From: Sphingobium sp. AP49 | GTDB taxonomy: Bacteria > Pseudomonadota > Alphaproteobacteria > Sphingomonadales > Sphingomonadaceae | DNA length: 64,000 bases | Assembly (NCBI RefSeq): GCF_000281715.2 | Contig: NZ_CP124576.1 | Location: forward strand, 3,755,001 to 3,819,000 | Direction of reading: 5' to 3' | Shown: positions 1 through 64,000 of the stretch, piece by piece | Layout of the letters: each line of letters starts with the position of its first letter | How positions within the stretch are numbered: position 1 is the first letter of the stretch | Notes under the pieces: model-generated | Told to the model about the DNA's origin: nothing | What the model saw: the letters and a program-made list of their open reading frames with translations, nothing else | Database searches by the model: none | Made by a program: the position numbers and the translations under genes

Positions 1-222
1 GGTGGTGACCGGTGCCTCATGATTGAGCCCATCGCGCCGCACGACATCGATCGCGCCTTCCAGCACCAGCCAGGCCGGGGCATCCCGTTCGCCGATCGCA
101 TATACCGTCTCGCCGGCCCCGAAATCCCGCACCGGCCCACTCGCGAAACGACGCGCCGTCGCTATCTGGGTCGTGGTCAGGACGGGAAACATCTGATGTT
201 CGCGGGTGCTGGCGATGCTCAT
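1..222 (-). CDS. Cyclic nucleotide-binding domain protein, probably fused to a thioredoxin-reductase-like flavoprotein (partial, C-terminus off the window)
   Basis: Only the first 74 codons are inside the window; the gene continues past base 1. The visible part is the start of a cNMP-binding (Crp-like) beta-barrel: residues around 35-58 read GAGETVYAIGERDAP and then AWLVLEGAIDVVRR, the usual strand-glycine-strand pattern. From memory of sphingomonad proteins, this start (REHQMFPVLT) belongs to an FAD-dependent oxidoreductase in which a cNMP domain precedes a TrxB-like domain, but that second domain is not visible here. It starts 39 nt after the rutA stop on the same strand, so it may be the last gene of the rut operon. 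The ATG at 222 is preceded by GGAG. Confidence 0.6.
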   Translation of the reverse strand, partial: MSIASTREHQMFPVLTTTQIATARRFASGPVRDFGAGETVYAIGERDAPAWLVLEGAIDVVRRDGLNHEAPVTT

Positions 223-261
223 CGGCTACTCCGGTCTGTCGGTCGGGACATCTCAATCGCG

Positions 262-1335
262 TCAGCGGGCCGTAATGCCCTTCCGGCTCTGCATCAGTGG
301 CTGGATCCGGGTACCGAAGGCATCCACGCCGGCGATGAAATCATCGAACGTCAGCAGCACGCCACCCGTATTGGGCACCTGCGCCATCTCGTCCAGCATC
401 CGTGCGACACTGGCATAGGACCCTACCAGCGTCCCCATATTGATGTTGACGGCCCCCTCCGGCGCGGCAAGCTGACGGACATTGGTATCGCTGTTGACCT
501 GGTCCTTAGCCCCCTGCGCAGCCAGCCACGCGATCGCCTCCAGATCGACCCCGGCATTGTAGTTCTGCCACCTCGCCATGGCTTCCTCGTCCGTTTCCGC
601 CGCAATGATCATGACCAGCACGAAAATCTGCACATCGCGCCCGGTCTTCGCCGTCGCCAGGGCGAGGCGTTCATTATTGAAGGCAAAAGCGGTTGGCGTG
701 TTGACGCCCTTGCCCAGGCAGAAGGCATAGTCCGCCCATTTGGCCGAAAAGGCGAGCCCGGCGTCGGACGAACCGGCGCAGATGATCTTCATGTCGCCGG
801 TCGGCTGCGGCCAGACCCGGCAATCGTCCATCTGATAATAGCGGCCCTTGAAGTCGGACGTCCCGCTATCCCATAATTCGCGCAGGATGCGGGCATATTC
901 GTCGAGCACATCATAGCGGTTGCGGAAATGCTCGTCGCCGGGCCACAGCCCCATCTGGGTATATTCCGGCGGCTGCCAGCCGGTGATCAGGTTCAGGCCA
1001 AAGCGGCCATGGCTGATCGAATCGATGGTGTTGCACATGCGCGCGGCAAAGGCGGGCGGAATGACCAGCGTCGGACAGGTGGCGAAGATCTTTATCCTCT
1101 CGGTAACCGCCGCCAGACCCGCCATCAGGGTAAAGCTTTCCAGCCCATAGTCCCAGAACTGGGTCTTGCCGCCGAACCCGCGCAGCTTGATCATCGACAG
1201 CAGGAAATCCAAGCCATGTTTCTCGGCCCGCAATGCAACCTCCTTATTGAGGTCGAAGCTGGGCATATATTGGGGGGCCGTCTCCGAAATCAGCCAGCCA
1301 TTATTGTTGATGGGGATGAAAACGCCGACCTGCAT
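262..1335 (-). CDS. rutA: Pyrimidine monooxygenase RutA (357 aa)
   Basis: A flavin-dependent luciferase-like monooxygenase that opens the uracil or thymine ring between N3 and C4, giving ureidoacrylate peracid; it needs reduced FMN from a partner reductase. The full length, the start ([14 protein letters not shown]) and the internal blocks [22 protein letters not shown] and [12 protein letters not shown] fit the RutA family. It is the fourth gene of rutB-C-D-A, 5 nt after the rutD stop. E. coli has the order rutABCDEFG, so the order differs. No rutF flavin reductase or rutG permease follows within the window. The partner reductase must therefore be elsewhere, or its role is taken by the flavoprotein that starts at 222. 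Confidence 0.95.
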
Positions 1336-1340
1336 GGCTG

Positions 1341-2120
1341 CTAGCTCCTGAGGAAGTCGAGGACGAGGGTGTCGAAGGTTTCGGGATCGGTCACATTGCA
1401 GGCATGGCCGCCCGCCATTTCCACCATCTTGACGCCGGCAACCGCGCGAAAGGCGTACGACGCGCTGGCAGGGACCAGCATATCGTCCCGGGCGGCGAGC
1501 ACCAGGATGCGGGGCGGCAGTTCAGCCAGACGATCGGCAATATCGAAACCGGCCAGCGCCGCGATCCGCTTCTCCATCGTCGCGATGCCAGGAAAGCTCG
1601 CCAGTTGATGTGGCAATTCCGCGTCCAGCTCGCCGCTGTGCTGGCTGATCCAGTCCGCCGGGTAGAGGAAAATCGGCTGGGCACGCAAAAAGGCGTCCAC
1701 GCCGGCATGGCGCAACAGGGCCAGACGCGCCGCGAAACAGCGCAGGAAATGGGGATCGGCGCGCGCCCAGCCATTGACCACGACCAGCCGGTCCAGCCGT
1801 TCGGGTGCCTTGAGCGCCAGCGCCAGCCCGGCGACACCGCCGGCCGCATGCCCCACGACATGCGCCCGTTCGATATCCAGCGCGTCCATCAGCATGATGA
1901 TGTCATCGGCCAGATCCTCGACCCGGACATCGTCCGGCAGCAGCCGGTCGCTGCGCCCGGTGCCGCGATGATCATAGGCAATGACGCGATGCCGTGCGGA
2001 CAGGGCAGACAGATTGGGCGACCAGTAGCTTGCCGATCCGCCAAGGCCCGACGAGAGGATCAAGGGCACGCCGGCCCGATATCCATGGTCTTCATAATAG
2101 AGGCCAGCGGCGACCGGCAT
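1341..2120 (-). CDS. rutD: RutD, alpha/beta-hydrolase-fold aminoacrylate hydrolase (259 aa)
   Basis: RutD is thought to speed hydrolysis of aminoacrylate in uracil breakdown. The family is recognised from [27 protein letters not shown] and [13 protein letters not shown]. The nucleophile elbow reads VVGHAAGG, with alanine where hydrolases carry serine; to my knowledge the E. coli protein also lacks that serine. I chose the ATG at 2120 ([13 protein letters not shown]) because it overlaps the rutC stop by one base (TGATG), giving translational coupling. The longer reading frame to 2189 only adds rutC shadow. Confidence 0.92.
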
Positions 2121-2503
2121 CAGGCGAGATGCGCGACGCTGGCGATTTCCACCAGGCAATCGGGCTTCACCAGTTCCGCCTTGATGCAATAGCGCGCCGG
2201 CTTGGCGCCCGGGAAATATTCGGCATAGACCTGATTGAAGGCCGCATAGTCGCCCAGATCCTTCAGAAAAATATGGTTCATCGCGATGTCCGCCATGGTC
2301 GCGCCCGCAGCGTCCAGCGTTAGCCGGATCACGTCCAATATGTGCCGGGTCTGTGCGGCCGCGTCGCCGACATGCAGCACGACGCCGCCCTCGCCCAGCG
2401 CCAGGACACCCGAAACATAGATGATATTGCCAGCCCTGGCCGCCGCCGAATAGGGGGCGATCGGGGTCGGGAATTGCGGCGGGTTGATGGGGTCAAAGGG
2501 CAT
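2120..2503 (-). CDS. rutC: RutC, RidA/YjgF-family aminoacrylate peracid reductase or deaminase (127 aa)
   Basis: A small trimeric RidA-family enzyme of the Rut pathway acting on 3-aminoacrylate (peracid). The RidA pattern is clear: APYSAAARAGNIIYVSG near residue 17, then LKDLGDYAAFNQVYAEYF and PARYCIKAELVKPDCLVEI, with the conserved arginine in PAR and the glutamate near the C-terminus. It overlaps rutB by one base (TAATG at 2505-2501) and rutD by one base, so rutB-C-D are tightly coupled. Length fits the family (about 128 aa). Confidence 0.94.
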   Translation of the reverse strand: MPFDPINPPQFPTPIAPYSAAARAGNIIYVSGVLALGEGGVVLHVGDAAAQTRHILDVIRLTLDAAGATMADIAMNHIFLKDLGDYAAFNQVYAEYFPGAKPARYCIKAELVKPDCLVEIASVAHLA

Positions 2504-3231
2504 TATCGGCCTCCTTCGGGCGCTTGGCCGACACTGCCGCAGAAATCCGCGACGCAGCTGACCCAGCCAAAGAATTTCTCGACATTGTAGACCGTCGCCT
2601 GGCGGACGAAATCGGGACCCAGATGATGGGTGGCATCCTCCAGCATCACACTGAAATATTCGAGATGGAAAGCATCGCGGAGTGTCGATTCGACGCAGAC
2701 ATTGCTGGCGATGCCGACGAAGATCAGGGTCCGGATGCCCCGCGCGCGCAGGATGCTGTCGAGCTGACTGTTGAAGAAGGCGCTGTACCGCGTCTTGTGC
2801 ACGCGAATGTCGCCGGGCTGGGGCGCAAGCGCATCGACCAGTTCATAATCCCATCCCCCGCGCGCCAATAGCTGGCCTGCCAGGTCGGGCCGCGCCCGCA
2901 TTGTCTTGAGGGCGTTCGACTTGTGCCAGTTGGGCGAACCCGGGCCACCTGCCTCGACATAATCGGCATCCCAGCCATTTTGCAGCAATATGACCGGCAT
3001 TCCTGCGGCCCGTGCGGTGTCCAGCACCCGGCCGATTCGACCGATCACCCCGGCCGCACCAGCAATGTCGAAGCCGGCCAGATCGACATAGCCCCCCTGG
3101 GAGGCATAGGCGTTTTGCATGTCGACAACGATGATCGCACTGCTCGCCGGATCAATCCCGATCGGCTCGGGACGGGCGGGCAATATGACCGACATGGGGC
3201 CGATCGAAGGCGGATGAACGACGCTCGCCAT
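2503..3231 (-). CDS. rutB: RutB, ureidoacrylate amidohydrolase (isochorismatase family, 242 aa)
   Basis: Hydrolyses the ureidoacrylate (peracid) made by RutA, releasing carbamate. The cysteine-hydrolase triad of the family is visible: Asp in [10 protein letters not shown], Lys in [12 protein letters not shown] and Cys in [15 protein letters not shown]. It is the first gene of the rut operon here. I chose the ATG at 3231 (MASVVHPP) because GGAGAAAGGG lies about 10 nt upstream; the in-frame ATG at 3285 has no comparable site. The 127 nt upstream, up to the dipeptidase stop, should hold the promoter. I found no clear RutR palindrome (TTGACCA-N2-TGGTCAA) there. Confidence 0.93.
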
Positions 3232-3300
3232 GGTGCGGCCCTTTCTCCAAAGGCCAAGCTTCCTCGAACCGCATGACAGATGCAAGCGGGCTGAATAGGG

Positions 3301-3320
3301 AACGGCAGGAGCGCGCCGTT
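3301..3320. terminator. Small inverted repeat behind the dipeptidase operon
   Basis: AACGGC and GCCGTT form a perfect 6-bp stem with an 8-nt loop, 40 nt beyond the stop codon of the dipeptidase gene on the minus strand. There is no T-run, so it is at best a weak terminator or pause site ahead of rutB. Confidence 0.3.
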
Positions 3321-3341
3321 CAAGGCCCGCCCCCGCCGTCG

Positions 3342-3373
3342 CGCCCTATCGCGTCGCCCTATCGCGTCGCCCT
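3342..3373. repeat. 13-bp tandem repeat spanning the dipeptidase stop codon
   Basis: The 13-nt unit CGCCCTATCGCGT is repeated about 2.5 times without mismatch. The second copy contains the stop codon (CTA on the plus strand at 3359-3361) of the M19 dipeptidase and encodes its last residues. It looks like a local slippage duplication that may have altered the C-terminus slightly. Confidence 0.7.
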
Positions 3374-4549
3374 GTCGGCGGCGATGCGAACCAGGCGCAG
3401 CACATTGCCGCCCCACATCTTCCCCAGGTCCTGGTCGGAATAGCCGGCCTGCTTCAGCCGCTGGGTAATGCGGGGGAGCTGGGAAATATCGTTGAAGCCG
3501 GTGAAGCCGCCGCCGCCATCCCAATCGCCCGCAAAACAGACATGATCGACACCGGCAACCTCGATCACATGCAGGATCATCGCCATGTAACGCTCGAAAT
3601 CGGTGTTCCAGAGCGGCTGGGTGCGGTCCAGTTCACGCCATTGCCGGGTCAGTTCGACCTGCTCGGCCGGGCTGAGATCCGAAATATGCTCATAACGCGC
3701 GAACAGCGCTGCCCGTGCGCCGGCCAGGTTCAGGTCCGAAAGGAAGATGGTGCTAATGCACATCGCCCCGCCGCTCGCCGCGAGCTTGCGGATACGGTCG
3801 TCGTCCAGGTTACGCGGATGGTCATAGGCCCAACGCGCGCTGGAATGGGACAGCAGGATCGGGGTCTTCGATTCCGCCAGCATCTGATCGAAGGCGGCGT
3901 CCGACGCATGGCTGGCATCGATCACCATTCCGAGCCGGTTCATTTCCTTTACCCAGCGATGGCCAAGCGGGCTGAGACCATCCCATTTCGGCTTGTCGGT
4001 AGCGGAATCGGCGAACTGGTTGTTGGCGCCATGGACTGGACCCGCGAGCCGCACGCCGCGCCGGTAAAATTCGTCGAGCAGGCCGATATCCTCGCCCAGC
4101 TCATAACTATTCTCCATGCTCTTGAAGGCGATCAGCTTGCCTTCGCGATGGAGCCGCTCGGCATCGTCGGCCGTGAGCGCCGGGGCGATCCGCCCCGGAA
4201 AGGTGGCGACGGTGCGGTCGATCAGGTCCGACCGGCCACGCGCATAGGCGAGCGCGGCGGCATAGCCCTCCGCCGTCAAAGGTCCCTGCTCGGTATAGAT
4301 GGCGAAGAAGCCGCCGCTGAGCGCACCATCCTCCATCCGCTTCATGTCGACCTGGACCAGATCGGTGGCCGGATCATGCGGCTCGCCAAAGCTCCAGCCC
4401 GGTCGCGCAAAATGCATCGGCGTGTCGATATGGGTATCGAGCGAGAGCAGCCGGGCATGAAGCGCGGCGACATCATCCGGCCTGCGGTCCGGTCCGGTGG
4501 TCGCACAGGCGGTGAGCAGCAGCAGGGACAGGAGGGATGCGCGTTTCAC
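3359..4549 (-). CDS. Membrane dipeptidase, peptidase family M19, lipoprotein (396 aa)
   Basis: A zinc dipeptidase of the renal-dipeptidase family, many of which split dipeptides including those with a D-residue at the C-terminus. Metal ligands are visible: H40-x-D42 (LDTHIDTPMHF), E146 in KSMENSYE, H214 in DASHASD and H235 in LLSHSSAR. The N-terminus (MKRASLLSLLLLTAC) is a lipoprotein signal with the lipid-bearing Cys at residue 15, so it should sit on a membrane facing the periplasm. Its start overlaps the stop of the upstream serine hydrolase by 4 nt (ATGA). It is the last gene of the operon TonB receptor-dgcN-transporter-hydrolase-dipeptidase, which suggests D-amino-acid peptide use. Confidence 0.92.
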   Translation of the reverse strand: MKRASLLSLLLLTACATTGPDRRPDDVAALHARLLSLDTHIDTPMHFARPGWSFGEPHDPATDLVQVDMKRMEDGALSGGFFAIYTEQGPLTAEGYAAALAYARGRSDLIDRTVATFPGRIAPALTADDAERLHREGKLIAFKSMENSYELGEDIGLLDEFYRRGVRLAGPVHGANNQFADSATDKPKWDGLSPLGHRWVKEMNRLGMVIDASHASDAAFDQMLAESKTPILLSHSSARWAYDHPRNLDDDRIRKLAASGGAMCISTIFLSDLNLAGARAALFARYEHISDLSPAEQVELTRQWRELDRTQPLWNTDFERYMAMILHVIEVAGVDHVCFAGDWDGGGGFTGFNDISQLPRITQRLKQAGYSDQDLGKMWGGNVLRLVRIAADRATR

Positions 4550-6126
4550 TTGCCGGTCTCCACAGGCCGCAGGTCGAGATCCTGATAATCATAGCTGAAA
4601 TCGGCGATCGGGCTTTCCGCCTTCATCGAGACGCGGGCGACCTTGCCGTCCGCGTCGAGCGCGAAGGTCACATAGGCCGGCTCGATCCCCTTGTCGTCGA
4701 AGCGGGTGACGAAGCTGTCATATTGCCAATGATCCAGCCGCCCCGCCATGCGCGGGGTGGTGGTGAAATTGATGCGCAGCCCCTTGCCCTCGCGGGTGAC
4801 GACGACATCGCCATACCAGGGATCACGATAGGTCCCGACATAGCGGTCGAGCGGCAGCGACGGCCCGACCCTGGCCGGGGCCGCGCGCGCGCCGGCCAGC
4901 GCCGCCTTGCCGCCGGCGATGCGCTGTTCCATGAACTGGCCGAAGCGCGCCGGCCAGTCCTGATCGGGAAGCCCCAGATAATGGTCGACCAGCATATGGG
5001 CGACGCCGCGCAGCAGTGCCACATCCTCCGAATTGACGACGACGGCGATACCGACATCCTGGTCGGGCAGCAGGATGATATGGGTGATCGATCCGAACAC
5101 CCCGCCGCCATGGGACAGGATGCGGGCGCCATGATAATCCGACACTTCCCAGCCGAGCGCATAGGTGGTGACATGGGAGGCAAGCGGCGCCAGACTGGGC
5201 GGATAGGCTTTGGCGGGCTCGATCGTCGCCGGCTTCCACATCTCGGCCGCCTGCGCTTCGCTAAACAACCGCCCGCCACCGGGCAGCGCGCCCCGGCCAA
5301 GCTGGATCTTGAGCCATTGGGCGAGATCGTTGGCGCTGAGCGCCAGACCACCGGCCGGCATCGCCGCCCGGCCCAGTTCCTCCCGCTCGTCGAGCAGGGA
5401 ATTGGCGCCGTCGCCGCGCACCGCGCCACCGATCCGGGCATGGGGGAAGGCGCGATCGGGCGTCGCCCAACGCGCTTCATAGGTTGCCGTCGCGCTGGCC
5501 ATGCCACCGCGTTTCAGCACCTCCTGCGTCATGAAATCTTCCCAGCTCCGCCCGCTGACCTCCTCGATCAACTGGCCGGCGACCATGTAGAGGATATTGT
5601 CATAGGCATAGCCTGAGCGAAAGCTGGTGGTCGGCTTGATATAGGCCAGGCGCTTGACCGTTTCCTTGCGCGACAGGCTGCCGCGCGGAACGAACAGCAG
5701 GTCGCCCGCTCCCAGGCCCAGGCCGCTGCGATGGACCAGCAGGTCGCGCACCGTAATCTCGCGCGTGACCCAGGGGTCATACATGCGGAACCAGGGCATG
5801 TGATCGATCACCCGGTCATCCCAGCCAAGCTGGCCCTGGTCGACCAGGATGGCAAGGGCAGCGGCGGTGAAAGCCTTGCCCGTGGAGCCGGTCTGGAAAA
5901 TGGTATCGGCATCCACCTTTGCCGGGTCGCCCAATTTGCGCATGCCCCAGCCCTGGGCCAGGGTCGTCTGGCCCTTTTCCACAATGGCCACGGCAATCCC
6001 GGGTGCACCGACCTGCGCGCGCAACGCCTCGACCCGTTCGACCAGGCCTTTGGGCGGTTCGGCCAGGGCGGGACCGGCGAGGACGAGCAGCAGCGCAGGC
6101 AGGCCGCGAAGCAGACGCTGGGTCAT
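4546..6126 (-). CDS. Beta-lactamase-family serine hydrolase (class C/PBP4* type, 526 aa), secreted
   Basis: A penicillin-binding-protein-fold hydrolase, probably a peptidase or esterase rather than a resistance enzyme. A signal peptide ends near residue 22 (AGPALAEPP). Active-site motifs: S81-T-G-K84 (QTGSTGKAF), Y175-D-N177 (YAYDNILY), and an HGG variant of the KTG motif near residue 335 (ILSHGGGVFG). The last about 100 residues form a beta-rich DUF3471-like tail. It overlaps the upstream transporter and the downstream dipeptidase by 4 nt each, so it is strictly part of this operon. Substrate unknown; the operon (D-glutamate enzymes, dipeptidase) points to D-residue peptides such as muropeptide fragments. 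Confidence 0.88.
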   Translation of the reverse strand: MTQRLLRGLPALLLVLAGPALAEPPKGLVERVEALRAQVGAPGIAVAIVEKGQTTLAQGWGMRKLGDPAKVDADTIFQTGSTGKAFTAAALAILVDQGQLGWDDRVIDHMPWFRMYDPWVTREITVRDLLVHRSGLGLGAGDLLFVPRGSLSRKETVKRLAYIKPTTSFRSGYAYDNILYMVAGQLIEEVSGRSWEDFMTQEVLKRGGMASATATYEARWATPDRAFPHARIGGAVRGDGANSLLDEREELGRAAMPAGGLALSANDLAQWLKIQLGRGALPGGGRLFSEAQAAEMWKPATIEPAKAYPPSLAPLASHVTTYALGWEVSDYHGARILSHGGGVFGSITHIILLPDQDVGIAVVVNSEDVALLRGVAHMLVDHYLGLPDQDWPARFGQFMEQRIAGGKAALAGARAAPARVGPSLPLDRYVGTYRDPWYGDVVVTREGKGLRINFTTTPRMAGRLDHWQYDSFVTRFDDKGIEPAYVTFALDADGKVARVSMKAESPIADFSYDYQDLDLRPVETGK

Positions 6127-7256
6127 GACAGCATTTCTCCGGCAAGCGGGGTGGACGGGCGCCGCAGCAGCCGGGCAAGCCCGATCGTCAGCAACGGCGC
6201 GACGAAGACGAGGAGGAACAGCCAGGCGAGGAAGCGATAGCCGCTGGCGATCAGGTCGATGAGGCCGATGCGGTTGGCAACGGCCATGCAGAGGGTCAGC
6301 AAAAGAATGCCGATAAGCGCGCGGGCACCCGGCCCCAGATCATGGCCGCGCCGCGCCTGGACGACGCCTGCGATACGCTCGTTGATGGCATGGACCGCGC
6401 CCGCGCCGCTTTCGAGCAGGGCGCCAAAGATCATCAGCTGGAACAGCCAGTGGAAGGCGGGAATGTCGAGCTGGCGCAGCAGGAAGTCGGACGGCAGCGT
6501 CTCCACGCCAATCGCCGGATAAAAGGCGACCATGCAGATGAAGAAAAGGATCGCGGGCAACATGGTGAGCGGGCCGGCGATGAGGCCAGCGATCACCGCA
6601 TCGCGCTGGCTGGTGAGGTGGCGCAGGACCGGCAGGATCACCACGGCGCCGACGATATTATAGCTGGCATAGGTGGCGCCGCCGAGCAGCCAGCCGGTGG
6701 TCGGCACCGTCGTCGAAAAGCCGACGGCGATGCGGTCGCCAAACGTCCAGAGGCCGAGCAGCAGGAACAGCGCATAGACGGCGTAGAGCAGCAGCGAGAC
6801 ATATTTGAACATGCGCTCGACCGCGCCGGTGCCAAGCGCCGTGATGACGATGATGCCGATGGCGAGCAGCAGCGTGCCGACAAATGCAGGCATGCCGATC
6901 AGCGCATGGCCGATCGCCCCGGCGGTGGCGCCGAACACCGCCAATATGAGGACGACGAAGATGACATAGGCCGCCTCGAACGCGATCCAGCCGGGACCGA
7001 GCAGCGCGACGAAGAAGGCGCGATAATCATAGGCCTGGACCAGCCGTGCATAGGCAAAGGTGACGGCCGCGATCAGGCTCCAGAGCAGCGCGGCGAAAAT
7101 CATGCCGAACAGGCCGCCCCACGGCCCGCTGGCCAGGAAATATTCGGCCAGCTCGCGGCCGGTGGCATAGCCGCCGCCAATGATCACCGCCTTGAGCGCG
7201 AACCCTGGCAGCAGGAAGCGCTGAAACCAGCTGGATCCTGCCGCCGCGCCGCTCAT
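6123..7256 (-). CDS. YkvI-like inner-membrane transporter (377 aa)
   Basis: A polytopic membrane protein with about ten hydrophobic helices that fits the uncharacterised YkvI family, distantly related to amino-acid permeases. The first helix carries KAVIIGGGYATGRELAEYF, the glycine-rich break typical of substrate sites in these folds. I chose the ATG at 7256 because it overlaps the dgcN stop as ATGA, like the other junctions of the operon; an ATG at 7271 would add five residues. Being coupled to dgcN and a dipeptidase, it is the likely uptake system for a D-amino acid or dipeptide. That substrate is inference only. Confidence 0.78.
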   Translation of the reverse strand: MSGAAAGSSWFQRFLLPGFALKAVIIGGGYATGRELAEYFLASGPWGGLFGMIFAALLWSLIAAVTFAYARLVQAYDYRAFFVALLGPGWIAFEAAYVIFVVLILAVFGATAGAIGHALIGMPAFVGTLLLAIGIIVITALGTGAVERMFKYVSLLLYAVYALFLLLGLWTFGDRIAVGFSTTVPTTGWLLGGATYASYNIVGAVVILPVLRHLTSQRDAVIAGLIAGPLTMLPAILFFICMVAFYPAIGVETLPSDFLLRQLDIPAFHWLFQLMIFGALLESGAGAVHAINERIAGVVQARRGHDLGPGARALIGILLLTLCMAVANRIGLIDLIASGYRFLAWLFLLVFVAPLLTIGLARLLRRPSTPLAGEMLS

Positions 7257-8296
7257 GCTGCTGCCAGACAATAATCGACCAGCGCGTCGAACGCCGGGCC
7301 GCCGCGCATCGGGTCGGCGACCGGCAGACCCAGCCGGGCGCTTTCGCTGGCAATCAGCGCATCGGCCTCCGCCGCGCTCAGCGCCGCGGTGTTGAGGCTG
7401 ATGCCGCCGCAGCGGATCGCCGGGTTGGTGCGCTGGCCAAGCAGGGTCGTCAGCTCGACAATATGTTCGATGCTGGTCAGCATGTAGCCCGCTGTGCCCA
7501 GCATCTCGGTACGGCCCGGCTCATGGCAGACGACGAAGACATCCGGCTGGCTGCCGTGCAACAGGCCGAGCGACACGGCGGCATAGGCGGGATGGGTCAA
7601 GGCGCCCTGCCCTTCGATCACATCCCAATGATCGGGCGCGGCATCGGGCGACAGCAATTCCGCCGCGCCGGCCTCGAAATCGGAAACGACCGCGTCCATC
7701 GGGATGCCGCGCCCGGCGATCATGATGCCGGTCTGGCCGCTGGCACGGAAATCGCTGTCGATACCCCGCGCGGCGAAAGCCCGCGCGAACGCGAGCGCGG
7801 TATATTTCTTGCCCAACGCGCAGTCGGTGCCGACCGTCAGCAGCCGCTTGCCGCTGCGCCTGCGCCCGGTCGCCACCGGGATCTGCGCCGGCGGTACGCG
7901 CACGTCGATCAGGCGGCGGCCAAGCCGCTCGGCCACCTGCGCCAGTTCGGGAATGTCGGCGAGCTTCATGTGCATGCCGGCGATGATGTCGAGTCCGGCC
8001 TCCAGCGCTTCCACCAGCGACGCGCGCCACAGCGGCGGGATGACGCCGCCGGGATTGGCGACGCCAATCACCAACCCCCGCGCGCCCCTGGCCACGGCCT
8101 CCGCAGGGGTCAGGCTGGGCAGGCCGGTGCTGACGCTCGCGCCGCAGGCCAGTTCGCCCACGCATTTGTCCGCCGCCCAGTCGCGCAGGCCAAAGGCGGT
8201 CTTGGCAAAGCCCGCCTCGGTCGTGTCGCCCAGGAAGAGCAGATAGGGCTGGGGCAAGGCCAGCGCATCTGGGCGCAGGTCGAAGGGCGCGTTCAT
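7253..8296 (-). CDS. dgcN: DgcN-type D-glutamate N-acetyltransferase (DUF1611 family, 347 aa)
   Basis: DUF1611 proteins of this type (DgcN) have been reported to acetylate D-glutamate; the companion racemase DgcA then yields N-acetyl-L-glutamate. The P-loop-like stretch GTDCALGKKYT at residues 156-166 and the blocks ASGQTGIMIAGRG, VIEGQGALTHPAY and CHEPGRTEM mark the family. The ATG at 8296 has GGAGCCCC about 4-11 nt upstream and lies 14 nt after the TonB-receptor stop; the longer frame only reads back into the receptor gene. The dgcA gene lies in the neighbouring operon (10659-11666), which supports a D-glutamate role. Family assignment is firm, the exact substrate less so. Confidence 0.85.
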   Translation of the reverse strand: MNAPFDLRPDALALPQPYLLFLGDTTEAGFAKTAFGLRDWAADKCVGELACGASVSTGLPSLTPAEAVARGARGLVIGVANPGGVIPPLWRASLVEALEAGLDIIAGMHMKLADIPELAQVAERLGRRLIDVRVPPAQIPVATGRRRSGKRLLTVGTDCALGKKYTALAFARAFAARGIDSDFRASGQTGIMIAGRGIPMDAVVSDFEAGAAELLSPDAAPDHWDVIEGQGALTHPAYAAVSLGLLHGSQPDVFVVCHEPGRTEMLGTAGYMLTSIEHIVELTTLLGQRTNPAIRCGGISLNTAALSAAEADALIASESARLGLPVADPMRGGPAFDALVDYCLAAA

Positions 8297-8310
8297 GATT
8301 GGGGCTCCGT

Positions 8311-10485
8311 TCAGAATGCCACGTCGATCGCCAGGCCCAGCGTGCGGGGCTGGAGCGGCACGGTCGACAGATAGCCAGGATTGGTGGTGGCGACGCTGGT
8401 GGTTATCCGCCCCTCCTCGTCCGTGAGGTTGCGGGCATAGAGGCGCAGCGTCCATTTGCTGTCAAAGGTGATGCCGGCGTTGAGGTCGAGCGTGGCATAG
8501 CCATCGACCGGCACCGACAAAGGCGAGCTTTCCACCGCCGAGACGCGATCCCCGACGATGCGCAAGGCACCGCCTAGCCGTGCCTGGACAGAGCTGCCGA
8601 CCGCAAAGCGGTAATCGGCCGTCATCGCAGCCGACAGTTTGGGCACGTTGGGCAACCGATCGCCATCGGTGCAATTGTCGGTCGTCTGCGTGCAGCGCGC
8701 GTCGGTATAGGCGAAGTTGGCGCCGACGCTGAGGCCCCGGACCGGTTCGATCAGCAGCGAGGCCTCGGCCCCCTTGCTGCGCGCCTTGCCGGCGTTGACC
8801 AGGCCATTGATGCCGGCCGCGAAGGCGGCGGACACCTGCAGATCCTTCCAGTCGAGCAGGAATGCGGCCGCGTCGAAGGTCACCGCGCCGTCCAGGAACC
8901 GCGCCTTGATGCCGGCTTCGTAGCTGGTCACCCGTTCGGAATCGACGGTCGAGGGAAAACCGGGGAGTGCGATGTTCGGTCCGCCGGGACGATAGCCGCT
9001 GGCGACGCGAGCATAGAGCATCATGTCACGACCAAGATTGAGCTGGGGACTGATGCTATAGGTCAGGATCTCCTCGTGCGACTTGCCATCGCCGCTGCTG
9101 TCCAGCCCGGCCAACGGGATCTGCGTCACCTGGGTGAAGGTCTGATCGTTGCGCGCCCAGCGCAGACCGCCCGTCAGGTGAAACAGGTCGCTGAGCTTCC
9201 AGGTCGCATTTCCGAAAAAGGCATATTCCTTATAGGTGTTGGGCAGTGCGACCACCGCGAAAGGATCGATCCCCGGAATCGGATTGCCGTCGAGGTCGAG
9301 CGCGTTCACGAGCTGGTCGTGATGATTGTCCTCATCGGTGTAGAAGAAGCCCAGCATCCACTCCAACGTGTCGCTGGAGGCAGAGGTCAGCCGCAGTTCC
9401 TCGGTCCATTTCTTCTGGTGCAGCCGCGCCGGATAGATCGCATAGCCACCCCAGAGCACGCCATAGATGCGCGACGCATCGCTGGTCTCCAGAATCTTGA
9501 GCGCACTATAGGCGGTGGTGGAACTCAGCTCGGCAAAACCGAAATCATAGGCGATGCTGCCGGAATAATATTGGAAGTCGCTGCTGAAGGGTTCGTCGAG
9601 CTGGCTGTTGGTGCTGAGGAACTGGGCGCCCGGTGCCAGCGCACTATTGTTCATCCCTTCATAGACGATGCCGAAATTATCGGAATCGACCGACTGCCAC
9701 AGGCCGCTGAGCTTGATCGTCAGCGCCGGGTCCGGCTGCCACAGCAGGGCGACACGGCCGCCCTCCTGCACCGCCTTGTTCACATCCTTCTTTCCGGTCA
9801 GGATATTGTCGATATAGCCAGGCGTCTCGCGCCGCGAATAGCTGCCGCTGATCGCGAGCTGGTCGGTGACGATCGGCACACTGATCATCGCGCCGCCCGC
9901 CCAGCCCATATCGCTGGCATGGGCAATGTCGAACAGCTCGGCACCACCCCGCACCGACAATTTCTGCAGGTCTGGCTGGACCGTCACATATTTGAGCAGG
10001 CCGCCGATCGAACTGGCACCATAGAGCGTGCCCTGCGGTCCGCGCAGCACTTCCAGCCGCTCGACATCATAGGGCAACAGATCAAGCGAGAAGCTCTGAC
10101 CGCGATTATAGATGCCGCTCGACCCGATCGGTGCATCGTCGAGATAGACGCCGACCGTGGCGCTCGGCCCGATCGGCGCGACGCCGCGCAGCGACAGGGT
10201 CGACCGGCCCGGCGAACCGCCATTGTCGACCTGAAGGCCCGGCACATAAGCGGCATAGTCGAGCAGTTGGGAACCGCCGCTCTGCAGCATCTGCTCGCCG
10301 CCCACGACGCTAATCGAGATCGGGACGTCCTGCACCCTTTCGGCGCGCTTCTGCGCGGTGACGATGATCGCATCATCGCCGGCCATCGCCGCCTGCGGCG
10401 CGGCATCCTGCGCCAGCGCCAGCCCCGGCAGCAGAGCGCTGGCGGCTGCGGTCATCATCAGTGTCTGCATGATCCTGTGCGTCAT
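8311..10485 (-). CDS. TonB-dependent outer-membrane receptor (724 aa)
   Basis: First gene of a five-gene minus-strand operon. The signal peptide ends at LALAQDAAP (about residue 26), followed by a TonB-box-like segment (DAIIVTAQKRAERVQDVP), a plug with YDVERLEVLRGPQGTLYGASSIGG, and a beta-barrel ending in an aromatic residue (LAIDVAF). It probably brings a peptide or amino-acid derivative across the outer membrane; with DgcN, a dipeptidase and a serine hydrolase downstream, I infer D-residue peptides. GGGAGA precedes the ATG. An operator-like palindrome lies about 75-115 nt upstream. Confidence 0.93.
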   Translation of the reverse strand: MTHRIMQTLMMTAAASALLPGLALAQDAAPQAAMAGDDAIIVTAQKRAERVQDVPISISVVGGEQMLQSGGSQLLDYAAYVPGLQVDNGGSPGRSTLSLRGVAPIGPSATVGVYLDDAPIGSSGIYNRGQSFSLDLLPYDVERLEVLRGPQGTLYGASSIGGLLKYVTVQPDLQKLSVRGGAELFDIAHASDMGWAGGAMISVPIVTDQLAISGSYSRRETPGYIDNILTGKKDVNKAVQEGGRVALLWQPDPALTIKLSGLWQSVDSDNFGIVYEGMNNSALAPGAQFLSTNSQLDEPFSSDFQYYSGSIAYDFGFAELSSTTAYSALKILETSDASRIYGVLWGGYAIYPARLHQKKWTEELRLTSASSDTLEWMLGFFYTDEDNHHDQLVNALDLDGNPIPGIDPFAVVALPNTYKEYAFFGNATWKLSDLFHLTGGLRWARNDQTFTQVTQIPLAGLDSSGDGKSHEEILTYSISPQLNLGRDMMLYARVASGYRPGGPNIALPGFPSTVDSERVTSYEAGIKARFLDGAVTFDAAAFLLDWKDLQVSAAFAAGINGLVNAGKARSKGAEASLLIEPVRGLSVGANFAYTDARCTQTTDNCTDGDRLPNVPKLSAAMTADYRFAVGSSVQARLGGALRIVGDRVSAVESSPLSVPVDGYATLDLNAGITFDSKWTLRLYARNLTDEEGRITTSVATTNPGYLSTVPLQPRTLGLAIDVAF

Positions 10486-10559
10486 CGTGGGTCTCCCCCC
10501 TGGAGGTCGATGGTCCCCGGCAGTCCGCGTGCATCGCGATCCCGTCCGGTCGTCACATT

Positions 10560-10612
10560 AATTTTCTAATTGGGATGATTTATCCTAATTAGAAAATTGT
10601 CAATCCTGATTT
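10560..10612 (-). promoter_or_regulatory. Promoter and palindromic operator of the TonB receptor-dgcN operon
   Basis: Two 17-nt arms (10560-10576 and 10582-10598) match with a single mismatch around a 5-nt centre; the outer 12 nt of each arm (AATTTTCTAATT and AATTAGAAAATT) are perfectly complementary. A third copy of the half-site ATCCTGATT follows at 10603-10611. On the minus strand a perfect -35 hexamer TTGACA (10603-10598) leads into the palindrome, so the site would cover the -35/-10 spacer. Nearly the same sequence (20 of 22 nt) recurs at 13771-13792. This is a likely binding site for the XRE/cupin regulator encoded at 13824. Confidence 0.65.
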
Positions 10613-10658
10613 GAAAAATAACTGTCACACATCGGGCCAGCCGAAATCAGACCCGGCT

Positions 10659-11666
10659 TCAGGCAGCGAGATGGCCCCAGACGGCGTCGCTGCATTCGAT
10701 GTCCCCGTCGCGATAGGCGATGCCGGGCTGGCGATCGGCGGCGAGGAAGGTCGGGCCGTCAAGATCGACGACGTCGCAATATTGGCCGACCAGATAGGCG
10801 GGCGCCGTGGCCAGGCTGGTGCCCATCATGTTGCCGACCATCACCCCCAGACCCAGCGCGCGGGCGCGTCGGGCCATGGCCAGCGCCTCGGTCAGGCCAC
10901 CGCATTTGTCGAGCTTGATGTTCACCACGTCGAAGCGGCCGGGCATCGCCTCGATATCAGCGAGGCTCAATATGCTTTCGTCGGCGGCGATCGGGATCGG
11001 TGAGGCGAAGCCGTCCAGATCCGCCTCCCGCCCGCGCGCCAGCGGCTGCTCTATCAGGCGAATGTCCCATCGCTCCATCGCCCGGACCAACGCGGCCAGG
11101 TCGGCGATGGCATAGCCCTGATTGGCGTCCACGCCGATCCAGCAATCCGGCCGCGCCGCGCGTACCGCCTCCACACGGACGATGTCGAGATCGAGATCGC
11201 CGGTCAGCTTAAGCTTGAGCGCACGGGCATCGGGGAAGGTCTCGACCGCGCCGCGCGCCATCACCGCCGGGTCATCCGCACCCAGGGTGAAGGTGGTGCG
11301 CAGCGGTCGGGGCGGCGACAGACCGGCCAGTTTCCAGACCGGCACGCCGCTTGCCTTGGATTCCAATTCCCACAGCGCACAGTCGAGGGCGTTGCGGCCG
11401 CCGCCCGGCGGCAGGGCCTCTTGCAGGGCCGCGCGTGACAGGCCGCCCTCGATCGCCGCGCGCGCATGCTCGATCGCCGCCGTCATCGCGGCGACATCGT
11501 CGTTCAGATAGAAGACGCCGCCGCCCTCTCCTCGTCCGACATGGAGGCCGTCGGACAGACGGACCTCCACCACCGGGCTTTGCAGGAAGACATGGCCGGC
11601 AATGCGGAACGGCTTGGCATAGGCGAAATTTTCCGCCCGCACGTCTAGGGTAAGCCGGTGCACCAT
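10659..11666 (-). CDS. dgcA: Dipeptide epimerase / N-acetyl-D-glutamate racemase, enolase superfamily (DgcA type, 335 aa)
   Basis: Muconate-lactonising subgroup of the enolase superfamily. All catalytic positions are visible: the K151-x-K153 pair (ALKLKLTGD), metal ligands D180 (IGVDANQGY), E206 (LIEQPLA) and D229 (IAADES), and the lysine block NIKLDKCGG at 249-257. Members are L-Ala-D/L-Glu epimerases of murein recycling or DgcA racemases acting on N-acetyl-D-Glu; dgcN nearby favours the second, the serine hydrolase and dipeptidase context the first. The start at 11666 (MVHRLTLD) lies 2 nt after the upstream hydrolase stop. The longer frame back to 12125 is only hydrolase shadow. Confidence 0.88.
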   Translation of the reverse strand: MVHRLTLDVRAENFAYAKPFRIAGHVFLQSPVVEVRLSDGLHVGRGEGGGVFYLNDDVAAMTAAIEHARAAIEGGLSRAALQEALPPGGGRNALDCALWELESKASGVPVWKLAGLSPPRPLRTTFTLGADDPAVMARGAVETFPDARALKLKLTGDLDLDIVRVEAVRAARPDCWIGVDANQGYAIADLAALVRAMERWDIRLIEQPLARGREADLDGFASPIPIAADESILSLADIEAMPGRFDVVNIKLDKCGGLTEALAMARRARALGLGVMVGNMMGTSLATAPAYLVGQYCDVVDLDGPTFLAADRQPGIAYRDGDIECSDAVWGHLAA

Positions 11667-11668
11667 CG

Positions 11669-13651
11669 TCAGAAGGCCGTGCCAAAGCTGATCAGCTTGA
11701 ACACCACAGCCACCCAGAGGATGAAGAAGGCGCCCAGCAGCAGCAACAGGCTCCACAACTTGCCGAACCAGCCGCGTTTGCCCTTCCATACCCGCCACAT
11801 ACTCCAGGCAGCGAGCGCAAACAGGCCGATGAAGCCGATCGTGCCGAGGATCTGGAGCAGCAGGATCGGCAGGTCGAGTGCGGCATGGGCATCGAAATTC
11901 TCGACGCTCATCACCACGGCGGCCCAGCCAACCAGCACGGCCATGACCAGCCAGGCAAAGCCGCGCACCAGTCGATAGGCGTGCCGATCCTGCCCTGTCA
12001 GCGCCAGCACCGCGCCATAACGCCGCCGCGCGAACCAGCCCACCGGCCAGGACAGCGCCGTCAGCAACACCACGCCGATGCCGAACAACAGGCCCGGGAT
12101 CAGCCAGGCGCCGGTGGCGTACCAAGGCGTCCGGTCAAACACCATGAAGGGCGAGACCATGTTGAAGCTCCAGCGAACGACCTTGCCGTCGACCACCTGC
12201 GCCGCGACCCTTTCATGGCCATAGGCATCCTGCCAGACGAATGGCGCAACCTCGATCCATTTGCGCGGCGCCCCGCCCAGCGACGGTACGCTGGGAATCG
12301 ACGGGCGGCCATCGGCATCCAGGCCGATCTTCGCCTCACCCAAAAGATAGACGATCGAGGCGAAGCTCGATTCCACCCGGCGACTGTTGCTCCAATTGCC
12401 GACCAGCAGCTTGGCATGCGCCTTGGCGGTCGACAGTTCGACCGGCACCGGACGCGGTCCAGGGCTGAGATAGCGATCCACAAATTCATCCATCAGCGTA
12501 CCGCGGATCGCGCCTGCCGCCCCTTCCTTGCCGGGGCTGTTCATCGAGATGAAAATGCCGACCTTTTCCACCGGGAAGATCAGCAGATCGCTGTGAAAAT
12601 AGACCGTGTCGCCACCATGGGCGAGCGCGCGATGCCCGTCGATCCACTGTTCGTAGAAGCCCAGCGCCATCTGGTTGAGGCCGGGCACGCTCTTGTTCTG
12701 CGCGGCCTGCATCAGCCTTTCGGTCTCGGGCTTGAGCAGCGGCGCGCCGCCATTGAGATGTGCGATCATGAATTTGGCCATGTCGGCGCCGCTCGCGGCC
12801 ATGGCGCCGGCGGGTGCGAGACCGATCTCCTCATAGCGTTCGGCCTTGCCCGAGCCCAGTTCATAGCCCTGCGACATATAGGGCTTCAGATTGGCCGGCA
12901 GCGGCTGGCGGAAGCTGGCATGGCGCATGCCGATCCGCTGGAAGATGTTGCGCTCGACATAGTCATCGAACGGCACGCCCGACACCCGCTCGACGATATA
13001 GCCGGCCAGTGCCGTAGCATAATTGGAATAGGCCGGGGTCGATCCGGGCTCGAAAATCCGCTCGGGAATCCGATCCTTGAGCGTATCGCCCAAGGACTTC
13101 AACGGCTTGTCAAAGGTCAGGAGATTCTTGATGATCTCCTCGAAGCCGGCAGTGTGCGTCATGATCTGGCGCATCGTGATCGGCTTGCCCTTGTAGGGCG
13201 GCATCTTGAAGTCGAGATAGTTGTTCACATCGGCGTCGAGATCGATTTTGCCGGCCTCCACCTGCTGCATCACGGCGGTCCAGGTGAACAGCTTGGACGT
13301 CGAGCCGGGCCGGAACAGGGTCGTGGCGGGATCGACCGGCTTGCGCTTGGCGACATCGGCGTAGCCGAAGCCACGCTGGGTCAGCACCTGGCCATCCTTG
13401 ACGACGACCACGACGGCGCCGGCGACGTCGCCGCGTCCCAAAGCATAGGGCATATAGCCATCAAGCCAGGTGTCGACGTCCGCCTTGGTCAGCACCCCGT
13501 CCCCGGCCTGAACCGGCGGGGTCGCGGATGCCTGCTCGGTCCTGGTCGCGGGCTGCGGCAGGAACGAGGATGTCTGTTGGGTCAATGCCGGGGCGGCGGC
13601 GGCAAGGCCGAGCAGCGTCGCCAGTCCCCATTTGAACGAGTGCTTCCACAT
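11669..13651 (-). CDS. Beta-lactamase-family serine hydrolase with C-terminal membrane domain (660 aa)
   Basis: The signal peptide (MWKHSFKWGLATLLG...ALTQQ) is followed by a PBP/beta-lactamase hydrolase domain at about residues 50-400. Motifs: S-T-S-K in FRPGSTSKLFTW (nucleophile serine and lysine), Y-S-N in TPAYSNYATALAGY, and HGG in ALAHGGDTVY. The last about 160 residues contain four hydrophobic helices, so the enzyme is anchored in the inner membrane with its hydrolase domain outside. It forms a two-gene operon with dgcA, 2 nt downstream. Its promoter region at 13652-13823 is shared with the divergent XRE/cupin regulator. Likely a D-peptidase or esterase; substrate unknown. Confidence 0.88.
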   Translation of the reverse strand: MWKHSFKWGLATLLGLAAAAPALTQQTSSFLPQPATRTEQASATPPVQAGDGVLTKADVDTWLDGYMPYALGRGDVAGAVVVVVKDGQVLTQRGFGYADVAKRKPVDPATTLFRPGSTSKLFTWTAVMQQVEAGKIDLDADVNNYLDFKMPPYKGKPITMRQIMTHTAGFEEIIKNLLTFDKPLKSLGDTLKDRIPERIFEPGSTPAYSNYATALAGYIVERVSGVPFDDYVERNIFQRIGMRHASFRQPLPANLKPYMSQGYELGSGKAERYEEIGLAPAGAMAASGADMAKFMIAHLNGGAPLLKPETERLMQAAQNKSVPGLNQMALGFYEQWIDGHRALAHGGDTVYFHSDLLIFPVEKVGIFISMNSPGKEGAAGAIRGTLMDEFVDRYLSPGPRPVPVELSTAKAHAKLLVGNWSNSRRVESSFASIVYLLGEAKIGLDADGRPSIPSVPSLGGAPRKWIEVAPFVWQDAYGHERVAAQVVDGKVVRWSFNMVSPFMVFDRTPWYATGAWLIPGLLFGIGVVLLTALSWPVGWFARRRYGAVLALTGQDRHAYRLVRGFAWLVMAVLVGWAAVVMSVENFDAHAALDLPILLLQILGTIGFIGLFALAAWSMWRVWKGKRGWFGKLWSLLLLLGAFFILWVAVVFKLISFGTAF

Positions 13652-13751
13652 GCGATTGCGAGCCCCTTTCCTACTTGGCCTCCCTGGCCATCGACCGATT
13701 GCGTCCCTTGGCGGATCAGTTTATTCTGTTGCCTGATATGAAACGAAACCG

Positions 13752-13792
13752 TCCTGATTGAGACATAATGATCCTAATAAGAGAATTGTCAA
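13752..13792 (-). promoter_or_regulatory. Second copy of the XRE/cupin operator, between the regulator gene and the serine hydrolase-dgcA operon
   Basis: Bases 13771-13792 match 20 of 22 positions of 10582-10603 and include the same minus-strand -35 hexamer TTGACA (13792-13787). A further half-site, TCCTGATT, sits at 13752-13759, as it does beside the first copy. A -10 like CATTAT (13770-13765) lies 16 nt from the -35. The position suits control of the minus-strand operon and auto-regulation of the divergent regulator, whose own promoter must overlap. Confidence 0.6.
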
Positions 13793-13823
13793 ATTTGTTG
13801 CGCAATCGATCAGGAGACGCGGC

Positions 13824-14471
13824 ATGACGCAGACGCAACCGACGCTTGGCACCCTGCTCAAGGCCATGCGGGCGCGTAACAACTGGACGCTCAAGGAAAT
13901 GAGCGACCGCAGCGGCATTCCGGTGTCGACCCTGTCCAAGGTCGAGCATGACCGGCTGACGCTGACCTATGACAAGCTGCTGCAACTCAGCCAGCGCCTG
14001 AACATCCGCATGTCGGAACTATTCGCGGAAAATGACCCGACGCCCGAGGTTGCGGTCACTGCGCGCCGCAGCCTTGGCGATCTGGCCCGCGCGGTGCGGG
14101 TGAACACCGCCAATTACGATTATTTCTATCTCTGTACCGAATTGCGGCGGAAGCGGATGATCCCGGTGGTCACGCGGGTCCGCGCCAAGTCGGCCGAGGA
14201 ATTTGGCGACCTCGTTCATCATCCTGGCGAAGAGTTCATCTTCGTGATTCAGGGCCGGATCGTCGTGCATACCGAATTCTACGATCCAGTGACGCTCGAG
14301 GAAGGCGAATCAATCTATATCGATTCGAACATGGGTCACGCCTATGTCGCGGGCGATGGCTGCGACGAGGCCGTGATCCTGGGCGTCTGCTCCAGCGCCG
14401 ACGACGGACTGATGAACTCGCTGCTCAACCTGCACGGGGAAGAGAATGAGCGGGAGGCACTGCCAGGCTGA
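13824..14471 (+). CDS. XRE-family regulator with C-terminal cupin domain (215 aa)
   Basis: A helix-turn-helix at about residues 8-65 (LGTLLKAMRARNNWTLKEMSD, with the recognition helix around SGIPVSTLSKVEHDR) is followed by a small-molecule-sensing cupin at about 120-195 (HHPGEEFIFVIQGRIVVHTE, then LEEGESIYIDSNMGHAYV). Regulators of this layout usually control amino-acid or amine catabolism and bind the substrate in the cupin. I chose the ATG at 13824, with AGGAGA 7 nt upstream, because the longer frame from 13758 would run through the promoter motif. The divergent position and repeated motif point to control of both neighbouring D-glutamate/peptide operons and probably of itself. Confidence 0.88.
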   Translation: MTQTQPTLGTLLKAMRARNNWTLKEMSDRSGIPVSTLSKVEHDRLTLTYDKLLQLSQRLNIRMSELFAENDPTPEVAVTARRSLGDLARAVRVNTANYDYFYLCTELRRKRMIPVVTRVRAKSAEEFGDLVHHPGEEFIFVIQGRIVVHTEFYDPVTLEEGESIYIDSNMGHAYVAGDGCDEAVILGVCSSADDGLMNSLLNLHGEENEREALPG

Positions 14472-14489
14472 CACCGCCCGCCATTAGGA

Positions 14490-14540
14490 CGACAGCGCGG
14501 CAGGAGCGGGCAGCCGACACGCCCATACCTCGCGCTGTCG
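14490..14540. terminator. Inverted repeat between convergent genes, likely bidirectional terminator
   Basis: CGACAGCGCG (14490-14499) and CGCGCTGTCG (14531-14540) are perfect 10-bp complements with a 31-nt loop. They sit between the XRE/cupin stop (14471) and the end of the DUF3325 gene (14545). No T-run follows. Confidence 0.45.
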
Positions 14541-14544
14541 CCCC

Positions 14545-14838
14545 TCATTTCCTGGATCGGGGCGCCTGGCGCGATATTTTCAGATTGAGACCGGCCAGCA
14601 CGCCAGCGGCGGCGACGGTCAGATGGCCGCACCACGCGACCGCGCCATAGCCGGCCCCAAGCCCCGCCAGGTCCATCGCCAACGCCACCAACAGAATGGC
14701 GGCGCCGGTCCTGCGCAGCCGTCGGCTCGCCACCGCGTCCAGCGACCGACCGACAAAGTCCTTCTGGTGGCGCGCCATCGCCGCGCACAGGCAGGCGAAG
14801 GCCAGGACGCAGGTGCCGATTGCGAGAATATGGATCAT
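14545..14838 (-). CDS. DUF3325-family small membrane protein (97 aa)
   Basis: A short protein with about three hydrophobic helices (ILAIGTCVLAFACLCAAMA, then AAILLVALAMDLAGLGAG, then LTVAAAGVLAGL). DUF3325 proteins occur as the last gene of a DUF3649-PepSY-DUF3325 set next to iron-siderophore receptors; their exact role is not known. The start overlaps the stop of the PepSY gene by 4 nt (ATGA), so all three genes form one operon behind a Fur-box-like site at about 16793. Confidence 0.82.
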   Translation of the reverse strand: MIHILAIGTCVLAFACLCAAMARHQKDFVGRSLDAVASRRLRRTGAAILLVALAMDLAGLGAGYGAVAWCGHLTVAAAGVLAGLNLKISRQAPRSRK

Positions 14839-16412
14839 GCGGTGACCAGTTCTTCCTGCCGCTTGCGGCCGCGTCTTGGCGCGACGGCCTCCTTGGCTTG
14901 CCCAGCCTTGCGCGCGGCAAAACCAAAGCCCGTCGCCAGGACCAGCATGACAAGGTCAAATCCGACGAACAGCCCGTCGCCGGTGACCAGGCCCGCCACC
15001 AGATTGCGGGGCACGGTCAGGGCGTTGATGACCGGCACTGCGGCGAACAGCGTCGCGGCGATGCCCAGGCTTTCGGCCCAGGCCCGGCGTTCCGGGCGTG
15101 CGATAGCCCAGACCAGCGTCCCGCCCCACAGGATGAACAGGCAGTGGATCTCCCAATCCGCACGGCCTTCCATGCCCAGCGGCAACAGGCGATTGGCCAG
15201 GAAATAGGCGGCTATGCCTGCGGGCAGGCCGGCGATGGCGGCGATGTTCAGGCGACTGACGATCCGGAAGCCGGCATGCGGCCTTGCTGGATCAGGCAGC
15301 TTCGCCCGGCGCTTGACGGTCCACAGGACCAGCCCGCTGCCAACCATGACCGCTCCGCCTACCCCCGAGAGAAAATAGAGCCAGCGCAGTCCCCAGCCGG
15401 CAAAGCGTCCGGCATGCAGGCCGATCATGACGCTCTGCGTCGCCATCGCCGCGCCCTGCGGCGCGCTTGCATCCCGCAGCGCGCCGTCGCTCGCCGCAAA
15501 GACCAGGCTCTCTCCCCGCGATCCGATCGCGCCACTGGACGCACGGGTCAGGGTGATGGTCGCATCGCGGTCTCCGGGATGGACGACGCGCACCGATCCC
15601 ACATCGGCCCCGCCCCAGCGCTGCGACGCGGTCGCCATCAACGGTCCGACGGGCACCAGCGGCGCGCCGAAACCCGTCCGCTCACGCTCGTCGCCGCCCG
15701 GGAAAACCTGTTCAAAGAAAGTGTCGGCAGAGGCGTAATTGGCGGCGATGCCCCAGGGCATATATTGGGTGGCGAGCGTGACCAGCCCGGTATAGGTGAT
15801 CATCAGGTAGAAGGGCAGCGCGAACACCGCCGTCACATTATGCGCGTCCAGCCAGCTACGCTGGCCCTTGCCGAAACGCAGCATGAAGAAGTCGGCAAAA
15901 ATCTTCTTGTGAGTGACGATGCCAGACAGGATGGCGATCAGCATGAACATCGCGGCGACCCCGACCAGGTAGCGCGCCCACATCACCGGCATATAGTGCA
16001 GGTCGAAATGGAAACGATACAGGAAGAAGCCGCCCCGCGTCTCGCGCGCAGTGACCGGCTGCCCCTGCCCGTCCAGCGTGGCACTGGTCTCGCTGCGCTT
16101 GCGGCGCTGGGGCGCCTGCCCCTCCACCTTGCGGGGCTGCCAGAATAGCTCGACCGTCGGGCTGCGCGCCGATGGCGGCGAAATGAACCAGCTTTCCGCG
16201 TCCGGCTGCGTCGCCTGCAGATAGCCGATCGCCGCCTGGGTCGCGGCGATCCGATCGGTCGTGCCATGAACCTCCGGCTTCATCCAGCGGCTGATCTCCT
16301 CCTGGAAATAGGCCGCCGTTCCGGTAACGAACATCGCGAACAACAGCCAGCCGAGCAGCAATCCCGTCCAGGTGTGCAACCAGGCCATCGACTGGCGAAG
16401 CCCGTCCTTCAC
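14835..16412 (-). CDS. PepSY-associated transmembrane protein, iron-uptake linked (525 aa)
   Basis: Four or more membrane helices and large periplasmic PepSY segments. The first helix carries the family signature (SMAWLHTWTGLLLGWLLF) and the next block reads TGTAAYFQEEISRWMKPE; further helices lie at about 190, 250 and 340-480. PepSY-TM proteins are membrane oxidoreductase-like components often found with siderophore receptors, and some act in reduction of iron-siderophore complexes. I chose the GTG at 16412 because it overlaps the DUF3649 stop as GTGA and has GGAGGG 6 nt upstream; the ATG at 16388 lacks such a site. Confidence 0.85.
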   Translation of the reverse strand: MKDGLRQSMAWLHTWTGLLLGWLLFAMFVTGTAAYFQEEISRWMKPEVHGTTDRIAATQAAIGYLQATQPDAESWFISPPSARSPTVELFWQPRKVEGQAPQRRKRSETSATLDGQGQPVTARETRGGFFLYRFHFDLHYMPVMWARYLVGVAAMFMLIAILSGIVTHKKIFADFFMLRFGKGQRSWLDAHNVTAVFALPFYLMITYTGLVTLATQYMPWGIAANYASADTFFEQVFPGGDERERTGFGAPLVPVGPLMATASQRWGGADVGSVRVVHPGDRDATITLTRASSGAIGSRGESLVFAASDGALRDASAPQGAAMATQSVMIGLHAGRFAGWGLRWLYFLSGVGGAVMVGSGLVLWTVKRRAKLPDPARPHAGFRIVSRLNIAAIAGLPAGIAAYFLANRLLPLGMEGRADWEIHCLFILWGGTLVWAIARPERRAWAESLGIAATLFAAVPVINALTVPRNLVAGLVTGDGLFVGFDLVMLVLATGFGFAARKAGQAKEAVAPRRGRKRQEELVTA

Positions 16413-16717
16413 AGCCGCCCTCCGATCGCGATCGACATGGCCAGCGCACCGCCCAGAACGGCGGTCGCACCGGTCATCCACACCCAGACCCGGATCGTCG
16501 AGCGCGCATGGAAAATGGTCATGGCGATCAGCGCGAAGATCGCGAAGGATGCCAGGGTCGCGGCGATGCTGGCCTCAGCCGCCGCCATCGGCAGGTGGCG
16601 CGCCAACAGGCCGGTGATGATCGCGGTCAGCCCGTAGTTTAGCGGGATCGCGGCCAGGACCCGGCTGGCAACAGCCAACCGGTATCCGGGCAAGGTGGCT
16701 ACCTTTGCCGCACCCAT
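16409..16717 (-). CDS. DUF3649-family small membrane protein (102 aa)
   Basis: First full gene of the DUF3649-PepSY-DUF3325 operon. It has two to three hydrophobic helices (AASIAATLASFAIFALIAMTIFH-like region at about 45-70 and a glycine/alanine-rich helix at the C-terminus). Function unknown; its association with TonB siderophore systems suggests a part in iron uptake or in reduction of the iron carrier. Its ATG overlaps the stop of a 16-codon upstream reading frame (TGATG), which probably feeds ribosomes to it. Confidence 0.8.
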   Translation of the reverse strand: MGAAKVATLPGYRLAVASRVLAAIPLNYGLTAIITGLLARHLPMAAAEASIAATLASFAIFALIAMTIFHARSTIRVWVWMTGATAVLGGALAMSIAIGGRL

Positions 16718-16767
16718 CAGAACTTGCCCCGCACCGTCGCCAGCCCGGCGCGGTCACGCCCGCTCAT
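16717..16767 (-). other. 16-codon upstream reading frame coupled to the DUF3649 gene
   Basis: ATG at 16767 with an AGGAGA immediately upstream opens a frame of 16 codons ending in TGA, whose last base is the first base of the DUF3649 start codon. The peptide MSGRDRAGLATVRGKF ends like many TonB-receptor C-termini (RGKF). It may be a leader peptide, or the scar of a deleted siderophore receptor that usually precedes these genes. No homology evidence is available here. Confidence 0.4.
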
Positions 16768-16792
16768 TCTCCTGAACACAAATCCCTCGCCC

Positions 16793-16811
16793 ATTAATGA
16801 TAATGACTTGC
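16793..16811 (-). promoter_or_regulatory. Fur-box-like site upstream of the DUF3649-PepSY-DUF3325 operon
   Basis: The run ATTAATGATAATGACTTGC resembles the Fur consensus (GATAATGATAATCATTATC), with the core AATGATAATGA intact. It lies about 76 nt upstream of the DUF3649 start and 26 nt upstream of the mini-ORF. Iron-dependent repression would fit the PepSY operon. The rest of 16818-16949 shows no gene. Confidence 0.6.
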
Positions 16812-16949
16812 AAGAGCGCAATATGAGACAGTGGCGGTGATGTCCATAGCTAAATGGCGATGTCATATCGTCATCACGGCGCCTTTCCGTACGCCGCCCT
16901 CCCGCGGCGGCGGCGGGGGATCAGGCGCCCGGATGCGAAACCGATGGCT

Positions 16950-19900
16950 TTACCGCGGAACCGCTGCGCTTCCCCGTTCGCTTGAAGGCAACAGGTCACC
17001 CCCGTCGAACCAGGATCGTTCCAGCTTGGTCGGCGTCGGCCAGATCTCGTCCAGCGTCGCCGGGTCATAGATGCGGCCATTCTTCATCACCGCCGCAATC
17101 TTCTGTGCATTGGCGATGTCGGCCAGCGGATCGGCATCCAGGATCAGCAGGTCGGCGAACTTGCCCGGCACCAGGCTGCCGACATCGTCGCTATGGCCGA
17201 TGACTTCCGCCGACCCGATCGTCGCCGCCTTCAGCGCTTCCATCGGCGTGGCGCCGCCGGCGGCAAAGGCCTGCAATTCCCACTGATAGCCCAGCCCCTG
17301 CATCTCGCCATGGCTGCCGATGCCCACCAGCCCGCCCGCGCGCTGGATCGCCACCGCATCCGCCGCGATCAGCTGCCAGCTCTGCGCCTCGGGCGGCAGC
17401 CAGTGGCGGTTGCGCAATTTCTCGCTGACGATGCCGCCCGGCACGAAATGGGTCCATTTCGCGTCGTCCTGCGGCCGCTTGTTGATGATGAAGTCGAACA
17501 AAGCCGGGGTCGTGCCATAGGCGACCGAGATGGTCGGCGTGTAGCTGGTGCGGCTCTGCGCGAACAGGCGCACCACATCCGCGCGCAGTGGCGACACCGG
17601 GATGCTGTGCTCATTGCCCGAAAAGCCGTCGATCGCGTGCGTCAGGTTCAACACCATGTCGCTCGCGCCTTCGGTCGTGGGCATCATCCCCAGCTCGGCC
17701 GCCGCCTCGACCATATATTGGCGCTGGGCGCGGTCGCCGATCATATAGCTCTTGATGTTGCGCGTGCGATAATGGTCGCGATAGCGGGTGAGGACGTCGA
17801 TCGCATCCTGCTTGCTGCGGATCTCGGCATTGACGAACACGCCCGGTCCGGTCGACCAGGCGCGCGGCCCGCGCATCATCCCCGCGTCGATCATGTCCTG
17901 ATAGGCGAAGACGTCGGTGGTGAAGGGCTGGACGTCGAGCGCGGAGGTCACGCCAAAGGCCAGGTTGGCGGCAAAGTCCCAATGGCCGCGTTCCTGAATG
18001 CCGCGCCGGATCTCGAACCAATGGGCATGGGTGTCGACGAAGCCGGGGACGATGAACTTGCCGCCGACATCGCGGATCGTCGCGCCCTGCGGCACGGCGA
18101 CCGATCCGCTGACGCCGACCGCGACGATGCGATTGTCGGTGATGACGATGTCGGCATTGCGGATCACATCCTGCCCGCCCGCCATCGGCATGACGGTCGC
18201 GCCGCGCAGCACGACGCTGCCCTGCGGCACATCGCGCGGCAGTTCGACCGGCAGGACAAAGCTTTGCGCCTGCGCCTCGGCTGCACCTGGCACCGCGCTC
18301 AGCGCCTGCGCGGTCGGCAGCCGGCGAAAGGTCGATCCCACCGACCAGCTGACGGTCGCGCCCTTGTCCGCCCAGTCGATGAAATCGGCACCGACCCGCG
18401 TCAGCTTCTGCCGCGCGACGGCCGGCATATCCAGATTGACCGTAGCCGGCTCGCTGCCATTGGCGGGCGGGATATCGACCAGATAGGCCTGGCTGAACGA
18501 CTTGATCAGCGCATGGCGGCCGTCCGGGCTGATCCGCACATCCTCGACCGGCGCGGGGCCGGGGAAATATTGGCCCAGCCCATGGGCCAGCACGCGCAAT
18601 TCCAGCTGCGGTTCGCCGCCGCCCAGCGGCACCGACGACAGGCCGGCCGGGCTATAGAAATAGAGCCGGCCCGCATCCTTGCCGAACTGCGGCTGGCGCG
18701 CACCCATGCCATGGGCGATCAGGCGGGCTGCGCCACCACCGGCGGGCATGGCGATAATGTCGGTCGGGCGCGACGGGTCGATTTCCGATATTGCGCGCAG
18801 CCGGTCATAATGGCTCGCGCGCAGCGCCACCACGCCGTTGCCGTCGGGGCTGAAGATCGGCTCGCTGTAGAAGGCGGGAAATTGCGTCAGCCGGCGCGGC
18901 GTACCGCCGGTCGCCGGGATGGTCCAGACATGGCCGCCATCCTTGGCGGTCCAGCTGACATAGACGATCGTCTTGCCGTCGGGCGACCAGCTGGGCTGGA
19001 ACGCATCGGCCGCGACAATGCGTTTGGGTGTCATGTTCGCTGTCAGCTTCTGGACATAGAGGCCGCCCAGCGCGGTGAAGGCGACGCTCTTGCCGTTGGG
19101 TGACTGGCGCGGCGCCTGCACCACGCGGACACGGACCGGCCCCTCCTCTTCCTTCTGCCGCACCCGGGTCAGCGGGCCGAGGCCCAGCTGCACATTGGCG
19201 GTGAAGGGAATGTCGCTCAGCGTGCCCGATGCGATGTCCAGCCGCTTGATCCCGCCGCCCACGCTGATCAGGATCGCCTTGTCGCCCGGCATGAAGCTGA
19301 AGCGCGGCAACAGGTCGGCATAATAGCCGCCATCCTGGCCGTCGCGGTCGATCGGGAAGGCGATCCACTTGTCCTCGCCGGTCTCCAGGTTGCGCAGGCG
19401 CAGCCCGTCCTGCTGCCCGCCCCTGGCGGTGCTGCGGCTGGCATAGGCGATCAGCCTGCCGTCATGCGACAGCGCCGGGCGCATCGCCCCGCCGGCCGAC
19501 TGGATGATCGTCTCGTCCTGCCCGTTCTTTAGGTCGCGGCGCGCGATCGACCAGTTGGGCAGGTCATTCTCGGTCCAGGTATGGCCGCGCTTGGTCGCAT
19601 AATAGACATAGCGGCCGTCGGGCGCGGCGACCGCGCCCATCGCGTTCATCTTGGCGTCCCAATTGTCGGGCGATCCCGCCTTGGTGATCTGGACGCCGCT
19701 GCCGCCATCCTTGTCATACATGAACAGCTCGAACGCCAGAATCGCATGGACCGTGCGCGAGACATAGACATAGCGGCCGTCGGGCGACCAGGCAGGCGAG
19801 GCATAGATGGCGACCGACTGGTCCTGCGACAATTGCTTGAGGCCGGTGCCGTCGACATTGGCGATCCACAAATTGGTGACGCCCGACCGGTCGGAGAGGA

Positions 19901-20192
19901 AGGCGAACTGCTTGCCGTCGGGGGAAAAGACCGGGTTGCGCTCGAACGCCATGCCGGTCAGCAGCGGCCGGGCGGTACCGCCGCCTGCGTCCAGCGCATA
20001 GATGTCGCCCAGCAGGTCGAACAATATCGTCCGGCCATCCGGCGAAATATCCGGCTGCATCCAGGTCGCCTCATGCGCGTCATAGCGCAGCGTCCGGGTG
20101 GGCGTCAGGCTCAGTCCTTTGCTGTCCTGCGCCTGGGCAGGATAGGCACAGATCAGGGAAGCACCCAGCAACAGGGAGGCAAGAGAACGCAT
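16950..20192 (-). CDS. TolB-like beta-propeller/amidohydrolase fusion protein, secreted (1080 aa)
   Basis: The signal peptide (MRSLASLLLGASLICAYPAQAQ) is followed by repeated PD40/WD-like propeller blades (PDISPDGRTILFD, PVFSPDGKQFAFLSDR, PAWSPDGRYVYVSR, PSWSPDGKTIVYVSW and more) to about residue 640. A metal-dependent amidohydrolase domain spans about 670-1060, with the H-x-H motif in GFVDTHAHWFEI near residue 720 and the C-terminal KFADLLILDADPLADI. Such fusions act in the periplasm on peptide- or amide-type substrates. It lies 79 nt downstream of a TonB receptor on the same strand, with a hairpin between, and is the last gene of the MocR-headed cluster. Confidence 0.9.
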   Translation of the reverse strand: MRSLASLLLGASLICAYPAQAQDSKGLSLTPTRTLRYDAHEATWMQPDISPDGRTILFDLLGDIYALDAGGGTARPLLTGMAFERNPVFSPDGKQFAFLSDRSGVTNLWIANVDGTGLKQLSQDQSVAIYASPAWSPDGRYVYVSRTVHAILAFELFMYDKDGGSGVQITKAGSPDNWDAKMNAMGAVAAPDGRYVYYATKRGHTWTENDLPNWSIARRDLKNGQDETIIQSAGGAMRPALSHDGRLIAYASRSTARGGQQDGLRLRNLETGEDKWIAFPIDRDGQDGGYYADLLPRFSFMPGDKAILISVGGGIKRLDIASGTLSDIPFTANVQLGLGPLTRVRQKEEEGPVRVRVVQAPRQSPNGKSVAFTALGGLYVQKLTANMTPKRIVAADAFQPSWSPDGKTIVYVSWTAKDGGHVWTIPATGGTPRRLTQFPAFYSEPIFSPDGNGVVALRASHYDRLRAISEIDPSRPTDIIAMPAGGGAARLIAHGMGARQPQFGKDAGRLYFYSPAGLSSVPLGGGEPQLELRVLAHGLGQYFPGPAPVEDVRISPDGRHALIKSFSQAYLVDIPPANGSEPATVNLDMPAVARQKLTRVGADFIDWADKGATVSWSVGSTFRRLPTAQALSAVPGAAEAQAQSFVLPVELPRDVPQGSVVLRGATVMPMAGGQDVIRNADIVITDNRIVAVGVSGSVAVPQGATIRDVGGKFIVPGFVDTHAHWFEIRRGIQERGHWDFAANLAFGVTSALDVQPFTTDVFAYQDMIDAGMMRGPRAWSTGPGVFVNAEIRSKQDAIDVLTRYRDHYRTRNIKSYMIGDRAQRQYMVEAAAELGMMPTTEGASDMVLNLTHAIDGFSGNEHSIPVSPLRADVVRLFAQSRTSYTPTISVAYGTTPALFDFIINKRPQDDAKWTHFVPGGIVSEKLRNRHWLPPEAQSWQLIAADAVAIQRAGGLVGIGSHGEMQGLGYQWELQAFAAGGATPMEALKAATIGSAEVIGHSDDVGSLVPGKFADLLILDADPLADIANAQKIAAVMKNGRIYDPATLDEIWPTPTKLERSWFDGGDLLPSSERGSAAVPR

Positions 20193-20231
20193 CGCGGCCT
20201 TTCGGTCAGGAACTAACGGGGCAGAAATGAA

Positions 20232-20259
20232 GGGGCCGCACCCTTGCGGATGCGGCCCC
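20232..20259 (-). terminator. Hairpin between the TonB receptor and the propeller-amidohydrolase gene
   Basis: GGGGCCGCA (20232-20240) pairs perfectly with TGCGGCCCC (20251-20259) around a 10-nt loop, 13 nt past the receptor stop. In minus-strand sense it is followed by TTCATTTCT, a weak T-run. It may reduce read-through into the downstream gene. Confidence 0.5.
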
Positions 20260-20271
20260 GGTCTTCAAGGC

Positions 20272-22520
20272 TTACAGGCTCCAGTCGGCACGCAGGCCGA
20301 TGGTACGGGGCCGGATGATCGATCCCTGCGGCGTCGCCGCATCGTTCGCGAACGGGGCGTTCAGCACGCCATATTTGTCGAACACATTGTTGGCGAAGGC
20401 CATCAGCCGGACCTTTTCGCCCAGGCCGATCGAGGCGCGCAGGTCGAACACGTTGAAGTCGCCGCGCCGCGACACATCGTCGAAGCTGGTCGGCGCCGAC
20501 GACAGGTAACGATGCGCGATGTCGAAGGTCGGGGCGCCCGACACATCGGCGAAGGTCAGCGTCAGGTTGTTGGCGATCGACCATTTGGACGAACCGGGCA
20601 GGGTCGTGCCCTTGGCATAGCCGCCCAGGCCCGCGACATCGAAGGGATAAGGCAGGAATTCGGTCAGCTTGGCATCCTGATAGGTGATGTTGCTGCTGAA
20701 CCGGATCATCCGGTTGACATTGACCGTGCCGGAAAATTCCACGCCCTTGATGCGCGCGCCGCCGGCATTGACGACATAGGAATAATAGGACGGGCCGGGG
20801 CCGAATAGGCGTGCCTGAATATTGTTCCAGTCGATCTGGAATGCGGTCAGGTCCACGGCGAATCGGCCGTCGCCGGTCTGCGCCTTCACGCCGGCTTCGT
20901 AATTCTTGACCTCGTCACTGTCATAGGCCTGCGGAATGCTGGGCAGCAGCCCGGCATTGGGGTTGATGCCGCCGACCCGATAGCCTTCCGAATAGGTGGC
21001 ATAGACCATCAGATTCTTCGACGGGCGATAGGCGATCGTCGCCTTGGGCAGGAAGCCGTCCTCCTTCTGGTTCACGCTGCCGCTCGCGTCATCGGGGGTG
21101 TAGCCGCCCGGATAGCCGCCCAGCGCACCGGCCTGGTTAAGCACGTCGGCCTTGGCAGTGGTGTCATAATAGCGGCCGCCCAGCGTGATCTCGATCTGCT
21201 CGATCGGCTTGTAGGACAGTTCGCCGAAGATGCCGAAATCTTCGTTCGTGCTCTTGGTAAGATAGCCATAGAGGCGATCGCCCGGGGTCAGCTGGCTGCC
21301 CGAATAGCCACCGAACAGGTCAGGGTTGGCGTCGATATAATTGGCCGCCCCGGCCTGGAATATCTGGTCATAGCTGTTCTTCTTGGCCTGCATGTAGCTG
21401 ACGCCGATCAGCCATTTGAACGGCCCTTCGCCCGCCGAAGCCAGCCGCGCCTCGACCGTCTTGATGAGGGCGTCGGCGTCTCCCACCGAATAGGCCGCGC
21501 CGTCGCCGGTCGTCACCCCGGTGACATAGGCATAGGGGTAGGAGAAGATGGTGGTGTTGGTCTTCTTGGTGATCGATCCCAGCACCGTCAGATTGGCGAT
21601 GTCGCCCACTTCCTGGTCCAGGCGCAGACTGTTCATCCAGAATTCCGTCTTCTGGGTTTCGGCACGCGGCAGGTCGCGAACATAGGGGTTGCCCAGGTCG
21701 AGATAGGTCTGGTCGTCCAGCTTGCTGTCCTGCCAGCTCGACAGATAGGTGACCTTGGTGGTCTCACCCAGATTGGCGACGATCGATCCGCGCAGGCCGC
21801 GCGTGCGATAGTCGTTGGAGCCGTTCACGCCGATCCCCGGATTGTCGAGATAGCCCGCGTCGAACCGCTGCAGCGCCATCAGGCGCACCGCCAGCTTGTC
21901 GGCCACCAGCGGCACGTTGACCATGCCCTTGACTGCATAGTTCAGCTCGCCCGATGCGTTCTTGGTGGTGCCGACCAGGCCCGATGCTGCGGCGTCAATC
22001 TTCGAGGGATCAGCGACATTGGCGACATAATTGACCAGGCCGCCCAGCGTCGAGGAGCCGAACAGCGTGCCCTGCGGCCCGCGCAGCACTTCGACGCGCT
22101 GCAGGTCGAACGTGTCGACGTCAGGGATGCCGATCGGGAAACCCGGCTCCACCACCGGCACTTCATTGAGATAATAGCCGACCGTGGTCTGGCCCTGCTC
22201 ATGATAGGTGGTGGCGGCGACGCCGCGGATGACGACTTCGGAAATGCCGGGCTGATAATCGTTGAACACCACGCCGGGCAGTCGGACGATATAGTCCGAC
22301 AGGCTGTTGGCGTTCATCTTCTTGAGCTGTTCGCCGGTGACGGCGCTGATCGGCAGCGCGACCTGGCGGATATCCTCGTCACGCTTGCCGGCGGTGACGA
22401 TGATCGTCTCGCTGTCGCTGGCGGCCGGGCTTGGGCGAAGGCAGTGCCCGACAGCATGGTCGCGGCCGCCATGGCGGCCAGACTTGCCGTCTTGAGATGC
22501 GTCAATCTTCTCATTGTCAT
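20272..22520 (-). pseudogene. TonB-dependent receptor with a 1-nt frameshift after the signal peptide
   Basis: The signal peptide starts with the ATG at 22520 (MTMRRLTHLKTASLAAMAA...GTAFAQA), but about 30 codons later the frame is lost. The plug continues in another frame as SETIIVTAGKRDEDIRQVAL and runs on through YDLQRVEVLRGPQGTLFGSS-type plug sequence to a barrel ending in GLRADWSL. The switch lies in a run of three G (22427-22429, plus strand); one more base would join both parts in frame. Without it, translation could only begin at the internal ATG at 22317 (681 aa), lacking signal and TonB box. It is either a recent loss of function or a sequencing/assembly error. Confidence 0.8.
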
Positions 22521-22578
22521 TCCCCTTTATGTTGCGAAAGGCGGCTGTTTTGAGCCGTTCCTCTCCCTTGCTCTGTTG

Positions 22579-24264
22579 TTAAATCTCGCTGCCCTCGCCA
22601 AAGCGCTGGCGGCCGCCCACGATCGTGCGCAGCACCCTGGTCGCGCCGGTCTTGGCCGGGTCGATCGCGAACAGGTCGGCATCCAACACCGCGAAATCGG
22701 CCAGCATGCCCGGTTTCAGCAGGCCCATCCGATCGTCGGAAAAGCCGGCAAAGGCGTTGGTTGCGGTGTAGGCGTGCAGCGCCTGCAGCATCGTCAGCTT
22801 CTGCTGCGGCAACCAGCCGCCTGGATTGGCGCCGTCGATCGTCTGGCGCAGCACGGCGGCGGCAACCCCGGTCAGCGGGTCGAGCGGCGCCACCGGCCAG
22901 TCCGATCCGAAGGCGACCTTCGCCCCGGCGTCGAGCAGCGAGCGGAAGGCATAGGTGCCCTTCAGTCGCTCCGCGCCGATCCGCTGGATCGCCCAGCGGC
23001 CGTCGTCGATCGCATGATAGGGCTGGACCGACGCGATCACCTGCTGCCGGGCAAAGCGCGGGATCGCCGTCTGCGTCAGATGCTGGGCATGTTCGATGCG
23101 GAAACGGCGGTCGCGCGCGCCATTTTTCGCGGCGGCGGCGGCGAAGATGTCCAGCGCTTCGTCATTCGCCTTGTCGCCGATGCCGTGGATGGTGATCTGC
23201 AGGCCAGCGGCATCCGCATCATTGGTCCATTGCTGCACGTCGGCGCGCTTGTGGATCGGGAAGCCGCTGGTGTCGGGCGCATCGTCATAGGGGCGATAGA
23301 ACATCGCCGTGCGCGACCCCAGCGACCCGTCATATTGCAGCTTCAGCCCGCCCCAGCGGACCCAGTCGTCGCCGCGCCCTTCGGCCTCGATCAGCGCCTT
23401 GAGCTTCGCCCAGTCCTGCAGGGGCACGAAGGAATAGAAGCGCATGTCCGTCTCGCCCTTCGCACGCAGGCGGCGCAGCGTGTCATGGGTGATCCAGTCG
23501 AGTTCGGTGGTGTGGACCTGGACCACGCCCTTGGACAGGCCATGGGCGATGCCCTGGCGCGCGGCATCCTCCTTGTCGGCGTCGGTCGGCGCGGGGATGG
23601 CGCGCTTGACCAGGTCCATCGCCGCGTCCTTCAGGATTCCGGTCGGGTTGCCGGCCTTGTCGCGCACGATCATGCCGCCGGGCACGTCGGGCGTGTTGCG
23701 GTCGATCCCGGCCAGCTTCAGCGCCAGCGAATTGAGCGCCAGCATATGCAGGTCCAGCCGCTGCACCGCGACCGGGGTGTTGGGCGTCACCGGGTCCATC
23801 CAGCTGCGGTCGGGCAGGTCACCGCCCCACAATTCCGCGTCCCAGCTGCCGCCCTGCAGCCATTGGCCGGGCTTCAGCGCCTTGGCCGCCTCGCCGACGA
23901 TGCGGGCAAATTCCTGCGGGCTCTTCGCCTCGCGCAGATTGGGCTGGCTCAGCAGATAGGAGCCGGTCAGGAAATGGGTGTGCGCGTCGGTGAAGCCGGG
24001 CATGACGAAGGCGCCGCCCAGATCGACGATGCGCGTGCCCTTGCCCGACTGCGCCTTGACCGCCGCCGCCCCGATCGCCGCGATCCGCCCGCCCACGACA
24101 CCGATCGCCGATCGCTGCACGGGCATGCCCTCGCCGGTCCAGACCGTCGCGTTGACATAGGCGGTCTCCAGCGTCTGGCCCCTGGCCCACAAGCTGCTGC
24201 TCAGTGCCAGTCCGGCGAGGCCGGTCGCGCCCCCGGCCAGCATCTCGCGTCGACTGAACATCAT
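22579..24264 (-). CDS. Amidohydrolase, YtcJ/amidohydrolase-3 family, Tat-exported (561 aa)
   Basis: The N-terminus MMFSRREMLAGG is a twin-arginine signal, so the enzyme folds in the cytoplasm and is exported. The metal-site motif PGFTDAHTHFLTGSYLL lies near residue 75, IEHAQHLTQ near 370 and FGSDWPVAPLDPL near 455, matching the amidohydrolase-3 fold. The real substrate of this family is usually unknown; amide or N-acyl bonds are typical. It overlaps the PaiB-like gene by 4 nt (ATGA) and precedes a TonB receptor by 58 nt, which suggests a receptor-enzyme pair. Confidence 0.88.
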   Translation of the reverse strand: MMFSRREMLAGGATGLAGLALSSSLWARGQTLETAYVNATVWTGEGMPVQRSAIGVVGGRIAAIGAAAVKAQSGKGTRIVDLGGAFVMPGFTDAHTHFLTGSYLLSQPNLREAKSPQEFARIVGEAAKALKPGQWLQGGSWDAELWGGDLPDRSWMDPVTPNTPVAVQRLDLHMLALNSLALKLAGIDRNTPDVPGGMIVRDKAGNPTGILKDAAMDLVKRAIPAPTDADKEDAARQGIAHGLSKGVVQVHTTELDWITHDTLRRLRAKGETDMRFYSFVPLQDWAKLKALIEAEGRGDDWVRWGGLKLQYDGSLGSRTAMFYRPYDDAPDTSGFPIHKRADVQQWTNDADAAGLQITIHGIGDKANDEALDIFAAAAAKNGARDRRFRIEHAQHLTQTAIPRFARQQVIASVQPYHAIDDGRWAIQRIGAERLKGTYAFRSLLDAGAKVAFGSDWPVAPLDPLTGVAAAVLRQTIDGANPGGWLPQQKLTMLQALHAYTATNAFAGFSDDRMGLLKPGMLADFAVLDADLFAIDPAKTGATRVLRTIVGGRQRFGEGSEI

Positions 24265-24887
24265 GACTCTGCTCCCTCGTGGCTGGTCTCGTCCAGCCGG
24301 TCCTCATTGTAGATCCGCATCCAGTCGCGCAGGCCGCCGGGCGCCAGGCTGCCGACAATCTCGTTGATGCCCTGGCGGCTTTCGTCGCGACCCAGCTTGA
24401 ACCGCCCGTCGATCGCGCGGACATGCGCGCGAAAGCCGATGATATGCTTCATCATCGGTTCCAGCCGCGCGCCGGCATCCTCGATATGCCAGGGGGCGAC
24501 GCGGCCCGCCTCCATATGATCGGTCAGCGTCTCGATCGATTCGCGCGTCGCCTCGGGCAGCAGTTCGACATCGACGGTCAGCACCGCCATCGCATAGTTC
24601 CAGGTCGGCACCCAGTGCGGGTTCGACTGCATCTCGGGCGAGATATAGGCCTGCGGCCCATTGACCAGCACGGTGGCGCGCGGCGCCGCGCGCAGTTGCG
24701 CGACCTGCGGGTTGGACAAGGCGAAATGGCCGAGCAGCGAGACCAGCGCGCCGCCTTCATCGCATTCGGCCAGCAGCGGCAGCGGCGTGGCGCCGAAACC
24801 GGCCGCGCTATGGGAGACGATCCAGCACAGCGGATGGTCGCCGATCAGGGTGACAATGTCGTCCGGGGAACGGGGCGCATATTTCAT
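24261..24887 (-). CDS. PaiB-family FMN-binding protein (208 aa)
   Basis: Fits the PaiB family (called FMN-binding negative transcriptional regulators), a split-barrel flavin fold. Blocks such as ALVSLLGHFALSNPQ, PRATVLVNGPQAYISPEM and the tryptophan-rich VPTWNYAMAVL are characteristic. The family's regulatory function is weakly supported; it may be a flavoenzyme. It follows the MocR regulator gene and is coupled to the amidohydrolase. A symmetrical motif in its 75-nt upstream gap is the likely operator. Confidence 0.85.
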   Translation of the reverse strand: MKYAPRSPDDIVTLIGDHPLCWIVSHSAAGFGATPLPLLAECDEGGALVSLLGHFALSNPQVAQLRAAPRATVLVNGPQAYISPEMQSNPHWVPTWNYAMAVLTVDVELLPEATRESIETLTDHMEAGRVAPWHIEDAGARLEPMMKHIIGFRAHVRAIDGRFKLGRDESRQGINEIVGSLAPGGLRDWMRIYNEDRLDETSHEGAES

Positions 24888-24908
24888 ATGCGTGACACTG
24901 CGCCGGCA

Positions 24909-24954
24909 TTGGACCCTTCCGAAACATCCAATTCGGGAAAGTGAAGGGGTCCAA
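24909..24954 (-). promoter_or_regulatory. Candidate MocR operator upstream of the PaiB-amidohydrolase operon
   Basis: TTGGACCCTTC (24909-24919) and GAAGGGGTCCAA (24943-24954) are inverted copies apart from one extra G, with a third TCCAA half-site at 24928-24932. MocR-type regulators often bind paired TGGACC/GGTCCA-like boxes. It sits between the MocR stop (24963) and the PaiB-like start (24887). It could also be read as a terminator stem for the MocR gene, but the long 23-nt loop and the absence of a T-run make an operator more likely. Confidence 0.5.
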
Positions 24955-24962
24955 GCGACAGG

Positions 24963-26462
24963 TCAGGGTTCGGCGCAGCGGCGCAGCGCCTGCAACACCT
25001 CCTTGGCCTCATCTTCGGTCAGGCTGGCAAAGCCGATCCGCAGGCCCCGCTCGGTCCCTTCCGCCGCCGCATAGCTATGCGAGGAGGCAAAGCTGAGGCC
25101 GATCTCGGGCGCGCGCGCTTCCAGCCGGTCGAGCGCCGCCATATCCTTGAACTGCAACCAGAAGGCGAGGCCCCCATCGGGCAGGCGATAGTCGACCAGC
25201 CTGTCCATTTCGCTGTCAAGGTTGCGGGCGAAGGCGTCGCGCCGCCGGGCATAGATTTGCGCCGTCTTGCGCACATGGCGACGGACCTCCCCGCTCTCCA
25301 GCAGTTCGGCGGCGGCCTCCTCCGTCACGGTGTTGCCCATGCCGTCGATCAGCGAGATTTGATAGGCCAGCGCATCGACCAGCTTGGGCGCGGCGGCGAT
25401 ATAGCCGATGCGCAGCGCCGGCACGAGCAGCTTGGACATCGACCCGGCATAGATCACCCGCGCCGGGGCATAGCTGGCCATCGGCAGCAGCGGCTGGGCG
25501 CCGAAATGAAATTCATGGTCATAATCATCCTCGATGATCGCGAAGGCGAATTGCCGCGCCAGTTCCAGCAGGCGCAGCCGCCGCTCGGGCCGCATCGACA
25601 CGGTGGTCGGGAACTGGTGGTGCGGCGTCACGAAGATGGCACGGACGCGATGCTTGCGACAGGCGCGCTCGACATCGGCGACATCGACCCCGTCCTCGTC
25701 CAGCCCGACGGTGACGATCTTCGCGCCGCAGGCGCGGAAGGCGGCGACCGCCGGCTCATAGGTCAGCCGTTCGACCAGCACTGCGTCGCCCGGCCGGATC
25801 AGGATGCGGGCGGTCAGGAACACGCCCATCTGGCTGCCCCTTGTGATGCAGATATTCTCCGCACCCACCATCAGCCCGCGCTGGCGCCGCAACATGCTGG
25901 CGATCTCCTGCCGCAGCCGGGGCGATCCGCGCGGGTCGCGATAGTGCAGCGCATTGGCGCGCGACGCGCCCTCCGCCGCCTTGCGATAGGCACGGGCCAA
26001 CAGGTCGGCGGGGAAGAGGCGCCCGTCGGCGACGCCCTCGTCCAGCTTGCGCCATTTGCCCGCCGGAATCGCGATCAGCCGGTCGGGCGCCGCCAGGAAC
26101 GGATATTCGGTCTCGTCTGCCTGACGTATGTCGGGCGCAATCGGCGGGGCGGGTGCATCATCACTACTGGGCAGGGACGTCGACACGATGGTGCCGCGCG
26201 TCCCCGCGCTCACCAGCCAGCCCTGTGCGATCAGTTCCTCATAGGCGGTGACGATGGTCTTGCGGTTGACCTCCAGCGCCACCGCCAGGTCCCGACTGCT
26301 CGGCAGGAACTCGCCAGGCAGCAGCCGGCCGCGCTCGATCTCGTGGATCAGCCCGTGGGCGATCTGCATGTAGCGCGGGCTGTCCGGCGCGATGCGTACA
26401 CGTTCCTTGAGCGGCAGGGTCCAGGGGCGCAGCATCAGGCCCGGTACCAGAAATATCGGCAC
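24963..26462 (-). CDS. MocR/GabR-family regulator: GntR winged helix fused to aminotransferase-like domain (499 aa)
   Basis: The winged-helix DNA-binding domain is at about residues 25-95 (IHEIERGRLLPGEFLPSSRDL, then VNRKTIVTAYEELIAQGWL). The remainder is a fold-type-I PLP domain. The Schiff-base lysine is visible in YAGSMSKLLVPALRIGY and the PLP-binding aspartate/tyrosine region in IIEDDYDHEF. MocR regulators sense amino acids or vitamin B6 through PLP. The start is a GTG at 26462; an internal ATG at 26435 is possible. It is transcribed toward the PaiB-amidohydrolase-TonB cluster and is its probable regulator. The fnr gene ends 38 nt upstream on the same strand. Confidence 0.9.
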   Translation of the reverse strand: MPIFLVPGLMLRPWTLPLKERVRIAPDSPRYMQIAHGLIHEIERGRLLPGEFLPSSRDLAVALEVNRKTIVTAYEELIAQGWLVSAGTRGTIVSTSLPSSDDAPAPPIAPDIRQADETEYPFLAAPDRLIAIPAGKWRKLDEGVADGRLFPADLLARAYRKAAEGASRANALHYRDPRGSPRLRQEIASMLRRQRGLMVGAENICITRGSQMGVFLTARILIRPGDAVLVERLTYEPAVAAFRACGAKIVTVGLDEDGVDVADVERACRKHRVRAIFVTPHHQFPTTVSMRPERRLRLLELARQFAFAIIEDDYDHEFHFGAQPLLPMASYAPARVIYAGSMSKLLVPALRIGYIAAAPKLVDALAYQISLIDGMGNTVTEEAAAELLESGEVRRHVRKTAQIYARRRDAFARNLDSEMDRLVDYRLPDGGLAFWLQFKDMAALDRLEARAPEIGLSFASSHSYAAAEGTERGLRIGFASLTEDEAKEVLQALRRCAEP

Positions 26463-26500
26463 GGCAAAAGCGTCCCTCGGCCGGGCCAGAAACAGCCAAG

Positions 26501-27268
26501 CTATTCTCCTTCGGCAATGGCCTCCAGCGCCGCGATGTCGATCATGCGCACGCCACGACGCCCAGGCAGCGCGATCATGCCGAGCCGTTTCAATTCGGTC
26601 ATCTGTCGCGACACTGTCTCGATTGTCAGCCCCAGAATATCGGCGATCTGCTGGCGCGACAAAGGCAACTCGATCACATTCTGGTCGTCAGCCCGCAGAC
26701 GACGGCTCATGTCGATCAGGAATGTCGCTACCTTCTGGCGCGCATTCTTGCGGCCCAGCAGCAGCATCCAGGCCCGGGTGCGGTCCAGATCGTCGAGCGT
26801 CCGCTGCAGCAGGCGATGCTGCAATTCCCCATGCGCCAGCGCAAAGCTGTCGAAGGCGCGTCGTGGAAAAAGACAGAGCCGCGCATCGGTGAGTGCCGTG
26901 ACATTATGCGGCGTCAGCGCGCCAAAGGGCCGACCGATAAAGTCGGAGGCGTAGACGACGCCCACGATCTGCTCGCGCCCATCGCCCGTACATGTCGCAA
27001 GCTTGAGCGTACCTGCAATGACATTGGCAACGACCATGCTGTCATCGCCTTCCCACATCACCGTCTGTCCGGCATGGACCGACACATGTCGCCCGATGCG
27101 ATTGAGCGCCGCGCGATCCGCCTCCGAAAGATCGGCACAGATGGCGCGCGACCGCACCGCGCAATCATCGCATGAACGGCTGGGACAGTTGCGCAGCGTA
27201 GCAGCGGAAAGCGGCACGGCGCCGTCGTCGGATGACGGATTTTGCGCCAGATCAAATAGCATGTCCAT
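26501..27268 (-). CDS. fnr: FNR-type oxygen-responsive Crp-family regulator (255 aa)
   Basis: Transcription factor for low-oxygen genes. The N-terminus carries a cysteine cluster C28, C33, C36 and C44, matching the iron-sulfur ligands of E. coli FNR in spacing. C132 in ARLCLFP corresponds to the fourth ligand, Cys122 of E. coli. A cNMP-like barrel spans about 60-150, and the C-terminal HTH reads SRQQIADILGLTIETVSRQMTEL. An oxygen-labile [4Fe-4S] sensor is therefore expected, unlike cluster-free FixK. It follows fixJ on the same strand with a 65-nt gap that contains an inverted repeat, implying FixJ control. AGGG lies 7 nt upstream of the ATG. Confidence 0.92.
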   Translation of the reverse strand: MDMLFDLAQNPSSDDGAVPLSAATLRNCPSRSCDDCAVRSRAICADLSEADRAALNRIGRHVSVHAGQTVMWEGDDSMVVANVIAGTLKLATCTGDGREQIVGVVYASDFIGRPFGALTPHNVTALTDARLCLFPRRAFDSFALAHGELQHRLLQRTLDDLDRTRAWMLLLGRKNARQKVATFLIDMSRRLRADDQNVIELPLSRQQIADILGLTIETVSRQMTELKRLGMIALPGRRGVRMIDIAALEAIAEGE

Positions 27269-27305
27269 GTGCCCTGCATGGCGCGGGCGTTAGCGCAGAC
27301 CTATC

Positions 27306-27321
27306 CGTAAATATCCTTACG
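27306..27321 (-). promoter_or_regulatory. Inverted repeat upstream of fnr, candidate FixJ site
   Basis: CGTAA (27306-27310) and TTACG (27317-27321) are a perfect inverted repeat with a 6-nt spacer, 38 nt before the fnr start and just after fixJ. Activated FixJ drives fixK/fnr-type genes in other alphaproteobacteria. The exact FixJ consensus in sphingomonads is not known to me. Confidence 0.45.
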
Positions 27322-27333
27322 CGGCATGACGCG

Positions 27334-27945
27334 CTAGGCGATGCCGGCCTGAAACGCGATGCGCAACGCATCCGCCAGGCTTTTCACCTTCAGCTTCTCC
27401 ATCATATGGGCACGGTGAATTTCGACGGTACGGGGGCTGATCCCCATGTCATGGGCCATCGTCTTGTTGGGAAGCCCCCGAACCAGGCCAATCAGCACCT
27501 CCCGCTCCCGATCGGTCAGGATGTTCAGCTGTGCCTGTGCATCCACAGCCTTCCCGCTCGCATCCCGATCGGCCAGAGACTGGCGCTTCGCGGCTTCGAT
27601 ACGGGCCAGCAGTGCGCCCTTCTCGAACGGCTTTGCGATGAAATCACTGGCGCCGGCCTTCATCGCCGACACGGCCATGTCGACATCGCCATGACCGGTC
27701 ATGATGACGACCGGCAACATGATGCCGCGACCGCGCAATTCCCGCTGCACCTCCAGGCCGTCCATGTCCGGCATGCGCACGTCGAGCAGCACGCACCCCG
27801 CCGGCAAGCCCGCCGCTTCCTTCAGAAATTCCACGCCCCCCTCGAACAGGCGGACAGCATAGCCGCTGGTCCGCAGCAGGAAGGACAGCGAACGGCGGAT
27901 CGCCTCGTCATCATCGACGACATAGACGGGATAGGATTGGGTCAT
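27334..27945 (-). CDS. fixJ: FixJ-type response regulator (203 aa)
   Basis: The receiver domain has the acidic pair VVDDDEAIRRSL and the phospho-acceptor D55 in CVLLDVRMPDMDG; the switch lysine is in DFIAKPFEKGAL. The C-terminal LuxR-type HTH reads LTDREREVLIGLVRGLPNKTMA, then ISPRTVEIHRAHMMEKL. It overlaps fixL by 4 nt (ATGA at 27942-27945). Phosphorylated by FixL at low oxygen, it would activate fnr next door. Confidence 0.92.
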   Translation of the reverse strand: MTQSYPVYVVDDDEAIRRSLSFLLRTSGYAVRLFEGGVEFLKEAAGLPAGCVLLDVRMPDMDGLEVQRELRGRGIMLPVVIMTGHGDVDMAVSAMKAGASDFIAKPFEKGALLARIEAAKRQSLADRDASGKAVDAQAQLNILTDREREVLIGLVRGLPNKTMAHDMGISPRTVEIHRAHMMEKLKVKSLADALRIAFQAGIA

Positions 27946-29108
27946 GATTGCGTATCCGGTTTCTGGTCTGCACTATCCAGGGTGAAGTGAAACGCCGCGC
28001 CACCCCATGGCGAGCGGCCGGCCCAGATACGGCCGCCCTGCCCCTCTACGATGGTCTGGCTGATCGACAGGCCCAGCCCCATGCCCTGCGCCTTGGTCGT
28101 GGCAAAGGGCGTGAACAAGGTCCGCGACATGTCGGGGTCCAGGCCCGGCCCGCTGTCGGCGATCACTACCTCCACCCGGCCCGCGTCGTCGGTCGTCGCA
28201 CTCAGATGCAGGATGCGGGCAGGCTGCGCACGCATCGCCTCGATCGCATTCTTGACCAGATTGATGATGACCTGCTGCAACTGGATGCGGTTGATCAACA
28301 CCTTGTCGATATTCGGATCGACCCGGATGTCCATGTCGATCCCCCGGCTGTCCACCCCGATGAAGGCCAGCGCAGCGCCCTCCGCCAGCACATCGCGCAA
28401 AGTCTCAGGCTCGCGCAGCGCCTCGCCGCGCCGGATGAATTCCCGCAGCGAGCGGATGATCCCGCCCGCGCGCAACGCCTGCGCCGCGCTTTCGCTCATC
28501 GCCTCGCGCAGCATCTCGCGGTCGACCGGGCCGTCAGTGTCGAGCAGATCCCGCCCCGCCTCCATATAATTGGCGATCGCGGTCAGCGGCTGGTTCAGTT
28601 CGTGTGCCAGCGTCGTGGCCAGCGTCCCCATCGCCGTCACCCGGCTGGCATGGGCCAGTTCGACCTGCAGATCCGCCACCCGGCGCTCAGTCTGCTGCCG
28701 TTCGGTGAGATCACGGATGAACCCGGTGAACAATTGCCGCGCCTCATCGTCCACCACCCCGACCGACAATTCGATGGGAAATGTCGATCCGTCACGGCGG
28801 CGGGCGCTGGTCAGCCTGCCAGTGCCGATAATCCGCTTTTCCCGGGTTCGCAGATAATGATCGATGTAGCCGTCATGCCGTTCCCGATCCGGCGAGGGCA
28901 TCAGCATCGAGACATTTTCGCCCAGTACATCGCTTTCGGCATATTGGAACATACGCTGGGCCGCCGCGCCAAAGGACACGATGCGCCCGCGTCCATCGAT
29001 CACGATCAGGGCATCGGGTACCGTGGCCAGGATCGATCCCAGCAACGCCTGCTCCAGGCTGTGCGCCCGAGCGCTCAGGCCCTCGGTATCATCGTCAGCA
29101 ACCGCCAT
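27942..29108 (-). CDS. fixL: FixL-type oxygen-sensing PAS histidine kinase (388 aa)
   Basis: One PAS domain at about residues 25-140 carries the heme-PAS signature of FixL: H78 in RERHDGYIDHYL (probable proximal iron ligand) and R98 in KRIIGTGRLT (probable distal arginine). It is followed by a HisKA domain with the phospho-acceptor H169 (TTLAHELNQPLTA) and an ATPase domain with NLVKNAIEAM and GMGLGLSISQTIVEGQGG. No membrane helix is seen, so it is a soluble sensor. I chose the ATG at 29108, preceded by CAGGGAGGCAGC; the frame extends upstream to 29183 without a comparable ribosome site. Confidence 0.92.
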   Translation of the reverse strand: MAVADDDTEGLSARAHSLEQALLGSILATVPDALIVIDGRGRIVSFGAAAQRMFQYAESDVLGENVSMLMPSPDRERHDGYIDHYLRTREKRIIGTGRLTSARRRDGSTFPIELSVGVVDDEARQLFTGFIRDLTERQQTERRVADLQVELAHASRVTAMGTLATTLAHELNQPLTAIANYMEAGRDLLDTDGPVDREMLREAMSESAAQALRAGGIIRSLREFIRRGEALREPETLRDVLAEGAALAFIGVDSRGIDMDIRVDPNIDKVLINRIQLQQVIINLVKNAIEAMRAQPARILHLSATTDDAGRVEVVIADSGPGLDPDMSRTLFTPFATTKAQGMGLGLSISQTIVEGQGGRIWAGRSPWGGAAFHFTLDSADQKPDTQS

Positions 29109-29214
29109 GCTGCCTCCCTGCAGATCGTCATGGATCATAGGCCAAAAAAGCGCGCCCTGCCCTTCATGCACCGTGTAAACCAACCCTAGAAAGTCGCCAT
29201 TGGCCCTCTCTATC

Positions 29215-29226
29215 AGGAATAGTCCT
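29215..29226. promoter_or_regulatory. Short palindrome in the divergent fixL / 29264 intergenic region
   Basis: AGGA-ATAG-TCCT forms a small inverted repeat and is followed by TTAT. Its core AATAGTCCTTA resembles AATATCCTTA in the candidate FixJ site at 27306. The 155-nt gap between fixL and the gene at 29264 holds no other clear signal. Confidence 0.3.
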
Positions 29227-29263
29227 TATTTCTTCGCGCATCTGAAAAGAGAAGAAGCAAGGG

Positions 29264-29626
29264 ATGAACTGGACAAGGATACGCCTCGAGCTGGCCCGCA
29301 CCGACGATTTCCCCAGAGGATCGGCGGCGCGCAGCTATGTTCTGCGCCTCCCCCTCAAGGCTGATGGGCTGATCGACGAACAGGAATATCGGCGGCATCC
29401 CGAATTGGCGACCGTCGGCCGCTTCTGGTCCAATGAACCGGATCGGCACGGTTGCCTGCTGCACAGACGGGAAGGCTGGATATTCGCCTACCGCCCCGAT
29501 GGGCAGAACAGCGAACGCATTGCCCATCTGACACAGGATGTCATCCGCGCGGGCCGCTTTCTGACCCTTACCGGGTCTGACGGCACCCAATTCCCATTGC
29601 TGATAAAATCCCTCGCCCCCGCCTGA
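29264..29626 (+). CDS. Conserved hypothetical protein (120 aa) beside fixL
   Basis: I do not recognise a named family. The protein is soluble and basic, with the sequence VLRLPLKADGLIDEQEYRRHPEL, followed by RFWSNEPDRHGCLLHRREGWIFAYRP, suggesting a small alpha/beta protein. It lies 16 nt before a GNAT gene on the same strand, so the two likely form an operon divergent from fixLJ-fnr. A GAAGCAAGGG segment lies just before the ATG at 29264. A low-oxygen role is inferred only from the neighbours. Confidence 0.75.
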   Translation: MNWTRIRLELARTDDFPRGSAARSYVLRLPLKADGLIDEQEYRRHPELATVGRFWSNEPDRHGCLLHRREGWIFAYRPDGQNSERIAHLTQDVIRAGRFLTLTGSDGTQFPLLIKSLAPA

Positions 29627-29642
29627 ACGAAAGGAATATGCG

Positions 29643-30140
29643 ATGACATCTCTCGAAACCCGCACCGGCTTGCACTTTGATGTGCGTTCCGCAACGCCCG
29701 CCGATACCGATGCCGTCATCAGTTTCTTCGCCAGGGTATCGGACGAAGACCGGCGTTTTCGATTTCTCTCTTCGGTTCAGAACCTGAGCAAGGCGCATGC
29801 CCAGGTGATCACCGATTTCACCCCGCAGCGTCGCGAAACCTTTCTCGCCTTCCTGCCCGGGACCGATGCGATCATCGCCGCCGCCACGCTGGCCGCGGAT
29901 TCGCAAGGGGACAGTGCCGAAGTCGCGATCTCGATCGACGCGGACTATAAGGGACGCGGCATCGGCTGGACCCTGCTCGACCATGCCGCCGCCGTCGCCC
30001 AACAATGGGGGGTGCGCAAACTGCGGTCGATCGAGAGTCGCGAAAATCATGCCGCGATCGCATTGGAGCGCGAACAGGGTTTTTCCGTCAGCGCGATCGA
30101 GGATGATCCCACATTGCTGCTGCTCGAACGCCAGTTCTAA
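29643..30140 (+). CDS. GNAT-family N-acetyltransferase (165 aa)
   Basis: The acetyl-CoA binding motif A is visible as VAISIDADYKGRGIGWTLLDHA (about residues 95-117), with the GRGIG loop that holds the pyrophosphate. The N-terminus has the typical RSATPADTDAVISFF start of GNAT folds. The substrate is unknown; many such single-domain enzymes acetylate proteins or small amines. It follows the 29264 gene and ends before a strong inverted repeat shared with convergent ompW. Confidence 0.88.
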   Translation: MTSLETRTGLHFDVRSATPADTDAVISFFARVSDEDRRFRFLSSVQNLSKAHAQVITDFTPQRRETFLAFLPGTDAIIAAATLAADSQGDSAEVAISIDADYKGRGIGWTLLDHAAAVAQQWGVRKLRSIESRENHAAIALEREQGFSVSAIEDDPTLLLLERQF

Positions 30141-30174
30141 AACCGCCTTCGGCACAGCGGCCCCATCACCATGC

Positions 30175-30208
30175 GATGGGGATGGCGCCTTTCGGTGCCA
30201 CCCCCATC
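30175..30208. terminator. Bidirectional terminator-like hairpin between GNAT and OmpW genes
   Basis: A 15-bp stem (30175-30189 with 30194-30208) with two wobble pairs and a TTTC loop sits in the 75-nt gap between the two convergent genes. No long T-run follows on either strand. Confidence 0.55.
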
Positions 30209-30215
30209 GCCCACA

Positions 30216-30878
30216 TCAAAAGCGCATACCGACGCCAACGCCAAAGACCAGCGGATCGAGGTCGATCTTGACCTTCTGCACCCCGGCAGCGCTGGTCGAC
30301 AGCCGCGCCGTCGTATCGATGTCGATATATTTGACGTCCAGGTTCAGGAACAGCTTGTCGGTCAGATCGATGTCGATGCCGGCCTGCGCCGCCCAACCGA
30401 AACTGTCGGACATATGGACTTTGGTCTTGCCGACCGCATCTTCCAGCGCGTTCGACGCATTCTCGTTGTAGAATAGCGTATAGTTGACGCCGGCGCCGAC
30501 ATAGGGACGCACCTTGCCTTCCGGCAGGAAATGATATTGCGCGGTCAGCGTCGGCGGCAGCACCCAGGTCGATGCCAGCTTGCCGATGCTTCCGGTCGTA
30601 CCGCTCCGTCCGCTGGCGTTATGCTTGGTCGTCGCCGCGATCAGTTCAAACCCGATATGATCGGTTGCCATATAGGTGAAATCGATCTCGGGCATGACGG
30701 CATTGTCGACCCCGACCTTCTCGCCCGGAAAACCCGGCAGAACGCTGCCGCTCTTCTCATTGGGCGCAACGAGAATGCTGCGCAGACGGATCAGTACGTC
30801 GCCCTGCTTCGCCTGGGCCGGCGAAGCCAGCGCCGCGATCGCCACGGCGCCGCCGAGCAGGATGGTCTTCATGGTCAT
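30216..30878 (-). CDS. OmpW-family outer-membrane protein (220 aa)
   Basis: An eight-stranded beta-barrel porin of the OmpW/AlkL family that lets small hydrophobic molecules pass the outer membrane. The signal peptide reads MTMKTILLGGAVAIAALASPAQA. Family features include VLIRLRSILVAPNE, VMPEIDFTYMATDHIGFELIA, TAQYHFLPEGKVRPYVGAGVNYTLF and a C-terminal phenylalanine (VGVGMRF). The ATG at 30878 has AAGGAGA 8 nt upstream; the much longer frame to 31259 is hemN shadow. It diverges from hemN across a region with two FNR-like boxes, and OmpW genes are often induced without oxygen. Confidence 0.9.
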   Translation of the reverse strand: MTMKTILLGGAVAIAALASPAQAKQGDVLIRLRSILVAPNEKSGSVLPGFPGEKVGVDNAVMPEIDFTYMATDHIGFELIAATTKHNASGRSGTTGSIGKLASTWVLPPTLTAQYHFLPEGKVRPYVGAGVNYTLFYNENASNALEDAVGKTKVHMSDSFGWAAQAGIDIDLTDKLFLNLDVKYIDIDTTARLSTSAAGVQKVKIDLDPLVFGVGVGMRF

Positions 30879-30966
30879 TGCGTGTCTCCTTCCCTTCCGG
30901 ATGCCCCCGGGGGCGACGCCCTGGGGACTGGTGACGCGCTTTTGATGCGGGCTGCGGCATACGGCA

Positions 30967-31002
30967 TTGATCCCGCGCAAGGTGGAATTTGACATGGCGC
31001 AA
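30967..31002. promoter_or_regulatory. Two FNR/FixK-like boxes between ompW and hemN
   Basis: TTGATCCCGCGCAA (30967-30980) and TTGACATGGCGCAA (30989-31002) each match the FNR/FixK pattern TTGAY-N4-RTCAA at 8-9 of 10 positions. Their centres are 22 bp apart, about two helical turns. They lie 36-71 nt before the hemN start and about 90-125 nt before the ompW start, suiting activation of either gene at low oxygen by the FNR encoded at 26501. Confidence 0.55.
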
Positions 31003-31037
31003 TGCCACCCGCGATGCCAGCTGCGATCAGGACGGTC

Positions 31038-32345
31038 ATGTGGACCTATTATCCCGATCTGCTCGCCCAGCCGGTGCCCCGCTATACCAGCTATCCCACA
31101 GCTGCGCAGTTCACTGCCGATGTCGGCGCGACCGACATGGCCAGCCGGCTTGACACATTGGATGCCGGGGCGTCCCTCTCCCTCTATGTCCACATTCCCT
31201 ATTGCCATGACATCTGCTGGTATTGTGGCTGCAATACCGGCGCCGCGAACCGCAGCCACCGGCTGTCAGCCTATGTCGAGGCGCTGGAACAGGAGATCGC
31301 CCTGGTCGCAACACGGCTGGGCGGGCGTGGTCGGGCAAGACGCATCGCCTTTGGTGGCGGCAGCCCCAATTCGTTGCCGCTCGTGGATTTCATCCGCCTG
31401 CTGCAGCAACTGCTTTTGTGCTTCGACGTCCATGACGCGGAGATTTCGGTAGAGCTTGACCCGCGCAGGCTGGATCATCAGTGGATCGCGACTTTGGCGG
31501 CTATGGGCGTCGATCGCGTCAATCTGGGCGTGCAGACCTTCAGCCCCCATGTTCAGGCGCGCATCGGCCGCATTCAGCCGTTGGGCATGGTCGAACGCGC
31601 TGTCGACGGTCTGGCTCAGGCCGGTATCACGACCGGTTTTGACCTGATGTATGGGCTGCCGGGGCAAGGCATGGACGATCTGGCCGCCACGCTGGACATG
31701 GCGATCCGCATGGCGCCCGCCCGGATCGCGCTGTTCGGCTACGCCCATATGCCGCGCTTGCTGTCGCGCCAGCGCAGGATCCCGGCCAATGACCTGCCCG
31801 GCCAGGCCGCCCGCTTCGCCATGGCAGCCCATGGCTATCAGCGCCTGACCCGGGCCGGCTATCGCGCAATCGGCTTCGATCATTTCGCGCTGGCCGACGA
31901 TTCCCTGGCTCAGGCGGCAGGCGAAGGTCGCCTTCATCGCAATTTCCAGGGCTTCACCGACGACGACGCCGATGCGCTGATCGGCCTGGGAGCGAGCGCC
32001 ATCAGCCAGTTTCCCGACCTCATCGTGCAGAATGAAAAACAGTCCGGCCCCTACCGGACACTGGCAGTCGCCGGACATTTGCCCGCAGCGCGCGGCGCCG
32101 TGCGTACCCCACAGGACAGGCAGCGCGCCGATATCATCCAGTCTCTGCTGTGCACCGGCCAGGCTTCGATCGGCGCCACAACGGGCTGGCCGGATCTCGC
32201 CATGTTCGAGGCCCGTAATCTGGTGCATGTCGAGTCGGGCCAGATCAGGCTGACGGAACGCGCCTTGCCCTACGCAAGGGTCATCGCCGCTAGGTTCGAC
32301 GCCTATCTGCAGCCGCAGGAAAAGCGGTTCAGCAATGCGATCTAG
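31038..32345 (+). CDS. hemN: Oxygen-independent coproporphyrinogen III oxidase HemN (435 aa)
   Basis: Radical-SAM enzyme that decarboxylates coproporphyrinogen III for heme synthesis when oxygen is scarce. The start MWTYYPDLLAQPVPRYTSYPTA is typical, and the cluster motif is C56-x3-C60-x2-C63-x-C65 (PYCHDICWYCGC). Other family blocks are FGGGSPNSLP, VELDPRRLD, VNLGVQTF and IGFDHFALADD. I chose the ATG at 31038 (GGACGG upstream) because the ATG at 31002 lies inside a candidate FNR box. Its stop codon shares the CTAG tetranucleotide with the stop of the convergent kinase gene. Confidence 0.94.
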   Translation: MWTYYPDLLAQPVPRYTSYPTAAQFTADVGATDMASRLDTLDAGASLSLYVHIPYCHDICWYCGCNTGAANRSHRLSAYVEALEQEIALVATRLGGRGRARRIAFGGGSPNSLPLVDFIRLLQQLLLCFDVHDAEISVELDPRRLDHQWIATLAAMGVDRVNLGVQTFSPHVQARIGRIQPLGMVERAVDGLAQAGITTGFDLMYGLPGQGMDDLAATLDMAIRMAPARIALFGYAHMPRLLSRQRRIPANDLPGQAARFAMAAHGYQRLTRAGYRAIGFDHFALADDSLAQAAGEGRLHRNFQGFTDDDADALIGLGASAISQFPDLIVQNEKQSGPYRTLAVAGHLPAARGAVRTPQDRQRADIIQSLLCTGQASIGATTGWPDLAMFEARNLVHVESGQIRLTERALPYARVIAARFDAYLQPQEKRFSNAI

Positions 32346-33739
32346 ACGGCCTGTTTCTGCCGATCCGCGCCCTCGAACCGTACCGATATGCGTGTCCCCG
32401 GATTGCCCGGCGCAATGGCCAAGCTGGCGCCCATGCGCGATGCAGCCGACTGGACGATCGCCAGGCCAAGGCCGGTGCCATCCGGCCCGGACAGCCCTGC
32501 GGCCCTGAAAAAGCGCTCAAATACCCTGTCCTGATGTTCCGGGGCGATGCCCGGACCATCATCGCTGACGATCAACAACATGGCGTCCCCGTCCCGGGCA
32601 AGCGTGACCGCCACGGTACCACCCGGCTGATTGTAGCGAATGCCATTGTCGATCAGATTGGCCAATATCTCGAAGATCAGCGTGCGATGGGCCTCGACCC
32701 GATAATTCTCCTCCTCGGCCGCATCCAGAGTCAGTTCGACCTGCGCATGGATCGCCTGATTGATCAGCCGGCCGATCACCGCCCGGCTGACCTCCTTGAG
32801 GTCGACCATCTCGGTCGGTGGCGATACGCCGCTTTCCTCGGCCCGGGCGAGCGCCAGCAACTGGGTCACCAGCCGTTCCAGCCGCAGCACCGCGTCGGAT
32901 ATCTCGTCCATCGCCTGGGACGAACCCCGCCGTGCCAGCTCGATCTGGACCTTGAGCACCGACAAGGGCGTACGCATCTGGTGTGACGCATCCGCCGTGA
33001 AGCGCCGTACACCACCCGTCGCCCGATCAAGCTGCCCCAGCAACCGGTTGAATGCGCTGGCCAGCGGCTGCAGTTCGCTGGGCAATGGCCCGGTGTCGAG
33101 CGCGGAAAAATCGGGGCGTGCGCGGATGTCGCGGACTTCGACCGCGCGGCGCAGACGCACGAGCGGCCGCAGGCTCCATCCAAGCGCCGGGCGCAGCAAC
33201 AAAATGGCCACGCCCACCAGGGTCAGTTCCCCGATCAACAGGCCGACCATCAACCGGTTGGCAAGCGCCCGACGGTTATCCAGCGTCTCGGCCACCTGCA
33301 CGATGACCGGCTGGTTGATCCGCGGCAGGCTGCGCCGGACCTCACCGATCCGGATGTCCTGTTCACGATAGCGAGCAAAGCGGAAACGGGGCTGGTCGAC
33401 CTGCAGCGTCACCGGATCGGGCGCGGGCAGGTCCGCATATCCGGTCAGCAGCGCGCTGCCAACCGCGACCCGATAATAGACATTGTCGCGCTCGCTATTC
33501 TCCAGCATGCCAAAGGCAGCGGGCGGAAGGTCGAGCGTCACCTCTCCCCGCTCCACCTGCACGGTTTCCGCGATCGCGCCCAGGGCGCCGCCCAGAACCC
33601 GGTCATTCGTCCGGCGGACCACATCGGAAATCAGCGTCGCGCCCCCGATGCCGATGATCGCCGCCGCCCCCAGCAATGGTCCCAGCATGGCCGCCAGCAA
33701 GCGGGTGCGCAGGGCAATGGCACGACCTTCACTTGGCAT
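32342..33739 (-). CDS. TctE-like membrane sensor histidine kinase (465 aa)
   Basis: Two membrane helices (about residues 12-36 and 162-183) flank a periplasmic sensor domain. A HAMP linker, HisKA with the phospho-acceptor H253 (DASHQMRTPLSVL) and HATPase with NLIDNGIRYNQPGG and GTGLGLAIV follow. The layout fits TctE/QseC-type sensors of carboxylates. The ATG at 33739 overlaps the end of the regulator gene by 11 nt, so both are co-translated. The next genes across the divergent promoter encode a solute-binding protein, a porin and a CitMHS citrate carrier, so citrate or a related acid is the likely signal. Confidence 0.88.
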   Translation of the reverse strand: MPSEGRAIALRTRLLAAMLGPLLGAAAIIGIGGATLISDVVRRTNDRVLGGALGAIAETVQVERGEVTLDLPPAAFGMLENSERDNVYYRVAVGSALLTGYADLPAPDPVTLQVDQPRFRFARYREQDIRIGEVRRSLPRINQPVIVQVAETLDNRRALANRLMVGLLIGELTLVGVAILLLRPALGWSLRPLVRLRRAVEVRDIRARPDFSALDTGPLPSELQPLASAFNRLLGQLDRATGGVRRFTADASHQMRTPLSVLKVQIELARRGSSQAMDEISDAVLRLERLVTQLLALARAEESGVSPPTEMVDLKEVSRAVIGRLINQAIHAQVELTLDAAEEENYRVEAHRTLIFEILANLIDNGIRYNQPGGTVAVTLARDGDAMLLIVSDDGPGIAPEHQDRVFERFFRAAGLSGPDGTGLGLAIVQSAASRMGASLAIAPGNPGTRISVRFEGADRQKQAV

Positions 33740-34472
33740 CGAGCATATAGCCCACGCCGCGCACCGTGCGAATGCCCGGACCATCAGGAGCCAGCTTGCC
33801 GCGCAGGCGGGTCACATGCACCTCGATCGCATTGCCGCCGACCGGTTCATCAAAGCCGAAGACCTCGCCGATCAACAATTCGCGCGGCACCACCTGCCCC
33901 GCCCGCGTGGCCAGCGCCTCCAGCACCGCCAGTTCGCGCCGCCGCAGATCAAGCGACCGCCCGGCCACATCGGCCGTGCCGGTAGAACGGTTGACGGTCA
34001 GGGTACCGACGATGATTTCCGGCGTCGGATCACCGCCGCGGCGACGACCAAGTGCCCGCACCCGCGCTTCCAGTTCCTCCGGCTCGAACGGCTTGCGCAG
34101 ATAATCGTCGGCGCCCAGGTCCAGTCCGCGCACCCGGTCATCCAGCGCGTCGCGCGCCGTCAGCATCAGGACCGGTACCTTTTCCCCCCGCCGGCGCAGT
34201 TCCGCCAGCACGGTGAAACCATCGATATCGGGCAGACCGACATCCAGGATCACCAGCGCATAGGGTTCGCTGCCGACGATAGCCAGCGCATCCTCGCCGG
34301 TGACGACATGGTCAATCGCATGCCCTCCCGCTCGCAGAAGGGCTGCAATGCTGCGGGCAAGCGCCGCGTCATCCTCGATCATCAAAATCCGAATAGGGCA
34401 CCCGATGCTGAAAGGTTGATGACAGCTTGGCTTCGTAACTGACGCTCCTAATCCGACGGAAGAACGGAACAT
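33729..34472 (-). CDS. TctD-like OmpR-family response regulator (start uncertain)
   Basis: The receiver domain begins RILMIEDDAALARS, with the phospho-acceptor Asp in LVILDVGLPDIDGFTV and the switch Lys in DYLRKPFEP. The winged-helix output ends VHVTRLRGKLAPDGPGIRTVRGVGYML. The only in-frame ATG ahead of the receiver is at 34472; it has no ribosome site and would place the start 16 nt from that of the divergent gene. An unusual start (ATT near 34391) or an internal one may be used, so the first about 27 residues are doubtful. It should regulate the transport genes at 34489-39442. Confidence 0.85.
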   Translation of the reverse strand: MFRSSVGLGASVTKPSCHQPFSIGCPIRILMIEDDAALARSIAALLRAGGHAIDHVVTGEDALAIVGSEPYALVILDVGLPDIDGFTVLAELRRRGEKVPVLMLTARDALDDRVRGLDLGADDYLRKPFEPEELEARVRALGRRRGGDPTPEIIVGTLTVNRSTGTADVAGRSLDLRRRELAVLEALATRAGQVVPRELLIGEVFGFDEPVGGNAIEVHVTRLRGKLAPDGPGIRTVRGVGYMLDAK

Positions 34473-34488
34473 GCGAGGAGCAGGGTCG

Positions 34489-35562
34489 ATGCGAAGGGTT
34501 ATTCAGATAGTGGCGGCGCTGGCAAGCCTGTCCGTCACCAGCGCGACAGCGGTGGCGCAAAGGCCGACCGGCTATCCGCGTTCCTATGACGATCTGGTCG
34601 CCGATGCCCGCGCTGAGCGGCAGGTGATCGTCTATGCCAATGCCGACACATCCGAAATGGCACCCGTCATCCTGGCGTTCCAGCGCCGCTATCCTGGTGT
34701 CACCGTCAGCTATTCCGATCTCGGGTCAAACGAGATGTTCCGCCGCTTCTCGACCGAGGCGCGCGGCGGCAGGATGTCGGCCGACCTGGTCTGGTCGTCG
34801 GCGATGGACCAGCAGGTCAAGCTGATCAACGATGGTTTCGCCCAGGCCTATGCCAGCCCTGAAAAGCCCGCTCTCCCACCATCGGCGGTCTGGAAGAATA
34901 TGGGTTTCGGCGTCACCGCCGAGCCGATCGCCTATGTCTACAACAAGAAGGCGATACCCCACCCCCCACGCAGCCATGCCGCGCTGGAGGCGATGCTGCG
35001 CCAGGATCGCAAGGTGCTGACCGGCAAGGTCGCGACCTTCGATCCTGACAAGTCCAACACCGGCTATCTCTATTTGACCCAGGATTATGCCATTACCCGC
35101 GACACCCGCTCGCTGGTGGAGGCGATGGCTGCAACCCGGCCGCAATTGCACATCACCACCGAACCGATGCTGCGTGGTGTGGCCGAGGGCAAATATGCGA
35201 TCGCTTATAATGTGATCGGTTCCTACGCGGTCGAACGCGCCCGGCGCGATCCGCGCATCGGCGTGGTGTTTCCCGAAGATTATACCATCGTGATGTCGCG
35301 CATCGCCTTCATCGCGCGTGAAGCGCGGCATCCTGCCGCCGCCAAGCTGTTTCTCGATTTCCTGCTGTCGCGCGAGGGGCAATCGCTGCTCGCCCAGCAT
35401 AGCCTCTGGCCGGTGCGCACCGACATCAAGGGACGTCGCCTGCCCGCTGCCCAGGCCCGCGCGATCCGCGTCGGCCCGCAGCTTCTCGTCAATCTCGACC
35501 GCCTCACGCGCCAGCGCTTCCTGCGCGAATGGCAGGCGGCGCTTGTTTCAGGAGCCCGATAA
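34489..35562 (+). CDS. Periplasmic solute-binding protein without an ABC transporter (357 aa)
   Basis: A type-2 periplasmic binding protein of the iron(III)/AfuA-like group. The signal peptide ends at about residue 24 (SATAVAQ), and the fold blocks RQVIVYANADTSEMAPVILAF, PGVTVSYSDLGSNEMFRRF, FDPDKSNTGYLYLTQDYA and VFPEDYTIVMSRIAFI are seen. No permease or ATPase gene is adjacent. It heads a porin and citrate-carrier operon and diverges from a TctDE pair, so it may bind a carboxylate or its metal complex and signal to the kinase rather than feed a transporter. The ATG at 34489 has AGGAG 8 nt upstream. Confidence 0.85.
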   Translation: MRRVIQIVAALASLSVTSATAVAQRPTGYPRSYDDLVADARAERQVIVYANADTSEMAPVILAFQRRYPGVTVSYSDLGSNEMFRRFSTEARGGRMSADLVWSSAMDQQVKLINDGFAQAYASPEKPALPPSAVWKNMGFGVTAEPIAYVYNKKAIPHPPRSHAALEAMLRQDRKVLTGKVATFDPDKSNTGYLYLTQDYAITRDTRSLVEAMAATRPQLHITTEPMLRGVAEGKYAIAYNVIGSYAVERARRDPRIGVVFPEDYTIVMSRIAFIAREARHPAAAKLFLDFLLSREGQSLLAQHSLWPVRTDIKGRRLPAAQARAIRVGPQLLVNLDRLTRQRFLREWQAALVSGAR

Positions 35563-35564
35563 GC

Positions 35565-37058
35565 ATGTCCCACCTGATGTTGCGCAGCGGTTGCGCCGCG
35601 CTGGCGTTGATCATTGCCACCCCCGCGCTTGCCCAGACGCCCAGTCCCGACGAACTGGCCGCACTGGTCAAGGCCCAGGCCGTGGAGATCGCCACGCTCA
35701 AGGCCCGGCTCGACAAGCTGGAGGGCCAACAGGTCGCCGCACAGGCGGCAACGCAACAGGCGGCAACGCAGCAGCCTGCGCCGCAGATGGCGCAGCAGGA
35801 CGCCACCCAGCCGCTGGTGATCACCCCCTTCGCGCCGCAGATCGTGCCGCCCGGCCCCGCTGACCTCGACGTGGCACAGGCCCGTGCGGTCGCCGCCAAC
35901 CCGGCCGGGGTCACCACCGAATGGGGGGCGGGCCTGCCTGTCTTCCGTTCGGCCGACGGCGTCTTCACCTACAAGCCGCGTGGCCGCATCCTGGTCGATG
36001 TCAGCTCGACCATGGGCTCGAAATATAATGGCCGCAACACCACCACGACCGGCATGCGTGCGCTGCGCCTGGGTCTGGAAGGCGGCGTCGGCCCACATTT
36101 CTTCTACCAGTTTGAAAGCGATTTTTCGGAGAATGAGGTCGACATCGTCACCGCTTTTCTGGGCTATCGCAACAAGATCAGCAGCAAGATCGACTATGAT
36201 GTGCGCGCCGGCCACCTGTTCAACGACCGTTCGTTCGAGGGCAGCACCGGATCTGATTCGACGCCCTTCCTGGAACGTACCGTGGTCGCGACAGCGATCA
36301 TCCCGCAGCGCGGCTTCTATGGCATCGGCATCATGGGCCGCATGTTCGGACCCAATTGGCACGCCTCGCTCAGCGTGACCGGCGACCGGGTCGATGGCGA
36401 CCAGACCACCAATGACAGCCGCACGCTGATGGCGCGCGCGCACTGGAACCCGATCAAGACCGATCGATCGCTGCTGCATGTCGGCGGCTGGTTCTTCGAC
36501 GAGGCACTCTCTTCCGCCGCGACCACGCTGACCCGCAGCACCGTGATCGGTGGTCGCTTCAACGGCGCGGTGCGCGTGACGACCGGCGAACTGCTCGGCG
36601 GCAAGTCGGACACCGGCTATGGCGTCGAGTTGGGCGGCTATACCGGCGGCCTGTGGGTGATGGGCGAGGCCGGGCAGCGGATCGCACGGCTCGACGGCGG
36701 CCGCTCTGACTTCAAGAGCAAGGCGTGGAGCCTATCAACCGGCCTGTTCCTGACGGGTGAATTGCCGCCCTATAACCCCCGCCTCGGCAGTTTTGGCCAA
36801 CCCAATGTACTCGACCCCGTTCTGGACGGCGGATCCGGCGCGATCGAACTCACCGCCCGCTACGAGAATCTCGATTATACCGACCTGCTGCTGGGTGGCG
36901 AAGGTTGGGCCGCGACGCTGGGCGTCAACTGGTACCTCAACAGCTTCACCCGCATCCAGCTGAACGGCATCCAGTGGCACAGCGACAATCGTACCGGCGC
37001 CTATACCGGCAGCGACGATGGCCAGACCATCAGCGCCCGTGTCGGCGTGACATTCTAA
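35565..37058 (+). CDS. OprO/OprP-family outer-membrane porin (497 aa)
   Basis: The signal peptide (MSHLMLRSGCAALALIIATPALAQ) is followed by a short coiled coil at about 25-55 (ELAALVKAQAVEIATLKARLDKL-type heptads) that probably trimerises the porin, then a Gln/Ala-rich linker and a barrel. The barrel blocks KYNGRNTTTTGMRALRLGL, FYQFESDFSENEVDIVTAFLGY and a C-terminal phenylalanine (ISARVGVTF) fit the phosphate-selective porin family. In this operon it more likely passes citrate or another anion. The ATG at 35565 has AGGAG 10 nt upstream and lies 2 nt after the binding-protein stop. Confidence 0.9.
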   Translation: MSHLMLRSGCAALALIIATPALAQTPSPDELAALVKAQAVEIATLKARLDKLEGQQVAAQAATQQAATQQPAPQMAQQDATQPLVITPFAPQIVPPGPADLDVAQARAVAANPAGVTTEWGAGLPVFRSADGVFTYKPRGRILVDVSSTMGSKYNGRNTTTTGMRALRLGLEGGVGPHFFYQFESDFSENEVDIVTAFLGYRNKISSKIDYDVRAGHLFNDRSFEGSTGSDSTPFLERTVVATAIIPQRGFYGIGIMGRMFGPNWHASLSVTGDRVDGDQTTNDSRTLMARAHWNPIKTDRSLLHVGGWFFDEALSSAATTLTRSTVIGGRFNGAVRVTTGELLGGKSDTGYGVELGGYTGGLWVMGEAGQRIARLDGGRSDFKSKAWSLSTGLFLTGELPPYNPRLGSFGQPNVLDPVLDGGSGAIELTARYENLDYTDLLLGGEGWAATLGVNWYLNSFTRIQLNGIQWHSDNRTGAYTGSDDGQTISARVGVTF

Positions 37059-37092
37059 TCTCTCAACCACCATCTCCTTCAAGGACGCAGCG

Positions 37093-38394
37093 ATGAACCT
37101 TGCCCTGCTCGGCTTCCTGATGGTCGCCACCTTCATGACGCTGATCATGACCAAAAAGATGACACCGCTGGTCGCGCTGATCGTCATCCCTTCGCTGTTC
37201 GGCGTGATCGCCGGCCAGGCCGCCGGCCTTGGCGACATGATGATCGATGGCATCAAGAATCTGGCGCCCACCGGCGTCATGCTATTGTTTGCCATCCTCT
37301 TCTTCTCGACCATGACCGACACCGGCCTGTTCGATCCATTGGTCGGCCGCCTGGTGAAGCTGGTGCATGGCGATCCGCTGCTGATCCTCTTGGGAACGGT
37401 CGTGCTCTGCGCGGTCGTCAGCCTCGACGGCGACGGATCGACCACCTACATCATCACCATCGCCGCGCTGCTCCCCCTCTATAAAAGGTTCGACATGAAC
37501 CGGCTCTATCTCGTCTGCCTGCTGATGGTGACGAGCGGGATCATGAACCTCACCCCCTGGGGCGGCCCCACCGCCCGCGCCGCCAGCGCGCTGAAGCTGG
37601 ACCCGGCCACCCTTTTCCTGCCGCTCATCCCCGGCATGATCGGCGGCCTTGCCTTCCTGCTCGGCCTCGCCTTCTGGTTCGGCATCAAGGAACGCCGCCG
37701 CCTGGGCAAGGTCCATGCCCACCAGTCCGCCGCCCCGTCGGACCTGGGCGTGTCGCAATATCCCGAAGCCCGCCGGCCGCATCTGCGCTGGTTCAACGGC
37801 CTGCTGGTGGTAGCGCTGCTGGTGCTGTTGGTCTGGGGTGTGCTGCCGCTGTCGGTGCTGATGATGATCGCCTTCGCCATCGCCATGATCGTCAACTATC
37901 CCGGCGTCGCCCAGCAGAAGGAACGGATCGCTGCCCATGCCGGCAATGTCCTTGCCGTCGTGTCGCTGATCTTCGCGGCCGGCATCTTCACCGGTATCCT
38001 GGGCGGCACCGGCATGGTCGAGGCGATGAGCAAGGAAGTCGTCGGCGTCATCCCGCCCGCGCTTGGCCCCTATATGGCGCCGATCACCGCCCTGCTCTCC
38101 ATGCCCTTCACCTTCTTCCTCTCCAACGACGCCTTCTATTTCGGCATGCTGCCGATCCTGGCCGAAGCCGGCGCCCATTATGGCGTCGAACCGATGGCGA
38201 TCGCTCGTGCCTCGCTGATGGGCCAGCCGGTCCATCTGCTCAGCCCCCTGGTCCCCTCCACCTATCTGCTGGTCAGCCTGGCGGGCGTGGACCTGGCCGA
38301 TCACCAGCGCTTCACCCTGTTGCCCGCCGCCGCCGTTGGCATCGTCATGACCCTGGTCGGCATGATCGCCCTGGCCTTCCCCTTTGTCGCCTAG
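37093..38394 (+). CDS. CitMHS-family citrate:cation symporter (433 aa)
   Basis: An inner-membrane carrier with about 11-12 helices, of the family that takes up citrate complexed with Mg2+ or Ca2+ together with protons. Family blocks are VVSLDGDGSTTYIITIAALLP, GIMNLTPWGGPTARAASAL and LSNDAFYFGMLPILAEAGAHYG. It follows the porin by 34 nt. With the binding protein and TctDE it makes a coherent citrate-uptake unit. Confidence 0.93.
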   Translation: MNLALLGFLMVATFMTLIMTKKMTPLVALIVIPSLFGVIAGQAAGLGDMMIDGIKNLAPTGVMLLFAILFFSTMTDTGLFDPLVGRLVKLVHGDPLLILLGTVVLCAVVSLDGDGSTTYIITIAALLPLYKRFDMNRLYLVCLLMVTSGIMNLTPWGGPTARAASALKLDPATLFLPLIPGMIGGLAFLLGLAFWFGIKERRRLGKVHAHQSAAPSDLGVSQYPEARRPHLRWFNGLLVVALLVLLVWGVLPLSVLMMIAFAIAMIVNYPGVAQQKERIAAHAGNVLAVVSLIFAAGIFTGILGGTGMVEAMSKEVVGVIPPALGPYMAPITALLSMPFTFFLSNDAFYFGMLPILAEAGAHYGVEPMAIARASLMGQPVHLLSPLVPSTYLLVSLAGVDLADHQRFTLLPAAAVGIVMTLVGMIALAFPFVA

Positions 38395-39442
38395 GGGATT
38401 GGACACGCTCCTCCGCTTCCTGTCGGCGCTTGCCGTCGGGGCGGCCGGCGGCGCGCTTTTCTGGTCGATCCATGCGCCACTGCCCTGGGTGCTCGGATCG
38501 ATGGCGGCCTGCGCGGTCGCCAGCGTCGCCGGTTTGCCGATCCAGGCCTCCGCCGCCACCCGCCGCCCGATGGCGGCGGTGATCGGCGTGGTGCTGGGCA
38601 GTAGCTTCGGCCCGCACCTCCTGCCGCAGGTGCGCGAATGGATCGTCCCGCTCGCCGCCCTGCCCTTCTTCCTCGCCACCGCCGCGCTGCTGTGCGTCAC
38701 CTATTTCCGCAGGATTGCGAAATTCGATCCGGCCACCGCCTATTTCGCCGGCATGCCCGGCGGCATTGCCGAGATGGTGGTGATGGGGGCCGAACGCGGT
38801 GCTGACGAACGCGCCATCGGCCTGATCCACGGCGCGCGCATCTTCCTCGTCGTCTTCATCCTGCCCTTCCTGATCCGGCTCGATCATGTGCCGGTCGCGG
38901 CCAGCCGGATCGCCCCCGTGACGGGCGATATAGCCAGTTGGTCATTGCTCTTCTGGGGCCTGGGTTGCGCGGCGATCGGGCTCTTGATCGGCCGCCTGTT
39001 GCGCCTGCCGGCCTGGCATCTGGTCGGGCCACTCGCGGTCAGCGCGGCGGTGCATATGAGCGGGCTGGCCGATTTCCGCATTCCCGGCTGGGCGCTGGCG
39101 GCGGCACAGGTGGGGCTGGGCGCAACGATCGGCTGCCGCTTCGTCGGGCTGAGCCTGAAGGAATTGCTGCGCACGTTGGCGCTGGCGGCGGGATCGACAG
39201 CCATTTTGCTGGCCGTCACCTTCGCCTGGGCGGCGGGGATCGGCACGCTCGCCGGGGTCGATCCGGTGCTGCTGACGCTCGCCTATTCGCCGGGCGGCCT
39301 AGCGGAAATGAGCATGGTCGCGCTCAGCCTGGCGCTGGAGCCGGGCGTCGTCATCATCCACCATCTGACCCGCGTGATCCTGGTTCTGATCGGCGCGCCG
39401 ATCGGCTTTGCCTCCATGGGACGGAAAGGCGGGGCCGACTGA
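38384..39442 (+). CDS. AbrB-family integral membrane protein (about 352 aa, non-ATG start)
   Basis: Two homologous halves of membrane helices, the AbrB duplication family formerly named after ammonia monooxygenase or AbrB regulators; the real function is not known, and a transport role is plausible. Blocks include AAVIGVVLGSSFGPHLL, YFAGMPGGIAEMVVMG in the first half and TLAYSPGGLAEMSMVAL in the second, the repeated GG(I/L)AEM motif. No ATG fits; TTG at 38384 (overlapping the CitMHS stop) or TTG at 38399 is the likely start. It may be co-transcribed with the citrate carrier. Confidence 0.85.
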   Translation: MSPRGLDTLLRFLSALAVGAAGGALFWSIHAPLPWVLGSMAACAVASVAGLPIQASAATRRPMAAVIGVVLGSSFGPHLLPQVREWIVPLAALPFFLATAALLCVTYFRRIAKFDPATAYFAGMPGGIAEMVVMGAERGADERAIGLIHGARIFLVVFILPFLIRLDHVPVAASRIAPVTGDIASWSLLFWGLGCAAIGLLIGRLLRLPAWHLVGPLAVSAAVHMSGLADFRIPGWALAAAQVGLGATIGCRFVGLSLKELLRTLALAAGSTAILLAVTFAWAAGIGTLAGVDPVLLTLAYSPGGLAEMSMVALSLALEPGVVIIHHLTRVILVLIGAPIGFASMGRKGGAD

Positions 39443-39451
39443 CCGGCCCCG
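39430..39451. terminator. Terminator-like hairpin between AbrB-family and TerC-family genes
   Basis: CGGGGCCG (39430-39437) pairs perfectly with CGGCCCCG (39444-39451). The loop contains the stop codon of the upstream gene, and GTTTTAG follows about 10 nt later on the plus strand. It can serve both convergent genes. Confidence 0.5.
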
Positions 39452-39463
39452 CACTTCTTCGTT

Positions 39464-40117
39464 TTAGAACAGGGTGATAAGACCCGTCGCCGGGTCGATC
39501 GCGCCTTCATAGATCATCTTGGCGGCGACATAGAGGATCACGACGAGACCGAAATAGGCGATCGCACGATAGCGTTCGATCACGCGGGCCAACAGGTTCG
39601 CCGCCACGCCCATCAGCGCGACCGACAGGACAAGCCCGATCACCAGGATGCCGGGATGCGCGCGCGCCGCACCGGCCACCGCCAGCACATTGTCCAGGCT
39701 CATGCTGACATCGGCGATCGCGACCGCCCAGGCGGCCTGGGCGAAACCCTTGGGCGCGGCCTTGCCCGACATATGCTCGGCATTTTCAGGGTGGCCGTGC
39801 GCGCGCAGTTCGCGCCACATCTTCCAGGCGACCCAGACCAGCAGCAAGCCACCGGCAAAGACCAGGCCGACCAGTTGCATCAATTGTGTCACCAGCAGCG
39901 CGAAGGCGATGCGCAGCACCAGCGCCGCGATCACACCGATCGCGATCACCTTGCGGCGAGATGCAGGCGGCAGGCCGGCCGCCAGGGCGCCGACGACGAT
40001 CGCATTGTCCGCCGCCAGCATGATGTCGATCAGCACGACCTGGCCAAAGGCGGCCAGCGCGGATGGAGAGCCGAGATTGGAGAAATCGGCGACTATGTGT
40101 GTCCAGATATCGTTCAT
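39464..40117 (-). CDS. TerC-family integral membrane protein, possible metal exporter (217 aa)
   Basis: Seven hydrophobic helices with the duplicated family signature: IDIMLAADNAIVVGALAAGL in the first half and IADVSMSLDNVLAVAGAARA in the second, each with the acidic D-N pair thought to line a cation path. YkoY/Alx/TerC relatives export Mn2+ or take part in metal handling. The ATG at 40117 (MNDIWTHI) is preceded by GAGAGG; the frame to 40144 adds only leader sequence. The leader at 40118-40261 folds into several stems, one of which covers the ribosome site. Confidence 0.9.
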   Translation of the reverse strand: MNDIWTHIVADFSNLGSPSALAAFGQVVLIDIMLAADNAIVVGALAAGLPPASRRKVIAIGVIAALVLRIAFALLVTQLMQLVGLVFAGGLLLVWVAWKMWRELRAHGHPENAEHMSGKAAPKGFAQAAWAVAIADVSMSLDNVLAVAGAARAHPGILVIGLVLSVALMGVAANLLARVIERYRAIAYFGLVVILYVAAKMIYEGAIDPATGLITLF

Positions 40118-40261
40118 AAATCCTCTCGCCGTCCCGCAAGGCAACGAGGTGAGAACATCACCGTCGCAGCGAGCAGCCTATTGGGTGTGAATTGGGCCGT
40201 CGCCGATTAGACCAGCAGCCTGTCATCAACCTTTCAGCACGCCTCCTCCGGACCGACGGCC
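40118..40261 (-). promoter_or_regulatory. Structured 5' leader of the TerC-family gene, possible riboswitch
   Basis: On the transcript a hairpin at 40149-40122 pairs a CCTCG with CGAGAGG and so hides the ribosome-binding GAGAGG. A second stem, GGTGA/TCACC (40162-40148), shares two bases with it and would compete. Further upstream an 8-bp perfect stem (40254-40261 with 40195-40202) encloses 51 nt. TerC/YkoY genes are often under Mn2+-sensing yybP-ykoY riboswitches. I cannot identify that motif's hallmark loop GGGGAGUAG here, so the class is left open. Confidence 0.4.
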
Positions 40262-40592
40262 GTGACCAGGGCTGACACGGTCCATAGGCCAGAAAATATG
40301 TAGAACACACGCCCCTTCGGATGCGTGCGGCGTGACAAAACGGGCGCAAACGATACTGGCAATATTCCGACCGCCCTATTCAATCACTTGATAAATTTGA
40401 ATAATTATATTTCGATAAGCATCATCATTGCGCTCTGCCGCTAGGAAGCGCGTGCGACGGAAGAGGTGCGCAAATCTTGTAAAATGGCCGATTGCCCCAT
40501 TTCATTCTTAATCGGACATTGTGCTTAATATCGGTCGGGCTGAAGATATGCCGTACCGGCCGAACCGATCGGCATGGCGGCGAGCAGAAGGA
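40262..40592. other. Intergenic region with AT-rich block upstream of the PAS gene
   Basis: No gene is seen. Bases 40377-40431 are strikingly AT-rich for this GC-rich genome (TTGATAAATTTGAATAATTA and flanks) and probably hold promoter elements of the PAS gene. A GC hairpin lies at about 40308-40333 (CACGC with GCGTG). Confidence 0.4.
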
Positions 40593-41543
40593 ATGGCCGT
40601 GCCCGACGCCAATACCGATCGCGTATCCGCCGCCGAAATGGTGCGCCATTTCTCGTCCATCCGGAAGCGGGCAGCGCAGGCGCCCGTCTACATCACCCAT
40701 CATGGCCGTGACACCCATGTCCTGTGTCCAGCACATCATTTCCATGCCCTTCACGATCTGGGGGGACAGGCCGAGCAATCCATCCTGCCGCTCGATGCAC
40801 TACAATTGTCGGCCTGGATCGACCAGGGCATGATCCTGTTCGACCAGGATGGCATGGTGACCCATGCCAATGGCGCATTGCTGGCCATGATGCCGCACGA
40901 TCCCAATGGCATGATCGGTACGCCGCTATTCACGGCTCTGCCAGAACTGTCGGGCAGCCTGGCGGAACCCTATGTGCGTCGTGCGATGCGGCATGCCGAA
41001 CTGGCCTTGTTCGACATGCGCTCGCCCTTTCTGCCCGACCGTTGGCTACAATGCCGGATCGCACCGGTCGGCCGGCAGATCGTGTTGTTGATCCGCGATG
41101 TCACGCGCGACATGGATGCCCTGCGCCAGGGAGAGCAGCAGGATGAACTCATGCGGGCGATCGAGGCCAGCGGCCAGGTCGGCTATGTCCGACTGACGGC
41201 ACGCGGCTATGTGCAGAGCGTCAACGACGCCTTTGCCGCGCTGATCGGCATGGCGGAACGACAGATGATCGACATGCATTTCTGTCGCCTGACTGAACCC
41301 AATGCGCGTATCGCACTCAGCGACGAATTGGAAATCGTGCTTGGCCAGGGAAAGGATCGCGCCGTGCGCGCCCGGTTGCTGCACGGGGAAGGTCGCTTGC
41401 TCGACGTCCAGATGGGCATGACCTGCATCCGCAGCGCCTATGGCCATGATGGGGCTGCCGTCATTGTCAGTCCCGCAGTCCATGTGCAGCAACCGACCGG
41501 CTTCACCGACAACATGAATGGGCACAATCTGCGAATCGCATAA
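40593..41543 (+). CDS. PAS-domain protein without visible output domain, next to the peptide export locus (316 aa, start uncertain)
   Basis: The N-terminal about 55 residues resemble a Phd/YefM-like antitoxin fold (VSAAEMVRHFSSIRKRAAQAPVYITHHGRDTHVL). Two PAS-like domains follow: MILFDQDGMVTHANGALLAMM at about 80-100 and VRLTARGYVQSVNDAFAALIG at about 205-225. No kinase, GGDEF or HTH domain is present. It lies 227 nt upstream of the double-glycine peptide gene on the same strand, so a regulatory or sensing role for that locus is likely. The start could also be at 40548 or 40521; 40593 gives MAVPDANTDRVS. Confidence 0.65.
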   Translation: MAVPDANTDRVSAAEMVRHFSSIRKRAAQAPVYITHHGRDTHVLCPAHHFHALHDLGGQAEQSILPLDALQLSAWIDQGMILFDQDGMVTHANGALLAMMPHDPNGMIGTPLFTALPELSGSLAEPYVRRAMRHAELALFDMRSPFLPDRWLQCRIAPVGRQIVLLIRDVTRDMDALRQGEQQDELMRAIEASGQVGYVRLTARGYVQSVNDAFAALIGMAERQMIDMHFCRLTEPNARIALSDELEIVLGQGKDRAVRARLLHGEGRLLDVQMGMTCIRSAYGHDGAAVIVSPAVHVQQPTGFTDNMNGHNLRIA

Positions 41544-41555
41544 GGTCAGTCAAAT

Positions 41556-41583
41556 TATGTATTATTAGGTACGATAATACATA
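41556..41583. promoter_or_regulatory. Perfect AT-rich inverted repeat upstream of the peptide gene
   Basis: TATGTATTAT (41556-41565) and ATAATACATA (41574-41583) are perfect 10-bp complements with the 8-nt spacer TAGGTACG. It begins 13 nt after the PAS-gene stop and lies about 190 nt before the peptide start. The low GC and lack of T-run argue for a protein-binding operator rather than a terminator. The remaining 41584-41757 shows no gene. Confidence 0.55.
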
Positions 41584-41770
41584 TTACCGACATACTATTG
41601 CAGTTCGCTTCACCAAGGCACTAATTCCAATTACATTCTGTCTCCATCAAAGACACATAGCGCCATCGCTGCATATTGGTGAAATTTTTCTCACGCCATA
41701 TCCATGTCGAGCCGCCTTCCTGTTCCACTCGGATGAAGGCCGGCATCGAGCAAATGAGAAAGGAACTGAT

Positions 41771-41911
41771 ATGCGTACTCTCGAAACGAAAGAGGTTGCC
41801 CAGGTTTCCGGTGGTCTTCTGGGCCTGAAGCTCAATGTCCTGAACCTCGTCAAGATCAGCGCTCGCGTCGATCTGGACGACAAGAAGGATCGTCGCGGCC
41901 GCTACTGCTAA
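41771..41911 (+). CDS. Double-glycine-leader peptide, bacteriocin/microcin-like (46 aa)
   Basis: A short gene with AGGA 7 nt before its ATG. The leader MRTLETKEVAQVSGG matches the double-glycine export consensus exactly: L at -12, E at -8, V at -7, V at -4, and SGG at -3 to -1. Cleavage would release a 31-residue core that is hydrophobic at first (LLGLKLNVLNLVKISA) and then strongly charged (RVDLDDKKDRRGRYC), ending in its only cysteine. The downstream genes encode an adaptor, an ABC transporter with the matching C39 leader peptidase, and a TolC-like channel, so export past both membranes is expected. It could be an antibacterial peptide or a signal; I recognise no close family. It has no glycine-zipper or lanthipeptide features. 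Confidence 0.85.
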   Translation: MRTLETKEVAQVSGGLLGLKLNVLNLVKISARVDLDDKKDRRGRYC

Positions 41912-41917
41912 GGCCCC

Positions 41918-41942
41918 GCCGCCCCGACCCGGACGGGGTGGC
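41918..41942 (+). terminator. Hairpin between the peptide gene and the export operon, possible attenuator
   Basis: GCCGCCCCG (41918-41926) pairs with CGGGGTGGC (41934-41942) with one G-T wobble and a 7-nt loop, 6 nt after the peptide stop. A short TTTT lies about 25 nt further on. It could keep peptide mRNA in excess over exporter mRNA. Confidence 0.5.
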
Positions 41943-41995
41943 ACCCGCAGCCGCCCCGTCCCTTTTCCGCCCGCTCTCGTCGCACAGGATCGACC

Positions 41996-43234
41996 ATGCT
42001 GTTCCGCTCGGAAGTCGCCGACCAGAAACGCCTGCGATCGCTGGGCCGGACCGTCCCGCTCTACGCCTCGGAAACCCTGCCGGTCCTGACGCTCCTCCTC
42101 CTGGTGGTCGGTGCCATCGCCTTGTGGCTGGCGACCGGAAGCTATGCCCGGACCGAGATCGTGTCAGGCTGGGTCGTTCCTGCCGGCCCGACGGCCCGCA
42201 TCCTGCCGGCGCAGACGGGCGTGTTGACCAGTCTGTCGGTCCATGAGGGGCAAAGCGTGCGGCGGGGCCAACGGCTCGCTACGGTCGAAATCCAGTCCGC
42301 CAACGATGCCAGCAATGATCCAGGGGGCCAGTCACTTTCGATCATGCAGCGACAGCGCGCTCGGCTGCTGGAGCAGCAACGCTTGTCGAAGCAGGCCAGT
42401 GCACAGGACAGGCAGCGCCTGAACGGAACAGTCGCACAGATGCGCATCCGCCTTGCCGCCATGGACAAGCAGATCGCCATTCAGGGCAAGCGCGTCGGAT
42501 CGGCGCACGACAGCTTCCGCATTCTGAGCGATGCCAACCAGCGCAACTATATCTCGCGCATCGACTTTGAAGGCCAGCGGCGCCTCTATCTGGACGAACA
42601 GGCCCGGCTGCAGTCGCTGATCGCCGATCGCGCAGCGTTGCGCACCCAGTTCGAGGAAGCGCAGGTCCAGGCACTGCAACTGCCGATCGAGCTGGATCGT
42701 CGCATGGCCGAACTGGACGGCAGCGCCATGGTATTGGAACAGCAACAGATCGAAATCGAGAAGGGTCGGACCCAAGCCCTGACGGCTCCGATCAGCGGCA
42801 CCGTCGCCGCGTTGCAACCCCGCGTTGGACAGTCCGTAACTCCTCGTATCCCCGTCCTCTACATTCTGGGCGAAGCGGCCCATCTGGAGGTCGAGCTCTA
42901 TGCGCCCAGCCGCGCAATCGGCTTCGCGCATGTCGGCCAGGAAGTGCGCCTGATGTACGATGCTTTCCCCTATCAGCAGTTCGGCAGTTTCAGGGGCGTG
43001 GTCACGGCGATCGCCCGCAGCGCGCTGGCGCCCGACGAGATCGAAGGGCCGATCAAGCTGGACGAGCCAGCCTATCGCATTCGCGTTCGGCTCGACCGCC
43101 AGCGGATCGCCGCGTTCGGGGAGCAATATCCGATCCAGCCGGGAATGACCTTGCGCGCCAATGTCATCCTGGAACGACAGAGTTTCTTTGACTGGCTGCT
43201 GGAACCGATCAACGCGGTGAGGCGCCGGACATGA
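41996..43234 (+). CDS. HlyD/CvaA-type periplasmic adaptor of a peptide exporter (412 aa)
   Basis: The membrane-fusion component that links the ABC transporter to the outer-membrane channel. One membrane helix at about residues 25-48 (TLPVLTLLLLVVGAIALWLA) is followed by a lipoyl-type half-motif (GVLTSLSVHEGQSVRRGQRLATVE), a long coiled coil at about 105-250 (QRQRARLLEQQRLSKQASAQ onward) and the beta-barrel region with the second lipoyl half (APISGTVAALQPRVGQSV). Start ATG 41996. It overlaps the transporter gene by 4 nt (ATGA). Confidence 0.92.
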   Translation: MLFRSEVADQKRLRSLGRTVPLYASETLPVLTLLLLVVGAIALWLATGSYARTEIVSGWVVPAGPTARILPAQTGVLTSLSVHEGQSVRRGQRLATVEIQSANDASNDPGGQSLSIMQRQRARLLEQQRLSKQASAQDRQRLNGTVAQMRIRLAAMDKQIAIQGKRVGSAHDSFRILSDANQRNYISRIDFEGQRRLYLDEQARLQSLIADRAALRTQFEEAQVQALQLPIELDRRMAELDGSAMVLEQQQIEIEKGRTQALTAPISGTVAALQPRVGQSVTPRIPVLYILGEAAHLEVELYAPSRAIGFAHVGQEVRLMYDAFPYQQFGSFRGVVTAIARSALAPDEIEGPIKLDEPAYRIRVRLDRQRIAAFGEQYPIQPGMTLRANVILERQSFFDWLLEPINAVRRRT

Positions 43235-45429
43235 GCGCACAAGATACCGCCACGCCCCCCTTTGGCACGGGCATGAACCTGCTCAATTTCCGTAATCGCC
43301 CGATGCTCCCCCTGATCCGCCAGTCGGAAGCGGCCGAATGCGGGCTCGCTTGCCTGGCCATGATTGCCGCCTTCCACGGCCACCGCACGACGCTCAGCCA
43401 TTTGCGGCGACGCTTCCCGGTATCGCTGCGCGGCCTGACGCTGGCGCAGTTGATGGAAATGGCCGAAGCGATCGGCCTTTCGGCGCGCGCGCTGCGCGGT
43501 GAGATGGCCGAACTGCCCGACGTTCGCCTGCCCGCCATATTGCATTGGGATCTCAACCATTTCGTCGTGCTCAAGGCAATTCGGCGCGGCCTGTCGGGCG
43601 TGCGCTATATCGTCCATGATCCCGCACGCGGCGCGGTGACGCTCGACATGGCGGAAATGTCTGCCCACTGGACCGGCGTGGTGCTCGAACTCGAGCCTAC
43701 CGCGCAACTGACGAAGGTCAGTCATGGCGTGCGACTGCGCTTGTCCCGGCTGGGTATCAATCTTGTCGGGTTCAAGGGCGCCCTGGCGCAGGCCCTGCTC
43801 CTGTCGATGCTGCTCCAGCTTTTCGCCTTCCTCGCCCCCTTTTATCTGCAGCTTGCGATCGACAAGGCCGTACCGGCCTTCGACACGGCCTTTCTGGGCG
43901 CGCTCGCAGGCGGCTTTGCCGGGCTTGCCCTGCTCGGCCTGATCACACGCGCCCTGCGCGAGTTCATACTGCTCAAGCTGTCAAGTGCCGTGGGCTTCTC
44001 CATGGTCACCGACCTGTTCCGGCATTTGCTGAAACTGCCGGTCGCCTTCTTCGAGCGCCGCCATACCGGTGATGTGCTGAGCCGGTTCGATTCCACCGAA
44101 CCGATCACCGACCTGATGAGCCATGGGCTGGTGGGGAGCGTGATCGACGGCTCGATGGCGCTGTTGACCCTCGCTTTCATGTATTTTTATTCCCCGCTGC
44201 TCGCCAGCGTGGCGCTCGCGACGCTGTGCCTCTTCGCGGTGATACGCGCCATCACCCTGCGCCAGCTGCACCGCATCACGATCGATGTCATCGCCGCCAA
44301 GGCGGAGGAAAGCAGCACGATGATCGAGACGGTGCGCGGCATCGCCACCATCAAGCTGTTCGGGCGGCAGGCGGACCGGCTGCGCCTGTGGCAGAATCGC
44401 CGGGCCGACACGATCAATGCCGACATCCGCCTCAACCGCATGCAGATCGGCTTCACCCTGCTCAGCGAAGGCCTGACCCGGCTGGAGCAGATATTGTTCG
44501 TCTTCCTGGCTGTCGCCATGGTGATCCGCAACGAGTTCACCATCGGCATGGTCTTCGCCTTCCAGGCCTACAAGTCGCAATTCATGGATGCCGGGCTGCG
44601 CTTCGTGGACATGATGAGCCAGTTGAAACTGCTCGACAGCCATGTCGATCGTATCGCCGACATTGCGCTGGAAGCGCCGGAACCGGCGCGCGGGATGACG
44701 GCGCGCACGGGCAAGCCGCCCTTTCGCGGCCGGATCGTCCTGGAGGGGCTACGCTTCGCCTATGGCCATGATGATCCCGAAGTGCTGCGGGGCGTCGACC
44801 TCGTCATCGAACCGGGCGAATCCCTTGCCATCACCGGCGCATCGGGCAGTGGGAAGTCGACCCTCGCCAAGCTGCTCCTGGGCTTTTATCCCCCATCAGC
44901 AGGCCGCATCCTGATCGACGGCGAACCGATGACGCAACTGGGCATCGACAATTTCCGTCGGCATGTCGGCGCGGTGCTGCAGGACGATGTGCTCTATGCC
45001 GGCAGCATCGCGGAAAATATCGCCTTCTTCGATCCGCAGCCAGACCTCAACCTCGTCCTCTATTGTGCCCAGCTCGCCTGTGTCCACGATGATATCGCCG
45101 CCTTGCCGATGGGCTATGACAGCCTGGTCGGCGACATGGGGTCTTCGCTGTCGGGTGGACAGAAGCAGCGCATCTTCCTGGCGCGCGCCTTGTATCAGCG
45201 TCCCCGCATCCTGCTGCTCGACGAAGGCACGGCCAATCTCGACGCCCTTTGCGAAGCGGCGGTCAACCGCAACCTGGCCGACCTGCTGATCACCCGCATC
45301 ATGATCGCGCACCGGCCCGAAACCATTCGCAGCGCGCGCCGCGTCGTGCATATGACGGATGGACGGATTATCGATCCTGCCGCGGCAAACGATCGGCCAC
45401 GCCATGGAAATGAAGGACCGGGCGAGTAA
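43231..45429 (+). CDS. Peptidase-containing ABC transporter (C39 peptidase, CvaB-like, 732 aa)
   Basis: Cuts the double-glycine leader and pumps the core peptide out. The C39 domain at about residues 25-150 has the complete triad: C37 (SEAAECGLACLAMIA), H110 (WDLNHFVVLKA) and D130 (VHDPARG). Six membrane helices lie at about 180-440. The nucleotide-binding domain has Walker A GASGSGKST near 537, signature LSGGQKQR near 640 and Walker B ILLLDEGTANLDA. It overlaps the adaptor by 4 nt and the TolC-like gene by one base (TAATG). The active peptidase predicts a matching substrate nearby, found at 41771. Confidence 0.94.
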   Translation: MSAQDTATPPFGTGMNLLNFRNRPMLPLIRQSEAAECGLACLAMIAAFHGHRTTLSHLRRRFPVSLRGLTLAQLMEMAEAIGLSARALRGEMAELPDVRLPAILHWDLNHFVVLKAIRRGLSGVRYIVHDPARGAVTLDMAEMSAHWTGVVLELEPTAQLTKVSHGVRLRLSRLGINLVGFKGALAQALLLSMLLQLFAFLAPFYLQLAIDKAVPAFDTAFLGALAGGFAGLALLGLITRALREFILLKLSSAVGFSMVTDLFRHLLKLPVAFFERRHTGDVLSRFDSTEPITDLMSHGLVGSVIDGSMALLTLAFMYFYSPLLASVALATLCLFAVIRAITLRQLHRITIDVIAAKAEESSTMIETVRGIATIKLFGRQADRLRLWQNRRADTINADIRLNRMQIGFTLLSEGLTRLEQILFVFLAVAMVIRNEFTIGMVFAFQAYKSQFMDAGLRFVDMMSQLKLLDSHVDRIADIALEAPEPARGMTARTGKPPFRGRIVLEGLRFAYGHDDPEVLRGVDLVIEPGESLAITGASGSGKSTLAKLLLGFYPPSAGRILIDGEPMTQLGIDNFRRHVGAVLQDDVLYAGSIAENIAFFDPQPDLNLVLYCAQLACVHDDIAALPMGYDSLVGDMGSSLSGGQKQRIFLARALYQRPRILLLDEGTANLDALCEAAVNRNLADLLITRIMIAHRPETIRSARRVVHMTDGRIIDPAAANDRPRHGNEGPGE

Positions 45430-46832
45430 TGCTCCCGGGTTCGACCAGGGTGGCGACGCTGCCTGCGGCGATCCTCGCCATCGCATCGCCCGCAGTCGCG
45501 CAGCCATCCTCTGCAAACCCGCCGATGCTGGCGGCGCAGCGACTCCCCCTGACCTATGCCGACATGCAGCCGTCTGATGGCGCGGCGCCACCGACTGACC
45601 TGGCGCGCTGGTGGCAGCGCTTCGACGATCCGGCCGTCACCGCTTTGGCCGAACAGGTCATCATCGCCAACCAGGACATTGCGCAGGCCGCCGCCCGGTT
45701 GACCCAGGCCCGCGCCCGCAGCCGGGGCGCTGCCGCAGCCCGGCTGCCGACGCTGGGCGTCACGCTCGACGCATCGCGCGCGGTCGCTCGCCCCAATGGT
45801 CTGACGGGTTCGCCTAACAGCTTTGTCGGCGCGGTCGCATTGGGCTGGGATCCCGACCTGTTCGGCGGCCTGGCGGACGGCGCCCGCGGGGCCAGGGCCG
45901 ACCTGGCGGCGGCGGGCTATGATCTGGCGTCGGTCCAGCGCGCCGTCGTGGCGGAGGCGATCAATGCCCTCATCAGCTATCGCGGCCTGCAACAGCGCAT
46001 CACCAATGTCCGCAAGGCGCTCGCCACTCAGAGGGAGATATTGGCGGTCATCGAACATCGCCAGCGCAGCGGCATCGCCACCGCCGTCGATGTCGAACAG
46101 GCGCGGTTGCAATTGCTTCAGGTCGAGGCGCTGGTGCCCCAACTGGAAAATGCCCGGGACCAGAATGCCAATCGGATTGCCATGCTGACCAATGAAGCGC
46201 CTGGCCTGCACCCGACATGGCTCGACGCCCGGGTGGCCATCCCGACTGCACCCGGGGCATCGCTGGGCGTACCCGCCGACCTTCTGCGCCGTCGGCCCGA
46301 CGTTATGGCGGCGGAACAACGCCTGCTGGCGGCTGGTGCCGGCATCGGCGTCGCCCGCGCAACATTGCTGCCCAGCCTGTCGCTTGGCGGCCTGCTGACC
46401 GGGGGGGCGACATCGCTGGCCAGCATCGCCGATGGCCTGATCGCATCGGTGATCGGTCGGATCAGCCAGACCCTGTTCGATGGCGGCCGCAACCGGGCCA
46501 TCCTCGCGGAGCGCAAGGGCGCCACCCAAGAGGCGCTTGCCGCCTATCGTACCGCGATCCTAACGGCGGTGGAGGATGTCGAAAATGCCCGCGCGGCCTT
46601 GCGGGCCAGCCAGGGGCGGGTCCGCATCGGCGAGGAGGCAGAGCGGGTCGCACAGAATAATGCGCGGCTGACCCGTGGCCAATATGATATCGGCCTGGTC
46701 GACTTCTTCATCCTGCTGGACGCGGAACAGCAATTGCTCGACCAGCGCGACGATCTTGCCGTTGCCCGCGTCGATCAGGCAACGGCAACGCTGCAACTGG
46801 CCGTCGCGCTGGGTGGCGGCTGGGCCGGCTAA
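45429..46832 (+). CDS. TolC/NodT-family outer-membrane efflux channel (467 aa)
   Basis: Completes the type I exporter. An N-terminal export signal (VATLPAAILAIASPAVAQ) lies before residue 27. The two-fold alpha-barrel pattern follows, with RWWQRFDDPAVTALAEQVIIANQDIAQAAARL at the start, ALGWDPDLFGGLADGARGARADL, and the second-half repeats VPADLLRRRPDVMAAEQRLLAAGA and YDIGLVDFFILLDAEQQLLDQRD. NodT-group members are often lipoproteins, but no lipobox Cys is seen here. The start codon shares one base with the transporter stop. Confidence 0.92.
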   Translation: MLPGSTRVATLPAAILAIASPAVAQPSSANPPMLAAQRLPLTYADMQPSDGAAPPTDLARWWQRFDDPAVTALAEQVIIANQDIAQAAARLTQARARSRGAAAARLPTLGVTLDASRAVARPNGLTGSPNSFVGAVALGWDPDLFGGLADGARGARADLAAAGYDLASVQRAVVAEAINALISYRGLQQRITNVRKALATQREILAVIEHRQRSGIATAVDVEQARLQLLQVEALVPQLENARDQNANRIAMLTNEAPGLHPTWLDARVAIPTAPGASLGVPADLLRRRPDVMAAEQRLLAAGAGIGVARATLLPSLSLGGLLTGGATSLASIADGLIASVIGRISQTLFDGGRNRAILAERKGATQEALAAYRTAILTAVEDVENARAALRASQGRVRIGEEAERVAQNNARLTRGQYDIGLVDFFILLDAEQQLLDQRDDLAVARVDQATATLQLAVALGGGWAG

Positions 46833-46882
46833 AACCCCACCCTTCCCCTGGACGACGAACCGCCTCGGCGCGAAAAAGGGAA

Positions 46883-46913
46883 AAAGGCGAGCACCCGTGG
46901 GGCGCCCGCCTTT
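46883..46913. terminator. Bidirectional terminator between the export operon and a TonB receptor
   Basis: AAAGGCG-A-GC-A-CCC pairs with GGG-C-GC-C-CGCCTTT (two internal mismatches, short GT loop). The stem is A-rich on the left and T-rich on the right, so it can stop both the plus-strand operon ending at 46832 and the minus-strand receptor gene ending at 46936. Confidence 0.65.
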
Positions 46914-46935
46914 CCTGCCAACAATCCGGACGGGA

Positions 46936-49629
46936 TCAGAAGCGGACCTTCGCCCCCATCGTCATGTAGCGGCCGATCGTGTCGTAATGGATCGCGCCAT
47001 AGGTGGTCAGCGGCGGATCGCGATCGAACAGGTTGTTGACGTTGGCGAACAGGGTGAACTTGTCGATATTCACCTGAGCGCCAAGGTCGACATAGACGCG
47101 CGCGGCGATGTCGTTGTTGGCGATGTCCAGCGCGTGGTTGAACTTGCCGCCGCCGACATAGCGGACGCGGGCGTCGACCGAGACGTCCTGGCTGCTGTAG
47201 TTGATCGACCCGGTGGCGCGCCAGTGCGGCGTGCCGAAGCTGACATTGTCGCCCACGTCACCGGCGCGGTCGACGCTGGTCATGCCGTCGTTGATCAGCA
47301 CCTTGTCGACATAGGTGGCGAGGCCCCGGAAACGCATCGTGCCGCCCAGGCCGCCGCTCACCTTGCTCAGCGGCAGGGTGTAGCTGGCCTCGATATCCAC
47401 GCCGGCGGTCTTGTATTCGGCCAGGTTGATATAGGTGGTATAGATGGTGGTCGGCGCACCCGCACTATCACGCACGATCTGGCTGCAGAGGTCGGTATTG
47501 CCGTTGGCGCAACCGCTGATGACGTCCTGAGCGCCCAGCGAGGTGATCGCGTCCTTGAGCTTGATGTTGTAATAGTCGACCGACAGGTTGAAGCCCGGCA
47601 GGAAGGTCGGCGTGAAAACCGCGCCGGCGGTCAGCGTGCTGCCGATTTCGGGCTTCAGGTTCGCATTGCCGCCGCCATAGCGCGTGATCGAATAGGTGCT
47701 GCCATTTTCCGCGACCGTGGTGAAGCTGGTCGTGGTGGTGGTGTAGAGTTCCGCCAGGCTGCCCGAGCGGATGTCACGCGAACGCGACACGCGCAGCAGC
47801 AGATTGTCGAAGATGCGGTCGGTCACACCCAGCTTCCACGACCAGATGCCACCGCTGGTGCTGTAGCGGCTGTAGCGGGCCGCGCCGTTGACATCGAGCT
47901 TGCTGAACGGCTGGTCGAGCAGCGGGATGGCGACTTCGCCGAACGCTTCCTGGACGTTGAACCCGCCGTCGAGCGGCGAGAAGTTGAAGCGGCTGAAGCC
48001 CTTGGCCGCCGAGGTGGCGTCGAGGCTGTTGGTGACCTGTTCTTCCCAGCGGGCTTCCGCACCGAAGGCGACCGAAACCGGGCCGGCCCAGGTGGAGAAG
48101 GGATCGCCGCGCAGGCTGGCGCCGGCGCTGTCGAGCTTGGTCGTGTAGACGACGCGGGCGACATTGCCGAACACATAGTCGATCGCGGCCTGGCTGGCAG
48201 TGCCGGTGCCCAGGATGTTGAGCGGCGAACAGCCGGAATTGGCGTTGGTCAGAGTGACGCGGCAGACGATGTTGCCGCTCGAATCCGTCACCGCGTCGAG
48301 CGCGTTGGTCAGGTTCGTGCCGGTGATCTGGTTGTCATAGCTCTGCATGTTGCGGTTTTCGCCATGGCTGTAATAAGCCGAATAGCGCCACTTGCCGTCC
48401 GCGAAGCTGCCGTCGACGCCGATCGCGCCTTCCACATTCTGGCGATAATAGCCGAAGGTGCGATAGCCATAATCCTCGAACACGCGGCCGACCTTCACGC
48501 TGGTCTCGCCGGCGGCGGCGAGCTGGCTCTGGATCGTATCCGACAGATAGGGATTGGTCGCCGACAGCGTGTAGGTGCCGCTTTCCGCATAGAAGGGATA
48601 TTTGGCCCAGATGCGGCTGTAGCTGCCGTCCGCCCAGAAGGTGGCGTCGCCCACTTCAAAGCTGGCGCGGGCATAGCTGTTGACGCGCTGATAGGGGTTG
48701 GTCAGCGCATATTCGTCGTTGGTGGCCACGCCTTCGCCGCCGACCATGGTCGTGCCGCTGATCTGGCTGCCATATTGGAAGGCCCGCAGCGTGCCGTCGC
48801 TGTTGAAGGTCTGGCCCTTGAGCGAACCCGCGTTGATAAGGCCACCCAGGCTGGTGTTGGACGCGTTGACGTCGCGCACCAGGATATAGTCATGATCGCC
48901 CGTGGTCGGCGAGAAGAGGTTGGCGCTGCCGACATTCTTGCGCGAGTTGCGGTCGAGAATGCCCTCGTCATTCTGATATTCGGCGCCGATCATGAAGTGG
49001 CCGCGGCCATCGGCGAAATGGGTGCCGAAAGTGCCGTCGAAGCTGTAGCGATAGCCGTCGCCGCGCGACGACACGCCATTCTGCGCGCCGATGGTCAGGC
49101 CTTCCAGATCATCGTCGAGCATGATGTTGACGACGCCGCCGATCGCGCCCGAGCCCCAGGCTGCGCTCGCGCCGCCGGTGACGATCTCGACCCGCTTCAC
49201 CAGGCCCTGCGGCACGGTGTTGAGGTCCGACGAGCCGGTGAAGCGGCGGTTGTTGAGCAGGGTCAGGGTGCGGGTGACGCCCAGGCCGCGAAGGTCCATC
49301 GCCGACGAGGAGGAGTTGGTGTTGGCGACGGTGCTGGCCGGCGACTGGGTCGCACGGAACTGCGGCAGATCGTTCAGCACCTGTGCGATGCTGGGGCGGG
49401 CGCCCTGGCGCAGTTCGCTTTCGCCCACGACGGTGGTCGGGGTCGGCGCGTCGAAGCCCTTGCGGTCGATGCGCGAACCGGTGACGACGATCGAACCGGC
49501 GTCATCGTCGGCGGCAGGCGTGCTGTCCTGTGCCATGGCGAGCTGCGCCGTGGCGAGCGACAGGACCAGGGCGGCCCCGGCGCTGCCCGCCATCAGCAGG
49601 CGGCGAAATCCAGTGTCTTCAATACGCAT
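46936..49629 (-). CDS. TonB-dependent receptor, peptide-type (897 aa)
   Basis: The signal peptide (MRIEDTGFRRLLMAGSAG...LAMAQ) is followed by a TonB-box region (DDAGSIVVTGSRIDRKGFDAP), a plug with GLVKRVEIVTGGASAAWGSGAIGGVVN, and a large beta-barrel ending in MTMGAKVRF. The phrase VVTGSRI...TVPQGLVKRVEI is typical of the Xanthomonas/Sphingomonas receptors found beside peptidases. I chose the ATG at 49629 with AGGGGA 9 nt upstream, rather than the TTG at 49635. It is followed on the same strand by nothing but the terminator. The upstream neighbour is a serine hydrolase gene 72 nt away on the same strand, probably its functional partner. Confidence 0.92.
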   Translation of the reverse strand: MRIEDTGFRRLLMAGSAGAALVLSLATAQLAMAQDSTPAADDDAGSIVVTGSRIDRKGFDAPTPTTVVGESELRQGARPSIAQVLNDLPQFRATQSPASTVANTNSSSSAMDLRGLGVTRTLTLLNNRRFTGSSDLNTVPQGLVKRVEIVTGGASAAWGSGAIGGVVNIMLDDDLEGLTIGAQNGVSSRGDGYRYSFDGTFGTHFADGRGHFMIGAEYQNDEGILDRNSRKNVGSANLFSPTTGDHDYILVRDVNASNTSLGGLINAGSLKGQTFNSDGTLRAFQYGSQISGTTMVGGEGVATNDEYALTNPYQRVNSYARASFEVGDATFWADGSYSRIWAKYPFYAESGTYTLSATNPYLSDTIQSQLAAAGETSVKVGRVFEDYGYRTFGYYRQNVEGAIGVDGSFADGKWRYSAYYSHGENRNMQSYDNQITGTNLTNALDAVTDSSGNIVCRVTLTNANSGCSPLNILGTGTASQAAIDYVFGNVARVVYTTKLDSAGASLRGDPFSTWAGPVSVAFGAEARWEEQVTNSLDATSAAKGFSRFNFSPLDGGFNVQEAFGEVAIPLLDQPFSKLDVNGAARYSRYSTSGGIWSWKLGVTDRIFDNLLLRVSRSRDIRSGSLAELYTTTTTSFTTVAENGSTYSITRYGGGNANLKPEIGSTLTAGAVFTPTFLPGFNLSVDYYNIKLKDAITSLGAQDVISGCANGNTDLCSQIVRDSAGAPTTIYTTYINLAEYKTAGVDIEASYTLPLSKVSGGLGGTMRFRGLATYVDKVLINDGMTSVDRAGDVGDNVSFGTPHWRATGSINYSSQDVSVDARVRYVGGGKFNHALDIANNDIAARVYVDLGAQVNIDKFTLFANVNNLFDRDPPLTTYGAIHYDTIGRYMTMGAKVRF

Positions 49630-49701
49630 TTCCAATAGTCCCCTTTTGCTCTTGCTTTGTTGTGGCCGCGACCCGAGCGGCTCTTGTGTGATGGCTGAAA
49701 A

Positions 49702-51336
49702 TCAGTCGGCGACGCGGCGGAAGGCGACGTCGTAGGCACGCCCTTCGCCAAAGCGCAGCGCGGTGACCGCGCCCGATGCGTCGCGTTCGAACTTGACGGT
49801 GATGCGGCCGGCACCCGGCGCGGCCTCGCCGGTGAAGACGTCGGCATAGGCGGGGCTGAGCGGCGTGTTGTACCAGCGCGGGCCGCTATAGGTCAGCGTG
49901 TCGCCCTGCTGTTTGAAGCTGAGGCAGGCGAAGGTGTCGACGCCGCAGAAGCGGCCGACATAGGGCTTGGCATCGAAGGCGGTGACGGCATCGACCTTGC
50001 GATAGGCGATCTTCTCGCCCTCGCGATGTTCCAGCGTCAGGCCGGTCTTGCCGAAGGCGAAGATATCCTCGCGCTGCGCCCAGCGGCCCGGACCCACCGG
50101 CGTCAGTACCCGGCCGTCGGCGCGCAGATTGCCCTTGTCGTCGCTGTCGAAGCGGACCGGGAAGCCGGTCATGCCATCGGCATAGGTGCCCGAGGGCAGT
50201 GGCCCCTTGGGTGTATAGGCCTTGGCCTTGTAGGCGGGCAGGAAGATGTCGGCGACATCGCGGCCCAGCACCGGCGTATCGGCATTGCCGCTATTGCAGA
50301 GCAGCGATACGGCCAGCTTCTGCTGCGGATAGCGAGCCATCCAGGCGCGGTATCCGCCGGTCGAACCGCTATGGCTGACTTCCTGCTGGCCATGATGGTC
50401 GAGATTCACCAGCGCCAGCGCATAGGCGATCGGCGTGCCGTCATTGAGCTTGGTCGGCGTCTGCATCTGCGCGGTGAAGCCGGCGCCGAACATGTCGGCG
50501 TCGAGCGCCGCCTGCCACTTCACCAGATCGCCGACCGTGGTGAGCAGGCCGCCATTGCCATAGGCGTCCTCGATCACCTGGTCGTTGCGATAGACGCCAT
50601 CGTCAAATTCATAGGCGCCGGTGCGGCCCGGCACGACATCGCCATGATCGTCGCGCCAGCGGGTGTGGGTCATGCCCAGCGGCTTGAAGATATGATCCTG
50701 GGTGAAGTCGGCGAGCGATTGGCCGCTGACCCGCGCGACGATGATGGCGAGCAGGTTGTAGTTGCTGTTGCTGTAGAGATAATGGCTGCCGGGCGCGAAG
50801 TTCAGTTCCTTCTGGCGCGTGAGGATGTTCAGCATGTCCTGATTGTCGGCGGTGCGGCTGTTGCGCGGCCAGCCCTCGATCGCGGCGACCGAGCCCCAGT
50901 CGCGCAGGCCGCTGGTGTGGTGCAGCAGGTGGCGGATCGTGACCGGGGTGCCGTAATCGGGCATTTCCGGCACGACCTTGCGGATATCGTCGTCCAGCGA
51001 CAGCTTGCCATCATGCGCCAGCATCAGCGTGGCAGCCGCAGTGAACTGCTTGGAGTCGGACCCTGCCTCGAAGATGCTGTCGGGGGTAAGCGGCACGCCC
51101 AGCTCCAGGCTGGCCATGCCATAGGCGCGGGTGGCGATCGCCTGGCCATTGCGCGAGACGGCGACGGCGCAGCCGGGGGCGGTCTGGCTGTTCCAGCGTG
51201 CGAACAGCGCGTCGAGGCGGGCAAGCGATGCGGCGTCAGCCGGGGCCGGGCTGGCCGGTTGCGCCATGGCGGCGGCGGGCAGTGCCGCAGCCATGCAGAT
51301 GAGCGCCCCCGCAAGCGAGGACCGAACGGTCGTCAT
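49702..51336 (-). CDS. Beta-lactamase-family serine hydrolase, secreted (544 aa)
   Basis: The signal peptide ends near residue 25 (AAAMAQPAS). Catalytic motifs: S-D-S-K in EAGSDSKQFTAAATL near 95, Y-S-N in HYLYSNSNYNLLAI near 190, and H-S-G in QEVSHSGSTGGYRAW near 320. A beta-rich C-terminal domain follows (about 380-544). It is probably a periplasmic D-aminopeptidase or esterase. It precedes a TonB receptor on the same strand and is divergent from a two-component system across a 293-nt gap, so it is likely controlled by that system. Confidence 0.88.
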   Translation of the reverse strand: MTTVRSSLAGALICMAAALPAAAMAQPASPAPADAASLARLDALFARWNSQTAPGCAVAVSRNGQAIATRAYGMASLELGVPLTPDSIFEAGSDSKQFTAAATLMLAHDGKLSLDDDIRKVVPEMPDYGTPVTIRHLLHHTSGLRDWGSVAAIEGWPRNSRTADNQDMLNILTRQKELNFAPGSHYLYSNSNYNLLAIIVARVSGQSLADFTQDHIFKPLGMTHTRWRDDHGDVVPGRTGAYEFDDGVYRNDQVIEDAYGNGGLLTTVGDLVKWQAALDADMFGAGFTAQMQTPTKLNDGTPIAYALALVNLDHHGQQEVSHSGSTGGYRAWMARYPQQKLAVSLLCNSGNADTPVLGRDVADIFLPAYKAKAYTPKGPLPSGTYADGMTGFPVRFDSDDKGNLRADGRVLTPVGPGRWAQREDIFAFGKTGLTLEHREGEKIAYRKVDAVTAFDAKPYVGRFCGVDTFACLSFKQQGDTLTYSGPRWYNTPLSPAYADVFTGEAAPGAGRITVKFERDASGAVTALRFGEGRAYDVAFRRVAD

Positions 51337-51629
51337 ATCTATTTCCCCTTTTTGCGCCCGAAAGGTGCGCCCGAAGCGCTCTTGCCGCGCTGCGATCTGT
51401 TTTTTTCCGGCGGCGCGTACGGCGGAAAATCCGTCGTCGTCCGTCTTTCCTGGCGAGTCCTAACCGGAGTCGCTGTCACGAACCTGACACAGAGAGGGGT
51501 GAGGCGGCCGATCTTGCAATCAACAGCAAGACAAGGGCTTTTTATTTGATATTTGCATTCCAGCTGCGGATGCGTATCGCAATTTAATGTCGATCGAGGG
51601 TGCCTGCCGGGATCGGTGGGAGTGCTGTA
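51337..51629. other. Divergent intergenic region between the serine hydrolase and the two-component system
   Basis: No gene is seen. The decamer TGCGCCCGAA is directly repeated at about 51353 and 51366. An AT-rich stretch at about 51537-51560 (CTTTTTATTTGATATTTGCA) probably holds promoter elements, and an AATTTAATG segment lies at about 51581-51589. No clear palindrome was found. Confidence 0.4.
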
Positions 51630-52295
51630 ATGCGTTTGTTGCTGGTGGAAGATGATGAGCGTCTGGCGCGGGGGATCATGGCCTCGCTCGAAGGTGCGGG
51701 CTTTGCCGTCGATATATTGACCAGCGGCGAGGATGCGCTGCGGCTGGCCGACCAGGAGCCCTATAGCGCGATCATCCTGGACCTGGGCCTTCCCGATCTC
51801 GATGGCCTGGAAGTGCTGAGCCGCCTGCGACTGCGCGGCGCCCGGACACCGATCATCATCTTGACCGCGCGCGACATGATGGACGACCGAATCAACGGGC
51901 TGGACCGTGGCGCGGACGATTATATGGCCAAGCCCTTCGACCCGCGCGAACTGGAATCACGGGTGCGCGCGCTGGTGCGGCGCAGCCAGGGCACGCTCGA
52001 TCCAGTGCTGCGCATCGGCACGCTCAGCTTCGATCGGTCCAGCCGCACCGTCTATCTGGACGGCAGCATGATCGACCTGCGCCGGCGCGAACTGGCGGTG
52101 CTGGAAACGCTGATGGGCCGGCCGGGCAAGGTAGTGGCCAAGGAAAGGCTGTCGGCCGAAGTGTTCAACTTCGACGATGCCGTCACGCCCAACGCGCTGG
52201 AGGTCTATGTCGGCCGCCTGCGCCGCAAGCTGCAGCCTTCAGGCCCGTCGATCCGCACGATCCGCGGCCTGGGCTACATGATCGAAGCGGCCTGA
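51630..52295 (+). CDS. OmpR-family response regulator (221 aa)
   Basis: The receiver has MRLLLVEDDERLARG, the phospho-acceptor Asp in IILDLGLPDLDGLEV and the switch lysine in DYMAKPFDPRE. The winged-helix DNA-binding domain ends LEVYVGRLRRKLQPSGPSIRTIRGLGYMIE. It closely resembles the regulator at 33729 (same FDRSSRT...DLRRRELAVLE layout). The ATG at 51630 has GGGAG 7 nt upstream. It lies 15 nt before its kinase gene. Probable targets are the divergent hydrolase and the downstream CapA and M28 genes. Confidence 0.92.
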   Translation: MRLLLVEDDERLARGIMASLEGAGFAVDILTSGEDALRLADQEPYSAIILDLGLPDLDGLEVLSRLRLRGARTPIIILTARDMMDDRINGLDRGADDYMAKPFDPRELESRVRALVRRSQGTLDPVLRIGTLSFDRSSRTVYLDGSMIDLRRRELAVLETLMGRPGKVVAKERLSAEVFNFDDAVTPNALEVYVGRLRRKLQPSGPSIRTIRGLGYMIEAA

Positions 52296-52310
52296 TCGAC
52301 AACCACGGAC

Positions 52311-53801
52311 ATGCGTAAATTGCCCCCTTCGCTGCGGCTGCGCCTGACCGGCGCGGTGATGATGCCGCTAGCCGCGCTGGTGCTGGTCTTTTCCATCATC
52401 ACCGCGCTGGTCAATCACAATACCGAGGCGGACACGGTCGATCGCGTGCTGGTGGGGTCGGTCCGCACCCTGAGTCTGGCCTATAACAGCCCGCCAGCGG
52501 ACCAGAAGCGGCTCGTGCCATTGGTCATCCACCTGTTGCAGCGACGCGCCCGGCCGGTGGTCCATTACAGCGTCTATCGCGGCACCACGCTGGTCGCCGG
52601 CGATCCCAGCCTGACGCCACCCGCCGACTATCGGGCGGCGTGGGATGGCGTGACCGATCGCCATTCGCCCGCCACCTTCAAGAACGCCTATCGCAAGACA
52701 CCACTGGTGCGCGGCTATCTCGATCCGGCGGACGCCCATTATGTGACGCAGGCCGCCTATCTGCGCAGCGGTACGCTGCACGGCAAGCCGGCCCGGATCG
52801 CGACCGAAATGCGGCGCGCCTATGGCGACGACAGGCTGATCGCGATCCAGATCGCGGACTATGTCGATGATCGATCCGCCTATGAACGGCTGTTCCTGCG
52901 CCAGGTGCTGTTGGTCAGCGTCGCGGTGCTGTTGGTTACGGGGCTGCTCTTCTGGTGGGCGATCCGCTGGGGGCTGCGGCCGCTGTCGGACCTCACCGGG
53001 CAGGTGCAGGCGGCCAGGCGGGAAGCGTCGCCGGCCTTCCGCATGGAAATGGCACAAGCCACGCCGGTCGAGATCAGACCCTTCGTCGCCGCCTTCAACG
53101 GGTTGATGACGCGATTGGAGCGCGCAACCAATTCGCTACGCCAGTTCACCTCCAACGCCTCGCACCAGATGCGCACGCCGCTGGCGGTCGCGCGCGTTCA
53201 TCTCGACGTGCTCGATCGCTATGGCGCGGCCTCGCCGCAGGGCAAGGCGGCGTTGCAGGATATTCCCCACGCCATCGACAGCCTCGAACAATTGCTGCGC
53301 CAGTTGATCGCGCTCGCCCGCAGCGAGGAGGATGGCGACATGCGCATGGTGCCGTTCGACCTGTCCGAAGTCGCCGCGGACGTGATCGCCGATCGCGCCG
53401 CCCAGGCGCCGGCCGATATCGAGATCGGCTATGACAAGGCGATGGTCGGTCCGGCCATCGCGGTCGGCCAGCCGGGGCTGGCGGCGGAACTGATCGGCAA
53501 TCTGCTCGACAACGCGATCCGCTATAACCGGCCGGGTGGCACAGTGACCGTCCATCTCTATCGCCGCGAGGGGCAGGCGATGGTCGATGTCGACGATGAT
53601 GGTCCGGGCATTCCCGAGGCGCAGCGCGAAAAGGTTTGGGATCGCTTCTATCGCCTGCCGGGCAACAGCGCGACGCCGGGCACCGGCCTTGGCCTGCCGA
53701 TCGCGCGTGCATTGGCGGACCGGATGGGCGCGCAGATCAGCCTGGCCGACGGACGGACCGGCCGGGGACTGTGCGTCACCATCGCGTTTCGCGCCGAATA
53801 G
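52311..53801 (+). CDS. Membrane sensor histidine kinase (496 aa)
   Basis: The first membrane helix (TGAVMMPLAALVLVFSIITALV, about 12-33) and the second (VLLVSVAVLLVTGLLFWWAI, about 198-218) enclose a periplasmic sensor of about 165 residues. HAMP, HisKA with the phospho-acceptor His in NASHQMRTPLAVAR, and HATPase with NLLDNAIRYNRPGG and GTGLGLPIARAL follow. It belongs to the same TctE-like group as the kinase at 32342. It is co-transcribed with the regulator at 51630. Confidence 0.9.
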   Translation: MRKLPPSLRLRLTGAVMMPLAALVLVFSIITALVNHNTEADTVDRVLVGSVRTLSLAYNSPPADQKRLVPLVIHLLQRRARPVVHYSVYRGTTLVAGDPSLTPPADYRAAWDGVTDRHSPATFKNAYRKTPLVRGYLDPADAHYVTQAAYLRSGTLHGKPARIATEMRRAYGDDRLIAIQIADYVDDRSAYERLFLRQVLLVSVAVLLVTGLLFWWAIRWGLRPLSDLTGQVQAARREASPAFRMEMAQATPVEIRPFVAAFNGLMTRLERATNSLRQFTSNASHQMRTPLAVARVHLDVLDRYGAASPQGKAALQDIPHAIDSLEQLLRQLIALARSEEDGDMRMVPFDLSEVAADVIADRAAQAPADIEIGYDKAMVGPAIAVGQPGLAAELIGNLLDNAIRYNRPGGTVTVHLYRREGQAMVDVDDDGPGIPEAQREKVWDRFYRLPGNSATPGTGLGLPIARALADRMGAQISLADGRTGRGLCVTIAFRAE

Positions 53802-53893
53802 GCCCACCGAACAGAAAAGCCTGTCCCGGCGACAGGTTCATGTCAGCCCCACCGGCTATCCCCGACACAAAGTTACAAAGGGGAAGTCCGTTG

Positions 53894-55315
53894 ATGCTGT
53901 CCAAGATCCTTCGCCGCCGCGCGGTCCGCAGCCTGTCGCTGGCCGGCGCCGCGCTGATGCTGACCGCGCCGATCGCGGCCCATGCCGAGGAAGAGGAAAG
54001 CGGCGGCCAGCTGTCGACCAGCACCGTGCCGACCAGCCCGATCGCCGGTGATTTCAGCTTTGCCGCCGTCGGCGACCTCATCTATCTGCGGCCGATGCTG
54101 GCGACGATCGAGCAGCAGTCGCCCGACATGCTGCGCATCCTGCGCGGCGCGGACGTGACCTTCGGCAATTTCGAGACGACCGCGCTCGACCTCAAGACCT
54201 TCAAGGGCTCGCCCCAGGCGGAGTCGGGCGGCACCTGGATGCTGGCCGACCCCGCCGTCCCGGCCGATGTGGCGAAGATGGGCATCGACATTGTCGGTCA
54301 TGCCAACAACCATGCCACCGACTGGGGCGTGGAAGGTCTGTATGACACGCTGGCGCTGCTGGACGGCGCCCATATCGTCCATGCCGGCACCGGCCGTTCG
54401 ATGACCGCGGCCCGCGCGCCGGCCTATTATGACGGGCCGCATGGCCGCGTCGGGCTGGTGTCAGCTACCACGAGCTTCACACCGATGTCGCCAGCCTCCG
54501 ATCCGCTGGGCCAGGTACCCGGCCGTGGCGGCGCCAATGCCATCCGCAGCATCGAGGTCGGCCTGGTCTCCGATGCCGATCTGGCGACGATCGCCCGGCT
54601 GGCGGGCACCAAGGCGGGGGCGCCGGTCAAGATGAAGGGGCGCGAATATCGGGCGACGACGACCCCGAGCGCACCGATGACGATCGAATATGATCTCAAT
54701 GCCAGGGATGTCGCCGCCAACATGCTGGCCGTGCGCCAGGCCAAGCAGAATGGCAATTTCGCTGTCTTCTCGCTGCATAATCACGAGCCCGGCAATGCCA
54801 GCCAGACGCCCGCCAATTTCGCCCAGGGCCTGGCCCATCAGGCGATCGATGCCGGCGCGGACGCCTATGTCGGCCATGGCCCGCACCAGTTGCGCGGGAT
54901 CGAGATCTACAAGGGCAAGCCGATCTTCTATTCGCTCGGCAACTTCGCGATGATGAACAACAGCCTGGATGACCTGCCGGCCGACATGTACGACCAGTTC
55001 GGCATCACGCCGGGCAGCGTGACCGCGCCCGAACTGCTGCAGGCGCGCGGCGCCAAGGAATTTGGCGATCCCAACCTCTATGAAACGGTGATCGCGGTCA
55101 GCCATTACAAGGATGGCCAGCTCAGCGAAATCCGCCTCTATCCCGTCGACCTGGGCGTCAACGCGACCGGTGCGGGCAAGGGTGTGCCGCACCTCGCCGA
55201 TGCCACCATCGGCGCGCATATTCTGGAACGGCTGCAGCGCCTGTCGCAACCTTTTGGAACGCATATCGACATCGCGCGCGGGATCGGCATTATCCGGCTC
55301 GCCGCCGGTCGCTGA
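53894..55315 (+). CDS. CapA-family metallophosphatase-fold protein, secreted (473 aa)
   Basis: The family of poly-gamma-glutamate capsule protein CapA/PgsA, with a calcineurin-like fold. A signal peptide (MLSKILRRRAVRSLSLAGAA...AAHA) is present. Metal-site blocks are FAAVGDLIYLRPML, VTFGNFETTALD, DIVGHANNHATDWG, FAVFSLHNHEPGN and YVGHGPHQLRGIEI. Single CapA-like proteins away from capBC are usually not capsule makers; some are hydrolases of gamma-glutamyl or phospho bonds. It follows a two-component system and precedes an M28 peptidase by 38 nt, so a role in peptide or poly-glutamate use is possible. The ATG at 53894 has GGGGAAG 8 nt upstream. Confidence 0.87.
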   Translation: MLSKILRRRAVRSLSLAGAALMLTAPIAAHAEEEESGGQLSTSTVPTSPIAGDFSFAAVGDLIYLRPMLATIEQQSPDMLRILRGADVTFGNFETTALDLKTFKGSPQAESGGTWMLADPAVPADVAKMGIDIVGHANNHATDWGVEGLYDTLALLDGAHIVHAGTGRSMTAARAPAYYDGPHGRVGLVSATTSFTPMSPASDPLGQVPGRGGANAIRSIEVGLVSDADLATIARLAGTKAGAPVKMKGREYRATTTPSAPMTIEYDLNARDVAANMLAVRQAKQNGNFAVFSLHNHEPGNASQTPANFAQGLAHQAIDAGADAYVGHGPHQLRGIEIYKGKPIFYSLGNFAMMNNSLDDLPADMYDQFGITPGSVTAPELLQARGAKEFGDPNLYETVIAVSHYKDGQLSEIRLYPVDLGVNATGAGKGVPHLADATIGAHILERLQRLSQPFGTHIDIARGIGIIRLAAGR

Positions 55316-55353
55316 TAGCCGCTGCATCGCCTAAAAGAATCAGGGAGTTACTC

Positions 55354-57030
55354 ATGACAATGTCGCCACTTTTCCGCCCTTCCCGTTCCGTCTGGCGAAT
55401 ATTGGCCTGCGCTGGCCTCCTGTCCTCCTCGGCGCTCGCGCTGGCCGCATCGACGGCCCCGCAGTTCGACGTCGCACGCATCAGCAACGACATCAAAATT
55501 CTGTCGAGCGACGAATTTGAAGGTCGCGGCCCGGCGACTCGCGCCGAAACCAAGACGATCGACTATATTGCCAAGCAGATGGCAGCGGCCGGCTTGAAGC
55601 CCGCCGGCAACAAGGGCACATGGTTCCAGGACGTGCCGCTGCGCATGTCGAACATCACCGGTACGCCGACCCTGTCGATGACCATCGGCGGCACCCCGCA
55701 GACGCTGACCCAGGCCAATGAGATTGCGGTACGCGCAGCCGAAACCGGTCAATCAGCCGTGAAGTTCGCCAACCTGCCGCTGGTCTTCGTTGGCTATGGC
55801 GTCAAGGCCCCCGAGCGCGGCTGGGACGATTTCAAGGGCGTCGACCTCAAGGGCAAGATCATGGTCGTGCTGGTCAACGACCCCGATTTCGAGGGCGGCG
55901 AAGGCGATTTCGGCGGCAAGCTGATGACCTATTATGGCCGCTGGACCTACAAATATGAGGAAGCCGCGCGCCAGGGCGCGGCCGGCGTGCTGGTCGTCCA
56001 CGAAAGCGAGCCAGCCTCCTATGGCTGGGCGACGGTCAAGAACAGCAACACCAACACCATGTTCGACATCGTCCGCGCCGATCCCAAGAGCGCCCACACC
56101 CAGATGGAAGGCTGGATCCAGAAGGATCTGGCCGCCAAGCTGCTGGCTGCATCGGGCGTCGATTTCGAGGCGGCCAAGGCGGCCGCGCGCAAGAAGGACT
56201 TCAAGCCCATTCCGCTCAAGGCGACGATGAGCGCCGATTATGCGGTGAAGTCGGAAATCATCACCTCGCACAATGTCGCGGGCATCCTGCCCGGGAGCAA
56301 ATATCCCGACGAGACCGTGATCTATTCCGCGCACTGGGACCATCTGGGCATCGGCGCGCCGGACGCGAAGGGCGACACCATCTATAATGGCGCGCGCGAC
56401 AATGCGTCGGGCACCGCCGCGCTGCTGGAACTGGCCCGCGCCTATGCCAAGGGGCCAAAACCCGAGCGCAGCGTCCTGTTCCTGGCGGTGACCGCCGAGG
56501 AAAAAGGCCTGCTGGGGTCGGAATATTATGCCGACAATCCGCTGCGTCCGCTGGCGACGACGGCCGGTGTCATCAACATGGATGGCCCCTTCGCCGCCGA
56601 AAAGACGGTCAATTTCTCCATCTCCGGCGCCGCGAAGCTCGACCTTCTGACGCTGTTGACGCAGGAAGGCGAGAAGCTCGGCCGCCACTATACGCCGGAT
56701 GCGCGACCGGAAGCAGGCAGCTTCTACCGTTCCGACCATTTCCCGATGGCCAAGCGCGGCGTGCCCGCCATTTCGTTCAATCCCGGCCGCGAACTGGTGA
56801 ATGGCGGCGCGGCGCGCGGCAAGGAACTGGGCGATATCTATACCCGCGATCGCTATCACCAGCCGGCCGACCAGTATGACGACAGCTGGAACACCAGCAG
56901 CTGGGAAGGCGACATGACCCTGCTCTACAATGTCGGCCGTCGCGTCGCCGACGGCCATGACTGGCCCAACTGGTCGAGCGACAGCGAATTCCGCGCGGCC
57001 CGCGACGCCAGCCAGGCGCAGCGCAAATAA
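55354..57030 (+). CDS. M28-family zinc aminopeptidase, secreted (558 aa)
   Basis: A signal peptide ends near residue 32 (SSALALAAS). A protease-associated (PA) insert spans about 130-260. The di-zinc site is visible in YSAHWDHLGIG (H and D ligands), NGARDNASGTAALLELA (bridging Asp), AVTAEEKGLLGSEYYA (catalytic Glu pair), VINMDG (Asp) and FYRSDHFPMAKRGVPAIS (His). It removes N-terminal residues from peptides in the periplasm. It ends 12 nt before a strong terminator and probably shares transcription with capA. Confidence 0.92.
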   Translation: MTMSPLFRPSRSVWRILACAGLLSSSALALAASTAPQFDVARISNDIKILSSDEFEGRGPATRAETKTIDYIAKQMAAAGLKPAGNKGTWFQDVPLRMSNITGTPTLSMTIGGTPQTLTQANEIAVRAAETGQSAVKFANLPLVFVGYGVKAPERGWDDFKGVDLKGKIMVVLVNDPDFEGGEGDFGGKLMTYYGRWTYKYEEAARQGAAGVLVVHESEPASYGWATVKNSNTNTMFDIVRADPKSAHTQMEGWIQKDLAAKLLAASGVDFEAAKAAARKKDFKPIPLKATMSADYAVKSEIITSHNVAGILPGSKYPDETVIYSAHWDHLGIGAPDAKGDTIYNGARDNASGTAALLELARAYAKGPKPERSVLFLAVTAEEKGLLGSEYYADNPLRPLATTAGVINMDGPFAAEKTVNFSISGAAKLDLLTLLTQEGEKLGRHYTPDARPEAGSFYRSDHFPMAKRGVPAISFNPGRELVNGGAARGKELGDIYTRDRYHQPADQYDDSWNTSSWEGDMTLLYNVGRRVADGHDWPNWSSDSEFRAARDASQAQRK

Positions 57031-57042
57031 GAGGTAAAGCGT

Positions 57043-57075
57043 GGCGGCCGGTCCCAACCGGCCGCCTTTTTTTTT
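57043..57075 (+). terminator. Strong intrinsic terminator after the M28 peptidase gene
   Basis: GGCGGCCGGT pairs perfectly with ACCGGCCGCC around a CCCA loop and is followed by nine T. It ends at the stop codon of the convergent Lrp gene. Confidence 0.92.
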
Positions 57076-57536
57076 CAGATCGGCAGTTCGTTGGTCGACT
57101 TGATTTCCGACAGGGCGACGGTCGAATTGATTTCCTGCACGCCTGGCAGCTTGCTCAGCCGCTCGAAGAAGAAGCGTTCATAGGCTTCGATATCCTTGGC
57201 CACGATACGCAGCATGAAATCCATCGTACCCATCAACACGAACGCCTCCAGCACTTCGGGGAAGTCGCCAATCGCAGCGCTGAATTCGTCCAGATTGGCG
57301 CGGCCATGGGCATTGAGCTTCACCTGGGCGAAGACCTGCGCATTGAGGCCGACCTTGCGCCGGTCGATAATCGCCACCCGCTTGCGGATCAGCCCTTCCT
57401 TTTCCAGCCGGTCGATGCGGCGCCAACAGGGCGACGGAGTCAACCCGACCTTGTCCGCGATCTCCGCCGTGGTCTGGCTGGCGTCGCGCTGCAATTCGCG
57501 GAGAATCTTCCGCTCGAAATGGTCGAGTTCGATCAT
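57075..57536 (-). CDS. Lrp/AsnC-family regulator (153 aa)
   Basis: The N-terminal HTH reads LDHFERKILRELQRDASQTTAEIADKVGLTPSPCWRRIDRLEKEG. The C-terminal RAM ligand domain holds VLEAFVLMGTMDFMLRIVAKD. Lrp proteins sense amino acids such as leucine. I chose the ATG at 57536 (MIELDHFERK) with AGGA 5 nt upstream; in-frame ATGs up to 57608 would add a non-family tail. It is divergent from leucine dehydrogenase (57661) across 124 nt and is the likely leucine-responsive switch for that operon. Confidence 0.92.
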   Translation of the reverse strand: MIELDHFERKILRELQRDASQTTAEIADKVGLTPSPCWRRIDRLEKEGLIRKRVAIIDRRKVGLNAQVFAQVKLNAHGRANLDEFSAAIGDFPEVLEAFVLMGTMDFMLRIVAKDIEAYERFFFERLSKLPGVQEINSTVALSEIKSTNELPI

Positions 57537-57660
57537 ATTTTCCTGAATATCGGAAATTACGGGATAATTCATCCCCATATTGGCGATATCAGGCATCAAA
57601 TCAGGCAAGATTCTTCTCTCGCGACGGGTGATAAGGCGGCATCATCCCGAGGAGAAGTTT

Positions 57661-58713
57661 ATGGTGTCCCGCCCTGCCCGCCTGAACCCGCCGATGCAGT
57701 CGGTGCGGCTGCTTGATCCTGCCAGCGGGCTGGACGGCGTGATTGCCATCCACAGCACTGCGATCGGGCCGGGCGCCGGCGGCTGCCGCTTCTGGCATTA
57801 TGCCGATATCGGCGCGGCGCTGGACGATGCCTGCCGCCTGGCCGAGGGCATGAGCTACAAGAATGCCATGGCCGGCCTGCCCTTCGGCGGCGCCAAGGCG
57901 GTGCTGCGCCGACCCGAAGGCGATTTCGACCGGGTCGCGCTGTTCCAGGCGTTCGGCCGCGCGGTCGAGGAACTGGGCGGCACCTATGTCACGGCCGAGG
58001 ATGTCGGCACCAGCGTCGCCGACATGCAGGCGGTGGCCAGCCAGACCCGTCATGTCGCGGGCCTGGATGTCGCCGAGGGTGCTGCCGGTGGCGATCCGTC
58101 GCCCTGGACCGCGCTGGGCGTGTTCGAGGCGATGCAGGCGGCGGCCCGCCAGTCGCTGGGCGCCGAACTGTCCGACCTGACGGTCGCGGTGCAGGGCACC
58201 GGCAATGTCGGCGCGGCGCTGTGCCGTCGCCTGGCCGATGCCGGCGCCCGACTGGTGATCGCCGACATCGATCCGCGCCGCCGCAACACGCTGGCCGCCG
58301 TGCTGAACGCGAATGTGGTGGACGTGGCCGACATCGCCGCGGTGAAGGCCGACATCTTTGCCCCTTGCGCCCTGGGTGGCGCGCTCGATCCGCAGAGCGT
58401 GGCGGCGATGCAGGCCCGCCTGGTCTGCGGCGCGGCCAACAACCAGTTGGCGACGCCCGATGTGGCGGAGTTGCTGCGGTCGCGCGGCATCGTCTATGTG
58501 CCCGACTATGTCGCCAATGCCGGCGGCATCGTCAGCGTGTCGGCCGAATATCTGGGCGAGGACCGCGCCAGCGTTGCGGCGCGGGTCGACCAGATCGGCG
58601 GCCGGGTGGTCCAGATCCTGGAACAGGCCCGACGGGAAGATCGCTCGCCGGCGCTGGTAGCCGACGAAATGGCCGAACATATCATTGCCGAGGCAGAGCG
58701 GCGCGCTGCATGA
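57661..58713 (+). CDS. Leucine dehydrogenase / Glu-Leu-Phe-Val dehydrogenase family (350 aa)
   Basis: Oxidative deamination of branched-chain amino acids to 2-oxo acids with NAD+. The catalytic lysines are K67 (GMSYKNAMAGL) and K79 (PFGGAKAVLR). The Rossmann block AVQGTGNVGAALCRRLADAGARLVIADID lies at about 175-205, and the metal-free active-site stretch VCGAANNQLATPDVAE follows. Length fits the octameric Leu/Phe dehydrogenase group. GAGGAGAAG lies 4 nt before the ATG at 57661. It is divergent from an Lrp gene and coupled by ATGA to the next small gene. Confidence 0.92.
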   Translation: MVSRPARLNPPMQSVRLLDPASGLDGVIAIHSTAIGPGAGGCRFWHYADIGAALDDACRLAEGMSYKNAMAGLPFGGAKAVLRRPEGDFDRVALFQAFGRAVEELGGTYVTAEDVGTSVADMQAVASQTRHVAGLDVAEGAAGGDPSPWTALGVFEAMQAAARQSLGAELSDLTVAVQGTGNVGAALCRRLADAGARLVIADIDPRRRNTLAAVLNANVVDVADIAAVKADIFAPCALGGALDPQSVAAMQARLVCGAANNQLATPDVAELLRSRGIVYVPDYVANAGGIVSVSAEYLGEDRASVAARVDQIGGRVVQILEQARREDRSPALVADEMAEHIIAEAERRAA

Positions 58714-58970
58714 CCTGGCACTTTTCCATCGATGCGTTGGCAGAGCCCCAGGCTCTGCCCCGCATCTTGGGACAGTTCGCCCAGCGCAGTCTGGTACCCA
58801 CCGCGCTGCACCTCGCCACCGAGGCGGACGTGATGCGCATTGCGCTTTCGGTCGATGGCCTGGATGCGCGGCAGGCAATGGCAATCGCCGCCAAGCTGCA
58901 GGAAGCGATCCTCGTTCTCGCCGCCACAGCGCGGCTTGCCCAGGCAGCGACATCACCCGTGGCAGCATGA
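58710..58970 (+). CDS. Small ACT-like domain protein coupled to leucine dehydrogenase (86 aa)
   Basis: The layout resembles the ACT domain of IlvM, the small subunit of acetolactate synthase: a strand (WHFSIDAL), a helix (LPRILGQFAQRSLVP), strands (ALHLATEADVMRIALSVDG) and a second helix (ARQAMAIAAKLQEAILVLAA). ACT domains bind amino acids and regulate enzymes. It starts inside the dehydrogenase stop (ATGA, 58710-58713), so it is co-translated with it and could be an allosteric partner sensing branched-chain amino acids. The catalytic acetolactate synthase gene is not nearby. The domain call is by pattern, not alignment. Confidence 0.6.
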   Translation: MTWHFSIDALAEPQALPRILGQFAQRSLVPTALHLATEADVMRIALSVDGLDARQAMAIAAKLQEAILVLAATARLAQAATSPVAA

Positions 58971-59040
58971 TGACCGGCGCCTTTCCAAGAATCGTATATT
59001 TTATTTGACCAGGCAATTCCGTCTCCGCACAAAGGGGCGG

Positions 59041-60555
59041 ATGGATGATATTGCCGCCAGCCCGCCGATCGCGCCCCATGCCGGCCCAGCCACGTTTCTG
59101 GGTCATCCCCATGGCCTGTTCGTGCTCTTCTTCGCCGAATTGTGGGAACGTTTTTCCTTCTACGGCATGCGGGCGCTCCTGATCTTCTATCTCACCAAAC
59201 AGTTCCTCTTCTCCGACACGCGCGCGTCCATGCTCTATGGCGCCTATATCGCATTGGTGTTCGTCAGCCCCCTGGTCGGCGGTTATCTCGCCGACCGTTA
59301 TCTGGGGGCACGCAAGGCGGTATTGTTCGGCGGGATCGTGATCGCCTGCGGTCATATCCTACTGGGGCTGGATGCCTTGGCCGGCGATCGTGCTGCCGCG
59401 ACCTGGATATTCCTCGCCGGCATGGCGGTGATCGTCGTCGGCACCGGCTTCCTGAAGGCCAATGTCTCGGTGTTGGTGGGACAGCTCTATCCGCGCGACG
59501 ACATCCGGCGCGATCCTGCCTATACCATCTTCTACATGGGCATTAACCTGGGCGGCGCGCTCGGCCCACTGGTCTGCGGGCTGCTGGGCGAAAGGATCGG
59601 CTGGTCCTGGGGCTTTGGCGCGGCGGCGCTGGGCATGATCCTGGGCGTCATCGTCTTCGTGGCCGGCAAACCGCTGCTGCAGGGACAGGGCGAGGCGCCC
59701 GATCCCGCCTGGCTCGCCAGTCCCCTTGTCGGCATCCGCCGCGAATATTGGCTCTATGCCAGCGCCCTGCCTTTCACCGCCGCGATGCTGGCCCTGCTCG
59801 CCAGCCCCGCGACGGTCGGCTATCTGCTGAGCGCCAGCGGCCTTGCCATGGGTGTGGGCCTGATCGCCTATGCCTGCCTGAAACTCGATCCTGCGGCGCG
59901 CGGACGATTGCTGGTGGCGCTCTTCCTGCTGGTGGTGCAACCCGTCTTCTGGGGTCTGTTCGAACAGACAGGCTCCTCGCTCAACCTGTTCATCGATCGG
60001 CATGTCGACCGCACCCTGTTCGGCATCACCGTGCCGGCCTCGCTGTTCCAGGCGGTCGGCCCCTTCTCCATCTTCCTGCTCGCGCCCGTCTTCGCCTGGC
60101 TATGGCTGAAGCTCGGCCGGCGCGGGCTGGAACCATCCGCCCCCGCCAAGTTCGGCCTCGCGATCATCCAGGTAGGGGCCGGCTTCCTGCTGCTGGTCGG
60201 CGCGGGCATGTTGCTGCCGGGCGCGCAGATGCCGATGCTCTTCATCCTGCTGCTCTACCTGCTCCACACCATGGGCGAATTGTGCCTGTCGCCGGTCGGG
60301 CTGGCAGCGATGTCGCGCCTGTCGCCGCCCCATATGCTGGGGCTGATGATGGGCACCTGGTTCCTGGCGACGGCGGGCGGCAATTTCATGTCGGGCGTGA
60401 TCGCCGCCGCCATCGGCGCATCGGCCGGCGCGGACCAGGCGAGCACCGTGCTCGCCGCCTATGGCCGGATCGGCGGCCTTGCCATGCTGATCGGCCTTGC
60501 CGTCCTGGCACTTTCTCCATGGATCGGCCGCCTCATGAAACAAGGCGGCCGATAA
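59041..60555 (+). CDS. POT/PTR-family proton-coupled oligopeptide transporter (504 aa)
   Basis: An inner-membrane di-/tripeptide:H+ symporter of the MFS. The signature FFAELWERFSFYGMRALLIFYL holds the ExxER proton-coupling motif in helix 1, and FYMGINLGGALGPLVCGLLGE is the PTR2 motif in helix 5. VFWGLFEQTGSSLNLF and GELCLSPVGLAAMSRLSP are typical of helices 7 and 10. AAGGGG lies a few bases before the ATG at 59041. It lies 70 nt after the ACT-like gene on the same strand; uptake of peptides fits the deamination function upstream. Confidence 0.94.
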   Translation: MDDIAASPPIAPHAGPATFLGHPHGLFVLFFAELWERFSFYGMRALLIFYLTKQFLFSDTRASMLYGAYIALVFVSPLVGGYLADRYLGARKAVLFGGIVIACGHILLGLDALAGDRAAATWIFLAGMAVIVVGTGFLKANVSVLVGQLYPRDDIRRDPAYTIFYMGINLGGALGPLVCGLLGERIGWSWGFGAAALGMILGVIVFVAGKPLLQGQGEAPDPAWLASPLVGIRREYWLYASALPFTAAMLALLASPATVGYLLSASGLAMGVGLIAYACLKLDPAARGRLLVALFLLVVQPVFWGLFEQTGSSLNLFIDRHVDRTLFGITVPASLFQAVGPFSIFLLAPVFAWLWLKLGRRGLEPSAPAKFGLAIIQVGAGFLLLVGAGMLLPGAQMPMLFILLLYLLHTMGELCLSPVGLAAMSRLSPPHMLGLMMGTWFLATAGGNFMSGVIAAAIGASAGADQASTVLAAYGRIGGLAMLIGLAVLALSPWIGRLMKQGGR

Positions 60556-60559
60556 AAGG

Positions 60560-61642
60560 TCAGTTGCTCCGCGCCAGCAGCGCGACCAGTTCATCCTTCC
60601 AGAATTTCGCCCAGGTGTGGGTGCTGTGTCCCCGCGTCTTGGGCGAATAGGGGATCAGCTTGTAGCGCGTGGTCTTCAGCCGCTTGGCCGCCGTTTCGGC
60701 CATGCCCATTTCCGGCGGATTGATGAAATCGTCGGAGGAGTTGATCCAGGTCATCGGCGCGCTGATCTTTTCCAGATCGGCAGACGGATCATAATCGCGC
60801 GAGGAATCGAGCTGATAGAGATAATCATTGGCGTCGCGGCTGGCGATGTCGCGATCGAACCGTTCCTTCCAATAGGCGTCGACCGCGTCGCGCGTGGGAA
60901 ATTGCACCTGCATGTACCAGGCGGCGGCACCGGCGATCTGCGACAGGCTGGACGCGGTGCGCAGGCCCAGCAGCGGCTGCGCCTTGTAATTGCCGTCCTG
61001 CCAGGCGGGATCGGCGCGGATGCCGTCCATCGCCGCCTTGCGCCACATGCGGTTACGCCCCGCTATCGGCGCTGCCTGGCACGCCATCGGCATCAGCGCA
61101 CTGGCAAAGCCGGGATGCTTTTCGCCCCAGACGAAGATGTGCATGCAGCCCATCGAGGTGCCGAAGGTCAGCCGCAGATGATCGATCTTCAGCCCATCGA
61201 CCAGCATGCGGCGCTGCGCCTCGACCATGTCGTCATAATCATAATGGGGAAAGGCCATGCGCAGCCCGTCGCTGGGCTTGGAGGAATCGCCATGGCCGAT
61301 ATTGTCGGGCAGGATGATGAAATAGCGGCGGACGTCGAGCGGCTGGCCTGGGCCATATAGCTCGTCGGCAAATTGCGGCTGCAGGAATTGCGTGCCCGAT
61401 CCGCCGGTGCCGTGCAGGATCATCACCGCATTGTCGATCCGCCCCTTCGCATCGCGATGCGGCGTGCCGATGGTGCGATAATGGATGCGCAGTTCAGGCA
61501 GCTTCTCGCCCGAGCGAAAGGCGAAGTCGCGGATGACATGGTCGCCCTGCTTGACCTGCGCGGCATCGAATCCCTGCGCCAGTGCCGGCGTGGCGAGCAG
61601 CAGTGCGGCAGCGGCGGCGAGCCGGGGCCATCGGTTTTTCAT
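60560..61642 (-). CDS. Secreted alpha/beta hydrolase, homoserine acetyltransferase (MetX)-like (360 aa)
   Basis: The signal peptide (MKNRWPRLAAAAALLLATPALAQ) argues against a cytoplasmic MetX; secreted relatives are probably esterases or hydrolases. The fold blocks are HYRTIGTPHRDAKGRIDNAVMILHGTGG, the nucleophile elbow FGTSMGCMH, the acid in INSSDDFINPP and the histidine in RGHSTHTWAKFW. AGGGAGGA lies about 12 nt before the ATG at 61642; the longer frame upstream is unrelated. It is convergent with the peptide transporter and divergent from an S10 carboxypeptidase. Confidence 0.87.
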   Translation of the reverse strand: MKNRWPRLAAAAALLLATPALAQGFDAAQVKQGDHVIRDFAFRSGEKLPELRIHYRTIGTPHRDAKGRIDNAVMILHGTGGSGTQFLQPQFADELYGPGQPLDVRRYFIILPDNIGHGDSSKPSDGLRMAFPHYDYDDMVEAQRRMLVDGLKIDHLRLTFGTSMGCMHIFVWGEKHPGFASALMPMACQAAPIAGRNRMWRKAAMDGIRADPAWQDGNYKAQPLLGLRTASSLSQIAGAAAWYMQVQFPTRDAVDAYWKERFDRDIASRDANDYLYQLDSSRDYDPSADLEKISAPMTWINSSDDFINPPEMGMAETAAKRLKTTRYKLIPYSPKTRGHSTHTWAKFWKDELVALLARSN

Positions 61643-61748
61643 AGGTCTGGTCCTCCCTTGGAACTTTGCGAAGATGGCGCATATGCACATTTGACAGATT
61701 TGGTATACGATGTACGGTTCGCTGCAAATGAAGGCAACAGGCAGAGTC

Positions 61749-63302
61749 ATGATCCCCAAAAACATCGCATATTCCGCCCTTCCCCTGCTGCTGACGGCGC
61801 TGGCCGCGCCGTCGATCGCCGCCGACAAGCCCGCCCCGGCGGACAAGGAAGAGACGAAGAAGGACGATAGCGCCGTCGCCCCGGTCGAGGAACAGGCGAT
61901 GCCCAGCCGCGCGTCGGTGACGGTCGCCGGCAAACTGATCCACTACACCGCCACGCCCGGCACGCTGACGATCCGCAACGATGCCGGCGAACCGATCGCC
62001 AGCCTGTTCTACACCGCCTATGTCGCCGATCGGGCCAAGGGCGCCAGGGAACGGCCGATCACCTTCCTGTTCAACGGCGGTCCGGGTTCATCGAGCATGT
62101 GGCTGCACATGGGTTCCTTCGGCCCGGTGCGGGTCGACACCCCGACCGCCGATACCGCCCGCCCGGCGCCCTTTGCCATCGGGCCCAATCCCGACAGCCT
62201 GATCGACCGCAGCGACCTGGTCTTCATCGACGCGATCGGCACCGGCCTGTCGCGCCCGCTCGGCAAGGCGCAGGGCAAGGATTTCTGGGGTGTCGATCCC
62301 GACATCGACGCCTTTGCCAGCGCCATCCAGCGCTATCTGACGATCAACAATCGCTGGAATGCGCCCAAATTCCTGCTCGGCGAAAGCTATGGCACGCTGC
62401 GCGCGGCGGGCCTGGTCAACACGCTGCAGGAACGCGGCGTGCAGATGAACGGCGTGGTGCTGCTGTCGTCGATCCTGAACTATGGCATCCGCAATCCCGG
62501 TTACGACCAGATCAACGTCACCTATCTGCCCAGCTATGCGGCAACCGCCTGGTACCATAACCGCCTGCCCAACCGGCCGGCGACGCTGGAGCCATTCCTG
62601 AGCGAAGTACGCGCCTTTTCCCTAGGCCCCTATCTCACTGCGCTGGCGAAGGGCGACGACCTGCCCGATGGTGAGCGCGATGCGAGCGCGACCCAGTTGG
62701 CCGCCTATACCGGCCTGTCAAAGGGCTTCATTCTGCAGAACAAGCTGCGCATCGATCTTGGCCGGTTCCGCAAGGAACTGATGCGCGACAGCAGCCGCAC
62801 CGTCGGCCGGCTGGATTCCCGCTTCGTGGGCATCGATGTCGACGACAGCGCCGCCGATCCGGAGTTCGACGCGGCCGATACCTCGATCAGCGGCGCCTAT
62901 ATCGCGGCGCTCAATTCCTATCTGTTCGGGACGCTCGGCTACAAGACTCCGCTCAGCTACCGCCCGAATTTCTACAAGGATATCAGCCCCGCCTGGGACC
63001 AGCGCCACCGCGCACCGGGCGGCGGCGGCCGGCCGATGCCGGCCGCCGATACCGCGCTGGACCTGGCCCGTGCGATGCGCACCAACAGCCATCTCAAGGT
63101 GCTGTCGCTCAACGGCTATTATGACATGGCGACGCCCTTCGCCGGCGCCGAATATGACCTGAAGCATATGCAGCTCGACAAGGGGCTGCAGGCCAATATC
63201 AGCTATCGCTATTATGAATCCGGGCACATGATCTACATCCACCCGGACTCCATGAAGGGCCTGCGCCGCGACCTGCTGGCCTTCTACGACAGCGCCATGT
63301 GA
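61749..63302 (+). CDS. Serine carboxypeptidase, peptidase family S10, secreted (517 aa)
   Basis: Removes C-terminal residues from peptides, probably in the periplasm. The signal peptide reads MIPKNIAYSALPLLLTALAAPSIAA, followed by a charged linker rich in Lys, Glu and Asp. Catalytic triad: Ser in LLGESYGTLRAAG, Asp in LNGYYDMATPFAG and His in ESGHMIYIHPDS; the oxyanion region is LFNGGPGSSSMW. The start is not certain: ATGs at 61728 and 61710 are in frame and would lengthen the signal segment. It complements the M28 aminopeptidase and the POT carrier in peptide use. Confidence 0.92.
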   Translation: MIPKNIAYSALPLLLTALAAPSIAADKPAPADKEETKKDDSAVAPVEEQAMPSRASVTVAGKLIHYTATPGTLTIRNDAGEPIASLFYTAYVADRAKGARERPITFLFNGGPGSSSMWLHMGSFGPVRVDTPTADTARPAPFAIGPNPDSLIDRSDLVFIDAIGTGLSRPLGKAQGKDFWGVDPDIDAFASAIQRYLTINNRWNAPKFLLGESYGTLRAAGLVNTLQERGVQMNGVVLLSSILNYGIRNPGYDQINVTYLPSYAATAWYHNRLPNRPATLEPFLSEVRAFSLGPYLTALAKGDDLPDGERDASATQLAAYTGLSKGFILQNKLRIDLGRFRKELMRDSSRTVGRLDSRFVGIDVDDSAADPEFDAADTSISGAYIAALNSYLFGTLGYKTPLSYRPNFYKDISPAWDQRHRAPGGGGRPMPAADTALDLARAMRTNSHLKVLSLNGYYDMATPFAGAEYDLKHMQLDKGLQANISYRYYESGHMIYIHPDSMKGLRRDLLAFYDSAM

Positions 63303-63308
63303 GCCATC

Positions 63309-63336
63309 GGCGCCGCGTCCATGAGGATGCGGCGCC
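63309..63336. terminator. Terminator hairpin between convergent S10 and amidohydrolase genes
   Basis: A 12-bp stem (63309-63320 with 63325-63336, one G-T pair) with an ATGA loop lies in the 42-nt gap between the two stop codons. It can act on both strands. Confidence 0.65.
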
Positions 63337-63344
63337 GCTTGGGC

Positions 63345-64000
63345 TCAGCGCTTGTCCGCGACCATGAACAGCTGCGTCTGCGGCAGGGCCTCGAGATCGA
63401 CCTCCTTGCCCGCGACGAACAGCCGGCCGAGGCGGCGGATATTATGGATGTCGGCCAGCGGATCGGCGTCCAACAATAGCAGGTCGGCGATCTTGCCCGG
63501 CTCCACCGTGCCCAGATCCTTGAGTTGCCCGGCCGCCCGCGCCCCGTTGCGGGTTGCCGCCACGATTGCCTGCATCGGCGTCATGCCCAGTTCCACCAGC
63601 CCCTCGATCGCCAGCAGGCTCCCCTCGCCCGGTTCCTGCTCCGGCGATTTGGGCGCACGGCGAAATTCGGGCGCATCACCCAGATAATTGTCGGTGGCGA
63701 TCGTAACAGGGCATCCGGCCGCAATCAGTCGCTCGGCATTGCGCCGCTCGATCTCCGCATCATCGCCGCGCATCGCTGCCCGGCGTCGCAGTTCGGTGCT
63801 GGTCAACGCCGGCGGCATCTGCGCGATGTCCGCCACCGCCTTGGCACGCTTGGCGATCTGCTTCTGCCGCACCGCGCCGGTCACCATGTTGGACCGCATC
63901 GCACATAACGTCCCCTTCGACAGGATCAGCGCGATCAGATCGTCGGGATAATCGCGGCTCAATATCTCGGGATGCTGGATCAGGTCGATCCCAGCCTCGA
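63345..64000 (-). CDS. Amidohydrolase, imidazolonepropionase/prolidase-like (partial, N-terminus off the window)
   Basis: The open frame runs to the right edge of the window without a start; the visible 218 residues are the C-terminal half. AGIDLIQHPEIL at the edge is the conserved metal-binding H-P-E segment. LIAAGCPVTIATDNYLGDAPEF carries the late catalytic aspartate, and VEPGKIADLLLLDADPLADIHNIRR is the usual C-terminal block, shared with the amidohydrolase domain of the 16950 gene. Substrate unknown; related enzymes split dipeptides or N-acyl amino acids. It is convergent with the S10 carboxypeptidase. Confidence 0.88.
   Translation of the reverse strand, partial: EAGIDLIQHPEILSRDYPDDLIALILSKGTLCAMRSNMVTGAVRQKQIAKRAKAVADIAQMPPALTSTELRRRAAMRGDDAEIERRNAERLIAAGCPVTIATDNYLGDAPEFRRAPKSPEQEPGEGSLLAIEGLVELGMTPMQAIVAATRNGARAAGQLKDLGTVEPGKIADLLLLDADPLADIHNIRRLGRLFVAGKEVDLEALPQTQLFMVADKR

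What the first reader, a model, noticed from the sequence alone, without database searches (positions are those of the whole stretch)
40593..46832. Complete type I peptide-export locus with an overlooked 46-codon substrate gene
The HlyD adaptor, the ABC transporter with an intact C39 leader-peptidase triad (C37, H110, D130) and the TolC-like channel are coupled by 1-4 nt overlaps. Directly upstream, at 41771-41911, a gene with its own ribosome site encodes a peptide whose leader MRTLETKEVAQVSGG matches every key position of the double-glycine consensus. Such loci are well known as microcin/colicin V systems in enterobacteria but scarce in sphingomonads. A PAS protein takes the upstream place, and no immunity or modification gene is recognisable.
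Basis: partly seen in the sequence, partly recalled or inferred. Interest (0 to 1): 0.88.

Follow-up and report, generated by a model that had tools for sequence, protein, structure and literature searches.

The report
Small secreted peptide with dedicated exporter
A sphingomonad bacterium carries a tiny, previously unannotated gene for a short export peptide next to its own three-part export machine; related peptides with a variable body and a cysteine at or near the tail sit beside the same kind of machine in other sphingomonads, which points to a new family of microcin-like secreted peptides whose action is still untested.

Summary
At 41771-41911 lies a 46-codon gene with a 15-residue double-glycine leader, 84 nt before an HlyD / C39-ABC / NodT export operon joined by 4- and 1-nt overlaps; the C39 triad C37/H110/D130 is intact. 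The gene is real: an 80% identical 46-aa protein exists elsewhere, apparently on the contig that carries the nearest HlyD. I found 18 further members (19 in all). In the four genomes where context could be read, the peptide gene lies beside a C39 exporter. Leaders are near-constant, cores vary, 14 of 19 end in Cys (3 more in Cys-Trp). In three of three loci where the peptide directly precedes hlyD, an RNA hairpin (modest in the window) with a U-rich tail separates them. No convincing immunity or modification gene was seen. Core length (31 aa), glycine content (2/31) and lack of an adjacent immunity gene depart from class II microcins. The 6.7-kb block is missing from the flank stretches of relatives fetched. 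'Scarce in sphingomonads' is not supported: 25 of 396 other sampled family genomes have a related exporter, 11 of the 25 with leader-peptide genes. Export is well supported; antibacterial action is inference.

The parts
40593..41543 (+). Regulator-like protein: Phd/YefM-like N-terminal segment plus two PAS domains (316 aa); possible regulator of the peptide promoter
   Evidence: Pfam PAS_4 E 1.7e-11 with 2 stretches; PhdYeFM_antitox E 1.2e-3, below Pfam's cut-off. Homologs over most of the length in 35 of 94 genus genomes, own included, with 2 more copies in the own genome; no homolog at E 1e-8 beside any of 37 other fetched exporter loci
41544..41770 (+). A+T-rich intergenic region (43% G+C against 64.7% for the window), likely promoter of the peptide gene
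   Evidence: the sigma-70 consensus scan found no site, so the promoter is inferred
41771..41911 (+). Precursor peptide gene, 46 codons: leader MRTLETKEVAQVSGG, predicted 31-aa core LLGLKLNVLNLVKISARVDLDDKKDRRGRYC
41931..41961 (+). 12-bp G+C-rich hairpin followed by CUUUU between peptide gene and hlyD; likely partial terminator
   Evidence: fold of 41909-41975 -30.8 kcal/mol, z -2.1; stronger counterparts at the same place in L073 (z -4.8) and L145 (z -3.8). The simple terminator scan does not list it, and its counts in the region do not exceed shuffles
41996..43234 (+). HlyD-type membrane fusion protein (412 aa)
43231..45429 (+). C39 peptidase-ABC transporter (732 aa), triad C37/H110/D130
45429..46832 (+). 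NodT/OEP-type outer-membrane channel (467 aa)
   Evidence: TIGR01845, 270 bits, cut-off 210
40254..46924 (.). About 6.7-kb accessory block holding the five genes; no similar DNA in the flank stretches of relatives fetched
   Evidence: 7 right-flank and 7 left-flank stretches

Best explanation
A self-contained peptide-export cassette. The 46-aa precursor is recognised through its double-glycine leader by the C39 domain of the neighbouring ABC transporter, cut after G15, and the 31-residue core is pushed through HlyD and the NodT channel out of the cell. A hairpin after the peptide gene would make the short peptide mRNA more abundant than the exporter mRNA. The core (hydrophobic first part, basic tail with terminal Cys, net charge +4) most likely acts as a small microcin-like peptide against competing bacteria; the single Cys may pair two molecules. 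Shown by sequence: the gene, the complete exporter with intact triad, the conserved neighbourhood, the family. Inferred: cleavage, secretion, partial termination, activity, dimer.
For: 46-aa relative, 80% identical, on a contig whose listed length (6013) and sources equal those of the nearest HlyD, 76% identical. Peptide gene beside a C39 exporter in 4 of 4 genomes where context was read: window, G393/L073 and G659/L145 (ABC 67% identical in both) and G321/L151 (ABC 42%). Two more peptide/HlyD pairs share listed contig lengths (12866, 152066). Triad present, C39 domain aligned to 6mpz and 7n87. Constant leader with variable core, as in bacteriocin precursors (general knowledge). Hairpin at the same place in 3 of 3 loci with unlike sequences. 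9 of 18 members give weak Pfam Bacteriocin_IIc matches, best E 0.032. Patchy accessory block.
Against: No convincing immunity candidate in the window or in the stretches scanned beside L073 and L145, which is unusual for a class II microcin. Core is 31 aa with 2 Gly, against 60-90 aa and 12-26% Gly in verified class II microcins (PMC10233263 and PMC11494933, passages; the latter also accepts predicted ones with less Gly). No family model matches the window peptide at E 1. The fold prediction is of low confidence (pLDDT 58.8). The window hairpin is modest (6 of 200 shuffles as good) and terminator scans do not exceed shuffles. No expression or activity data. Leader constancy is partly a product of the search, which collects proteins sharing exact words.
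Confidence: 0.58

Rival explanations
1. The peptide is exported and cut as above but is not a toxin: it is a signal, a metal-binding or redox-active peptide, or a surface/biofilm component, and so needs no immunity gene.
For: No convincing immunity gene in three loci; 17 of 19 members have Cys last or second last, and several tails are rich in His, Cys or Pro. A PAS-type regulator adjoins in the window.
Against: Very variable cores argue against one conserved receptor or partner; no PAS homolog beside L073, L145 or L151.
Confidence: 0.28
2. The peptide is a modified peptide (RiPP) whose enzyme is encoded elsewhere in the genome, acting for instance on the terminal Cys.
For: Cys within the last three residues in 18 of 19 members although cores vary; in other sphingomonad loci C39 exporters sit with ATP-grasp-like ORFs (L101, L102, recognised by eye).
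Against: No modification gene recognised within the 6.7-kb block, nor between the peptide and its neighbours in L073.
Confidence: 0.1
3. The 46-codon frame is a chance ORF and the exporter's true substrate is encoded elsewhere.
For: The own genome was searched only with this family's sequence and profiles, so another substrate of a different family is not excluded. The peptide was found in none of the 93 other genus genomes searched.
Against: 80% identical protein elsewhere, 19-member family, same gene order in L073 and L145, leader found by a model made without it.
Confidence: 0.03

Closest known systems
Microcin V (colicin V) system CvaC/CvaA/CvaB/TolC and other class IIa microcins of Enterobacterales
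   Same: Double-glycine leader of 15-18 aa with hydrophobic residues at -4, -7, -12; C39-ABC with Cys/His/Asp triad; membrane fusion protein; outer-membrane channel
   Different: Core 31 aa instead of 60-90; 2 of 31 Gly; no recognisable adjacent immunity gene; outer-membrane channel encoded in the operon (PMC10233263, PMC9746304, PMC11494933: passages). A hairpin lies between peptide and exporter genes (whether microcin operons have one was not checked)
Cdz contact-dependent system of Caulobacter crescentus (CdzABCDI)
   Same: Alphaproteobacterial small exported peptides with a type I secretion system
   Different: Two glycine-zipper proteins of 84 and 86 aa, an immunity protein CdzI, no outer-membrane channel in the cluster (PMC5380434: passages, one of them from the abstract)
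Double-glycine bacteriocins of Bacteroides without an immunity protein
   Same: Double-glycine leader and no immunity protein
   Different: Another phylum; known here only from one passage in PMC10233263; sequences not compared
PCAT1 and LahT-type C39 proteases (PDB 4ry2, 6mpz)
   Same: Same peptidase family by sequence
   Different: PCAT1 is a Gram-positive single-membrane system (PMC10233263, passage); their substrates were not compared

Membership tests
[quoted passage not shown]
   PF03412, PF00664, PF00005 above cut-off; C37/H110/D130
[quoted passage not shown]
   HlyD_3 and OEP/outer_NodT, overlapping genes
[quoted passage not shown]
   41771-41911
[quoted passage not shown]
   needs mass spectrometry
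Class II microcin | Leader of 15-18 aa ending GG/GA with hydrophobic residues at -4, -7, -12 | tested here: met
   V12, V9, L4 in a 15-aa leader (criteria from PMC11494933, passages)
Class II microcin | Core of about 60-90 aa (5-10 kDa) | tested here: not met
   31 aa (criteria from PMC10233263, passages)
Class II microcin | Glycine content 12-26% (verified members; predicted ones with less are reported) | tested here: not met
   2 Gly in 31 core residues; 4 in 46 with the leader (criteria from PMC11494933, passages)
Class II microcin | Adjacent immunity gene, 51-216 aa, usually with transmembrane helix | tested here: not met
   No convincing candidate among ORFs of 30-250 aa in 40001-42100 (both strands). 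Two hydrophobic minus-strand ORFs there were rejected: 41621-41944 (107 aa, antisense to the peptide; antisense ORFs in L073 and L145 are not hydrophobic) and 40234-40383 (49 aa, TTG start). An immunity gene elsewhere in the genome is not excluded
Class II microcin | Antibacterial activity | not testable with these tools
   needs a bench assay
Class IIb microcin | Ser/Gly-rich C-terminus for siderophore attachment | tested here: not met
   C-terminus DDKKDRRGRYC (criterion from PMC10233263, passages)
Cdz-type glycine-zipper bacteriocin | Glycine-zipper repeats and an immunity protein | tested here: not met
   no GxxxG repeats in the core, read by eye; no convincing immunity candidate

The most novel reading that the evidence does not exclude
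A new family of very short exported peptides of sphingomonads, defined by a near-invariant leader, a hypervariable hydrophobic core and a cysteine at or next to the C-terminus, carried by a dedicated four-gene cassette without immunity or modification genes, with a hairpin that would set the peptide-to-exporter ratio: an immunity-free peptide weapon or signal unlike known class II microcins.
Probability: 0.5. Interest if true: 0.65.

Novelty: new variant of a known kind. Interest (0 to 1): 0.52.

Why it matters
The review PMC10233263 (start of abstract and passages seen) says that the 15 known microcins were all identified from Enterobacteriaceae. This locus and its 18 relatives give a defined, testable peptide family outside that group, with peptides short enough to be made chemically. 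The lack of a convincing immunity gene in three separate loci poses a direct question: how a producer tolerates its own product, or whether the product is a toxin at all.

Tried and rejected
Minus-strand ORFs as immunity genes: 41621-41944 has a hydrophobic N-terminus, but the antisense ORFs in L073 and L145 are not hydrophobic; 40234-40383 (49 aa, TTG start) straddles the left junction and has no support; in L073 a 78-aa frame overlapping the peptide out of frame also passed the hydrophobicity limit and was not believed. PAS protein as a dedicated partner: no homolog beside 37 other exporter loci; in three of six neighbourhoods of its homologs listed (L130, L133, L135) the neighbours looked by eye like Tad pilus and arginine-catabolism genes. 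Beta-strand amphipathicity of the core: reached by 12% of shuffles, so not claimed. AlphaFold2 of the precursor with 18 sequences: pLDDT 58.8, a helix 6-37, uninformative. Genome-contig scan with the ABC: 4 loci at 27-34% identity, not useful. Peptide against plasmids: no match; the ABC matches 851 plasmid records, all under 60% identity, so the exporter kind is common but none there is close. Weak order-wide peptide hits (4 genomes, E 0.028-0.031, two with a stop inside) were taken as chance and not examined; likewise the 10 genus genomes at E 0.17-0.87. A 43.6-kb island between 3287 and 46935 was considered from the order in L175 and dropped when one search showed a rearrangement with the left flank conserved up to 40132-40253.

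Papers: five seen as passages found by term, none in full. Literature searches. Those naming sphingomonads (23, 60, 63) listed no title that deals with such peptides; they cover only the held library and I saw 15 of 25 papers and 10 of 13. Dirix et al. 2004 (Gram-negative double-glycine screen) was seen only as a citation, so its hits were not compared.

Full report
OBSERVATION. The window holds, on the + strand, a PAS protein (40593-41543), a 46-codon ORF (41771-41911), an HlyD-type fusion protein (41996-43234), a C39-ABC transporter (43231-45429) and a NodT-type channel (45429-46832). The overlaps are 4 and 1 nt. An AAGGA lies 6 nt before the peptide's ATG. The window lies at 3755001-3819000 of a 4,506,188-base contig. 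I take the family to be Sphingomonadaceae by inference: HlyD relatives are named Sphingomonas and Novosphingobium, and the contig of family-mate G409 has the length (1131360) of one named Sphingosinicella.

IS THE SHORT FRAME A GENE? A search of about 5.8 billion proteins found one relative, of the same length, P0002, 80% identical over 96%. It is listed on a contig of 6013 bases from sources lgn and ena; the nearest HlyD, P0004 (76% identical), is also listed on a 6013-base contig from the same sources, so the two very probably share that contig. The leaders are identical, 17 of the first 21 core residues are identical, the tail differs. In 93 other genomes of the genus the peptide was not found (10 of them had matches at E 0.17-0.87, taken as chance), and no other genome of the genus in the family sample has the HlyD at E 1e-50. 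So the locus is rare in its genus, but not an orphan.

FAMILY. Searching for the exporter rather than the peptide found two genomes with close relatives: G393 (HlyD 51%, ABC 67%, channel 43%; L073) and G659 (HlyD 49%, ABC 67%, channel 44%; L145). In both, a short frame with the leader MRVLDKNEVSEV[S/A]GG lies directly before hlyD. With these four sequences as a profile (A1) the protein database gave 16 proteins, 14 of them new; a profile of 18 (A2) then found a further member in G321. L4, V12, G14 and G15 are the same in all 19, R2 in 18 (P0136 counted from its second Met-Arg). Cores, cut at the first GG, run from 29 to 52 residues. Fourteen of 19 end in Cys, three in Cys-Trp, one in Cys-Asn-His, one has no Cys. 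Two cautions: the search collects proteins that share exact five-residue words, mostly in the leader, so leader constancy is partly selected; and members are related, so these counts are not independent. The window peptide belongs to a subgroup whose cores begin, after 0-3 extra glycines, with LLGL[K/N]L (P0001, P0002, P0132, P0133, P0135, P0136). P0002 has two Cys; the window peptide has one. No Pfam or NCBIfam model matches the window peptide at E 1; across A2 the best are Bacteriocin_IIc (9 of 18 members, best E 0.032) and TIGR03949 (8 of 18, best E 0.0062), weak and probably leader-driven. The family is thin in genomes: 3 of 397 in the family sample, own included, and, clearly, 2 of 396 in the overlapping order sample, own included.

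CONTEXT. In 4 of 4 genomes where a member's surroundings were read, a C39 exporter adjoins: window, L073 and L145 in the same order; in L151 the peptide faces the end of an ABC gene 42% identical to the window's. By listed contig length, three of the 15 database members other than the window's share a contig with a listed HlyD (6013, 12866, 152066); only 120 of 595 HlyD hits were listed, so more could exist. A leader model made from 17 members without P0001 and P0002 finds only the window ORF in the six-frame window (E 2.9e-4 at genome scale); those 17 were gathered with profiles that included the window peptide, so the test is not fully independent. The A1 profile finds no second member in the own genome (one other hit, E 1.75).

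HAIRPIN. Between peptide stop and hlyD start, the window can form a 12-bp G+C-rich stem at 41931-41961 followed by CUUUU (-30.8 kcal/mol for the stretch folded, z -2.1, 6 of 200 shuffles as good). L073 and L145 have stems of unrelated sequence at the same place followed by U5 and U6 (z -4.8 and -3.8, 0 of 200 each). The simple terminator scan lists only (part of) the L073 one, and its counts do not exceed shuffles in any of the three regions (4 against 4.1, 1 against 1.5, 0 against 2.6). I read the hairpin as a leaky terminator that favours the peptide transcript; this is inference.

IMMUNITY AND MODIFICATION. I listed every ORF of 30-250 aa in 40001-42100 and in the stretches around the peptide in L073 (0.7 kb) and L145 (0.74 kb, up to the contig end) with a hydrophobicity scan. 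Two minus-strand ORFs of the window passed the limit besides the cut end of a neighbouring gene (41621-41944, antisense to the peptide; 40234-40383, 49 aa, TTG start) and one out-of-frame ORF overlapping the peptide in L073; none is convincing or shared. Only about 100 nt separate the channel gene from the next gene downstream. No modification gene is recognisable in the block or, by eye, next to L073.

ACCESSORY BLOCK. DNA homologous to part of 37093-41543 was found in 11 of 11 relatives searched, chosen for a close TonB receptor. In the 7 left-flank stretches fetched, similarity stops at 40132-40253; in the 7 right-flank stretches fetched (6 of the 7 genomes the same) it stops at 46925-46935, the end of a TonB-dependent receptor gene. 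None of these stretches has DNA similar to 40254-46924 in those comparisons. In G110 and G002 the left flank is followed, about 0.2 kb on, by sequence matching 57030 downwards, so the block sits at a rearrangement junction. It has the look of an acquired or lost unit that includes the PAS gene; the G+C of its long genes (61-69%) does not set it apart.

PAS PROTEIN. Two PAS domains with a weak Phd/YefM-like N-terminus. Homologs over most of the length occur in 35 of 94 genus genomes, own included, with two more copies in the own genome. It has no homolog at E 1e-8 beside any of 37 other exporter loci. A regulatory role here is possible but not shown.

ARE SUCH LOCI SCARCE IN SPHINGOMONADS? No. 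Of 396 other genomes sampled from the family, 25 have a related HlyD at E 1e-50 or better; all 25 fetched loci carry a C39 ABC, 43-67% identical; 11 of the 25 (L073 among them) have 29 short ORFs with a strict double-glycine leader, against 0-3 per shuffled set in ten shuffles. The pattern was written after seeing leaders in these loci, so the shuffles, not the pattern, are the control. The other 14 loci gave no such ORF, which may mean other substrates or a pattern too strict. The cores found are of several kinds, among them glycine-rich ones (L087, L088) that resemble Cdz proteins by eye.

COMPARISON. Verified class II microcins have cores of 60-90 aa, 12-26% glycine and an adjacent immunity gene (PMC10233263, PMC11494933, PMC9746304; passages only). 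The window peptide meets the leader and exporter criteria and fails the other three. It works like a class II microcin export system; it is not filed as a class II microcin. The same review notes double-glycine bacteriocins of Bacteroides without an immunity protein (passage), so lack of one does not exclude a bacteriocin.

VERDICT. A real gene, a real family, an ordinary kind of exporter and an unusual substrate. Export and cleavage are likely (about 0.9, my estimate); antibacterial action is the best guess (about 0.6 given export).

Noticed in passing
L101 (G033) and L102 (G021): Closely alike loci with the same leader peptide (core rich in Thr, Asp, Glu, Cys) and a neighbouring ATP-grasp-like ORF, recognised by eye: possible graspetide clusters with a C39 exporter.
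   Followed up: no
L083, L084, L087, L088, L106, L108: A recurring double-glycine peptide with the core motif GP[ND/H]GxGCTEP or close to it (variants in L087 and L088), beside C39 exporters of several sphingomonad genomes.
   Followed up: no
window 40593-41543; L130-L137: A sphingomonad family of proteins joining a Phd/YefM-like N-terminal segment to two PAS domains, in 35 of 94 genus genomes; some homologs' neighbours look by eye like Tad pilus and arginine-catabolism genes.
   Followed up: partly
window 40132-40253 and 46925-46935: Rearrangement junctions relative to G110 and G002: there the left flank is followed by sequence matching window 57030 downwards, and the TonB receptor end adjoins (G002) or lies near (G110) sequence matching window 3287 or 3213 downwards.
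   Followed up: partly
L151 7945-8958: A Stealth-type sugar-phosphate transferase-like ORF (by eye) downstream of the C39 exporter of G321.
   Followed up: no
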